Shown here: piece after piece, positions 1 to 64,000 of the stretch | How the letters are laid out: each line of letters begins with the position of its first letter | Numbering within the stretch: the stretch's first letter is position 1 | DNA from: Anaeramoeba flamelloides | Taxonomy: Eukaryota; Metamonada; Anaeramoebidae | Assembly (NCBI GenBank): GCA_027625915.1 | Contig: JANTQA010000033.1 | Span: 1,364,001 to 1,428,000, forward strand | Direction of reading: 5' to 3' | DNA: 64,000 nucleotides | Program-made: the position numbers and the translations under genes | The notes under the pieces: model-generated | Database searches by the model: none | Seen by the model: the letters and a program-made list of their open reading frames with translations, nothing else | Told to the model about the DNA's origin: nothing

Positions 1-1
1 T

Positions 2-1289
2 CAAACCTTTAAAACAGCCAAAAAAAATAAGAAATATGTCAAGAACTTTTCAAAATTTCCAGAGGTAAGTGCTGTTAAAGTCAAGTTGTTTTTTATAAAT
101 GTATTTCATAATAATAATTTTCATTAAAGTGATATGTATTTTATCATGATTTTTCATTTTATCTTGTTTTTTTTATTTAATATGATAACATTAATTATCA
201 CCATTTTATAATTTTTTTATGGGAAAGTTATACTAATTTGAATTTTTTTAATATTCTTATGTGTGTATGTTATTAGCATAAACTTTAATTTAAGTTTCTT
301 TATAAAAAAAATATTAAAAATTTTTTTTTCTAAAATATATTTTGATAAATTTTACTAAAATGTCAATGAATTGCCTGTTATTCAATTTAATAATACAATT
401 TAAAATTGATTGTTTATTTGTTATTATTTTTTTAAAAAAAAAATTAGGTCGAAATAATTGTTTCAATTTTTCGAAATATTTTAATGAACATATTTTCAAA
501 TATAATTCAATTAATTTTAAATTTTTTTCTAAACTCAAATAAATGGCTGGTTCTAGAATAATTTCTAAAAAAAATTGTCTCAAATTATCTAATGGTAAGA
601 TCACAAACTAAATAACTTATTTTTGGAGCAAATAATTTACCAAAAAAAAAAAAAATCTGTAACCAAAACCAATTACAATCCAAAAGAAAAAGAAAGAAAG
701 AAGGGGAAGTTGGAATTCCTAGGTAAGGAGATGTATCAAACAATAATAAAAATCAATTGTAAGCATTAAATATCAATATTATTCACAACCAAATATATAT
801 ATATATATATATATAAATCAAAAAAAATCGCAAAACAAATTCTTTTTGAAAAAAAAAAAAAAAACCTTTACAATGAGAGGGAATAATATTCCAAATATTT
901 TTTATACAAAAGAATAAGTAATTGTTTTAAGTAAAAAAAAGATGTTATGAAAAAAATATCTCAATTTAAAATTCAAGAAAAAATATTACAAAAATTCTTA
1001 ATTTAAAATTATTTTACAAATTTGATAAACAAGAAATTTGAAATAACTCTAAAACATTATATATACAACACTGTCAAAAACATAATTATAAATATTGAAA
1101 TAATCATTCTATGTAATATGGTATTTTTTTTATTAGATAAGTGAGATGCTGATTAAAGTTCCTTCCCAAGTTCACCAAAATTATAAAACAAATATATTTT
1201 ATTTATCATCGCCAATTCAAAAAAAAAATAAAAATACAAAAAAAAAAAAAAAAAAAGGTGATTCTAATAAAAAATTCAATTCCAACTAA
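2..1289 (+). CDS. 3' end of an unidentified gene (two exons, 5' end outside the window)
   Basis: Two open segments look like the last exons of a plus-strand gene that enters from the left. The first, 2-64, reads as 21 Lys-rich codons and stops exactly at a consensus donor (GAG|GTAAGT, phase 0). The second, 1137-1289, follows a T-rich acceptor (ATTAG) in the same phase. It reads ISEMLIKVPSQVHQ and onward, carries a lysine run encoded by 18 adenines that stays in frame, and ends in TAA. The implied intron is 1072 bp. No domain is recognisable and I cannot name the product. A short ATG-led stretch at 543-594 ending in GTAAGA could be an alternative or intervening exon. Pairing the two exons is inference from phase alone. 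Confidence 0.35.
65..1136 (+). other. Probable intron / non-coding stretch
   Basis: AT-rich sequence between the two left-edge exon candidates. It holds a dinucleotide AT run near 798-815 and several poly-A/T tracts. A 96-codon minus-strand open frame (about 311-604), leucine/isoleucine rich and without an ATG, overlaps a plus-strand frame. At this base composition an open frame of that length is near the chance expectation, so it is not called as a gene. Confidence 0.3.
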
Positions 1290-1736
1290 CAACTTTCAAT
1301 CTTTATTCCTTTTCTCTCATTTTATATTCCCGTCCCTTTTAGAATTCCAAAATTTAAAATTTTTTTTAATTTTTCAAAATAAAAATTATCCGATTGTTTA
1401 TTCACTTCATCTGCAAATTAAAAAATCATGAACAGAAAAATCAAATCTTTGTATTTTTTTTTGGATAATTTTACAAATCACATATTAAAAAAAATATTAT
1501 AGTTTTTTTTTTACTTTTTTTTTGATTCTTCAAAAACAAAATATCAATATATCTATTCACTTCGTTTAATATTTTAGAATTACAAACAACAAACTCGAAG
1601 TGTTCTAATCATTTTTTATCAAAAGTAGGTCAGTAAAAAATACAAAATTATCAATTTTTTTCTACAATTTTTTTTAATATTTTTTCTTTATTTTTTTGGT
1701 TTTTTGAACAAGTTTAAGTTGAACAGATTAAATAAA

Positions 1737-1960
1737 AGTATAGCATCATTAATTTTGTTAATCGCTATTGTCTGGAAGATGATACTGATTTTTTCATCTT
1801 GGGTAGTGGATATTAAAAGATTTTTTCATATTGATCAACAATGATACCATGCCATCTAATCCTGAAAGAGATTTTATAATATTTGAAAATATTAACTATT
1901 TTTTAGATCAAAGCAAGGTACATTTTGAATTAAATATAAAAAGTGATGTAATTTGTTTTT
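1737..1960 (+). pseudogene. Decayed coding stretch of unknown family
   Basis: The plus strand contains two short coding-like runs in different frames, with aspartate/glutamate-rich segments (for example near 1770-1800, and the run DTMPSNPERDFIIFENINYF from about 1840). They are much less A/T-monotonous than their surroundings. No start codon, no complete frame and no recognisable domain are present. I read it as a relic of a gene or mobile-element ORF. It lies immediately left of the interspersed repeat at 1973-2490 but is not part of it, because the inverted copy of that repeat at 15 kb lacks it. Confidence 0.25.
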
Positions 1961-1972
1961 ACTGATCTAAAA

Positions 1973-2490
1973 TCTTTTTCAAACAAAAGGGTACACCCCC
2001 CAAATCATCAATACTATTAAATTTTATTGTTAATAAAATAATTACTTGTTGGTGATTTTCATTTTTATTATTCATTTTTTCATTTTTTGTTTTTTTATTT
2101 ATGGATATTGAACAGCTGGAAAATGAAAAAAACAAGATAAGAAGAAAACCAATTTGGAAATAATCCACCAGTATAAAAATGGAAACAGTTTAAGTTTGGT
2201 TTCGAATGAGCTAGAGAAATAGGAATTAAGTGAGACCATTATTGGATTGATGTATCAATCAAAGAAAATTGAAAATATTGAAAAAAAAACAATTCCAATA
2301 AAATACCCAGATGAATTGCATCTTTATCTTTAAAATGAGACTTTAAAGAACAAAAGTTTGATTTGTAAAAGAACTTTTTCCCAATTCAACATGTTCAAAG
2401 GTTTTTATTCGTTTTATAATTTTTTTTTTTTACAATTTACAAAACGAGATTTCTCATTTCAAATAAAAGGGTACATCAATTTTTCAAATA
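1973..2490 (+). mobile_element. Interspersed repeat P, copy 1 (about 0.5 kb)
   Basis: This block is repeated in reverse orientation at 14690-15230 with strong sequence similarity over its whole length. Both copies start and end with the same motif in direct orientation (CAAACAAAAGGGTACACC at the left, CAAATAAAAGGGTACATC at the right). Short protein-like segments are shared by both copies, such as a glutamate-rich LENEK stretch and a KYPDELHLYI stretch, so the ancestor was probably protein coding. The class of element is not identifiable. Both copies are broken and look old. Confidence 0.55.
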
Positions 2491-2665
2491 TTTAATTTTA
2501 ATTTTTATTGTTTTGTTTTAACCAGTTTTAAATATTCAGTTAAGTGTTTTTTTTTTTTTTTTTTTATGTTTTAAAGGGTTCCTTATCTTTTAGAATGATA
2601 CTACAATTAATTTTATTCAATTATGAATAATTCTTGAAAATTTCTGTGTCCTTTTATTTATTTAT
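2455..2665 (+). mobile_element. Repeat Q, MITE-like, copy 1
   Basis: This block of about 0.2 kb has inverted ends: AAATAAAAGGGTACATCAA on the left and, on the opposite strand, AAATAAAAGGACACAGAAA on the right. A diverged inverted copy lies at 13815-13990. In both places Q adjoins repeat P, so P and Q may be one larger element. At 13.8-15.2 kb they are separated by about 0.7 kb of extra sequence. Confidence 0.4.
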
Positions 2666-2784
2666 AGAAAGGAGTAATTAAAGAAAAATCATCAAATAAA
2701 AAAAAGAGAAGAAGAAAAATAATTAAAATATATATAAAAAATAAATTTATCATTTTCATGACCAATTAGAAACTATCCACGTCC

Positions 2785-2915
2785 TGAATACAGGAGGAGC
2801 AAAAACCCGATAGAAAGATTATCGATTATAGATAAAAATTCCACAAACTGTGATTAATAAATTGGTATTCCACGGCTCTCAGAGTGGGGGCACTGGGTGC
2901 CCGAATTTATATATT
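2785..2915 (+). repeat. Dispersed repeat with GGGCAC/GTGCCC palindrome, copy 1
   Basis: A block of unusually high GC for the window. It is repeated in inverted orientation at 53158-53372. Shared features are the segment AAAACCCGATAGAAAGATTA, the segment ACTGTGATTAATAAATTGGT, and a small palindrome GGGCAC-TGG-GTGCCC at the end. In the other copy the middle translates as a plausible protein segment (IPQTVINKLVFH), so it may derive from a coding element. The family is unknown. A partial third match (GTGGGGGCAC) occurs at 18066. Confidence 0.5.
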
Positions 2916-2989
2916 TTTTATTATTTAAAAAAATATTTGTTTTCACTTTATTTTTATAATTTTTTCTTTATTACCTTAAGTTAAAATTT

Positions 2990-4100
2990 CTGTGTCCTTT
3001 TATTTGAAAAAGAGTTTCGTTGATAAATAAAATGGTTGGTTCTTCTTTGAGGGTTAATTTTTTTATTTCTTTTTATTGGTTTAACTGTTCAATTTGAGCA
3101 ACTTTTTACAATTCAAAAATGTGTTTAACTTTTTTTCCACAATAGTTTGATTAAAAAAAGCTTTTTTCAAGATGACAATATAAAAAATAATTTTGGTGGT
3201 TTAATCGTAATTATCAAGTCATAAATCTTATTGAAGCATTTGGAGAACAGAATTAAGACTACCAAAATCAAATTACCCCAATATGAAATTTAAATCCAAA
3301 GTTCAATAAGAAAGCCAAAATAAATCTCGAGAAATATCATTTCGAATCAATTTTGTAAAGATCTTTTGGTGATTTTTCAAATAATTAAGTGAATATTTGG
3401 GATTTTGAAATCAAAATTATCATTCACTAATTGGAAAATAATAATACTTTAGAAGTGTTATTTTATTTTAGATTGAGGACATTTATCTGCTTGGTTAATT
3501 CCCAAATATTCCAAGATAATAAATGAAGGGATCTAATATTAATTTAGAAATTCTTATTTAAATTTGAAACAAGTATGTACAGCAGTTTTTGAAAAGTGAA
3601 TCATAAATGTTGTAAAACGTGTTACTGGTAATGTTTAAAAGAGTGAATCAAACAGTTTGAACAACATTTTTGAAAACTTTTTTTCCTTGCTTTTATAAAA
3701 CAGCCGTAAGGAATTTTGAAGTTTAATAAGCCCAAAATAAATTAAAGTTGTTCTGAATCAATCATTAATAAATTAAATACTAACAAACCCTTTGAGAAAA
3801 TTTAAAGGTTGCTCTCTTGTTTAAAAATTAAACATTAGAACTCGTTTTGTTCCTTGAAAATATAAATTCTTGCCTTTCATTAAAAAAATCATTTGGTAAA
3901 AACTTTTGATTTGCTTTTTTTTTATTGAAAGAAGATTTGACCAAAAAAGGTAACAAAGTGAATAATTAATTTTGCAAAAACATTTTGTGAAGTGATTTTT
4001 AATGTGCATCATGTTTCAGAAAAGAATAGGGTTAATTTGAGTTTTGATTGGAAAATAAGACCATCGTTTATCAAAATTTTCATGATGTTTTGTTTTTACA
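2990..4100 (+). other. Gene-free stretch with decayed coding traces
   Basis: Between about 3150 and 3540 several plus-strand runs look like worn coding sequence (for example NYQVINLIEAFGEQN), repeatedly interrupted and with no start or domain. Another copy of the ...GTGTCCTTTTATTTGAAA motif of repeats P/Q is at 2990, and a TGTGTTTAACTTTTTTTC motif shared with 55.1 kb lies at 3120. At 4102-4142 a short open run ending in TAA follows an ACAG acceptor-like site. It could be a terminal exon but stands alone. Confidence 0.3.
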
Positions 4101-4258
4101 GCTTTTAAAGATCTATTTTTGAATGAAGAAGAATTAAAATAACATTAGGAAGAGAAGAGAAGAGAAAAGAAATTAATAATGAGGATAAAAAAAAAAAAAA
4201 AAGTAAATGAATTGAATCACAAATCAAACCAAGAAAAAAAAAAAAAAAAGAAAAAGGA

Positions 4259-4578
4259 TCAAAATAAATTACGAGAATAATTCAAAAGTTTTTCGATCAA
4301 GTCAACATGTGATAAAAGCATTCTTCGACAGCAAATTCTTTTAATGCCAAGTGCATCAAGAGCTGCTCTCTCTGAATATTCTGCTGCAAGTAAACCTAAA
4401 TAGGCTTCCCATTTATCGCCAATAACTAAAGAATTGATAATAAAAAAACAAGATCAAGATCAATGAATGGTAACAAAAACAATAACAATAACAATGAGGA
4501 ATTCAGGAAAGAATAAGAAAAAACCTAAGAAATAAGCAAACTTTTGTTGCAAGTAAAACATCTAATTGGAATAATCAT
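4259..4578 (-). CDS. RPB10: DNA-directed RNA polymerases I, II and III subunit RPB10 (two exons)
   Basis: This is the smallest shared zinc-binding subunit of the three nuclear RNA polymerases; it sits at the base of the assembly platform. Exon 1 is 4542-4578 and exon 2 is 4259-4425, with a 116-bp intron (GTTTGC...TTTAG). The joined frame gives 67 residues ending in TGA, which matches the usual 65-70. It starts [12 protein letters not shown] and carries the four zinc ligands Cys7, Cys10, Cys44 and Cys45, the last two in the family signature CCRRM. It ends with the conserved [12 protein letters not shown]. The start is the ATG directly before the invariant IIP-RCFTC motif. Residue 11, normally glycine in CFTCGK, is asparagine here. 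The exons are short, so the gene is easy to miss in a single-frame search. Identification is secure; the 5' splice site is inferred from the required phase. Confidence 0.93.
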
Positions 4579-5563
4579 TGTTTCAGAAAACAAAAAATTA
4601 AAAAAAAATAAAATTCTGAAAATCATTTTTTTCACAGTATCCTTATCTCAAAAAGTTAAAATGTCAAGTGTAAAGAAGTAACACCACAATTTTTTAACTC
4701 AGTGAGTTTCACGTTGTAAAAAATAACAGCTTAGATATATTTATTGTTTTGGTCAAAGTTTTGCAGGTGATTTGTTCAAACTTTTGGTTTTCTTTTATTG
4801 AGAACAAAAATACAATAATTCTGTTTCTTCTTCAAAGTCAATAACAAACACACCCTAATTGATAAAAAAGGGGGGGCTGACTCGGAAAGAAAACTAGGTT
4901 TTCAAATTGAGCTTTGAATTACTTTGGAAAAAGACATTGACATAAATTCAACTTTTTGTGCACTAGTTTAAGGGATCAAAAACCAAGTATTTTGAAAATT
5001 GGTTTGGTATTATTCTCCCATCAACATTATTTTGTTAAAAGTCAAAGGGTTTATTTTCTCAGTGATTAGAAATCTTTCAAAAGGCAATTTATAATAATAT
5101 TACAATGGTGTTCTTTTTCAGTTCCTTTGACGTTTCACTGAAATAAAATATTCTTCACTTAATCGATAGTGACAATTTATGCGCTTTGTCAAAATAGTGA
5201 AAAATAAAATCAAAAAAAAATTGTGTTCTGTGTTTTTTTAGACCAATTTAGAAAACTGTCTGGAGTTTTATTTTAAATTATGATTCTTTCGAAATTACAC
5301 CATACTATAATCTAAAATATAACTTTTCCACAAATATTTATTTGTAAACTTTTTTGGATTCTTTTATTTCGATAGTACCACAAAGAAAACAAAAACGAGT
5401 CTTTAATCCAATTAAATAGTCTATTTCCAGCTTATTCAATTATACTTTTATTTGAAACATTTCATTAAGAAGCAAAAAATGGAAAAAAAAACATATTTGT
5501 TTTTATTTTTTTCAATTTTACTTTTTTATTCCAAAAACATTTACGACTTTTGAATTGCTATTA
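4579..5563. other. Intergenic region between divergent RPB10 and the PH-like gene
   Basis: Both flanking genes point away from this 985-bp stretch, so it must contain both promoters. No core-promoter motif is convincing against the AT-rich background. No open frame or repeat copy was recognised. Confidence 0.4.
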
Positions 5564-6079
5564 ATGGGATCAAATATTTCTGTACCATTCGAAGAAAAGG
5601 AACCTGTTACTGTCAGTTCTGTGAAAATTGAAAGCGATCTTTCAGGGCATATGAAGATCTCTTTACCAAACACCAAGAAATATAAAAAAAAATATTTTAT
5701 TCTTAGTGGGCTTGATTTGTATTGCTTTAACAAAAGCTCAAGTTCCCAAAAGTCGATTGCATGGTTTGACCTAAATAGATGCTATGGCTTTGAAGTCGCC
5801 AAAAGCGAAACAAAGACTGAAAATTCAATGAAATTTAGGACATACACCAACAACAATTCCCAATACACTTTTAAAAATCTGAACTCTTCAAAGTTTCAAA
5901 AGAAAATCAACGAGACTTTCAGACAAATTGACGATCGACTCAAAAAGAAAGCAGAAAAGTACTGGGCAAAATTCTACGAAAACGGTGATGAAAAAGAGAG
6001 TATCCCTTATTTCTGTGAAATGGAACAAGAAGAATTTGAACAGATTTTAAAAGCTAACAAGATTCAGCTAAGAAATTAA
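5564..6079 (+). CDS. Small PH-domain-like protein
   Basis: An intronless frame of 171 residues. The ATG at 5564 is chosen; the frame stays open slightly upstream but has no other ATG. Residues about 28-120 look like a pleckstrin-homology fold: an opening strand GHMKISL, a basic turn TKKYKKKYFILSGLDLYCF that corresponds to the usual K-x-RWFVL-x-LYYY segment, several strands, and a closing amphipathic helix FQKKINETFRQIDD. A charged C-terminal tail (about 121-171) is probably helical. The protein begins MGSNIS, which fits an N-myristoylation consensus (Gly2, Ser6), so a membrane-associated adaptor is plausible. The canonical tryptophan of the last PH helix is absent, so the domain call is tentative. 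It runs divergently from RPB10. Function is otherwise unknown. Confidence 0.7.
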   Translation: MGSNISVPFEEKEPVTVSSVKIESDLSGHMKISLPNTKKYKKKYFILSGLDLYCFNKSSSSQKSIAWFDLNRCYGFEVAKSETKTENSMKFRTYTNNNSQYTFKNLNSSKFQKKINETFRQIDDRLKKKAEKYWAKFYENGDEKESIPYFCEMEQEEFEQILKANKIQLRN

Positions 6080-6443
6080 CCTTTTTATTTCCTTTTGTCT
6101 TTTTGTTTTTTATTTATTTATTTGAAGACTTTTTCTTTTTTCATTTCTTCTTTCTTTTCTTCGTTTCACATTGTTTAGAAAAAAAAAAAATAAAAATAAA
6201 AATTTTCATTTCTTATTTTTTGTTTGTTTAATTCCCTTCCTTCTTTTTTAAATTCTTTTCTTAGTCCTCCAATTAAAAAAAAATTTTTCGCAAAATTATT
6301 ACTCTAGAAATTGTCAAAGACAGATCCAATCACGAAATAAATTTTGTTTCCCTCTTTTCACATTATTTTCTCAATTCCACTCCGAGAAGGATCATTCCAA
6401 CGATTTGAAAGAATTGAGAACAAAAAATGAATAAATCCTGCAA

Positions 6444-6620
6444 CACTACAAAAAATCTCATGGCTTTTACAAAAGCTTTGTGCCTTTCCAAAACTTTCAG
6501 ACAATTTACAAACCTTCCAAACACTTTCCAACACTTTAAAAGACTTTCCAACACTTTAAAAGACTTTCAGAACTTTTAAAAGCACAAACCTTGATAAAAG
6601 TTATGGGATTTTTTGTAGTG
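6444..6620. mobile_element. MITE with CACTAC inverted ends (177 bp)
   Basis: The ends are inverted repeats. The left begins CACTACAAAAAATCTCATGG, and the right, read on the other strand, begins CACTACAAAAAATCCCATAA; similarity continues for about 40 bases (through CTTTT-A-AAAG-TTTGTGC). CACTAC ends are typical of the CACTA (EnSpm/CMC) superfamily, so this is probably a non-autonomous derivative. No clean 2-3 bp target duplication is visible. The middle contains two to three tandem copies of a unit of about 20 bp built on CACTTTAAAAGACTTTCCAA. Confidence 0.7.
6526..6575. repeat. Short tandem repeat inside the CACTAC MITE
   Basis: Two to three copies of a unit of about 20 bp (ACTTTCCAACACTTTAAAAG) occupy the loop of the foldback element. 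Confidence 0.6.
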
Positions 6621-6866
6621 CGTATTTTAAACAGGGGAAGTTCTTAAAGTTGAAAAAAGTTATGCTCAAAGTGTTCGATTCACTGTTATAATCAGTTTTG
6701 GTTTCCCATTGTAAAACTTTTTATACTCGCTTTTGTAAAATGGCAAAAGTGCTTTCACAAATTATTAAGGACTATAAATTGTTTTATTTATGATGGTTGT
6801 CCAAGAAACAAAAACTTTTGTTACATTTCATTTTTTCTAAAATTGTTATCATAAAATAAACTTTAA

Positions 6867-7700
6867 GGGACTAATAACTCTTATTTATTTTTAATCCCAA
6901 AGGTAAAGGGTAATTATTTACACAAGGATACGATTAAACTTGATAAGAAAGTTCATTTTTCAACTTTAGAGAAAAGAGTTATCATTTTTTAAAAGAATTC
7001 ATTTTCCCCAATTAAATTTTCCGTAAAATGATTGAGATCCTTTTTTGTTTGGATTTTTGGATTGATTCAAAAAAGATAAAAGAAAAATTTCCAAGAAATT
7101 TTATTTTTGATTAAATCTCACTTTTAGTAATTTATGAGAGTTTGTATGAATAAAAAACATTGAATTTTTTAATCTTATTTTAAAAATACAAGAAAAATAA
7201 ATCAAATATTGAATCCTTGAAGATCTGGAAAAAATTGATCATTTATTTTTTTCAAAATATTCATTAAATTTCAAAAAATTTAAAAGATTAGGCAATATTC
7301 TTTTTTAAAATTATTAAGAGTATATACGAACCATGAATTATTTAAATCAGTTATTTGATAATATATCTATCATTTTTTTTTGTTTGTTTAAATATTATTT
7401 TGAATTCTTTTTATTTGTTTGAAAATCTTTATCAAATTGAGAAATAATAATAAATCCCGTTGATACTTTTAATCTTTAAGTTATTACAAACCCATTGAAA
7501 GAAAATAATTAAGATTGAATTATTAATTATTTAGTTGAAATCATAGATAAAAAAGTTTTTCTTTTGGCTAGAAATTGAATTTTCCAGGTTTTAAGAAAAT
7601 CATATTTTTGGAGAATTTTTAATTTAATAAAAAGGTTGTTTTTCTCGTTTTTCTTTTACAAAAAGAAAATAAAAAATTTGTTAAGTAAACTGGGGTAAAT
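6867..7700 (-). mobile_element. Interspersed repeat Y, copy 1 (reverse)
   Basis: About 0.8 kb with inverted-orientation similarity to 16190-17080 and 58135-59035. Recognisable shared landmarks are a GTATCCTTG block, TTTTGTCCAATTTTTCTTTT, a CAAAAAAGATC block and an AAAACC-GGAAAATTCAACTTA block. Its left end is TTAA followed by GGGACTA, the same terminus as the TTAA MITE family, so Y may be a longer relative. No coding capacity is evident. Confidence 0.55.
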
Positions 7701-7904
7701 AAAAAAATAATATATTTTCAAGTTTGAAAGAATTAAAGTTATTATTTTGAAATAAAAGTTCATATTCTATTATAATAATCAATAAAAAAACAATTTTTAT
7801 TACCCTGTTTTATGAATGTTAGTCATTTTACAAAAGTGAGAAAAAATTTTTTTAGAACAGTACTTAATTTAGTCTATAAACTTCATTGGAACCATTTTTA
7901 TTAC

Positions 7905-7937
<33 letters not shown>

Positions 7938-8666
7938 AATATTTGAGAAACCTTTTTATTACAAAAATAATAACCAAATATTTCATTTCAATTATCAAAC
8001 AATTATTTGATTAAAATTTATCAAATACGTTTTGAAAATTATTTATTTGATAATATATTTTTAAAATAGATTGCGTAGGACAATTGTGACTTATATCAAC
8101 CATTTTCAGCCAAAAGAGTCCAGTTTATAGGAGCGAGTTATATGTGTTTAAAGAATTGGCATTGATATTAGGTGAAAAAAATTATTTTGTAAATTTAAAA
8201 TAAGAAGATATTTTTTCACATTATTTCTGTTTTTTTTTATTTATTTTATTTTTTTTTTTTTTGACACCTAATTCATTAGCAATTTTTTCTTTTTATGTCA
8301 GATCGAAATTTAATTGGGAAAAACACAATATTCTAATGTTACTGAAACCGTGGGGATGATTGTAGAGAAATGATATTGATTTCTATCACAATTTTCTTTG
8401 ATATCCAATTAAAAGATCAAAATGAACATTATTATTTTTCCCAATGTGTAATAATAATTTGAGTTTTGAAATTAATAGAGAAAACATATTAATTTTTTGG
8501 TTTTATTATAGATGGATAATAACTCTTTTTTGATGGGGATTATTCGACTTATTTCTTATTTGTTCTACAAAGCTCAGTTATCAATAATAATTGACCTCTG
8601 AAAAAAAAATGTAGGTACCATTTGACCGAAACAACTTTTATATTTATATATATATAAACTCCATTT
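7701..8666. other. Gene-free AT-rich stretch
   Basis: Contains an (AT)n run at 7905-7936 and an isolated CAGCCAAAAGAGTCCAG terminus at 8107. That terminus resembles the ends of the CAGTCAAAGG family and is probably the stump of another copy. Nothing coding was recognised. Confidence 0.35.
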
Positions 8667-9177
8667 CACTCAAAGGAGCCCAGTTAAAAATGAAAAAGCC
8701 ACTTTTTTAAAGAATCAACAAAACTTAGATTTTTTAGAAATATGAAAAATAATAAAATTCATATTAGAGTTGACAATCATAAAAGAACAGCCTGAACAAA
8801 CCATAAATATCAAAAAAAAAAAAATGTTAAAAAATTTTTGGGCCCTTTTCATTGGAACGTATCTATTGCAAAATTCTCAATTTCTTTTTGAAATTAAAAT
8901 TTTTGACCATAAGATTTTTCACTTGTAAATATAGGAATTTTAAAATAACATACAAAGCCCATCTTTTCTTAATGTTAATTTGGTGTTTCAATTTTTTTTT
9001 TTTCAAATTTAATTTTTTTGTAAAAATAAAAAATAAAAGAAAAAAAAAACAAAAAAATTTTCAAAATGAGAAAAAATAATTTTCATCTAAAAATTGAAAT
9101 TTTAGTTTGAGAAAAATAATGAATTAAACTCATAAAAGGTATTCTATCTCTTCAATATAACTGGGCCTCTTTGACTG
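8667..9177. mobile_element. Non-autonomous element of the CAGTCAAAGG-end family, copy 1 (511 bp)
   Basis: Inverted ends: left CACTCAAAGGAGCCCAGTTA, right on the opposite strand CAGTCAAAGAGGCCCAGTTA. Both ends are embedded in TATAAA...TTT flanks rich in TA. The interior has no real coding frame (the 75-codon Phe/Lys-rich frame at 8852 is composition noise). A second, longer member is at 60171-60853. Confidence 0.7.
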
Positions 9178-9204
9178 AAAAAGATTTTATATAGATATAT
9201 GTAT

Positions 9205-9930
9205 ATATATTTATAAACTAAATTCCAAAAATTAGCACACTTTTTTTAACAGTTGAAAAATCATCAATAATACACTCTAAATTCAATTTGATAATTATTC
9301 TGATTTTACAAACTATTTCATTTATTGTATTTTCTGTTTTATTTACATTTCATTTTTTCAAACACATTATAATTTTAATTCGAGAAGATATTTTTTTTTA
9401 ATGGTTGATAGAAATTCAATATTGAGTTTGTTAAATAGAAAAATCAGATACACTTAGTTGATAGTGTCTCCTCATTTAATCGATCAATAATATTTAATTG
9501 AATTTAAACAAATTTATCAATCTTTTTTTTTTCTTTTGCTCATCTCCAATTTTTTAAGGGACTAATTTCTATTAATTGTTTTTACCGAATTTAAGAGCTT
9601 GAGATAATATTTTTACCAATTACCTAGGTTTGAATAATCCTATTTATTTTCAATATTAAACTTATTTCTAGATAAAGAATCCCTATTTAGAAATTGATAA
9701 AAAAAATAAAAAAAAAATAGAGAATAGTTCCTTAACACACTCTTGGTTTATTAGTATTGATATTTATTTATTGTATATTTTGTGAGTATGATAATTTATA
9801 AAAAAATGTTAACATTCCAATTAGCGGAAGGTTATAATTTAGTATTTCTTCTGGAATTCATTAAATAAGATTTTTTCCCTTCAGAAAATTGAATTTTGAT
9901 CTGTTAATAATTTTGAATTGAAGTTTATTA
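9205..9930 (+). mobile_element. Interspersed repeat V, copy 1, interrupted by a TTAA MITE
   Basis: Two parts, 9205-9557 and 9732-9930, are together collinear with 30783-31335. The break between them is exactly the TTAA-flanked MITE at 9558-9731. The right part shares ACACACTCTTGGTTTATT and CAATTAGCG with the other copy. No coding content was seen. Confidence 0.65.
9558..9731 (+). mobile_element. TTAA-flanked MITE, family A copy 1 (174 bp)
   Basis: Begins GGGACTAATTTCTATT and ends AATAGAGAATAGTTCC, so the ends are inverted repeats. TTAA lies immediately on both sides (9554-9557 and 9732-9735). The insertion splits repeat V; the uninterrupted V copy has a single TTAA at 31134-31137 in the same context. 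A TTAA target duplication is the hallmark of piggyBac-type and some related elements, so piggyBac-like origin is inferred. Confidence 0.85.
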
Positions 9931-11551
9931 TAAATATTGTTGAACATTAAAGTATTAGATTTTTTACTTATAATTATAAATTAAAAATAATCATTTCTGG
10001 AATTTGTTTTTTTTTATAACCCTATTCTCAAATCAAAAAATAGCAACTCAAAAAGAGAAAATAAAATTCCAAGATTTTGAAAATTAATATTTCGAACCTT
10101 CAGTAAAATAAGTATTTTTTTAACTTTATAATTTCAAAGGTTTACTCAAAAAATATTAGCATAAAAATCGAAAGACAAATTATTTTTGTTTCCCTTTTAA
10201 TAAAACTAGTTAAATTTTAAATATATTTTCAATGGGCAAATAATTTTTTCGACATTAAGACTCTTTTGGTTAAAATTGTATTTTTTCGGAACTAATCTCT
10301 ATTTCAAGAAAAATTAAAAAAAAAATATTTTGCAAATTTCCTGTATGAATGTTATGATTCATCCTTTAATTTTGTTTTAAGACACTATTCATTTATCATG
10401 AATTTGCCCCATATCCAAGGAATGACTTAACACTAAAAATGGATATTATGGAATTGGACTTGTTTTATTGATAAAATTCAATTAACAAAAAAAAAGTTTT
10501 CTAAGATCTCTCTTAGAGATAAACCCAATTAATAAAACAACTGTTTTCAAAGTAATCCCAATTTCAAAAAATTAAATTTAAAAATAAAATAATTCTTTTC
10601 TTATTTTAATTTTCCAAAGGGTTAAAGTTCTTTAATTTAAAACAAATTACTTTCTAAAAGTACACAATCAATTTATCTAATTCGATTTAACTAATTTTAA
10701 GTTATTTTATAACTCTTCTATATTTAACAAATTAAGAATTTTATAAGATTCTTGATAGATTAAAATAACTGATTTGAACAATAGAAAAAATGCAAAAAAA
10801 AAAAACTTAAGAGATCTAAAAAAAGCTAAAAAGTACCACTTAAAAACTTAACACAGTTGTTTTCAAAATTATATATTAAAACCATTCAAATTAGAAATTT
10901 TGTGTCTCTTTTTAGTGCTTTTTTTGCATATATGTCCACATTTTTCTAGTTGATTTTTGAAGATCGGTTGTTTATCAAAGGTTGGTCAGTTTTTAATTGG
11001 AATTAGATTCTCTTAAAAATTAAAAATTTTTTCAATTTCCCAAAAGTATTTTTCATAGTAGCAACTCAGTCGTAAAATGTTGATTTTTTTGAGAAATAAT
11101 GGATTTGTTTACTAATACAAAAATGATTTTTAAATGGGAAAGATAAATTTTTTGTACTCTTTTAAGAATCCAATTTTTATAGAAACTAAATTGAGCTTAA
11201 AATACTTCTAATAACTGTAATTAAAAGATTTCTTTGCCTAAACTAATAATTTTTGAATTAGAAGTTACAAATTTAGTCACTTCAAAATTCTCCGCTATCA
11301 ACTTAAAAGCTTTTCACATTTGATCCTTAACAAGAAAATCAAACCAATCCAATTTTTAGATACATTTTAACCGTGGAGAACGAATATGATTGACCTTGAG
11401 TAACTAAATATATTATTTTAGACTTCTACATGGAAGAAGCTAATGCCTTAAATAACATAAATGGATATTTTGTTGTTCTATTTGGTTTTCGATTTTGAAT
11501 GAAAAAAGTTTTGAAAAATAAAAAGGGTTTTACAATTCAAAGAAAAGATAA
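9931..11551. other. Gene-free AT-rich stretch
   Basis: Mostly poly-A/T-rich sequence. A half-terminus GGAACTAATCTCTATT (about 10289) resembles one end of the TTAA MITE family. An isolated coding-like run (FYMEEANALNNING, from about 11434) follows a TTTTAG acceptor-like site and might be an exon of the candidate gene just downstream. Otherwise nothing was recognised. Confidence 0.3.
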
Positions 11552-11785
11552 CTAAATCATATAAGAGGATCAAACAATAAACAAGACAAATCAAAAATTT
11601 CCAAAATGAAAATGAAAAAGCTTTTTCAAAACAACACTGATCTTATTACACAATTTGATCAACTTGAACAAAGTATAAGTAATTTCGAAGTGAAATTAAT
11701 TGGTGCCCAAAATCAATTACACAAACAAAATAAGCCAAAAGAATTAGTTTGTATTTTATTCTTTTTTTATTTGGGATATAAATAA
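11552..11785 (+). CDS. Candidate exon of an unidentified small coiled-coil protein
   Basis: A plus-strand frame open from 11552, with ATG at 11606, reads MKMKKLFQNNTDLITQFDQL and continues as Gln/Asn/Lys-rich, probably coiled-coil sequence. Taken literally it stops at TAA 11783-11785. A GTTTGT donor-like site at 11747, the same type used by other genes here, could instead end the exon after the codons PKEL. It is convergent with rps16, whose 3' end is about 100 bp away. Codon content is more protein-like than typical noise frames in the window, but there is no recognisable domain and the gene may be incomplete. Confidence 0.35.
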   Translation, partial: LNHIRGSNNKQDKSKISKMKMKKLFQNNTDLITQFDQLEQSISNFEVKLIGAQNQLHKQNKPKELVCILFFFYLGYK

Positions 11786-11891
11786 TTAAAAAAAAGTAAA
11801 TACAAAATTTAACAAATCTTTGTTTTGTTATTAATTGATTTTCAAATTAAAGTTGTTTTAAACATTTAAATGATGCATGAAATAAATGCAA

Positions 11892-12299
11892 TTAACGGTA
11901 TGACTTTTGTCTTCTTGCTCTTGCACCCCTTCCACCAAATTTTTTCATTTCACATCTTCTTGGATCGCTTACTAATAAAGATCGATCGTATCTTAAGAAT
12001 TTTTTTTTGATATCTCTTTTGGACATTTCGTCAACATCTATTTTAGGTTTTTGAATTTTAATTTCAAATTAATGAAGACAAATATAAGATCAAAATCAAA
12101 AGAAAAAAAAAAAATAAAAGCAAGAAAAAAAGTTTAATAAAAACAGAAAGCAATTGGAATAATTTGATAAAAAAAATTCTGTAGTCAAGGTAAAACAATT
12201 GTTTAAGAGGACTAAAGAAAGAAAGAAGAGAGACTACAAACATTTTTGGTGATAAGCAACAATTGATTTTGCAATAGCTTGTCTTATTGCTGTAAAGAT

Positions 12300-12333
<34 letters not shown>

Positions 12334-12644
12334 AAAAAGTATGAGAAAAACCAAACAAAACAATGAACAAGGAAACAAGAAAAAAAAAAAAAAAAAGGTA
12401 AAATTAATGGAATACCATAAACACGAGAAACTGGACCACCACCAGATACTCTAATTCTTATATCAAGATCGTCAAATTTGGAATTTCCAATAAGCAAAAT
12501 TGGTTCAAATAATTTTAATCTTAAAGGTTCTGGTTGGACTAAATGAAGTGGAACACCATTTACTTTAATGAGACCTTTACCTTTTTTGCATCTTGCAACT
12601 GCAGTTGCTGTTTTTTTTTTTCCGAAGGTTTGGACTACTTCCAT
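11892..12644 (-). CDS. rps16: 40S ribosomal protein S16 (uS9), three exons
   Basis: Small-subunit protein whose C-terminal tail reaches the decoding-site tRNA. Exons on the minus strand are 12416-12644, 12242-12289 and 11892-12037. The introns are 126 bp (GTATTC...ACAG, containing a long poly-A tract) and 204 bp (GTTTGT...ATAG). The joined frame gives 140 residues, close to the family's 140-150. It opens [20 protein letters not shown], continues with [10 protein letters not shown] and [10 protein letters not shown], then [20 protein letters not shown], and ends with the diagnostic [15 protein letters not shown]...ARRQKSYR and TAA. Splice sites were set by phase and by restoring these conserved joins. 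The start is the only ATG before the conserved [10 protein letters not shown]. No unusual features of the protein. Confidence 0.95.
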
Positions 12645-13221
12645 TCGAAATTCAGATTATTTGAGAAAAAAATAAAAAAATAAAAATTCTGATTTCAAAA
12701 TTTTGTTTATTTCTTTTTATTTGATGTATTTTATAAAAGCAAATCACTCTTTGGAAAATTAATCAGATTTTTGTGGTGACAGCCTCCCAAGAGATTGATG
12801 TAAATAGGGAATAAGCCATTTTCCGAATTTTTTCGTAATATATTTTTTTTCTCAACAATTTCGTAATTATTGATTTTTTATTTCACTATTTGTCTTCTTC
12901 ACAAATAAGATTTTGAGATCTTAAGGAAATCAGTCTGTATACCACTCAAACACTGGCACCCAATTAAAAAGTAATGTCCTTAATTTCATCTGTTGGGGTA
13001 TTACATTTAATATTTTTTATTATCTTATTTGTTGGTATATAAATTTTTCTTGTTTTTAGATTCGTTGTAACTTGTTTTCCTTTACAAGGATTATCCTCAC
13101 CATGTGTTTGTCAATAATAAAAGTATATTGTGATTTTGGGGAAATGGAGTGAGTAAAGATTGATTTAAATTAGACTTTAGAAAAAAAGACCCGTAAATGA
13201 ATAAAATCCCTTACAATATTC
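12645..13221. other. Upstream region of rps16, no gene seen
   Basis: It must contain the rps16 promoter, which cannot be picked out. An open run after a TTTTTAG site near 13060 (IRCNLFSFTRII) is short and unsupported. Confidence 0.3.
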
Positions 13222-13627
13222 TTTAAATTGTGAATCTTATGAAAATTATTGTGAAATTACTTTTCTTTAAAATCAAATACTATTTTTTTAAGAATCAAAT
13301 TTTTTAAATTATAACCCACCCACTTATTTGAATGATGATTAATTAAATTTCACTTTTTCAAAACTATATCCAATCAATCAAAAAACAAGAATAAAAAATT
13401 ATCATTTTCCAAACTCTAGTAAGCCTCTATAAACCTGATTGTTTTTCAAAAAAAGTTTAGATCTAATTACACTATACAATCAATTACTTGAGGATTCTCT
13501 AGTCACCTAACTTTGATGAACTTTAGGTAGGTTTATTATTAGGTTAATAAAAAATTTGGTTATAAAAAGGATTTGATTTTAAAGAAAAGTAATTTCACTA
13601 TAATTTTTATAAGATTCACAATTTAAA
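13222..13627. mobile_element. Foldback MITE with inverted arms of about 56 bp (406 bp)
   Basis: The left arm starts TTTAAATTGTGAATCTTATG. The right arm on the opposite strand starts TTTAAATTGTGAATCTTATA, and the match continues to ...TTTCTTTAAAATCAAAT with only a few differences. A diverged copy in the reverse orientation, with extra shared flank (ACATGACAT, GACAAGATTTTTAA), lies at 50940-51430. No coding content. Confidence 0.75.
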
Positions 13628-13814
13628 AATCTTGTCTGGTATTTTTATGTCATGTATTTTTTTTTACTACTTTAGTTTAAAAAATGAGATATTTTTACAA
13701 ATATAAACATAAAAAAAATTATTCCATTTTTTATCCTAATTATCACGATAAAAAACATTTTTTTTTTCTTTTTCAACTCTTCAAATAGAAATACACAATA
13801 ATAGCACCTAAACT

Positions 13815-13990
13815 CTTTTTCAAATAAAAGTGCACAAAAAATTTCAAGAATTATTCATAAATGAATCAAATTAATTATAGTATAATTCTAAAATATAAGA
13901 AACGCTTTAAAACATAAAAAAAACACTTAACTGGATCTTTAAAACTCATTAAAACAAAACAATAAAAAATTAAAATTCAATATTTTAAAA
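13815..13990 (-). mobile_element. Repeat Q, copy 2 (reverse)
   Basis: Inverted, diverged copy of 2490-2665, recognised by AGAATTATTCATAA...AATTAATTATAGTATAATTC, AAAACATAAAAAAAACACTTAACTGG and AAAACAAAACAATAAAAA blocks. It lies on the expected side of P copy 2 but about 0.7 kb away. Confidence 0.45.
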
Positions 13991-14689
13991 ATTGTACTAC
14001 GAGGAAAATTTAAATACATAAAATTAAAGTTAGCCAAAACTATACATTGGATTTCAGTTATACTTCTTTTATAAATTATTTTTTTAAAGTTATCATAATT
14101 TTATGTAATAAAAAAGGATAGCTATTAAACTCTTGAAAATCTGAATACCCCCCTTTTCAAAAATACCGACTTTTGAAAAAAATACCTATTTTCAGGGTAT
14201 TTTTATATTGGAAAAAGTTGAAATGAATTAATTTTTGATTGAACATTAAGATTGAAAAAAGAATATATGTTAAAGCAATTTGCAGAAAACAATCGGGAAC
14301 GTATATAAAAACTCAAACATTGAAAAAAATTAAATGATAAAAAATATTCCAAAAACATATAAAAAATCAGATTTTCAATTTAATTGAGCAATATCTTTTG
14401 ATTGAAATATTTTGTACTATTTTCAAATGGAAAAATATGTTTCCTTTTATACTATTAAAAAAAATACTTGAAAATTATCTCTCTACTAAGTCAATTAAAA
14501 AATTCAAAAAATTTTACAATTAAAAATGAAAAAAATATTACTGAAAAATTTCATTTTTTTTTCAATTCCTATTAATATCTATTAAAGTTGTAAACCTCAT
14601 TGAAAATTGTTATGTATAATAATGTTTATTATATGAGTGTATTTCAAAAATACAAAATTTAGAGATTTTTTTTTGAAAAAATTTTCCTT
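13991..14689. other. Insert-like stretch separating repeats Q and P
   Basis: About 0.7 kb with no counterpart between P and Q in the copy at 2 kb. It is AT-rich without a visible terminal repeat or coding frame. Confidence 0.3.
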
Positions 14690-15230
14690 GTCTTGTTGTG
14701 GTGTGCCCTTTTATTTGAAATAAGAAATCTATTTTTTTAAATTGTAATGAAAAAAATTATAAAGCCCAATAAAAACCTTTGAACAAGGTGAATTGGGAAA
14801 AAGTTATCCACATTTTATTGGTAATTCTTTAGACGTCAAACTTTTGTTCTTTAAAGTCTCATTTTCAATATAAAGATGCAATTCATCTGGGTATTTTGTT
14901 GGAATGTTTTTTTTTTTTTTTTTCTTTATTTCTCTTTTCTTTGTTCGATGCATCAACCCAATAATGGTCTTTCTTAATTCCTATTTCTATCTTGATTCGA
15001 AATCAAACTTAAACTGTTTTCATTTATACACAGGTAGATTATTTCCAAATTGGTTTCTTCTGATCTTACTTTTTCATTTTCCAACTGTTCAATTCCAAAA
15101 ATAAAAAAAGCAAAAATTGAAAAAATGAATAATTAAAATGAAAATCGCCAATAAGTAATTATCTTATTAACAATCAAAGTCGATGGTATTGACGATTTGA
15201 GAGGTGTGCCCTTTTGTTTGAAAAATAGTT
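14690..15230 (-). mobile_element. Interspersed repeat P, copy 2 (reverse)
   Basis: Reverse copy of 1973-2490. Both ends carry the motif CAAAYAAAAGGGCACACC on the minus strand. It is somewhat better preserved than copy 1 and shows longer protein-like open stretches on the minus strand (IPTKYPDELHLYIENE, LENEKVRSEETNLEII). The encoded product is not recognisable. Both copies are broken. Confidence 0.55.
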
Positions 15231-16189
15231 TAGTTTTTAATTATAAATATTTTGAATACCCAATAGCAACAATTTCTTCATTTTTGTAATTTCGAATCAA
15301 CTAGATAAATATCATTAAAAAATCCTCAAAAATGGTTATCGGTCCTTAATTCTAAAGAAATTGTTTTTATTTTTATTTAATTCACAATATATGAAAAAAG
15401 TTTACCAAAGAAAACTATTGGTAAATTATTTAATTTTATATATAAATCAAATTTTATGAGTTATTAATATACATTTCAAGTGATATTTAATAATTGCATT
15501 TTTCAACTTTAAATGTTAAAGAGTGATGATTAAAAGCTTTAAATCTGTGGTGAAATACATATTATTGTACAAAAACACTTGGAGTTTTTACTAAAATAAG
15601 TATCATTGTTAATTGATTAGATCAGCAAAGAGTACTATTTAACCGGTAGTTTTTTTGATTCCTTTTAATTAAAAACATCTAATCTGATTGTCACCCAAAA
15701 ACGATACACTTTAATTTTAAAATATCCGTAGATAGATAATAAATGATAAAGTTTTTTTTAATTTATTTTAATTCTTATTCGTAAAAATACATAATATTTG
15801 TTTATTAATTTTAGGAATAATTAATTAAATATTTTATAAAAAAAACTTAAAAGTTCTAATAAAATCGAAAAACCATAATAAATTTAATAGCAAATTTAAA
15901 AAAAGGTTTTCCGGATCTTTGGAATGAAAAATGAAGTAAAGATCTGATTACCACAAAACACAACTTTCATTTAATAGCCATTTTCTGAAATGAATATAAT
16001 GTTTTGAAAATTTTATGACCTATATTTTTATTTTTTAAAAAGTTTAAAATTCAACTTTGTTCTTAATTATTTAAAAAAAAATATTTTCTTTAAAAAAGAA
16101 AACAATCTTATTTTCGGTGCGTGGTGTACCAAAATACTTTATAAAAATAAGACAAGCGCTAAGTATTAAAATAACCCAGTTTAGAAAAG
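15231..16189. other. Gene-free AT-rich stretch
   Basis: No gene, terminal repeat or second copy was recognised here. Confidence 0.3.
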
Positions 16190-17080
16190 TTATTTAATTT
16201 CAAAAAATTACAATAATTATTTTAAACTTGGTAAAATATAATATTTTGATTCAAAGAACAGTTTAAATCAATTTTTTTCTTTGTATTGAATAAAAAAAAA
16301 ATCAGAAAAAAACAGAATCAAACAATCAAATCAAAATTCCACCAAAAGACTTTTTTAAAACCAGGAAAATTCAACTTATAATCTAGAGTAATACTTTTAA
16401 TTTGATTATTTATTATCAATAATTAATAAAAATTTCTTAATATTATTTTTAATGTGTTATTAATAACCAAAAATTGAAATTACATATAGATTTTATAATT
16501 ATTTGATCAATTTTTTAAATATTATCTAAGCAAAAAAAAAACAAATTTCAATAAATAATTCTAATAAAAAAAAAAATAGATATTCTCAAACAACTGTTTT
16601 TAAAAATACCAATATTTCCTTCTTTATAACCCGAATATTTGAAAAAAGAATATTGCCTAGGTGTTTAAATTACAAGAAATTCTTTTAATATTTGTTAATA
16701 AAATAGATTATCAATTTTTTTGTGGATCTCCAAGGATACAATATTTGATTTATTTTTATTGTATTTTTAAAATAAGATTAAAAGTTCAAGGTTATTTATT
16801 CATATAGTCTCTCATAAATTACTAAAATTGAGATTTCATAAAAATAAAAATCTTTTGTCCAATTTTTCTTTTTCTACTTTTATCCAAAAATCCATACAAA
16901 AAAGGATCTCAATCATTGTACTGAAAATTTAATTTGAGAAAATGAATTCTTTTCTAAATGATAACTCTTTTCTCTTTAAAGTTGATAAATGAAGTTGTAT
17001 ATCAGGTTTAATTGTATCCCCATTTGTATAATTATTCTATTAGCTTTGTGGTAAAAATAAATAAAAGTTACTAGTTCCAT
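16190..17080 (+). mobile_element. Interspersed repeat Y, copy 2
   Basis: Collinear with 58135-59035 and inverted relative to 6867-7700. The 3' end reads ...AAAAGTTACTAGTTCC, the complement of a GGAACTAGTAAC terminus related to the GGGACTA end of the TTAA family. No coding capacity seen. Confidence 0.55.
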
Positions 17081-17270
17081 TAAAACCCAATTTATGTTTT
17101 TTCCAATTATATAAAGTTAAAGTTATCCTTCAATTTAATTAATTTGAAGGGGTTTTTATTGATAAAAACAACAAAATTATATTTTGGGTACTGGCAAATA
17201 GGTGTTCTACAATTGAATTTAAAACTCTTCTTCAAAAAATGGAAAAATTTAAAAATCAAGATAAATAAAA

Positions 17271-17475
17271 TACTGTTAATTGTAAAATAAATGCATCAAA
17301 TTTTTCATTCAGCTTTACAAAAAAATCAAAACTCAATAATTCTATAAAGTCTCCAATTCTAAAGGGAAATGAATAATTTAGACTTGTTATAAGTTTTAAA
17401 TTTTGAAATGTTAGATTTTTTATTATAAATTTGGAAAGCTGAATGAAAATATTGTTCAATTTATTTTTCAACAAA
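17271..17475 (-). repeat. Dispersed repeat with TTTCATTCAGCTTT ends, copy 1
   Basis: Flanked by inverted motifs (ATTTTTCATTCAGCTTTAC and GGAAAGCTGAATGAAAAT). The same arrangement occurs inverted at 33330-33530, with internal TTTCCCT-TTAGAATTG shared. The copy here keeps an open minus-strand frame of about 70 codons without ATG; the other copy does not, so it is probably not a gene. Confidence 0.45.
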
Positions 17476-19641
17476 TAGCATTACTTGAACAATTTAAAAA
17501 ACTAAAAAAGACCGAAAATGAAAATTATCTTTTTCAATTTTGAGAAATAATAAAAAATTTTCTGTAATTTTCTATTTATTTCTAAAATTGAAAAAAAAAA
17601 AAAATAATTAGATTTATTTGAGTTTTCTGTTAATTTAAACAATTAACACTTGATGGGTTTTCTAGAATTAATTAGTGAATGGTAAAATCAGAAGTTTTCC
17701 TCAATTCTTTCAAATTCTGTAAAAGTGCTGTTACATTTTTTTAATTTTAGAAATTAAGAAAAAATTCTCCAATTTTTTATTGATTGCTAAAAAAAACAAT
17801 ACACCTAGACACTTGGTTTTGAGAAGATTAAAAAAGTACTAATAAAAAAAATTAATTCTAACAAAAAAAAAAAAATTTTTAAATTGTTTTATACTCCAAA
17901 ATTAAATTGTTTAGTGAAAAAAACACACACCTTCTTTAGATCTTGTCAAAGAAAAAATTGCAAATTTTTAAATTTTTAAATCAAAATTTCTAAATAAAAA
18001 TTCCAATCCAAAAGTTCCTGTTAAATTGTCCCTGCAATTTATATTCAAATATTATCAAGTTAAAGAGTGGGGGCACAGACATACTTTAAATTATTATTGG
18101 GGAAAAGTCCAACAAGACTGAAACAAAATCGATTTAAAAAACTAACTTTTTTGGTATTAAAAATCCAGTCAAATTTATAGGGTATAACTATGATTTTTGA
18201 TAAAAACATCCAAAATTCAAAAATTTGTCAGCTTTTGGCTGATCTACAAGATATAATCAATTAACGATTTTTTTATTTGTAGTATTGTATTTCAGTTCCA
18301 AGAGTCAATGAGATTCAGAGAATCCTGAAGTTACTTGAGTTTTTTTGGAAAATAAAATGTTTTTTCGAAAAGTTAAAAAAAAATTTATTTATGTCTGAAT
18401 GAGTAAAAATATTCTTTTTAGAAATACAATTCAATACACAAAGAGAATTGAAGTGTTTTAAAAGTGTCTGCTATTTTTCTTAAAATAGAACTTTAAGTGT
18501 TATTTCGGATAAACAAGCAATTTATTTTTCTTTTTAAGAATTGTATAATAAAAGCTGGTTAATTAATGACAGTTATGAGAAGCAGTATGCGTACACTCTC
18601 AAATAGCGTAATATTCTTTGTGAGAAAAATCACCAAATTGAGATTCTTTATCAAGATCTTTTGACTAAAAGTTTTGTATCAGAAGCTTTGAGTTAATATA
18701 TCTTTTTTTAGATCCATGTTTTCTGATCTCTTTTGTTTTATAAAAGTAAAAAGTTTTCAAAGTTAATAATTGTTGTTTTTGTGAAACCATAATTATTATT
18801 TTTTTATTTTAGCAAAGTTTGTAAAAATTATGTATTTGTGTTTTTATAAAAATCATGAAATCTAAGAGAACAAATACTTCTTAGTCAATCTTTTATTGTA
18901 AAATTAAACTTTTTTTTAAAAAAATCTGTAAAAAAGTCCAAAAGTTAAAAAAGGAAAAATAAATTTTTTTAATAGAATTTCCTCTTTCACCATCATAGGT
19001 CTCTTTTTACTCAAAAAAATCTCTCCTTTTGACAAAATAAAACCCCCCAAGAAAATTTAAAATTAAAATATTACTTACCAAAAAAGAATAGAGAACCATG
19101 ATAAAAAACCACATCTATTCTAAATATCCATAAAGTCAAATCCTGAAAACAACAATTATTTCAACCAAATTTTGAAAAACACTATTTAAATCTTTTGGAA
19201 AAATAATAAAATACACAGAGAATGAGTTATTGAACAAACTGTGGTTAATTTTTTGAATTAGTTCTCAAAAATATGTATTTTTATGTATTCAAAACTTTGT
19301 TGTAAATTTGTTGACAAAAAAATTTGAAAAGTTAATTTTTGGTTTTAGCATTTAAAAATTTACCCGTTCTGTTTGCAAAATGTTTCTGTTATCCTCTTTT
19401 TTAAAAAAAAAAATTCCCAAAAACTCAAAGAATAAAAAAAAAAAACTCAGGTTTCTTCTTTTTGGAAAAAAAAACCACTTTTATCACAAATAGAAAAATC
19501 ATGTTTTTTGGTTACAAATCACTAAAAAATAATTTATTTTTTTTTTGTTTTCTTTTCGAAATAAATATTTAGTCCCAAAATTGTTTTTCCAAAACAACCA
19601 ACCACTCTCTTTTACACACACAAAAAAAACAAAAAAAAACA
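17476..19641. other. Gene-free stretch upstream of the large zinc-finger gene
   Basis: AT-rich. Two coding-like runs stand out: 18296-18402 on the plus strand (after a TTTCAG site, PRVNEIQRILKLLEFFWKIK and onward to TGA), and an ATG-led run of 33 codons at about 18566-18667 (MTVMRSSMRTLSN). Neither has a recognised domain. They may be relics of one old gene. The promoter of the downstream gene should lie in the last few hundred bases but no motif is distinct. Confidence 0.3.
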
Positions 19642-22600
19642 ATGTCTTATTTGAACAGCATTTCTTTTTTAAAAAAGCACACAAAAAAGAAAATAAAAAA
19701 ACCAAAATACCCACTCTGCGAAACGTATATAAAAACCTTAACTTCACTAACAAGTTTACCATCACACTTGGCTGTTAACAAAACCATTTTGTCAAAATTA
19801 AACAAGCGATTAGTTCAATTAGAAAAGTATCGTTATAACCTACTTTCAATTGAAATCAAGAAAGAAGCACAAGTGTCAAATCTGAAAACAGACATCGAAC
19901 AAACAATCGAACAAATTAATAATTACATAACCGAATGGGCATTTCCAAAGAATGCAAAACGTACCGTTGGCAACCAAGGCCAAGGCTCTGTAAATAGAAC
20001 TTCTGAGTCAACAATAATTAACCAAATCGAGAAAAGAATTCTCGAAAAAATCCAAAAATTAAAAAAATTATTCATGAGGTTTAATAAATTAAACCGAAAA
20101 AGATCTTTTTGTGAACAAAAGCTGGGGACAAATTGTAAAAAAAAAATTCTTTCGCAAACAAAGAATAATAAAACGAGATCTGATAACAATCAAAACGATC
20201 GAATTTTTGTTAGTCAAAAGCCAATACACAAAGGACACGAACAACACCAAACACAAGAAGGAAAAGAACAGCAACAGCAAGTACATGTACAAGTACAAGA
20301 TCACAAAATAAAAAAGAAAATTGGGATGGAGGAATTTAATTTCGAAATAGGCCTGACACACAAACAAAAAGGAAATGAAAAACAAACAATATATTTCCCC
20401 AATAAGATAAATGTGATTGAATATAATTTTCTCAATAAAAATCAAAAAGATCAAAAAATTGAATTTAAAAATTTACAGCTAATCAAAGACTATTTAAATC
20501 AGTCAAACGAATTAAAAGATCAGGTTATTTGTTTAAACGATTGCCACTGGGACGAAGCACTGACAAAGGTCATTTCACAAATGAATGCAGGGATCAAATT
20601 GCCAATAAATCCAAAGGCTTTAAAAATTGTGATCTTTTATTTGGAAACCAAATTAATGATAAATTCACAAGACTTATTAAAAATAGCGTTGAATTGCCTA
20701 AATTTGAAATTAAAATCAATCCAAAATTTAAGTGAATTTCAGCACCAAATCGAGATCCAATTACTTAAAACATTCCCTGTAATTTTATTTCGAAAGTGTG
20801 GTGTTGGGATCTTTGTGAGGATTGATTGTTTAAATTTATTAAATTTTTTTCCACAATTGATATTTCTAGAAGACGTTTTAAATTTAGACGAATTTGAAAG
20901 CTCATTAAGCGATCCAATCATTAAAATAACTAAAAATAGTAATTTCAATTTGAAAGAAAGATTAACCATTGGAACTAATATGAATAATTTGAAGAAATGT
21001 TATAATAATAATAATAATAATAATGATGATGATGATGATCAAATGGAAACAACAAATAAATCGATAATGGATTATAATCTACTGATGCTTCAATCAAAAC
21101 CATTAGAAAAAGAAAAGAAAAGAAAAAGATTAAAGGATTGGTATTTGGAAAATTCCTTAATTAAGAAATATATTAAAAAAGTCAAAGAAAGCTCAAGAAA
21201 AACATTATTATTAAACCCATTTAATTTCCCAAATAATAAGAACACTGATCAAAATCAAGGAAATGAAAACGAAATAATGATGAAAGAAAACAAATTACCA
21301 AAGACTCATAATTATGAAAATGAAAACGCAAATAACCATAACCAGGACCAGAGCCAAAGCCAAAGCCAAAGCCAAAGCCAAAGCCAGAGCCAAAGCCAAA
21401 GCCAAAGCCAAAACCAAAACCAAAATCAAAATACAGAACCACTTAAAGAAAAATACGGGGGGTATGACTTTGGATTACAATTTTCGAAAGAAGAGCATGT
21501 GGATAGGTTTTGGTGTCATACTCAAATAATGTATTTATTCGAGATGACAATTGCATTTTCGAATTTTTGTTCGATTTATGAATTTGAAAATTTTAATCAA
21601 ATAATAAAAACAAAACCAAAATTAATGATAAATGATTGTATAAATTTAAAAAAACTTTTTAAAAAAAATACAAATTCTAAAGAAATTGATGATAATTATA
21701 TTTTCAAAAATAGTTTATTATGCTCGGCATATTTAAAATATTCAACAACAAACACAGATAACAATAACAACAGCAACAGCAGCAACAACAACAACAATAG
21801 CAATAACAAAGATAATAACGAGAACTTTGAAAATAATTTTTGCATCGATCATCTTGATCGTTTACGATTTCGATTACCAGAAAGCGGCTATATTAAATTA
21901 TTTTTTTCAAAGGGAATTTTGCAAGTCCAAGATCACGTTAATCATCTGTTTCAAATGTTTAACGAAGAAAAGAAAAAAAACAATTTAAAGCCAATAAATA
22001 CAATTATTTGTCCAATTGGTGACATTTATTCAGATCCCCGTTCAATGATTTCCTTTATTTCCTTTGGTAGACTTTGGAGAGATGTTGGCTTTGATGTTCT
22101 AAATATTGCTTCTTTTGCTCCAGGACAAACCGATTCAACTCGAATGTCATGCTTTATTTCACATGTTCAAGATTCTCTTGAAAAAAAGTCTTCATTCAAA
22201 GACAATCAGAAAATAGACTCTAATAAAAACACTGACACGAATAATGATTCTAGCAGCTACCATTACAATTACAATTACAATTACGTGGATAACCACAATA
22301 ACAATGATCATGTCAATTTTAAAAATGACCACATTAAAATTAAAAACGAAAAAATGACTGTTAATAATAAGAAAAATAATGTTATTATTAAGAATGAAAA
22401 CATCTATAATACAAAATTAAATAATATTAAAATTAAAAATGAAAGCAGTGTTAATGATAATATTCCTCAAAAAAATTTTCAAAAATTTTTCCAAAAATGG
22501 AATAATTCTAAATTTGAAGGATTTAATATTCAATGTTTTAATAAAAAATTAAATTTCGAAAAGCCAAACAACATTGATATTGATTTAACACAAAATAATA

Positions 22601-22983
22601 ATAATAATAATAATGTAAATGATAATAAAAAATATAATGATATGGATTTAATTATAAAGTTTTTAAAATCTAATAAAGAACAAATTGAAAATAACCAAAA
22701 ATTAAAGAACATTAAAGAAGAAATTGAATTTTTAATAAAACATACCATTAAAAAACCATATTTGATTATGTTTAAAAAATGTGAAGATTTGGCATGTACA
22801 CACTGTAATAATAACCCAATTAGATTGGATCCAAATTATTGGAATTTATATTCTTTAATATCAAATGAAAAAATTTTCCAACCATTACCATCTTTAGCCA
22901 ACCCTTCCCATTTTTGCTCTTTTAAAGAATTGTATGAAATTTATGAGAATGATAAATTAAAAGATTTTGATATCCATTATTAT

Positions 22984-23020
<37 letters not shown>

Positions 23021-23685
23021 GCAATGATAATGATGGCATTAACGACAACGTCAATGATAATGATTATTATTACAATAATGATGATAATAATCAGTTTGAA
23101 TTTTTAAGTAGTAACAACGATTTTAATTTTCAAAATAATATATCACCATTAAAAAATAGTAATTCACTATTAAAAAACAATACGCAAACCCAAGGCACAA
23201 CAAAGAATCAAAATAATAAAGCTTCAAATTCCTTTGAATATTTACCTTCAAAAAATAATTGGTTCAAATGCTTAGACGCTTCTTGTAATTATCTTTGTAA
23301 TTCCAAAATTGAAAGAGATCGACATTTTTTAATATTTCATCAAGAGAGCGAAAAAAAAAATTTAAAAAAACAATTAACATCATCATCATTATCACTGTCA
23401 TCACAAATAATTAAAAATTTACAGATACCAGATCAAAAAAAAAGTTTAATTAAAAATATTAATTTTGGAAAACAAAATACACCAGTTTTAAATAACAAGC
23501 AAACGAATACCAAAGATATCAAATCTGGAAATACCAAGAAATATATTTGCAAATACATTAAAAACCATGAAAGCGGGCATATATGCGGCTTAGAATTTTC
23601 TTCTTCTTGGCAACTTAGAAAACATAAAATGGAAGAAGGGCATTCGCTCCCAAGAGGCAGACCAAAAAAGGCAGAAAAGATTTAA
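19642..23685 (+). CDS. Large Asn/Gln-rich protein with DDE-like core, two C2H2 fingers and an AT-hook (transposase-derived?)
   Basis: Intronless, 1347 residues. The ATG sits in an AAACA context. A coiled-coil N terminus (about 45-110) is followed by conserved-looking blocks separated by simple-sequence runs: Asn/Asp repeats, and about ten SQ dipeptides near 570-590. A block at 750-850 contains ICPIGDIYSDPRSMISFISF (Asp794) and SFAPGQTDSTRMSCFISHVQ. A later block has KCEDLACTHC. Finger 1 is Cys1210, Cys1215, His1228, His1233; finger 2 is Cys1303, Cys1315, His1328, His1334. An AT-hook PRGRPKK (1337-1343) ends the protein. The order 'D...D...APGQ' block, KC...CxxC, C2H2 resembles an uncharacterised family of transposase-like proteins known from invertebrates; this is from memory and not verified. 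A DNA-binding nuclear role is likely. The usual acidic residue after APGH/Q is not evident, so catalysis is doubtful. No terminal repeats or target duplications flank the gene. Confidence 0.8.
21350..21430 (+). repeat. Coding microsatellite (AGCCAA)n
   Basis: A hexanucleotide repeat AGCCAA/AGCCAG inside the large zinc-finger gene encodes alternating Ser-Gln, then Asn-Gln. Open frames seen on the other strand or frame here are by-products of the repeat. Confidence 0.85.
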
Positions 23686-24267
23686 TTTATAGATTGTCTT
23701 GTAAGAAATAATCTTTTAATTAATATTAAATTGTTTCTGTTTATTGGTTATTATGTATATTATTCAAATTCCCGTAGAAATCAAAAATGATAATAATAAT
23801 AATAAAAAGTGGTCAATAAAATAGACTTTAAATTGCAAATTAATCATATAAATAAAATAAAATTTATCTAATTTATTAATAATTTATTTATTCACGGGGG
23901 GTAACAAACTAGGAAATCTCATGTTTGTCAGAATCACTGACTGATTGAATTTATATATATCTATATCTATATATATATATATATATGGTGATTTTTATCC
24001 AAAGTTTAGCTTTGATAATATTAATAATCAAAGGATAGATTTTTTTTTAAAAAAAATTAAAATTTATCGAATTTAAAAATGATTACTCTTTTCATTTTGT
24101 GCTTACTTTTTTTTATTTTTTATTTTCATTTTGATTTTTATTTTTTTTAAAAATCTTTTTGTATAATTGTTTTTCATTTATAAGTAAAATTATTATCCAA
24201 ATAATAAGTTTGTTATGTATTTTTTTTTTAAGCATAAACTTTTAATTTGTAACATTTTAGGTATATA
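23686..24267. other. 3' flank of the zinc-finger gene
   Basis: Contains (AATAAT)n near 23790, an (AT)n microsatellite at about 23950-23986, and T-rich sequence. No gene seen. Confidence 0.4.
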
Positions 24268-24503
24268 GTCTGTGCACTTTTTAATGCACACCCCAATTAA
24301 TCAAATTTAAGGCATTATTATTATTTTTTTTTCAGGTACAACTCCTAAAGATAAGGCATTATTATTTTTTTTTTTTCTAAGAGTGTTTGATGATGGAAAA
24401 TGAGATTGTACATAATTATCAAAAATCTTTTTTTGTGCCGTATTGAGATAAAATTTTTTATATCTTTATTTAATTGATTGGATTGTGCATTAAAAAGTCC
24501 CTA
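24268..24503. mobile_element. Foldback MITE-like element (about 236 bp)
   Basis: Inverted ends share GACTTTTTAATGCACA (left GCACTTTTTAATGCACACCC; right, opposite strand, GGGACTTTTTAATGCACAAT) and continue with CCAATTAATCAAAT / CCAATCAATTAAAT. Inside, a segment starting AAGGCATTATTATT occurs twice in direct orientation. No coding content and no clear target duplication. Confidence 0.55.
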
Positions 24504-26620
24504 AATTTATAATTTTTAATAACTAATGATAAGAAAGAAATTAAAACACTGTAAAGTTTAAGATAGTATTGTAGTTGCTCTCGAAAGATTTTGAGAAATC
24601 GTTACTTTATTAGGAAAATTTTGTGATCATCTTGTTTTCAATTCAATTTGAATTAAATAAGATGTTTTTTACTTAGAAAATTTGACTTTAAAAAAGTTAT
24701 AAAAGGTTATTTTAGAAAAGTTTAATTTATTGTTTATGACGTTGTTAATCTCATAAACCCCAGTAGACTGCTTATCTTAAATGCCTAAAATTTGAACAAA
24801 TCAGTTTGACCTAAGTAACTAAAATATTTGTTCAATAAAAACTAAAAAAAAAGACCTTAATAATATGGATAATATTGGAAAAAGAATAAGTTCCTTTTCT
24901 TTATTAAAAATAATATTGAAATACAAACATTGTTTTTTCCCTTATTTGGAAAAAAAAAATATAATATTATTTTTAAAAAAATAAGAAAAGCCTTTGGTCT
25001 CTTTTTTCTTTGAAAAAGTAGAAAAGAAACCACTAATAGAAGAATTTCAAAATGTGAAAAAATAAAAATTATAAATTTAAGAAAAATAATAAAATAAAAG
25101 AATTTTTTTTATTATGTAAATTCAAGACCATTTCAAAAATATTCAAAATTACTCTGTTAAGAACTCATGATAGATGCAGGGTTATATATTTGATCACCTT
25201 TTGGGTTATTTCTTAACAAGACCTTAATGAAAGGACAAATGGATAATATTTGAAAGTTGGACTAGCAAGTTTGTGTCTATAGGATTTTAATACTATTTTT
25301 CTGTACAATATAAAGAATTCTTAATTATTTTCTATTTTTAGATAATTCATTGGAAGAAAAAGTTTGTGTGAAGGGAAAGTTTTCCAAAGTACCATGAAAA
25401 ATAACAAATTGGTTTATTTTGTGTTTTTTTTTTAATTAGTTTATTTTTTTATTTTTGATTTCTTGCTATTTCTAGTTATATCCCAAGTACCTAAAAATAA
25501 ATAGCGTCCCCTAAAGTTTCATTTGTTAAACAGTCTTCTAATTATAATTCTTTGTTTAATGATTACCTTCCAAACTTGAGATGTGATATTGTTCTAGTAC
25601 TAAGAAGATATTAATCATGTTTTTTAAATTTGATAATAATCATCTTTCTTTACTCCATAGAATATAATAATATTGTTCTTCCAAGCATAAATTGTAACTT
25701 AACAACATGATTGTTTCCAAGTCAAAATAATAATAAATATATATATTATATCTATGTTTAATTTGTTTTATTACAAATCTTTTAGCTATATAATTGAAGA
25801 GATTATTTTTCAACAAAAAAAGTTCAAATATTAAAATAAATTATTTGTGAAATTCTTCATTCACAATTCTAAAAAAAAGTAACAAATAGTAAAAATTGTT
25901 TAATCATTATTGTAATTATAAAATAATTGCAACCGCTTCAATTTTCAAATGTTCTTTATATATTCTTAACTTCATTTTTAAATCAAGTATAAAATTAGAT
26001 TGGATAAAAGAATCAAAATGAAATTCAAAAAAAAAAAAAAAAAAAAAAATGATATTTAAACCTCTTAATTTTTCTAAATTTAACTTGTTTTTAAATAGTT
26101 ATTAATTGTAAAAATGAATTTTATGGTCTTTTTTTGATACTATGGTTTTTCTTTACATGTGGAGTTTGTTTAAAGATTTTAATAATGATTATTAATATCG
26201 TTCAAATTATTTCAGGTTAAGATAAACTTATTTATCATTGGATAATAAGTCCGAAATATTTGGAAATTCGTTATTTTTTTTTTTCACAAAATTCCAAAAC
26301 AATGTATTTTATTACTAAAATGGTTATAATGTTATATTTTTTTTTAAAAAAAAGTCCTAATGATTTATTTGAAAACTTTTTAACAATCAAAAATTATTTT
26401 TTTTTTTGTATTTTGAAAACAAGTAAATGAGTTTTTTCATAACTTTAAAAAATCAAAAAATTACTGAATAGACTTTAATAAAAAACAATCAAATTATAAT
26501 TTCTAACAAATTTCATGTTATCAATCGTATGTATTTACATTATTTTTATAAGTAGGGATTTGAATTATCATGTAATAAATTAAAAATACCAATAAAACCA
26601 CTTTTTAATTTTAATTTTTT
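24504..26620. other. Gene-free AT-rich stretch
   Basis: No recognisable gene, terminal repeat or second copy. Poly-A tracts near 26030 and scattered AT runs only. Confidence 0.3.
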
Positions 26621-26621
26621 A

Positions 26622-26763
26622 TTATTCTACAAATAAAAGATCCAAAACAAAAAAAAATAGTCTTAGTAGTTCACTTTTACATAGAAGATTATTAATTCAT
26701 TCGAAATATCCAATCACAAATTTAATTGAAGACCTACTAAACGAACTACAATCGACCAAGTGA
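26622..26763 (+). other. Candidate coding exon, no family assigned
   Basis: The plus strand reads as a basic stretch (KRSKTKKN), then serines, then a helix-like LLIHSKYPITNLIEDLLNEL, ending QSTK and TGA (26761-26763). The frame is open for about 55 codons but has no ATG. AAG|TGA could alternatively be a GTGAAT donor. A second open frame without ATG at 26889-27110 (LILKLASKNSKNRRITVKL) follows a TTGTAG acceptor-like site. The two may be exons of one unrecognised gene or remnants; phases do not give a unique join. Confidence 0.25.
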
Positions 26764-27110
26764 ATTGATATCAATAGAAAACATAATAATAATTTAATCC
26801 TTTCAGAACTTTATACTGCTTACCAATATATATATATATATATATTTCATGGTTTCTGCAAAAAAATTTTCAAAATAATTTTATTTTTTTGATTCGATTT
26901 CCTATTTTTGAGTCTAAGTTTGTTTTCATTGTAGGTTTTGGCAATATAAAAATTATCCAAGTAAAAAAAAACAAACAAGATACAAGATCAATGTTGATTC
27001 TAAAATTAGCATCTAAAAATTCAAAAAATAGAAGAATAACTGTAAAATTAAAAAAACAATTAAAATTACACCACTTTTTCACATTAGGATATGTTTCACT
27101 TTTTCAATAA

Positions 27111-28037
27111 TTAATTTGATTTTTTAACAACAATTGAGAGACTTTTTTTAGTTTTATATTTGAAAAATATGAAATTTTGATATCAATAAATAGACCATCA
27201 TTAATAACTTGGTTCGATGATTATAAGAGTCGCAATATAAAAGAATAACATTTGGAATATATATCCAGAAATAATTTAGAAGGTACACCCTTAGCTCACC
27301 CATTCCAGAAATCGAAATACATATTGCAAAAAAAAACATTTTTTATGATCTCTCACGAAAGCAATTTTTTTAAAAAAAAATTAGTAAGAACCTAAAAAGT
27401 ATTTTTAGAACTTAATTCAATTGATTGTATTCTACAGAATCAGCAAATAATACCAATCAAAAATATATTGGAACTGATTCAATAATAAAGAGTTTCCGAA
27501 AGCTATTTGAAAAAAAAAAAAAAAAAAGTTAATTTAAAAAAAAATGCTGAATAAAGTATAGACCATTATTAAAAAGCTTTTCTAAAAAAGTTTTCAAAAG
27601 AGACGTTAAAACAGTAAGCAAACTTCAATCGAGCGATTTTTATGACATATGTTAAAAACCATTTCTGGTCACACTTTTTTCAAAGTGCTTTAACTATTTT
27701 TAACTTTTGATTCATTCGAGAGATATATAAAAAAAAAAAAAATAAAAATAAAGAAGTAAATAAAGATCAATGAAAAAGAAAAAAGTGTATCTAAAGGAAT
27801 AATTGAAATTAAAACCGATATACCTACAAGTATACGAATTCCAATTTGAGATAAATTATTCCTAAAAAGGTTTTATTTAAGAAAATAGCGGAGTTTATGT
27901 ATTGATCAAGTGTAATTCTCTTTGATTATTATTTTTTATTTTTATTTTACTTTGAATTTAGAAAGAGAATTCTTGAAATTGATTTATGATAACAAAATAA
28001 ATCAATTAATGTCTAAATTAATTTTGTTTAATATTAT
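27111..28037. other. Gene-free stretch downstream of rpl10
   Basis: No gene or repeat copy recognised; contains poly-A tracts near 27515 and 27730. Confidence 0.3.
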
Positions 28038-29099
28038 TTAGAATTTTAATGGACCACGTTTTTTTCGGAGTTTAATATGAGAACCACAGTCAACAATTCT
28101 TCCTTCTTTCATGTATTGTTCATATTCTTTATGAGTAAATTGAGTGAATCCCCATTTTTTTGATTCAACAATCCTAAATCTACCTGGGAATTTTCTTCCG
28201 GCAAGGGTTAATGCTCTGTTTGCTAATCTAAGGTTTTTTTTTTGAACACGAAGACTTAAGACAACTTGGTTTTGTTTGACACGTGCAACTAACCCAGTTG
28301 GCTTTCCGAATGAATGTCTCATTCCTGTTTGCAGACTAAATGGTTGTTAAAGGTGTTTTTTTTTTTTTTTTTTTTTTTTTTTTGAAAATGAAAAGTCAAT
28401 TTGTTTGAATGAAAAATAACAAAAAATTAGTATGGACTTGTTCGAGATGGCAAAATTTGTAGGATTTAAAACAAGATGAAAAAGAAAAAGAAAAAAAAAA
28501 AAGCAAAAAAAAATAATAAAAAAAAAATTTTAATTATGTTTTTTTGTTTGCTTTTTTTAATTTCAAATTACAAAGAACAAAAATCAAAAATAAAGAAAAA
28601 TAAAAGCCAAGGAAACTTGACTTACCGATCTGCGCCTGCACATGACAGCATTTTGTTAATTCTGATAACGTGGTATGGGTGAACTCTGATTCTTAAATGG
28701 AACCCTTCTCTTCCTGCTTTTTTGGTCATATGCTTATTGGCTGCAATACGAGCGGCTTCGAGAGCTTCAGAACTGATTTGGAGTTTTTCTAAATTGATCA
28801 AATGGAGGCAGTATGGGAATTCTGATACCTTTGCTTTCTTTTTACCTGTATCAAAAATTCTGATCTTTGGATCTTTTTTAATTCAAAATTTATTTAATAA
28901 CAAGAACATCAATTTGAAAAAAAAAAAAAAAAAGAAAAAGAAAAAGATAAATAACAGTTAAAAAAGAAAAAAAAAAAAAAAGAAAAAGAAAAAGAAAAAG
29001 AAAAAAGTGTTGTTTACCTGGTACACTTCTGTTAAACCTAGATTTTGGGAAAGGTTTGTTTTTACAAAATCTGTAGCACTTTGCTGGTCTTCTACCCAT
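28038..29099 (-). CDS. rpl10: 60S ribosomal protein L10 (uL16), three exons
   Basis: Large-subunit protein that lies between the peptidyl-transferase centre and the 5S/GTPase region; it joins late in cytoplasmic subunit maturation. Exons on the minus strand are 29018-29099, 28626-28872 and 28038-28335. The introns are 145 bp (GTAAAC...AAAAG) and 290 bp (GTAAGT...TTTAG). The joined protein has 208 residues (family about 214). It begins [16 protein letters not shown], carries [25 protein letters not shown] and [18 protein letters not shown], and the P-site loop CAGADRLQTGMR, which is restored exactly across intron 2. The C-terminal part has KFPGR and KKWGFT. The start is the ATG of the invariant MGRRPA. 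Both introns hold long A-rich tracts on the plus strand or its complement. Confidence 0.95.
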
Positions 29100-30131
29100 T
29101 TTATAATAAATTAATTAAAAGAAATAAAATGAAAAAAATAAAAGTTTTATTTAGTTTAATTTCAATGAGCAACAATTGTTATTTATAGAATTCTACTTGT
29201 ATTTGTTTTGTTCTTTTGAAAACAATTTGAGAAATAAAACTTAAAATTGTGGTAATAAATTGATAGGAAAAAAAAGTTCAAAGTTTTTAATTGAAAACAG
29301 AAAAAGAACCTGAATAAGAAAAATCAATTAAAAGAAGAAATCAATTAACTTCAAAGAACAACCGATTATTATATTTTCAATCAATTCAATCAAAAAAGTT
29401 AAATCTTCTTTTATTATCAAAATTGTTGTTGAGTCTTGGCGATTGCAAAAATAGTCAATTTTTTAAATAAATTTTTAATAATTAGATATAAATAAAGAAA
29501 AAACTTAGCTAAAGGTAAAATTATAAAAACTGTTATTTGTGTTTAGTCCTTCATTTTGTCTTTATTTATTTTTTTTTTTTTATTAATTGTTCTTATTTTT
29601 TGTTTTTGTGTTCTATTAAGGTTACCAATTAAAAAACATGTTTTACTTTTTTCCCTGTTTCACTTTTTTGGACAACATATATTATTTTTTTAATAGTTAC
29701 TAAAAAACAACAAGAATTTGATATTCTGGTATGTGAAATAATTTTGGAAAGATTTTCAGTTTTATTATCAAAAATTTAAAATTTGTTGAGAGAATTGGTT
29801 TTTTTTTGGATTTTGTTTTGTACCAGTTAGAAATAATTGGGGTTTTTTTAATTTAGGTATTGAAGTTTGTTAGGTGTTCTAAAAATAGTAATCAAAACCT
29901 TTTGTTCACACCTTTTTAAAATGTTGATTCCCGTCCCAAGATTACCTTGATATTTTTTATCAAATCATTTTTATATTGTAATGTATATATTTTTTCAGAA
30001 TTTCTGATTTTTTATTGTAATTCATAAAAAAAAAATGAATTAAAAGATGAAACTAGGTTCATATTTATTTTAAGGTTGGTTTTAATACTGTATTCTTTGA
30101 TTTAAAACACACACATGTAAAACACACACAA

Positions 30132-30188
<57 letters not shown>

Positions 30189-30782
30189 AGAGATATGAAG
30201 ATATTTTTGATTTAGTTTACAGGTTCTACACGCCAAAGCCAAGTGTAAAATTCGTTAGTCTAGTATAAGTATGTAATTCAAACACAAAAAAATTAGATGG
30301 GCTGATCTAATTTTTAATTAGTAAAAAAGTTGGTTTTTGACCAGTTTTCTTCTCCAAGTAATAATTTTTCGAAAAGAAAATTAATTCTTTTTCTCATTCT
30401 TGAAAGATCTTATAATTGTCAAGAGTTTTAATTGGAAACGCACTTTGCATTTTTTTGATAATTTCACATAGAAAATCATACTATTTCAATGGTTTTAAAA
30501 TGTAAAACCTCCCACTTAAACAGGAAATCTTGAATTCCCATTATTTTCCAATGTTTGAATTTAATTGCATCCAGCTTGTATATAATTGTTTTTTGTTGTT
30601 TTTTCTTTTATATTTTTTCACACCCTAAAAACAAAATGTATGATTTCAAAGGAATTCGACAACTTTTTCAAAAAATAAAAAAATAAATAAATTAAACAAA
30701 AAATAAGTAAAAAATTCGAAAAAATCCTTTTTTATATTTATTTTGTGATTATAAAACCGAAAAACCTAATACCTCTGATATA
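29100..30782. other. Gene-free stretch upstream of rpl10
   Basis: Contains the rpl10 promoter, which is not recognisable by motif, and a compound (AC)n(AT)n microsatellite at about 30112-30185. No gene seen. Confidence 0.4.
30112..30185. repeat. Compound microsatellite (AC)n(AT)n
   Basis: About 20 AC units run directly into about 15 AT units. Confidence 0.9.
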
Positions 30783-31335
30783 TATATATATAAACTAAAA
30801 CCCATAAAATTTTCACACAACTAAAACTTTCCAAACAATCACACTAATATAAATTCATTCAAATTGGAAATAACTTTGATTTTTGTAAAATATGAAAATC
30901 ATTTTTTCATCTTTAAGTTTTTGTTATAATTTTCATTTTTTGAATTATAACTTTATTTCCTTGGATCAAAATTTTTTTCAACAATTGATATTATGTTAAA
31001 ATTGAGTTGTTCCAAATAGAAAAAATCAAATAAAAATAGTTCATAGTATCATACCTTTTGATCGATCAATAACCCAAAAGAATTCAAACAAATTTACTAA
31101 ATTATTGTTTTTGTTTTGTTACATCCAAAATTTTTAACACACTCTTGGTTTATTTGTCTGATAATTATTTATTTTTTTGTTTTGTGAGTATTCTAATTTA
31201 GAAAAAATGCGTTGAAATTTCAATTAGCGAATGGTTCTTAATTTGGTATTTCTTCATGGACAGATTCAATAAGATTTTTTTTCACAATTTGAATTTTGGT
31301 GTGTTAAAAATTTTGCATCGAGACTTATATATATA
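30783..31335 (+). mobile_element. Interspersed repeat V, copy 2 (uninterrupted)
   Basis: Direct copy of the repeat at 9205-9930. It preserves the pre-insertion site TTTTTAACACACTCTTGG, with a single TTAA at 31134-31137 where the other copy holds a 174-bp MITE. Both copies begin next to TATATATATAAACTAAA. No coding content. Confidence 0.65.
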
Positions 31336-33329
31336 TAAACGTGATTTCAAAAAGTGTGATTCACCAGAAATAATAAATTAAAAAAAAAACACATCCTTTA
31401 GTATTCAAGAACAACAAAAAAATCAAATATTATTTATGGTTCATAATTAATTTTTAAATCATTCGAAATATATATCGTTAACTACAATTTTGGTATTTTT
31501 TATTTTTTCTAATTTCCTGTAATTGACACCAAAAATAAAATTCAATCTTATTTTATTATTAAAAATTGATTGGGGATTTTTGATTAATAAACTAATAAAG
31601 AAAAAAATCCAAAGAGAAAAAACTGAAACATTTTTTACTTTTTTTGGAAAAAATAATTAAAAATCTATTAATTTGGAATTAAATGAAGTGTTACTTATTA
31701 AAATTTGAATTTAAAATGGTTAATAAAGTTTAGATACTCGGTTTTTTGATCATAAGAGATTGATACAAAATACATTTGTAATAAAAAAAATAAATGTCTT
31801 GAAATAGTACAATTTTTCAAAACTTAAGAAGGTATTTTATTTTTTTGGAATAATTTTTTTGGAAAACAAAAAACACTTTAATTTCAAATTCTTAAGTATA
31901 AAACAGAATTCAGGAAAGAGTAAGACTGAAAAATCGTGTTTAATTGATTTTGTTTTAATGAAATTTTTCATTCAAAAATTAAATCCATAATAGACATCGG
32001 GGATTTGGTACTCGTTTTCATTCATTAGATTTCCTTTTTGAGATTATTTATTACAAAATGGATTTCAAAAATTACAAATACACATCAGGAATAAAATTGT
32101 TTGTAGCTTGAATGTTTGGTAGTAATTATATATATATATATATTTTTTAGTTGAAGAAAGGAACAAAAAAGAGCAATTTATTTTCTCAACACATAGAAAG
32201 AATTGTTTAATGTCAATTTTGGTTTTAAAATTGATTTGTTTAGATGGAGTGTTTTCCACTTGATATAAAAAAACAGAAGTTGTATTTTTTCGAGAAAAAA
32301 AATTTATATGAAATTTCCATTTTTACAAAGAAATAAAATGTTTTTCCTTATTTATTCGAATTTTGGAAGAAAAATCAGCAAACTCAAACCCTTATTGACT
32401 GATCTTGAAATGATTTTGATTTTAGAAACTACAAAATAATAAAATGTTGAAAATATTTTTATTTTTTTTTCGATTTTCAGTAAAAGATTATGGGGGGTTG
32501 TTGAACTCAAATAATAATTTGGGGGTTAGTTTTAACAATATTCTAATCAAATTTAGTTGTCTATATTCATTAAAACAATCTCTAAAAAAAAAACATTGTT
32601 CCCGTATATTAAGACATATAAAAACCTAATATTTACAAAATTAAAAAAAAAAAAAACCAAAAACTAAAAAAAGTGAGTCAAAATTTTTCAAATGAGCTTT
32701 ATAGATTTTTTATTACTAAAATTTCACTGAAAAAGTGGTAAAAAGAAGATTTTTTGCTCATAATTAAAATCATTTTTAAAAGACATTTATAGTCAGAATA
32801 TTCTATGTGATTATTGTTCTTTTGGAAGATGTTTTTTTTTTTTCATATTTCTTCGATAGATTTCTATTTTTCAAATATTTATATCATTTTGAACATAAAC
32901 AGATTATTTCTTTACAAAGATAAAAATAAAATGATCGAACTACCAAAATTAAAAAAAAAAAACAACTCCATAAAGTTTCACTTGAAGAATACAAAAATAA
33001 TATTCACAGAATTTTTATCCAAGATTAAAAATTATTTTGGGTTAGCAATTCACTTGGAAATTACATACCTCTCAAAATCTAAAAAATTCATTCAATAAAT
33101 TCATATTTCTGAAGAATTATTATAAAAAAATAATCCATATTTTTTTTCACTAAATGGGAAATTGATGAATTAAAAATCAACTTTTATTAAAATGATTTTG
33201 GTAAATACTTTGAAAATAGCAATTAATTACTTACTCAAAAATTTTTCAAAAGAAAAGGTTTTTCCATTTACAACTCAGTAAAATTAAACCCAAGGAAGAA
33301 GTACTATTTGTTGCAAAATAAATGGAACA
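31336..33329. other. Gene-free AT-rich stretch with short weak frames
   Basis: Two open frames look slightly protein-like: about 32490-32629 (plus, follows a TTTTCAG site) and 32933-33098 (ATG-led, 55 codons, MIELPKLKKKNNSIKF). Neither has a known domain, and both are within chance length for this base composition. Confidence 0.25.
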
Positions 33330-33530
33330 AAATTTTCATTCAACTTTCCAAAAATTATATTTCAAATCAGAATAGATGTTAAATTTCGAAATTTATATTC
33401 TTAAAAGATGCATAAATTATTAATTTCCCTGTTAGAATTGAGGACTTTGATAATTTATTTTAATTATTGGGATGTGGTTATTTTGGAAAGCTGAATGAAA
33501 ATTATTATCTTTTTATTTTACAATTAACAG
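33330..33530 (+). repeat. Dispersed repeat with TTTCATTCAACTTT ends, copy 2
   Basis: Inverted copy of 17271-17475. Ends TTTTCATTCAACTTTCCAAA and GGAAAGCTGAATGAAAAT are themselves an inverted pair, suggesting a MITE of about 180 bp followed by shared flank (TTTTACAATTAACAGTA). Confidence 0.45.
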
Positions 33531-34734
33531 TAGTTATGGTGCCAACTGTTCCAGATAAGATCAAGAAATAAATGTTTTTTTTTTATTTTTTCATTTTTTT
33601 AATTAGCTTTTTTTAATAGATATATCAAAATATTATCTCGTATATATCTTACACTCTCATATTTATTATAATATTAATGTATTTTGTGAAATATATGATT
33701 TGAATCAATCTGTTTGGTATAAATTGTGATACTCAGAATTAGTAAAATTGTTCCAACCCATTATTTGAAAAATAAATTTTAAATTTTTTTTTACTTTTCG
33801 ATCCAGAAAAATCCTTATCTAAAAGATTGAAGAATAATCTAAACTCTTAGAATTTTAAACCTTGTTGGACTTTTGAAGTCATTTTAAAAATTGATAGTCT
33901 TCAAGATTATTATTTTATATTCTATCTTTTTGATTCAAAAAGTTTAACGAAAATTTTGCTACTTTTGTGTAAATAATAAATCGAAAAAAATTTTCACGTA
34001 ATATTCCATATTTTTCTTTATTTAATAGTGTTTTTTCAAAGAAACAGATTGTAATTTCTGTGAACTCTTTTTTTTTATGTTGATCTATATTGGGTAAGAT
34101 AAGAATCCTCTATGAAAGGAATATTATCGAAATAATAAAAAAGATAACCAACTGAATGAATATCCCATTATTTATTCACAAACCAGTATTTTCTTTATCT
34201 TTAAATGGTATTCTCAATTTGCCTTTTTTCCAATTTAGAGACTATAGAATTATCAAGTGTTTGAACAAGAACAATATAAGAATAATTGTTGAACCTCTAT
34301 GAGCCCAAATATTTTTGCTAAATAATTTTGCAAAGTGAAGGTAAATTCCAAGAATAATAAGTTAAAATGAAACGTTAAAGACAAACCCAATTAAAAAAAA
34401 AAATACAAGATTACAAAAACATCCTCAACAAAAAATTCAAGTCTTTTGAGAGATTTTAATATGTTTTGTAAATATTGAGTTGGTTTGTGAAATTTGAAAT
34501 AAAATTGGTTTCATTTCAAAACGAAATTGTATCTCTTGACAATAGAATTAAAAACCTTCCTTTTATAAATCGAGTCCACCAAACTTTTCTTTCTTCCTTT
34601 TTATAACCAGTCAATATCAATTTCGAGAAATCAGTCCAAGTAATGTTCATTTTTTTCAAAATAATTAACTTTTCAATCTTTCTCTTTTCATTTTTCGAAA
34701 GAACACACCTTTCTACAAAAACAAACTATTTCAA
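33531..34734. other. Upstream region of the Rab gene
   Basis: AT-rich sequence with no gene or recognisable repeat. The Rab promoter presumably lies in its 3' part. Confidence 0.3.
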
Positions 34735-40516
<5,782 letters not shown>

Positions 40517-43040
40517 ACATTTTCTTTTTTTTTTTTTTTCTTTTTTTTTTTTTTATTTTTTCTTGCCTTATTATTAATTTTGGAAAAAATTAAAGAATTT
40601 AATATAATTTAATTCTTAAAATTTTAAAGTACTATAAAAGGATTTGGATAATAAATTTGTTTTTTTTTTGTTTTTTGTAAAAAATAAAAAAAAAAAATTA
40701 AAAATTTGAGTAAAGAATCAACACCAACTTGTATTGATTTAAATGTCCTTTTTCTATTTTTTTATTTTTTATTATTATTATTAAAAACGATTATAAATTT
40801 TATTGAATTAATCATTTTTAGTTAATATTTTTAAATTTTTTTTTTTCAATAAAAAAAAAATAAAAAAATGAGTAAATAATCTTTTTTATTTTCATTTATT
40901 TTTTAATTTGTACTCTTTTTTAATGAATTACAATTTCTAAAAAATAGGATTACTATTTTGTTGAAATATTGATTATCAATAAATAAGAAGTTGAGAAAAA
41001 AAATATTGATACAGTACCCCCAAGAACCCGTGTTTTGAAAAAAATAATGTTATTTTTACAAATTTTGAAAAAGAACTGTTTGTTTTCAGCTTTTAAACAT
41101 GGTTAATTTTAATTAATTATTGTTTTTGAAAACAAGAATTACTTTCAAAATTGTGTTTCAATTTATTTTTTTGTTTTAGAAGGTTTTAGAATCGTAAAGA
41201 TTCAACTTCTATTTTTCTTTTTTAAATGATAATTTTTTTTTTTTGAAGAGGATTTATTTTTTGTTTTGATGTAAAAAAATTTTGAATAAAAGATCATAAT
41301 GGTTTTTAATTGGAAACAGGATAAGAACCCGAAAATGAAAAGTACGACCTTTTCATAAAAGATATGAAAAATGATGAAAAAAAAAAAAAAAATGAAGAAG
41401 TAAAGATAATAAGAGTTAAAAAAACGATTTTTTTAATGGTATAAATTTTTTGTTTTTTTTTAATTGATTTGATCTATCATTAATTTTTTTTTTGACAAAA
41501 AAATTGACTATTTTTTGAGTATCTCTAAAACCACATATTGAAGTTCAGAAAAAAAATCGAGATATCTATATATTATATCTATGTATTTGATTGATAATAA
41601 TATAATGGATTATTCTCTAAAGCTAATTTGTTTCTACTTTAAATTGATTTTACGTTTTGTTTTTAGTCTTATTTGTACTTTTTTTCTATTTTTTTACCTT
41701 TTTTTACCAAATTATATAATAATATTAGTGAATTTTATTTTCTAATTATACAGTGATCAATAAAAACAGTGCATAGATTACAAAACCCATTTTACAAATA
41801 AAACATTTTTAATTTTTTCTTAATTCAAATACCGAATCAAATTTAATATCGAATAATATACCAAATACAAAATCATTTTTGAAAATAAACTAATTGAAGT
41901 TTTAGTAATTTTTTTATTGGAAATTGATTTTTTTTATAAGTTTTCCGAAATTTTCCATTTTTAAAAATAAATGTGTTTTTTATCAGGAAATTTTTTATAA
42001 AATTGTTTCTTTTTTTTTCAAGCAAAATTTTACAATTCGATTGTTCATTTTTAGTGTTTCTTTTTTAATAATAGTATTTGAAGTTAACTAATACTATATT
42101 TACTTAGAGTTTCTTATTATTTTCTTTGATCATTTAATGAATATGTGTTTGAGAAAAAAGAAACACGATTTTGTCTATTGAAAACAGGCTAAATATGGTT
42201 CTAAAGTTATTTTTACAACTGTTGATTTTTTTAAATATAGGATCTTTCCCCCTTGTTTGATCAAACTATTTTGGAAAACCCACAAAAAAAATGAAAAATT
42301 TTCAAAAGTATCATAAAAATTACCTTTGAAGCGAATTTACTTGATTTATTATAAGTTTTATCTGTAAAAAACAAAATATTATTATTCAACAACAACCAAG
42401 TACTAAAAAAATTGGTCAAACAAAAAAAATCAAATTTATTTTTTTTAAAAACAGAAATGATTTTCAAAACAAGGTTTTTAAGTATGTTGTATAATCTTAA
42501 ATAAGGAAACCATACTTAATTAATAAAAAAATATTTGTGATACAAAAAATAGTTTTACTAATTTAATAGTCAAGGATTCGGCTTGAAAAAAAAAATGATA
42601 TCAAAATGAAAGTGCTCTGATATATAATTAAAATTAAACACCAATTTAAAACTTTTCAAAAAACCCAAAATTTGAATATCCTGGAAAAAAAATTATTTAA
42701 TAAATAATATAAAAAATAAAAAAAGTAGAATGAATAATAATTTAAATACTTGTAATTATTGATCATATTAATATATCACAGAAATAAAAATAAACAATTA
42801 TAAAATAAAATATCAAAATAACTATGTAAAAATTGTTATAAGAGGATTTATTGTGATGAATTAGTTCTACAAGAAATTATTATATAATTATAATACACTG
42901 TAATTAAGCGGAAATGGTGATAATGATATCTCATTTGCGTTTTTGGACATTCTAGAATCAATATTATTCTACAAGAAATTATTAGTTATTTAAGAATCAT
43001 CACAATTAAAAATTTTCAATTCTGTAAATATTTTTTTACA
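40517..43040. other. Gene-free AT-rich stretch
   Basis: The 3' flank of the Rab gene followed by AT-rich sequence. A TACAGTACCCCC motif at 41012 resembles a mariner-type end but has no partner that I can see. No genes. Confidence 0.3.
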
Positions 43041-44720
43041 ATTCCTTTTTAAAATCGAAAAATAGAAACTCAAATAATAGTATTCTGAGTATTTAATAAT
43101 TCAAATATCAAATCACCAAAAGTAATTATTGTTTTGATTTTTTCATTTTAAAGATTAACTTGACAATCATCAATATAAAAAATCCAAAGATTGATTAGTT
43201 TTGTTCTCTTTTTAAAAAGTTAATCCTAACATCAATATATTTTAAATATGTCAGAAATAATTTGTCGAAATAATCTCTTACTTTTATTATTTATATTTTT
43301 TGTAAAAAAATCAAATTTTTTAGTGACTTAAAAACTTTTCAATACTTATTTAAGAAATATATTTTGCAACTTTGAATTCTGAATATTGATAATTCAACCT
43401 TTAAATCTGTCGAATATTATTTATTTCTGAAATTGTTGGGTTTTTTTTTAATACAAGAATTTTTTTTTTAATTTATGAAGATCAATAAATCGTACTTTAT
43501 TATGAATCAATTTTTTAGAGACATTTAGATAATGTAACACTAATGTGATTTATACCCAATAATAACCAACTTTAATCTTAGACTCCCCCTTAAGTAGAGG
43601 CGAATACCTGATGGGATAAAGATAAAAAAATATGGATTTCTTTAAGATAGATTTTCAAAGTTACTAAATTTGTATCTCTTAATTCAAATAGTTTCTGGAA
43701 TAGAAACACTCATTAGAAAAATTTTATAACCCAATTGTTTATCAAAAACTACGTTGAAGAATCAAATTGAAAAAAAAAAATTTGTAATAAAAAGAATTAG
43801 ATAAAAAAGTTATAAAAAAAATAAAATTATAAAACATGTAATAATAAAAAATTGAAAGTTCTTGGTTCGTGAAGAATTTTCATGGTAGGGATTGTTAGGG
43901 ATTATTCTGAGTAAAGTTCCTAATCCCTAAAATTATGTTGAGATATTTGAATTTGTTTTCCTTTTTCGTATAAGCGTGCCAAGTCATTTCCGTCAAAAAG
44001 TATTCTATTGTGATTTTTTTTCCTTAGCAATTTATCTTTTACAATGATATCAAGTCAAATTATTTTAGATTTTAATGATGTCCTTTTTTCTCTTATCTTT
44101 TGTTTTTTTCAATTTTTTTACAGTACCATCTCGAAATAGTCTATTTCTTCAATTTATCCTTTTTAACTGAACAAAAACTTTGTTTCTTTCGAATTGTTAC
44201 GGAAAAAATTTTCCAATATACAATTATTTTTTATTATTGCTCTTTTTGAATAACAATTAAGAAATAAGTAGAGAATATACACCAAAAAAAAGTTGATATA
44301 TCCATATAAAGTAAAACTACAAAACAAATCAATAAATTCTTCAAAATTGAAAAACTATAATTCTTAGAGGAGAAATTGGAGAAAAATGGAATGTTCGTTT
44401 TGATCTTCAATTGAAGATCCAAATAAAATTCCATAGAAATAAATATGATTTTTCTAAAATTCATTTTCACACTTTCAAAAACCTTAGAATAACCGGTTTT
44501 TCACCAAGTGACTATTGATCTTGAGATAAAAAAAAAAATTACAAAACAATTAATCAAGTTTCAAAAAAAAATCGGAAAAAAAAAAATTGAAAAAAAGTAA
44601 AAATGTGCAAAAATGTGATTTCAATATTTAAAATTTTCAAAATAAATTTTTTCTTCTAATATCCATTCAAGCCCTTTAAACATATGTAATTCACCCATTA
44701 CAACTGGGTCCCTTTGACTG
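43041..44720 (+). repeat. Interspersed repeat Z, copy 1
   Basis: Two collinear blocks, about 43050-43320 and 44219-44720, match 59520-59780 and 60226-60853. Shared landmarks include TCAGAAATAATTTGTC, AAGTGACTATTGATCTTG, TTTTTCTTCTAATATC and the terminal ACTGGGTCCCTTTGACTG. This copy lacks a left CAGTCAAAGG end. It also lacks the insert found in the other copy at about 60389-60545. A hairpin with TTAGGGATTA arms lies at about 43892-43927. Confidence 0.5.
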
Positions 44721-44950
44721 GAAAATTGTTTAGAAATTAATAATTCGAGATTTTTAATTTCATTTTGTTTCTTTTTTTTTTTAAAGTTTTGCGTAAAAAT
44801 AAATAAATAAATAAATCATAATTAAAAATGAAATAAAAAAAAATAAATTAAAAAAAAATTAATAAATAGATATATATATTCATAATATAATATATAAATA
44901 CATATATTAATATATTAATGGACATATATTAATTCATTTAAATAAAAGAA

Positions 44951-47900
44951 TTATAGGATTGTAACTTGGTCACCTGGCGTCATTAAATCTACTGCAAGTA
45001 AATAACTTTCAGCTTCGAAAGCTATAGCAAGTTGGTTTGATTCGGTGCAAAATGTGATTTGTTTTTTATCTGCGTCGATACTAATTTTTAAAATGTCTCC
45101 AGTTTTTAATTTTTCTTTTAATGATCCTTGCTTGTTTCCTTGTCTAAAAATGAAACCATTTAAGCAAAATAGCATGAGTGCATCACCATGATAAGAAATA
45201 TCTTTAATTGAAGTTTGTGTCACGCCAACCATTATTTGTGACATTTGCGTATAATCAATTTTAATTTTAAAAGTGGCCACACCTTCTGTTAATACTTTAT
45301 TACCGCGGACTTCAATATAGTCATTGATACCTCTAATTTGACGTCGCTTACAGGTCCTGTTTTGGTTATTTAATAAGATGGCCTTAGTTTCAACATTGGC
45401 AAAGGTATCATGGTCAAAGGGTGGCTCAACAATTACATGCGAAGGAGAATTTTTGATTTCAATTCCATTGATTATCACACGAATGTCATATTCACCGGTT
45501 TCTTCAAATTTCATATTCCACCCTACCTCTGCAAGACTCCCCTCGATGTTATTGATCTTATTTTGAACTTGTTTAGTTTCTCCCTTTTGGTTTACAATTT
45601 TAATTTCATAATGAAGCAAATCAGATGGGAATTGTGCTGGCCTATTCTCTTCGTTTCGAAGACCAATCCTAATGATCGTTTCTTCTTGTGAACACAAATA
45701 ATCAGCAGAACGCAAGACACACAAATCCGGGGAAATTGGACTTGTTAGCTGCATCTGTTCAAAAAATTCATCCAAATTAGGTAGATCAATAATGGATGGA
45801 TATTGTAATTCTGGTTCAACTTGGTTTTCGATGTCCATAAGACCTTTTTTTAATTCCGTTCGATTTAAAAATAACTCGGCTATCTTTTCATGATCATTTT
45901 TTTCTGTTAGTTCGAGTATTTTTTCATCAACTACAATTAGTTCATTCACTTTATCAAAATCTGTTTTCGCTTCGTCCCTCTGTTTTTTAATTTTTTCTAA
46001 TTCTTCATCTTCTTTCAAAACAAATTTCTCAATTAATTCTTTTTTTTTCTCAATTAGTTGCTTAAATAATATCTCCCAACTTTGTTCAATTCCTCTTAAA
46101 ACAACTTTTTTTTTTTTTTTTTTTTTTTTTTGGTTATTAGTAAAATTTTGAATAAAAAAAGAAAATATTTAATTTAGAAATAAAAAAAAGCTAATTTTGA
46201 TTTTTTTTAAATTGCTTTTTGAGAAATTATTATTTTGTAAAACAATAATTTAGATTGAAAATTAATTGTTTCTTATTTTTAATTTTTCAGTTTTTATAAA
46301 AAAGTGTGGAATAAAATTTTTATAAAGTTTTGCTCAAACTGCCTGATTTACTCCTTTTAAGCGGTTTTTTACACTTTTAGTACTCAATTTTTAAAAGAGC
46401 TGTTATTTTTTCAAATTAAAATTTTATTTTTGTTGTCTTGAAGGCACCATTCCAGTTTTTTTAACTACTTTGTTATTTTTTAATAAAATTAAGAAAATCT
46501 TATATACAGCAATAGATATCACCCAAAAAAAAATACGAGAATAGAACCATGACTAGACTACCATATATTCAAACATACATAGGAGATTCATACTCAGTAA
46601 GAAAATAATAAAATCATCTACATTTAATTTATGTAACAAAAGTGAGAAAAGGAGTTCTAAAAAATAAGAAAGAAATTTTTTGTATTTTTTTTTTTTAGGA
46701 AAGAAGTTTAATTTTTTTTACAATTTTCCTGATTGATTTTGCTAAATAATTGGCTATATTATACAAAAAATAACTGAAATCTTTCTACACATTTTTTGCA
46801 CTGTTATTACTTTTTTCGTGTATTTTCTCTATTTTTTTCATGTGAATTTCTATTTTTTCTCTTTTTGAAGACTTTGAAAATAATTTATTATTCTTACGAG
46901 TATTTTAATCATTGTTGAAAATTAGTTAATCACAAAAATTGCTTTATAAAGTATTATAGAAATACATGAAGATGACAGATCGCATTAAAGTAATAAAATC
47001 AAAATTATTAATTTTCAAAGAAAAAATTAAAAAAGGATTTTTATTATTAGATATTTGATTTTTATTATTAGATATTTAATTTTTATTCTTCATTCAAAAA
47101 CAACAATTTCATATTACTTTCAGTCCTCTTGTTCTATTTAATTTATTTAAGGGAACAGTCATTATGGTGTAAAAAAATTGTTTAAAATCGAATAAATTTT
47201 TTTCATTTTTTTGTATGGTGATCAATTTCAAATTAAAATAAACTAGTATGTGATGGTATCATAAAGACTTATAATATAGCCGTTCCAACACTACTGCGAA
47301 ATCTGTGATAAGCAGAAAATTCATTTTCTATCTCACACTTGACTTTTTATGACAGGATTTTATGGTTGTGTGATATACTTTCAAAACAAACCGTGAAATT
47401 TTATAATAGAACAAAAATTTACTAATAGAGAAATAAAAATTGAAATTTATATTTTTTCACTCCAAACTTTCTGAATGATCAATAATTTCAAAAAAATTTT
47501 CAGGTTTTTGGTGGATCCTTAATTTCTAAACACTTTAAAATCAAAGAGCAAGACCATTTCAAAGTGATTATTAAATTCTATCTTCGATCTTTGTTGGCTT
47601 TGTTTTAGATTTTTGAATTTATTTCATAAACAACAATTTTTTTTTCTCAGTCTTTCAAATAAGAAATGTTTTTAAAAAACCAATACCAAACCATAAAATT
47701 ATGTGATAGCGTTATACAGAAGATTTTTTTTTTTGTATTTAACAGAAGCCAAAAAGTCAATTTCTATGTCTGCCAAATTTCAAGGTAGGTTTGGAACGGC
47801 TGTAATCAATAATCAAAAACGAGGAAATTTTTAAATAAGAGCCAAGGAGTAACAGCCAATTTTCAAGTTGAATCGTTGTTAGCTATAATTGTGAACACAA

Positions 47901-50110
47901 CTTTGCCAGTTTCAAAGTTTCGCTATTTGGCTCTTTTTGGGATCTTTTAGATTTTTTTTTTTATTTTTTTTGGATTTTTCAAGGTTAGTTTACTTTTATT
48001 TAAAGAATCTTACAAAATCCTTACTTTTGTTAAATTTAGAGGGTTACAAAACAACTACAAATTAGATTAAATCGAATTAAATGAATTTATGAACTTGAAG
48101 AAAACAATTTGTTTTTAATTTGAAGAAATTTATGGAGGTGTGAAATAGAAAACAAGATCAAGATCCGCTTTTTAGTTTTTTTCACAACCTTAAATTTTTA
48201 ATATTAAAATCCTTTGGGATCTTTACAAAAGTTGTTTTAAAAAAGTGTGCCCAGAAAAGAGTTTATAATAAACCCTGGGAAATAGATCTACCGAAGTTTG
48301 TTAATTGCTTTTATCGATCATTCCAAATGCTAATTTGTTACGCTTTTTTAAAATGGCTCTAATGATTTCTTTTAATTTTTTCAACCAAAAAGAAGTTCAC
48401 TTTCACATTGTCATTTTTCGAGATTATTTCACTTCTCGTTTATGAAGAATATTCACTGTAAGTGACTAGAACCTTAAAACAAACAGCAAGTTTCAATTGA
48501 TATCTCCACCTTGTCTTTGGAAATTACTTTAAAATTCTATCAATAGTTGATTTCAAGGGTATACTATTAAATTTCAAAATTGGTCAAATTGAAGTTTTTC
48601 ATATTTTTGAAGAGTTTCTTGATTATTATTATTGGTGTGAAATTTTTTAATAGTTTTTATAATTGCCGGAGGAAAAATCAAAAAGATTATTTTGCGATTG
48701 GTAGTATTTTATTACTTAAATTGTAGAAAATTCAAAATCTTGAAATCATCAATACTAAATATTTTTAAAAATTTGTTCGAAATCTCAATTTTAACACAAA
48801 AATTTAAGTGGAAATTTTTTTCCCCTTTAAAAAACTTTTTTCAAAAGTCTAATTGGTATCTTAATTATTTTTTTTTCAAAATCCTTTCCAAAATTTTCTA
48901 ATATACCATCCAAAACACCCAAGTATACTCTAAAAATACCCAAACATACCTTAACCTACCTGTAAAGGGGTTTTTTAAATACCTACAGTCAATATATTTC
49001 AATGGAATTGACTATTTTGAAAAAAATGAGAATTTGACCAAATTTGAAATTTAATAATTTTCCCGATTTCAAACTGTTTAAAGCCAATAAAGAATCGGAA
49101 AATGTTGAATAAGACCTTCAATTTTCCTTTTTTGAGAGTGTGACAACCAAATTTATTCCAAAAAATTGATTTTTTTATTTTTTTTTTATTAAATGTTTAG
49201 AAAAACCGAAAACAAACAATGAATTGGAAATAGTTTGTGAAGGGCGGTTTCAATTTTTCGCTTTTTCACTAAATTTATTTGTTTTATTTTAACTTGGAGA
49301 CGTTTCGTTTGTTAACAAATCAAAATTTAATAAACTATGAAACTTTTTTTTTTTTATATGATGAATCTTGGTTTGTGAGTAAACTATCGAAATAGGCCTC
49401 TTAAACCCTCAAAAAATTATGAAAGTTCCATTTCTTTTATTCTTTTTTTATTCTGGGAAGATTGTAATTAGATCCCACATAAAGAAAGAGAAAACAAAAA
49501 GAATTTTTTGTTTTTATTTTTCGTCAATAAAAAGAAGAATTAAAAGAAAATTGTTTTTACTTTCTTTGTTGCGTTCATTGTGCTTGAGTACTGTATTAAT
49601 CTTGTCGAGAAATTCTTTTTGTTGGTCCTTATGGGTTTTAATTTCTTCTTGTTCTTGCTTTACTTTCCCTCCAAATTGCTTACTGATGTCTTTAAATAGG
49701 TTTTGAAATGTCGAAAAATTTTGATTAAAGAAGAAAAAAATAAAAAAAAAAACTTTTGAAAGTTAAATTTTCTTATCAATACAAAAAAGAAAAATATATT
49801 TTTTCTTCAAAACAATCTAATTACCGTCAATTGTTTTAATAGTGTGAGACAAATGAATTTCATCTTCGGCACATTTTTGACAAAGAAGCTTATTGCACTC
49901 AACACACAAATAATCGAAGGACATCATATGATCTGTACAAATCTTTTGTGGCTCCTTTGGATCGGGATTTAATGCTGCCCAATGATGTGTTCTTGTTCGG
50001 CGTCCACGGTGATATATTTGGTAATGCTCATCACAAAAAGAAACTACACAGTTTGTACAATATTTTGTAGCCTTGTTTGTACAATAAGCACATGTCGTAT
50101 TGTTTGACAT
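44951..50110 (-). CDS. TRIM-like protein: two B-boxes, coiled coil, filamin repeat, SPRY-like C terminus
   Basis: Three exons on the minus strand: 49825-50110, 49561-49689 and 44951-46104. Introns are 135 bp (GTAATT...TAAAG) and 3456 bp (GTAAAA...AAAAG). The product is 522 residues, from the ATG at 50110. B-box 1 uses Cys7, Cys10, Cys18, Cys21, Cys26 and His29. B-box 2 is complete: Cys58, His61, Cys69, Cys72, Cys77, Cys80, His86, His89. A charged coiled coil follows (about 100-250). About 262-364 is an Ig-like filamin repeat ending NSPSHVIVEPP. About 372-522 looks like a B30.2/SPRY domain (GVATFKIKI, VGVTQTS, GDILKISIDADKKQITF). No RING precedes the B-boxes, so E3 ligase activity is not expected; a scaffold or cytoskeletal adaptor is likelier. 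Domain names rest on motif patterns; the SPRY call is the weakest. Confidence 0.85.
46105..49560 (-). other. 3.46-kb intron of the TRIM-like gene
   Basis: Contains the TA-flanked element at 47277-47802. A short hairpin with GAGCCAA arms runs from about 47836 to 47940, and a run of ACCC-rich short repeats covers 48903-48965. The acceptor is preceded by a long A tract rather than pyrimidines. No coding exon was recognised inside. Confidence 0.7.
47277..47802. mobile_element. TA-flanked mariner-like element in the TRIM-like intron (526 bp)
   Basis: Left end TAGCCGTTCCAACACTAC and right end, opposite strand, CAGCCGTTCCAAACCTAC. Each is preceded by TA (47275-47276; 47803-47804). A CAG-initial inverted repeat with TA duplication fits Tc1/mariner. 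The interior has no transposase frame, so it is non-autonomous. Confidence 0.65.
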
Positions 50111-50473
50111 GATTCTATCCAAAGATTAATTATTTGTTGAAAGATTAAAAAAAAAAAAATGAAAACCACATCTCCTGAATTGTCCAAAACTTTGTACCTT
50201 TTAAACCCTTTTTATTGATTTCAAACAATTTTTCAACTCTTTAAAAGTATGATTTTTTGTTTGAGTTCTTTGATTTGTTGTCTTCAACTTGAAGAGTTTC
50301 AAGTTCCAAGATCGCAAAATAAAATATATTTTCTTCTTTTTAATCAAACAAATATAAGAATTCAAATTCCTTAGCTTATTAGCATTAACCTAATGAATGG
50401 GAAACTATTTTTACTTTGTTTTTGCTTCCTTTTCTTTTACAAAGAGAGACTTCAAAGAAGTAGGTTGTAGTTC
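50111..50473. other. Upstream region of the TRIM-like gene
   Basis: Must hold the promoter, but no motif stands out and no other gene is seen. Confidence 0.3.
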
Positions 50474-50755
50474 GTGACTCTACTGGTATTTGAATTATAT
50501 ATGGGAAAGAATATTCACTTCCTTTTCTATATTTTTTTTTCAAAAATAGAGTTTTCAACGAAGGAGTTTGGGATTTGTCGCTTTGTTTGAAAAAGGAACA
50601 AGGAAAATGGTGTTTTCAAAGAAGTAGTTTGGGCCTCTATTTGAAAAAGGATTTGAAAATGAAGTGAAAATTTTTCCAGTTTAAAATTAAAATACCTTAT
50701 ATTTGCAAAAGAAATTGAAAATGAATTAAAATTGATTCACGTTGGTTCTTCAAAT
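50474..50755. mobile_element. Repeat W, copy 1
   Basis: Shares TACTGGTATTTGAAT-ATA, TTCACTTCCTTTTCTAT, CTCTATTTGAAAAAGGA and GAAAATGAAGTGAAAATTTT with 60389-60545. The outer motifs ACTGGTATTTGAA and TTCAAATACCAG form an inverted pair, so it is probably a foldback element. Two internal segments starting GAAGGAGTTTGGG / GAAGTAGTTTGGG are tandem duplicates. Confidence 0.5.
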
Positions 50756-50939
50756 ACCAGCAAAGATAGAGGTAGTACTAATTGATAAATTACTCTCTAT
50801 AAAAAGAAAATTTTAAAGAAAGAAGTCGAATATTCCCAATTATTGAATTAAAAATTCATCCAAATTATGATATGTAAAACCTGAAAAATTCAACTTTAAC
50901 CCAAAGAAATACTTTTATATTTGATTATTTTTAATCAAT

Positions 50940-51430
50940 AATGAGTTATAGTATTGATTAAAAATACATGACATGAAAATAATCCCTGACAAGATTTTTA
51001 ATTCATAATATTAGTAAAATTGTTGTGTTATTAAAAATATTTTAAATCAAATCCTCTATATAAATCAACAATTTTTTTATGAACTTTGTGATAAACCTAC
51101 CTAAAGTTCATCAAAGTAGGGTTTCTATAGAATACTCAAGCAATTGTTTGATATCCTCAAGAAGATCTACTTTTTTTTGAAAAACAATCAAGTTTTATAG
51201 AGGTTTGTTAATGAATTTGGAAAACCTATTTAATATTCTTGGTATTTGATTGATTGAATGGTGTTTTGAACAAATGTAATTTAATTAATTATTATTTTAA
51301 TAAGTGGTGATTAATAATTTCAAAAATTTGATTCTTACATAAAGAAATTATTTGATTTTAAATAAAAGAAATTACCCATCAATTTCTTGAATATCCACAA
51401 TTAAAAATCTATATTCGGGGTTATTTTCAT
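50940..51430 (-). mobile_element. Diverged reverse copy of the 13.2-kb foldback MITE
   Basis: Shares, inverted, ACATGACAT, GACAAGATTTTTAA, ATAAACCTACCTAAAGTTCA, AAAACAATCA-GTTTTATAGA and GAAATTA blocks with 13150-13690. Just upstream (50880-50950) is a short fragment matching the AAAACC-GGAAAATTCAACTTA block of repeat Y. Confidence 0.5.
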
Positions 51431-51639
51431 ACGATGTATTGTTTTCAATACGATACTACTTTTAGTTATAATTAAATATTTCAAATCATTTCCTTAACTG
51501 AACATATGAATATTTAAATAAAAAGAGAAAGGTGTGGTGGAATATTTTCTCATATAATATATTTATATATCATTTAAAAAATGGAAATCAAAAAAATTAA
51601 AAAATTGATAACAAGTAACAATTAAAAAAAAATCATTTA

Positions 51640-51834
51640 CAGTCAGTTTCACTTTTAAGGCACAAACTTTCAACGAAATTTAAGGCACAAAAAGATCTCA
51701 AATTAAAGTACAAAATTTGTAATTTTTTTTTTACAATTTATTTTACTAGAATCTGAATTTTGTGCCTTAATTTGAGATTTTTATTGTGCCTTAAATTTCG
51801 TTGAAAGTTTGTGCCTTAAATTTGAAACTGACTT
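51640..51834. mobile_element. TA-flanked foldback MITE with long near-perfect arms (195 bp)
   Basis: Left arm starts CAGTCAGTTTCACTTTTAAG; right arm, opposite strand, AAGTCAGTTTCAAATTTAAG. The arms match for about 85 bases with few differences, and TA flanks both ends (51638-51639, 51835-51836). Each arm carries three spaced copies of TTAAGGCACAAA or close variants (the third in the left arm is AAAGTACAAA). Ends and target site suggest a mariner-type non-autonomous element. No counterpart was found elsewhere in the window, and the arms are well matched, so it may be recent. Confidence 0.85.
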
Positions 51835-53157
51835 TATTTCTTGATCTTTGTTTAACATTGATACAATTCCTTCTTATTAGCTCAATTTTATTTTGTCTTT
51901 TAAATGGATTAACTATTACTGGAAAATTCACAAATTTTTTCTGAGCTTTTTTGTTTGTTTTCGATTTTTGAAAATGTTTATCTGAGTTTTGATGAAAGAA
52001 TTTTATTAGTAAATATCCAAAAAAAAAAAAAATATAAATAAGTTGATAACATGGCTTTTATTGTTTTAAAAAGATTGTAAAAAAGTTGGTTTAGAAGATT
52101 AAAAAATGGAATTTTATCCAAAAAGTTTAAAATAATTTTTTGTTTCTTTCATTATAAATTTTTACTTTGAAAAAATAACTTGATAATTCAATTAAATTTT
52201 TTATTTTATTTTCAAGAGAAATAAATAATTATAAATTAACCTATATTTGAACAATTTTACTTGTTTTTTTTTTTTTTTTTTTTATTTTGTCCAAAATAAT
52301 AAAAAAGAGAAAGTTATGTTGATAAAATAATCTTTTTGAAAAAAAGAATATGAAGAAATTAATATAGTAATTAATCTTTATATTACAAAAATGTTTAAAA
52401 TTCAAATATCTACTCCAGTCTTAGCGTATTGAAATTACAACAACTTTTTACCCCTTAAAATGATTGTAAACTAGAGAAAATCGAAATTTATCCAAAAACT
52501 TTACAAAATAAAATAAAAAAAGGGCAAAACTTATTAAATTTGACCATAATCCAAACAAAGAAATAAATATTTGGAAAAAAAAAAATATTAATAAATTAAA
52601 AATTAAGATAAAAAAACAATACTTTAATATTTTAAAAAAAAATCAAAGTTGGAAAATTAAAGAATATTAGAAAATTATTAAAAATGAAAACTATAATTTT
52701 AAAATAAAAAACTATCTTAAATTTAAATCCAGTAATACATTTCAAAAATTTCACTATTTTACGAACGGAATAAATATATACTCATATGCCTTGAAAAAGA
52801 AATCAGAATATGATAGATTTTTTAAAAAAAAGAAAAATGTAAAAAATGTGATTATTATACTCAATATTATGAAAATATAAATCGGGATTATTTAGTATTG
52901 TGAAAGATATAAATTTATCGGAATCAAATGAAAAAAAAAAAAATTAGCAAAAATTTTCGAAAAAAACTTATATAAAAATGTTATCCTTAGGAAAAATACT
53001 CAAAAACTCTTTAATCTGACTAATCAGAATTACGAAATTTATTGATCTTGTCAAGAATTTTTCCTCAAAGCTCTTATGTTTAGAAAACTGAAGGTAATAT
53101 TGAAAAAATAAAAAAAATTGAAAATAAAAATTCCTAAAATAGTAAAAAAATATACAA
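51835..53157. other. Gene-free AT-rich stretch
   Basis: No gene, terminal repeat or second copy recognised. Confidence 0.3.
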
Positions 53158-53372
53158 TTTCGGGCACCTAGTGCCCCACTTTTCGGAGTTGTGTCTAGGT
53201 TTTTTTTAATTTAAAAGAATGGAGTAAAAACTTTGATTTTGCTCAATTCTTTTAAATTAAAAAAAAAAAAAAAAAAAAATCTAACGACAGTGGAATACCA
53301 ATTTATTAATCACAGTTTGTGGAATCTTATGTATTGCTAATAATCTTTCTATCGGGTTTTTACTCCTCCTTT
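53158..53372 (-). repeat. Dispersed repeat with GGGCAC/GTGCCC palindrome, copy 2
   Basis: Reverse copy of 2785-2915, with an extra internal inverted repeat (TTTTTTAATTTAAAAGAAT...ATTCTTTTAAATTAAAAAA, 53200-53278) that interrupts it. The minus strand reads SKNPIERLLAIHKI and IPQTVINKLVFH, longer than in copy 1. Confidence 0.5.
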
Positions 53373-53404
53373 CAGGAGAAGTGTCGTCAAGTGACGAAGT
53401 TTTC

Positions 53405-53615
53405 TAGTTTTTATTGAGGTTTTCTGTTTATTTGTAAAGTGTTCTAGGTTTTTTTTGAGGTTTTCTATTTTATTTGTGAAGTGTTCTAGGGTTTTTTGAG
53501 GTTTCACAAATAAAATAGAAAACCTCAACGAAAATCTATTGATTTTCCAAATAAATAGAAAACTCAAAAAAAATTAGAACACTTTACAAATAAACATAAA
53601 ACTCAAGAAAACCTA
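53405..53615. repeat. Nested inverted repeat with a perfect 24-bp stem
   Basis: 53457-53480 and 53503-53526 are perfect reverse complements (arm begins GAGGTTTTCTATTTTATTTG). Around them a second, imperfect pair built on AAGTGTTCTAG / CTAATTTTT..GAACACTTTACAAATAAA extends the hairpin to about 210 bp. Just upstream is the short palindrome CGTCAAGTGACG (53388). Confidence 0.7.
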
Positions 53616-53837
53616 ACGGCACTTTTCCAGAATTCAAAAGAATCAAGAAAAATCATAGGAATTTTACTCTATTCTCTTAACTTCTGGAAAAATAAGTATG
53701 AAAATGTCCACAGAGTTCCTAGTTTTTTTTTTTTTTTTTACTTTTTGGAAAACCAAAAATTAAATAACTTTTCGTTTTATTTCAAAAATTTAAAAAAAAA
53801 CTCACCAAAAAATTTAAAAAAAAAAAAACAATTAAAC

Positions 53838-54330
53838 CCTATTCCAAAAATTTGGACACACCCAAAATCAAAAATTGGCAAAATAAAAATCAATTTATTA
53901 TAATTTTCCCAAACTAAAGATTAAACCACATTTAATTTACCAGTATTAATGTTTTTATAAGTAATCATTTTCATCCAAACAAAAGAAAAAAAAATAAAAC
54001 GAAAAAAAAAAAATTGGTCTGTGTTCAAAATAATGAAACAAGCCGAACAAAAAATATATTGGTAAATTTGTTGAAATTTCACCAACAATTGTTGATCGTT
54101 CAAATGTAAGATAAAATCAATCAATTGTATGTGATTTTCCAATTTAACAAACCTCAACACTAACGTTCTATCAACCATCAAAAAAAAATTCCAGATCTAA
54201 GGAAACAGATTACTGTAACTGGAAAAAAGGAAATGAAAACAAAAACAAAAAAGACAAAAAATGAAATAGTTTGTAAAATAAAAATTATTTCCAAATTGAA
54301 TGTGAAGTGTGGTATTGCTATTCTTTCAAC
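53838..54330 (+). mobile_element. Interspersed repeat U, copy 2
   Basis: Direct copy of 37195-37690, starting CCTATTCCAAAAATTTGGAC. The segment corresponding to the small ORF is shifted out of frame, while the conserved intron (GTATGT...TTCCAG) and the LRKQITVTGKKEM stretch remain. The last part stays open longer than in copy 1. Confidence 0.5.
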
Positions 54331-54446
54331 AGTTTAAATTGTTTCCAATTTTTTGGAATTTATTTTTTTTTTTTTAATTTTAATCAATAAATAATTGTTT
54401 TAATATCCCAAATAATTGATATCCCTTTGAAAGATATTTATTAAAT

Positions 54447-54701
54447 TTAAATTACTTTTGAATTATAAGTAAATGGCTTCTTAACTGTGAAGAAAAAAAA
54501 ATTTTCAAATTTTTTACTATTAAATTTGAAAAAAAATCTTATTTGAAAAATAGGATTTTCCAACTTAAATTGTAAAATATCTTGAAAAATAATTTTTGAT
54601 CCAGGATCTTTTATTAACCAATACGATTTGTTATCATTGAAGTTATTAAAAAGTGAAAAATTATCGATTTTTATTTTTTTTTGATAACATTTTTTTTTCA
54701 T
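54447..54701 (-). other. Weak 84-codon open frame
   Basis: ATG at 54701, Phe/Lys/Asn-rich, with a moderately protein-like middle (YWLIKDPGSKIIFQDILQFK). No recognised domain. The length is close to what chance gives at this base composition, so it is listed only as a candidate. Confidence 0.2.
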
Positions 54702-54774
54702 GATTAACTTTTGGGAAAAAAAGTTAAACAGAAAAAAAATATTCAATCAAATTTTTAATTGGGAACTTTAATAG

Positions 54775-55575
54775 AACTTGAAAACTAAGATCAATTAATA
54801 AAAGAAAAAATAAATAAATAAGGACAAAACGGAAGATTCAACACAATCACAGTTTTTTTAATTCTATCTTTTGATGTGGATTTTTTCTTTGATTGATCAA
54901 TTATCAAAAATTTGTTCAAAAAATTAACTATATTTTTGAGGATCTACAAAACCACTCAAAGATTTTGATAATCAAGTTGATTAAAATTATTTTTGTTGTT
55001 TCAATTGAAAATAATATAATGGGTTATTATTAAAAGTTAATTTGTTTCTTCTTTTATTAATTTTATTTTTCATTTTCAGTAATGTTCACAATGAAAAAGT
55101 GTGTTTAACTTTTTTTCAATGTTTCAATTTTTTTTCCCGTACGGTAAGGACGTGTTTTTTGATCAAAATCAATTTTTTGAAGAAACTACTTGTTCATATT
55201 CCCTGCCAATAGAAATAAAAAAAAATTATTAAGAAAGGGTCTTTTGAAGAGAGTCACTCGTCAGGTATCAATTATTTTAGAAAAAGTATTTTTAAATTGA
55301 AAAAAAATCAAGAACCGGAGCTTAAAGGAATAACTGTTAACTATTTTTCATATAATAAGCCAACTTCTGTTTATTTTTAATCCAAACAAATAGATTTTTT
55401 TGAAACACAAGAAAAAAGAAAAAGAAAAAGAAAAAAACAGTTAAAATAAAAGAAAAAAAAAAAAAAAAAAAAAAAAACAGCTTGATTACTGAATAAGAAT
55501 CTTCACCCAAGATCAAGAAGTAATAATAAAACTGAAAAAAAAAACTTGTTTCAAGAGATGATTGAAATTCTTGAT
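54775..55575. other. Gene-free stretch downstream of ras
   Basis: Contains a GTGTGTTTAACTTTTTTTC motif shared with 3120 and poly-A tracts near 55455. No gene seen. Confidence 0.3.
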
Positions 55576-56270
55576 TTACATTAACGAGCACCATCTTCTT
55601 CCTCCCTTTTTTTCTTTTTTCTTTTCATTGTCATTATTTGAACCAAATTTAACTTTTCTGATTTCACGTACTAAACCAAAAAACGCTTCTTCAACATTAG
55701 TTCTTGTTTTAGCAGAGGTTTCGATGAATGGAGAGTTGAAACTTTTTGCCAAATCGGTTCCTTCCCCTTGTGAGACTTGTCTTTCATTTTCAAGATCGTT
55801 TTTGTTTCCAACGATCATCATTGGTACTTCGTCAGAGTCTTTTGCTTGTGTGATTTGTTCTCTAAAACTGGAAACTTCGTCAAAGGAGTTTCTTGAGTTG
55901 ATTGCATAGACAACCAAAAAGCCTTCCCCTTCTCGCATGTATGAGTCTCTCATTGCAGAGTACTCTTCTTGGCCTGCAGTATCGAGAATATCTAACAAGC
56001 AGGTTTCTTCGTCAATTACTACTTGTCTTCTGTAGGAGTCTTCAATTGTTGGATCTGTTTGTTCCCAAATTCGTGATTATAATAATCCAAGAAGAAAGAA
56101 AGAAAGAAAGAAAAAAGGAAAAAAAGAAATTTTTGTTTTTTTGTCAAAAAAAGGTGAATGGAAAATTATTTACCATAAACATCAACAAAATGGTTTTGGA
56201 CCAACTGAATTGTCAATGCAGATTTTCCAACACCACCACCACCAACAACAACAATTTTGTATTCAGTCAT
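55576..56270 (-). CDS. ras: Ras GTPase (classical, CAAX-terminated), two exons
   Basis: Membrane-anchored signalling switch. Exons on the minus strand are 56174-56270 and 55576-56054, with a 119-bp intron (GTAAAT...AACAG). The intron interrupts the codon for the Asp of switch I, DPTIEDSY. The protein has 191 residues: [20 protein letters not shown] with P-loop Gly12 and Gly13, Thr35 in [16 protein letters not shown] with Gln61, GNKNDL and ETSAKT. The hypervariable tail is lysine/arginine-rich ([12 protein letters not shown]) and ends in the CAAX box CSLM; terminal Met favours farnesylation. Residue 11 is Gly rather than Ala, as in several amoebal Ras proteins. All catalytic residues are present, so it should cycle normally. 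Switch I is identical to animal Ras, implying conserved effector and GAP contacts. Confidence 0.95.
56093..56135. repeat. (GAAA)n tract in the ras intron
   Basis: Five to six AGAA units followed by an A/G-rich run, within the intron. Confidence 0.8.
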
Positions 56271-56676
56271 CTTTTCTTAAAGTTAAAAAGTAATGATTTA
56301 AAAAAATGATTAAATAAATTATTTTTTTTTTGTAAATAAATCTTTAAGGGACGAGTAGAAGAAAAAAAATCTTATAGTAAATCATAAATATAGTATAAAA
56401 GAATTTTACAGTTTCTTAAAATTGAAAGCTGAAGTAAAAATATGGTTATCACAAGACCAAACTTACTTTTGAAGCAATTATCCAAAATGGATTATTAGAG
56501 GTTTTGATGATAGCATATATTATCATGATATTTGCAATTAATTCACTATAACATTAAAAAAAAATGGCGAGTAGTCCAAGTTTATCCCGAAAAATCATAA
56601 AATCGTAATATTCTAAATTTTCTTGATAAAATCATTATTGAGAAAAAATAAAATTATTATTTTGAAATCAGCTTAA

Positions 56677-56842
56677 GGATTTAGTCTCTATTATTTTTTT
56701 TTGACCTATACCTAAATAAGGATTCTTTATCTAGAAATATGTTAATATTGAAAATAGTCAGGTTTTTAAATCAAAGTAATTGGCAAAAAATTTTCATAAT
56801 CTCAATAAATTTAGGTAAAAAAATTTAATAGAGTTTAGTCCC
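56677..56842 (-). mobile_element. TTAA-flanked MITE, family A copy 3 (166 bp, reverse)
   Basis: Left end GGATTTAGTCTCTATT, right end AATAGAGTTTAGTCCC, with TTAA on both sides (56673-56676, 56843-56846). Interior is inverted relative to copies 1 and 2 (GGATTCTTTATCTAGAAATA). It lies about 400 bp upstream of ras. Confidence 0.85.
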
Positions 56843-56846
56843 TTAA

Positions 56847-58134
56847 AAAAAATCTCTTGACTTTTAAAACCCCCAAGACTTATACAACGCTTCCCCGATT
56901 TTTAAAAATGTTTGAAAGTATTTGAGGGGTGCGAATTTTCTTCAAGTTTTTAATAATTTTGATAGAAATAAAGTTTCCTCAATGGAATGAGATTATTTGT
57001 CGTGGAAAAAAAAATTTTTTTTCAATTCATTTTTTTTTTTTTACAAATTATAAAAACTCAAACAAATTTTATGATCAATTAATAATAACTCATTTCATGA
57101 ATATACCTGGATATAAAATAGATGTGTTTTTTAAAATAGAAATATTACCTTCACAATTATAAATAAGCAAAAAGAATAAAGAGGAATTTACTTTCTTATT
57201 GGTGATCGAACAAATAAAAGTCTCCAAACCCTAGTTGTGTAATATGTCCTATATAAAGAAGAAAATGAACAAGAAAACAATTGTATAATAAAATCTTAAT
57301 AATTTGTTGATAATGTGGCAAGGTTGTTGTGAAAGCTTTTGAATATTTACACATCCCCTTTTGGCTTTCTTAGAATATTGAAAAATGTTTTAACCCAAGA
57401 ATACATTAGTTTAAAGAACTGGTGGAGGGTTGATTGTTTAAGAAACCTCTTTTATTCAATACAATTTACTTCATCACTTTTAACTGTGAAAATATTTATT
57501 TATCTTCAGTAGTTATTATCTTTGTTGATCTTAAAGGATCGATCGGTTTGTCAACCTAATCAAAAGAAAATATAATACTCTTTGAATTGATCCTTGATTC
57601 AATCAGGTATCTTTTTTGTTGTTTTTTAGAGAATAACTTTTATTTCAATAATCTGTTTTTTGATCAATCAATAAAATTCTTTATAAAAAAATATTGCTCA
57701 ATGACTCCAAAAACCTATCAACTCTTATATCACGATCACTTTTTAATCAGAATATTTTGTCATTTCTCCTGATTTTTAATACAATTAACGATAATATTGA
57801 ATATCAGGATTTTCTAAAATATCGCAATTTGATAATTAAAATCAAGATTTTTGTAACTCTATCGGGATTAGATAAAAATTATCGCGATTCGATAAAAATA
57901 TCACTATTTTGTAACTTTATCGTGACTTAAGCCTAGATATCATTAAAAAATCTTTTTTTTTCTGAAAAATTTGATCCTTTTGTGGATTTTTGAAAAGTTT
58001 AAATTCAAACATATTTCCAATTTATGATAAATTTTTTTTTTTTTGTTCAAGAAGATTGAAATTTTATTATCTAGGAAGTAAATATACAAAATTATACTTT
58101 AAAAAAATGAAAACACAGAGTTTTAGAATTATCC
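56847..58134. other. Gene-free AT-rich stretch
   Basis: Between about 57790 and 57915 there are four degenerate tandem-like copies of a unit around ATCGCGATT-GATAAAAAT. Short open frames at 56929 and 57587-57930 are judged noise. Confidence 0.3.
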
Positions 58135-59035
58135 AATTTATAAAATAAAAAATAAATTTCAAAAAAATTACAATAATTATTACTAAATTGATTAAAAAAT
58201 ATAATTCTTTGATTCAAATAATATTTCAAATCAATTTTTCTTTTGAATGAAAAAAAAATCTGAGAAAAAAAAAATAAAAAAATATTAAAAAATCCCTTAA
58301 ACTCCCTTTTTAAAACCTGGAAAAATCAACTAATAACTAAAAGAAATACTTGATAATTTGATTATTTTTTGATATATTTAATAACTCAATCTTAAACTAT
58401 TTTAGTAGATTATTTAAGAAGAAAGGGTTAAATTTATTAATCAAGGATATTATTATTTTTTAATTTTTATACCATTTTCAAAAAAATCAAACATATTCAA
58501 ATTCGTAATTTTACTAAAAGAAGAAATTCATAGATATTAGCAAAAAAATAATAGTAATAATAACAGTTGGTTGTTTATACACTTGTTATTATTAGAAAAG
58601 GAATATATCATTATGTTTTAAATTAAAGGAAATATAATAAATATTTGTGAATAAAATAAATGATCATTTCTTTCGGGATCTTCAAGGATACGATAGTTAC
58701 TTTATTTTGATTATTTTTTTAAAATGAGATTAAATTTTCAAGGTTATTTATCCATATAAACTCACAGAAATTACTTTTCAAAAAGTGAAATTTCTTCAAA
58801 AGAAAAATCTTTTGTCCAATTTTTCTTTTTCAAATTTGATCTAAATATCCTTACAAAAAAGATCTGATTTTTTTCTAAAAAATTAATCGGGAAAAATGAA
58901 CTTAAATAATACTGATAAATTATTTCTCTAAAGTTTATAAATGTGGTTACTTTTTGTGGTTTAATTGTATCCTTGTATAAATAATTAATCTATTAGCTTT
59001 CGGGGGATTAATAAATTAGAGTACTAGTCCCGATA
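58135..59035 (+). mobile_element. Interspersed repeat Y, copy 3
   Basis: Collinear with 16190-17080 (GGATCTTCAAGGATACGATA, TTTTGTCCAATTTTTCTTTT, TAATTGTATCC, ATTAATCTATTAGCTTT). Ends ...GAGTACTAGTCCC, the complement of a GGGACTAGTACTC terminus. No coding content. Confidence 0.55.
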
Positions 59036-59519
59036 TTCTATAAGTTTTAAAAATTTTGAAAATTGAAGATCAAAATATTTTATTCAGAACTAATTTTCAA
59101 CACATATAAAAGTCAAATTTATATGTCTCGTTTAAAAAATGAATGTGAAAAAATATTTACTGTATGTTCCTTATTTTTCTTTTACATATATATTTCAAAA
59201 GGAATTGATTATAATTTTTTTTCTTTCTTTATCTGTTTGGTACTTTTTACTATGTGTTATCCTTTGGGAACACAGATTCCCAAACTAAGATCGAATTCTG
59301 GAGAATTGAAAATGACGAAGATAGTGGATAATAATAATTAAGTTATATAGAATTAACTTCACCATAGATTGGTCTCTAATTAAAATATGTTGTAATTGGG
59401 TTTAAATGATAATAGTAGGTCTATGGTCCACATAACTCTAAGAAAATATATTATAAATGTTATTACATAATAATTTATTACATTATTTATTAATTATCTC
59501 AATGAAAATATAAACTTTT
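59036..59519. other. Gene-free stretch with one weak frame
   Basis: A 92-codon frame (59063-59341) reads LIFNTYKSQIYMSRLKNECE and later MCYPLGTQIPKLRSNSGELK. Its C-terminal half is somewhat protein-like, but there is no domain and no support from splicing. Confidence 0.2.
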
Positions 59520-60170
59520 AAACCCATTTCCGAATCTAAAAATAAAAACCAAAATTATAGTATTCTGGTATATTATATTTCATATTTATAATCCAACAAA
59601 AGTAACTATTTGAATATTCATTTTTAATTTTAAATATTAACTCAATAATCATTAACATAAAACACAAAGACTGATAATTGTGTTTCCATTTGACAAAGCA
59701 CATTATAGCCCAATATAATTTCAAAATTTCAGAAATAATTTGTCAAAAAAATCTTTGAGTTAATTATTTAATTTTTTACATAAAATCCAATTTTTTATCT
59801 TTTAATCTACAATTCTTGTTAAATTTAAGAAAGTTAATCTTGGATGTTTATTTCTAAACTATTTAAAATAACCATAGGTTAAAATATTATTTTGATTTTG
59901 TTTTTTATATTTAGATTTTGAAAAAAAAACTTTAATATTAGTTTAATAAAAGTGCAATTAATTATACAATTTATTCAAATTGGTATCATTGTTCTTGTCA
60001 AATTATAAAAATACATCTGTTATTACATTATAATTACATTAAAAAGGTTATTCAACAAAATTAACCCTTCTTTACCTGAAATTCTAAAAAATATTTTATT
60101 TTTTTTTGAATTTTGTTTCAATTATATTTTTTTCAAAAATAACACAAAAAAATGTAAATAAACTCTGTTT
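59520..60170 (+). repeat. Interspersed repeat Z, copy 2 (left block)
   Basis: About 59520-59780 matches 43050-43320 in direct orientation (TAGTATTCTG, TCAGAAATAATTTGTCAA). The remainder up to the CAGTCAAAGG end at 60171 is unassigned AT-rich sequence. Confidence 0.45.
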
Positions 60171-60853
60171 CAGTCAAAGGGGCCCAACGTTTTTTTCAAA
60201 TATCAATTATTTTATATAATTGACCTTTGAAGAACCAATAAGAAATAAATAGAATAATACACCTCAAAGAAATGTTGATACATGTCTGAAAGAATATTAA
60301 TAAATCAATAGCTTTTCTTAAAAATTGAAAAACTCAAATTCTTAGGGGCCCTATTGAGAAAAAACAACGATGTTTGTTTTGAACTTCTACTGGTATTTGA
60401 ATAATAAATATCAAACATTTTTCACTTCATTTTCCATACTTTTCTTTTAGAAATTAAGCCCTCAAACAAAGTTTGTTGGTATTTGTGGTCTCTATTTGAA
60501 AAAGGAAATGAAAATGAAGTGAAAATTTTTCACATTTATTAAACAAATATCAAGATCAAAGATCAAATTGAATTCCAATAGAAATCAATATGATTTCTCA
60601 ACAATCTTTACATGGTTTCAATAACATTAGAATAACAAGTTTTGACCAAGTGACTATTGATCTTGCAATAAAAAATTTTTTGCAAAAGAATGACGTTTTT
60701 AAAAAAAAATCGAAAAAAAAAAACAAAAATGTGTAGAAATGTGAAAAAATGATTTTAATTTTAAAAATTTCCAAAATAAAATTTTTCTTCTAATATCTAT
60801 GCAAACCCTTTAAACACATGTATTATACCATTACAACTGGGCCCCTTTGACTG
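60171..60853. mobile_element. Element of the CAGTCAAAGG-end family, copy 2 (683 bp), with an insertion
   Basis: Left end CAGTCAAAGGGGCCCA; right end, opposite strand, identical for those 16 bases. Flanks AAACT-TGTTT / AAACTATTTTT extend the symmetry outward. The right two-thirds match repeat Z copy 1 at 44219-44720. A foldback block (repeat W copy 2, about 60389-60545) is present here and absent from Z copy 1, so W inserted into this copy. No transposase frame. Confidence 0.75.
60389..60545. mobile_element. Repeat W, copy 2, inserted in the CAGTCAAAGG element
   Basis: Foldback with TTTTTCACTTCATTTTCC and GGAAATGAAAATGAAGTGAA arms. Related to 50474-50755. The corresponding position in repeat Z copy 1 (about 44400) has no insert. 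Confidence 0.6.
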
Positions 60854-61751
60854 AAAAATAGTTTAGTTGTCTTATTTTCAGATCACAATTTTTAAGTTAA
60901 CAAAATATTTAAAAAATTAATCTTTTCCCATAAATAACAATATTTCTCATGAAATTACCTAACCAAATTTTTTTGGAAATGTAAATACAATCAAATTTTA
61001 TACTATTTCCAAAAAAGCAGGGAAAATTTATTTTCAAATATATTTATTAAACTAAATCTTCAAAAAAGTATTTAAATATCCAAAATCATTAATTATCATA
61101 AGTAGATTTTTGATAAGAATTCTATTTGTTTGTTAGTAATGTATTATATAAATAAAAGATATTAAATTTTCTGATCTCAATTTTATCTGATATTTTTTAG
61201 AAGTGAAAATTGGTGTTTATTATTTTCTTTTTGATCATAAAAATCTTTTTCATAACTTGTTGTACCTAAACAAATTTTCAAATAGAATTGAAAACATAAA
61301 ATTGTATTTGATTGTTTAAAAAATCATTTGTACCCTTTCCATATTTCTAGTTTTTTTATTGAAATTGATTTGCTTTGTTTTCACGAAAAAAAGTGCTATT
61401 TTTTTTTTCATTTTTTGGAAATATTTCAATGAAGATATTTTTAAAATAAATGTCTTAGTCATTGATTCAATCTGAATTAATATTATACTTAATTTTTATC
61501 TTACCAATTAACGAATACTTCCACTAACAAATATGATTTTTTATGAACTGTAAAAAAAAATGCCATACTTTTTTGGAAATACCTTAGAGAAAGAAAAATG
61601 TTAGGAAGGTATTAAACACAAAAAAGAAAAAGAAAAAGAAAAATGTTGTTTTGTTTTTGATTTATAGTTGTTAGAATAAAAAAAAAAAAAAATAGGAGTT
61701 ATTATAAATAAGGAGCAAAATAAAATAATTAAAAATGTAAACTTTGGTAAT
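60854..61751. other. Gene-free stretch downstream of the Sec7-PH gene
   Basis: AT-rich, with (GAAAAA)n near 61625; no gene or repeat copy recognised. Confidence 0.3.
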
Positions 61752-62761
61752 TTAAACAAAACATTTTGATAATATTGTTGCTCTTAATAGATGCCGAACC
61801 CATTCTTTATATTCTTCTTTTGAAAAGGCAGAGATGAGATAATTTTTATGATTACCTTTTTTAGATCCTTTAGATTTTTTTTTTTTGTAGCCAAATTTTT
61901 CTTCGTTGCCAGTTTTTACAATTCTAAATTGATAGCCTCTTTTGCTTTTGGGGGGCTGTTTCCCCTTTTTTATTTCAATACCCGAAAGTGGTATAATACC
62001 TAAAGGCTGATTTGCATTTATTGTTTGGTAATAATATAAACATTCGTTTGTGAAAACGAACCAACGCCTTTTCCATGTTTTAATTTTCCCGCCTTGCTTT
62101 CTTAGAACTGAATTTAAATCAGATGAAAAAAATGGTATAGGTTTTTCAAATAAATGATTATAACAGTTTTTTAAAAAATTTTTAGGTAATTTAATCCTTT
62201 TTTCAACGCTTTTACAAAAATCCATAAAATCCTCAAGATCCGTAAATGGATAAGTATAACTATTTGATCTGATTATTGACAATTTAAAAGCTATTTTCGT
62301 AACATTTTCTATTATTATATAATATAATTGACAAAAGTTTTGAGAATATATTTATTTATGTGGGTGTTTATATGGATAGATATATTTAAATTTACAATTT
62401 GCTATATTGAATATAAATTAAAATAAACAATACAATAAAAAAAAAAAATATAATATTACCAGCTGAACTCAATAATTTTGGATTTTGTTTAAAATATTCT
62501 TTTCCAAATTCGGCAAAGCATTGTTCAATAAGTTTTTTATTTACGGGCAAAATAATTCTTTCCCAAAATTTTCTTTAAATTAAAATTCAATATTTTTAAT
62601 ATAAATTTATTTCAATAAATTTATAAAAATTTAAATTTATTAAAAAATAAATAACTTTAAAAAAAAAAAAAAAAAATTACATTAAAGATTTTGTTAATAA
62701 TTCATCACAAAAGTTAAAATAACTGAGAAAATACTGGAGCATTGATACCGTATCGTTGTTA
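61752..62761 (-). CDS. Sec7-PH protein of the cytohesin/ARNO type, 5' end not found; Sec7 glutamic finger missing
   Basis: Exons on the minus strand: 62681-62761, 62460-62572 and 61752-62290. Introns are 108 bp (GTAATT...TAAAG) and 169 bp (GTAATA...AATAG); phases fit at both joins. The first exon starts after an ATATAG acceptor, so more 5' exons exist. The PH domain is clear: GGKIKTWKRRWFVFTNECLYYYQ, PLGIIPLSGIEI, and a final helix EEYKEWVRHLLRA. It keeps the K-x9-12-R-x-R-like phosphoinositide-binding pattern of cytohesins and their long β6-β7 insertion. The preceding part aligns with the second half of a Sec7 domain (LIKFWERIILPVNKKLIEQC...KLPKNFLKNCYNHLF). Where active Sec7 domains have FRLPGEAQ, this reads IILPVNKK, so the glutamate that expels GDP from Arf is absent. 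An inactive or repurposed Arf-binding, membrane-recruited protein is inferred. Confidence 0.82.
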
Positions 62762-63616
62762 CTATATCAAAAAATATTAAAATAAAAATGTAAAGAAGAA
62801 AGGGAATTAATTAATTATCATAATAGAATTTTATATTCAAAGAGGATTACTATTTTAATCATTAATAAATAAATAATAAATAAAATATTTCATAATTTGA
62901 TTCCTTATTTAATTAAAATAAATGGGTAGAATCCAAACTTGGAATTAAAAATAGAGAAAAAAACATCTAGCCATATATATATATATTTAATTTTTTCCTG
63001 AATAAAATTATAATTATATAGATAATTCATAATAATTTTCTTTGATAAATTACATAAAGTTTTTTAAAAAATAATCAGGATTATTAATATCAAATAATTA
63101 GGTTTTAAAATTCATTTCATTTTAATTTTTTTTCCGGATTTTTCCCTGGCTGGACGTTCTTTATTTTGGGAAGAAGAGTTACAATAAAAAAAGATCAAGT
63201 GGTTACTTGCTAATACTGTGACACTGGAACATGAAAGTATGAGTAACTTGGAAATAAAATCTAAAAAGCAAAAGGCAAAAAATACCTAATGTTTGTAGCA
63301 AATCAGATCAAAAAAAAAAAAAAGAATTGAAATTACAACAATTAAATAACGATCCACAGGTGAACATTCACAATTAACTATCAAATTATATTAAATTAAC
63401 CAAAAGTGTCGTGGTTGTGATTTTGGATGTTCTTATTTAAAGATAGCATTGTTTGTGTTTTCTTTTTGATTTTTTTTTACCAATTACTTCTTAAAAGACC
63501 TTTTTAAATTTCAATTTTTTTTCTTTCTTTCTTTGCAATTTTTTGTTTTTGCCTTTTCTCTTTTCTAATTTTTGCTTTTGCTTTTTAAACATAAAAAAAT
63601 TTGGGTGTGTCTATCG
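62762..63616. other. Upstream of the Sec7-PH exons; unassigned coding-like stretch
   Basis: The missing 5' exons of the Sec7-PH gene should lie here or beyond, but I could not identify them. On the plus strand, 63128-63290 contains protein-like but interrupted reading (DFSLAGRSLFWEEELQ, then KWLLANTVTLEHESMSNLEI). It is GC-richer than the surroundings, has no recognised domain, and is probably a relic. A TTTGGGTGTGTC motif at 63599 resembles the complement of the repeat U end. Confidence 0.3.
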
Positions 63617-63725
63617 ATTGAATAATCGTGAAATCTATGATTTTACACTAAATTTCTTTTTCATTAAATTTAAGTAAAAGGACATTTTGAGAGTGTAATT
63701 TACACTTATTCAATAATAATTCTTC
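63617..63725 (+). repeat. Repeat block shared with 38285-38395
   Basis: Begins GAATAATCGTGAAATCTATG and ends around CACTTATTCAATAATAA, collinear with the block in the Rab intron. Confidence 0.45.
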
Positions 63726-64000
63726 ATTTTTTTTTTTTTTTTTTTTTCTATAAAATTTAAAAATTAAATATTTTGTGTCTATTTGATGATGATATAAGAA
63801 GAAAAGTTCTTGTTAAATAAAAAAGAATTCAGAAAATAACCTTAAGGCAAATATATTTGATCTCTTACCTGATTTCAATTTTGCTAAGAGTCAATTTTAA
63901 ATTTGTTAATTTTCAATTTTGGAAATAGTTATTTCAACCAACAGTTTAATTTTAATCCCAATAACTTTTTCTTTTTATAGATTCTATATTTGGACTTAAT
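63726..64000. other. Right edge, no gene established
   Basis: AT-rich. The last 20 bases follow a T-rich TTTTTATAG acceptor-like site (63972-63980) and could begin an exon of a plus-strand gene that continues outside the window. Too little sequence to judge. Confidence 0.3.

Follow-up and report, generated by a model that had tools for sequence, protein, structure and literature searches.

A 1,347-codon gene of Anaeramoeba flamelloides belongs to a 30-locus host family of putative DNA-binding regulators, possibly derived from a transposase

The 64,000-nucleotide stretch of Anaeramoeba flamelloides DNA analysed here (the window; C34:1364001-1428000 of a 76-contig, 254-Mb assembly) carries a gene with a long single open frame that is one of a family of 30 loci. 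Copies of this family multiplied along with their chromosomal neighbourhood and not by jumping, a conclusion for which the evidence of fixed neighbours covers the window's subclade of five. On balance, the gene is best explained as an exapted host gene, a member of a lineage-expanded family of single-frame, probably DNA-binding proteins that would derive from a transposase and would now serve as regulators.

The open frame, its paralogues and their selection

GC content in the window is 19-28% (2-kb steps), and its genes are eukaryotic by their Pfam matches (RPS16, RPL10, Ras, PH, SPRY and B-box). The gene under study and the two neighbours used as synteny markers are:

19642..23685, + strand: single-frame ORF of 1,347 amino acids, ATG to TAA, one of 30 family loci
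12444..12647, - strand: RPS16 exon (Ribosomal_S9), the 5' neighbour
28041..28346, - strand: RPL10 C-terminal exon (Ribosomal_L16), the 3' neighbour

An intact ORF of more than 4 kb had been proposed in the original prediction, and all 1,347 amino acids do lie in one open frame; the term "intronless" is a reading of that frame from DNA alone. The probability of such a frame arising by chance at this base composition is about 1e-55 (log10 P = -55), and the longest open run in 200 first-order Markov copies was at most 135 codons, against the 1,347 of the ORF, which is genuine and far from chance. Both ribosomal protein genes look intron-split when read from the window, with the open stretches of RPL10 spanning 28041-29114. 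The large low-complexity repeats described earlier are also present in the protein, where 342 of the 1,347 residues are of low complexity and Asn numbers 212. Elsewhere in the window, a short tandem run coding CDF repeats is found at 36246-36482.

When residues 601-860 served as the query against the organism's own genome, 25 matches were obtained at E<=1e-3 and 39 at E<=10. Each of three divergent members used as queries (E<=0.1) recovered the identical 30 loci, of which the window-core search holds 29, the missing one being C34:2739644. Counts for large families are lower bounds by this search method, and the true size of the family is probably near 30 because the three query lists agree; the paralogue count that the original prediction had asked for comes to 30 dispersed loci in 254 Mb. 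Frames of 1,118-1,715 amino acids are present at 28 of these loci. The two shorter ones are C37:12008699 (984-1,054 amino acids, one stop in the match) and C17:2103813 (505 amino acids), and a third locus, C1:2132653, is apparently frame-shifted past a poly-Asn run: the frame lacks the Cys block (described below), and a match lies in another frame at C1:2133537.

The alignments comprise 29 family rows; the thirtieth member, C34:2739644, is known as a search row only and stands in none of them. Left out were L021-L027 and L029, which repeat loci held elsewhere, and L028, L030, L037, L039 and L042-L045, which were based on weak matches (E 0.007 to 8). L042 had appeared to be a member at E 1e-17 with the first, uncleaned profile, which had already drawn it in; it was excluded, its match sitting in Asn-rich stretches and scoring below zero with the final profile.

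Of 14 pairs analysed by the Nei-Gojobori method, 13 have a dN/dS of 0.10-0.39; four of the 14 reuse members of other pairs, so that not all are independent, and several loci end 1.5 kb from the match. The remaining pair, at 0.55, contains the short frame C17:2103813. Across ten sister pairs dS is 0.18-0.65. Since low-complexity and gap-adjacent codons were masked, these ratios apply to the structured parts only, and it is these parts that are held by purifying selection, as had been supposed for the gene.

Copies multiplied with their chromosomal neighbourhood

The genome contains 12 RPL10 matches and 26 RPS16 matches, numbers that point to repeated duplication of blocks or of the whole genome. 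Five of the 12 RPL10 copies lie 3' of, and no more than 18 kb from, the cores of five family genes, namely the window gene and the four members closest to it (C9:3257690, C1:12477143, C17:4120948 and C9:13028822), which together form a clade with support of 100/99. If copies were placed at random, RPL10 would stand beside the four other clade members with a chance of about 8e-12. RPL10 and the family gene share a strand in C17 and the second C9 block and lie on opposite strands in the other three. RPS16, the family gene and RPL10 follow one another in this order, with matching relative strands, in C34 and C9 only; none of the 26 RPS16 matches is near the family gene in C1, C17 or the second C9 block. 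The Ras neighbour (55579-56076) was rejected as a synteny marker, the Ras family being too large: 150 matches were scored among 930 genome candidates.

At two further places, on C24 and C51, RPS16 is near RPL10 and a family member is listed at neither. The first of these, C24:18952000-18963200 (L046, L047), is a sister block of the window, with RPS16 83% and RPL10 89% alike in DNA. Within the 4.8 kb between the aligned RPS16 and RPL10, tblastn (E<=1e-3) of the window protein and of 45 ORFs from the loci detected no remnant of a family gene. The gene was thus most probably duplicated along with the region around it and lost later in sister blocks. Collinearity over longer distances is seen for two paralogue pairs on C48/C33, which share order and strand at spacings of 599 and 559 kb, and for two on C9/C17, likewise with order and strand preserved, at 2.07 and 2.02 Mb. 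Together, dN/dS values of 0.10-0.39 and the shared collinear neighbourhood indicate a host family that grew by block duplication under purifying selection. Domestication, one of the two options first offered for this gene, is thereby upheld, if taken to mean a fixed host gene, with 30 loci, the RPL10/RPS16 neighbourhood and the constraint seen in 13 of 14 pairs.

The other option, an intact or recently active transposon gene, would account for a long open frame in dispersed copies and for zinc fingers and an AT-hook, which occur in some transposases. It is, however, highly improbable and already contradicted by the evidence here. The nearest copy of the window gene is 78% identical in the core, and the family pairs that reach 94% sit on collinear contigs; the RPS16/RPL10 neighbourhoods are collinear too, and no near-identical copy at an unrelated site was seen in genome searches, the DNA search having scored 40 of 604 candidates, which speaks against the notion of a recent element. 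In the same 40 scored candidates of 604, similarity in DNA to the nearest paralogue begins 30 bp ahead of the ATG and goes no further than the stop codon; it ends at the edges of the ORF, with no shared ends outside it. For two near pairs with 10-kb loci, similarity continues for about 0.2-1 kb outside the ORF, to one side or to both, and the shared inverted ends that a search of paralogue flanks might have revealed were not seen in either. No terminal inverted repeat around the ORF stands out among the 25 longest of 732 inverted pairs (16600-26700), whose arms are A/T-rich and 70-88% complementary, in agreement with the original prediction. Finally, two short frames among 30 and one probable frameshift make a small number for a transposon whose copies decay.

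Near several family members there is a dispersed repeat of some 200 bp, whose copies are 74-91% alike and occur in both orientations (L033 9087-9296, L038 1-200, L036 9716-9841 and L041 1974-2191); it is perhaps a small inverted-repeat element.

The conserved core and its possible ancestry

Three parts of the protein are conserved across the 29 rows: an N-terminal region, a core and a C..C..C/H block. The motifs named in the original prediction (GDIYSDPRS, APGQ, KC...C..C, two C2H2-type motifs and an AT-hook) were all located in the window protein, the first three at residues 793-801, 826-829 and 1046-1055. Its features, all on the + strand, are:

20527..20886: N-terminal conserved region, residues 296-415, C.N...WD ... 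IE.QLL..FP.IL in the 29-member consensus
21487..22218: conserved core of the 29-row alignment, residues 616-859, a DDE/RNase H-like candidate
22021..22023: Asp794 of GDIYSDPRS; D in 21, E in 5 and neither in 3 of 29 rows
22138..22149: residues 833-836, NPI(N/S) in many paralogues; acid at 836 in 0 of 29 rows
22639..22923: residues 1000-1094, with Glu1027 and the C1047-x4-C1052-x2-C1055 ... H1090 block
23269..23340: C2H2 motif 1, C-x4-C-x12-H-x4-H, residues 1210-1233; 11 of 29 rows
23548..23643: C2H2 motif 2, with a long first knuckle, C-x11-C-x12-H-x5-H, residues 1303-1334; 13 of 29 rows
23653..23670: AT-hook RGRPKK, residues 1338-1343; 13 of 29 rows

Pro379 is near-invariant in the N-terminal region of the 29 members, and N767, G809 and W812 of the core are invariant in the 29 rows. 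The Cys block (C-x4-C-x2-C in most rows, with a later His) was found in 26 of 29 rows, its three Cys being kept in all 26, and is probably zinc-binding. When the finger/AT-hook tail was searched against the genome, 14 matches were obtained at E<=0.1, all inside the family, the fourteenth being C34:2739644; because 16 of the 30 members have no such tail at that threshold, it is not the common function of the family. Pfam scores of the window protein for zf-C2H2 (motif 2) and the AT-hook are below the curated cut-offs, and the C2H2 spacing and the RGRP core are present by pattern and in the conserved tail.

We read the core as a strand ending in an acid (794), a helix, an LDxLN strand and the start of a helix at (A/P)PG..NPI, followed by the Cys block. 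On this layout, descent from a transposase of RNase H/DDE type is plausible. Acids occupy position 634 in 28 of 29 rows, 736 in 26, 794 in 26 and 818 in 27, and position 1027, the alternative candidate for a third acid, in 26 of 26; beyond 818 no column of the core is acid in half of the rows, and no acid is conserved after LDxLN. In Tc1-like DDE proteins NPxE stands at the position equivalent to 833-836. Thus, with the third acid that a DDE layout expects at 836 absent from 29 of 29 rows, and Asp at 794 in only 21 of 29, loss of catalysis is likely, although likely at most, given how well Asp794, Asp818 and Glu1027 are conserved. The family is probably non-catalytic.

Some layouts, hAT- or Mutator-like, have an insertion between the catalytic acids, and Asp794 and Glu1027 might be paired across one in a domesticated protein that still cuts DNA, for example in programmed rearrangement. 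The conservation of acid at these two residues would suit such an enzyme, as would purifying selection. Nevertheless, it is improbable: a strict metal site should not allow Glu at 794 in five rows and a non-acid in three, and the first Asp is not obvious in the expected strand, though E634 and D736 are well conserved.

Searches for known relatives of the core were negative. Among the Pfam matches of 29 members (E<=0.1) there was no transposase or RNase H model, and a profile search of PDB sequences (E<=10) gave no transposase, its three weak matches being polyphosphate phosphotransferases (E 0.02-0.03). Single-sequence AlphaFold2 without an alignment gave no confident fold (pLDDT 40.6). In one of the 29 members MCM6_C matched below the cut-off (E 0.039), overlapping conserved sequence near residue 1027; TrAA12-like (two members, 3e-4) and eIF3_subunit (one member, 7e-4), both better than E 0.001, were discounted as assumed low-complexity matches. 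Scans of the window with Pfam, Rfam and for tRNAs found nothing bearing on the origin of the gene, and tblastn against phage gave no lead. Viral contigs searched with the core, and again with the 29-row alignment, returned five stretches each time, none of them a relative. Motif patterns of a putative transposase-like relative hit 0 stretches in genome contigs and in viral contigs. No real relative outside this genome was found in the sequence collections searched, nor a description of such a family in the literature searched.

A possible relative is an uncharacterised transposase-like family of invertebrates that would carry DGGPDH...LDLD.L...APxxSxxNPxER and then KC...C..C, in the same order as here. 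An approximate sequence for it was composed as a query. Against the family core profile it scored E 0.015, a weak match and the best of 1,000 (best of 999 shuffles, 0.31), and against the Cys-block profile E 9e-9, again the best of 1,000 (best of 999 shuffles, 0.36). In the genome, 11 of its 12 matches at E<=10 fell in family loci, one of them in another frame, and two family-locus matches were at E<=1e-3, the best at 2.8e-5. Because the alignment was already known when this sequence was composed, these figures may be biased and serve as a lead only.

A host family of multidomain DNA-binding proteins that is specific to this lineage and never had a transposase ancestor, and in which the strand-D-helix-strand-helix look is superficial, would likewise explain the negative Pfam and PDB results, the want of a conserved acid past LDxLN, and multiplication with the neighbourhood, as is ordinary for genes. 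Such an origin is a serious contender, if a somewhat unlikely one. It leaves aside that the core and the Cys block match the putative invertebrate relative collinearly, a weak argument since it depends on the approximate sequence, and it does not lead one to expect long single frames next to ribosomal protein genes that are apparently intron-split.

Putative function and relation to known systems

If the family is transposase-derived, as we prefer, its ancestor would be a transposase-like protein of DDE/RNase H type, the core of which was retained as a scaffold while the full acid triad was lost. The C..C..C/H block would bring the protein to AT-rich DNA, helped in 14 of the 30 members by a C2H2 finger and the AT-hook, a second C2H2 motif being present in 11 of the 29 aligned members; the Asn, Asp and Ser-Gln runs may be linkers. 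Once on AT-rich DNA, the protein would act as a chromatin or transcription regulator and not as a DNA-moving enzyme. The family proteins are probably nuclear, and their most likely function is that of DNA-binding regulators of AT-rich chromatin.

Pfam searches yielded no model for the core or the Cys block, although 30 loci in one genome carry them. Should the transposase ancestry be true, this would be a large exaptation in which copy number was raised by duplication of chromosome blocks, and because growth took that course, the path from capture to family should be traceable in sister blocks, including that of C24, where the gene is absent, and that of C51, where none is listed. One more specific history can be put forward tentatively, as a possibility that falls short of probable: an undescribed DDE-type superfamily that invertebrates also possess would have entered this protist lineage in a single capture and then lost the Glu of NPxE. 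One branch would have acquired or retained the finger/AT-hook tail, and the family would have been preserved as 30 regulator loci across repeated duplications of blocks or of the genome.

Three known systems invite comparison. In our own reading of the alignment, Tc1/mariner-IS630 (DDE_3) and ISAzo13-like DDE proteins resemble the core in the succession of a strand ending in Asp, a helix, a strand and (P/A)PG...NP(I/V)x where a helix begins, but the family here has no Pfam match to them and, in 29 of 29 rows, no acid counterpart of the NPxE Glu. The putative invertebrate transposase-like family would share the order of the core (a DGGPDH-like strand, an LDxL strand and an APxxSxxNPxE helix) and the KC...C..C that follows, whereas the copies here are without the NPxE acid and, in 14 of 30, a C2H2 finger and AT-hook close the protein. 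The third comparison is with transposon-derived transcription factors, among them ZBED, CENPB, THAP, FLYWCH and others (PMC10027918). The DNA-binding domains of those factors are absent from the Pfam matches here, the host is a microbial eukaryote and not an animal, and the copies spread with their neighbourhood; what the two would have in common is a transposon-like protein kept as a lineage-expanded set of DNA-binding host genes.
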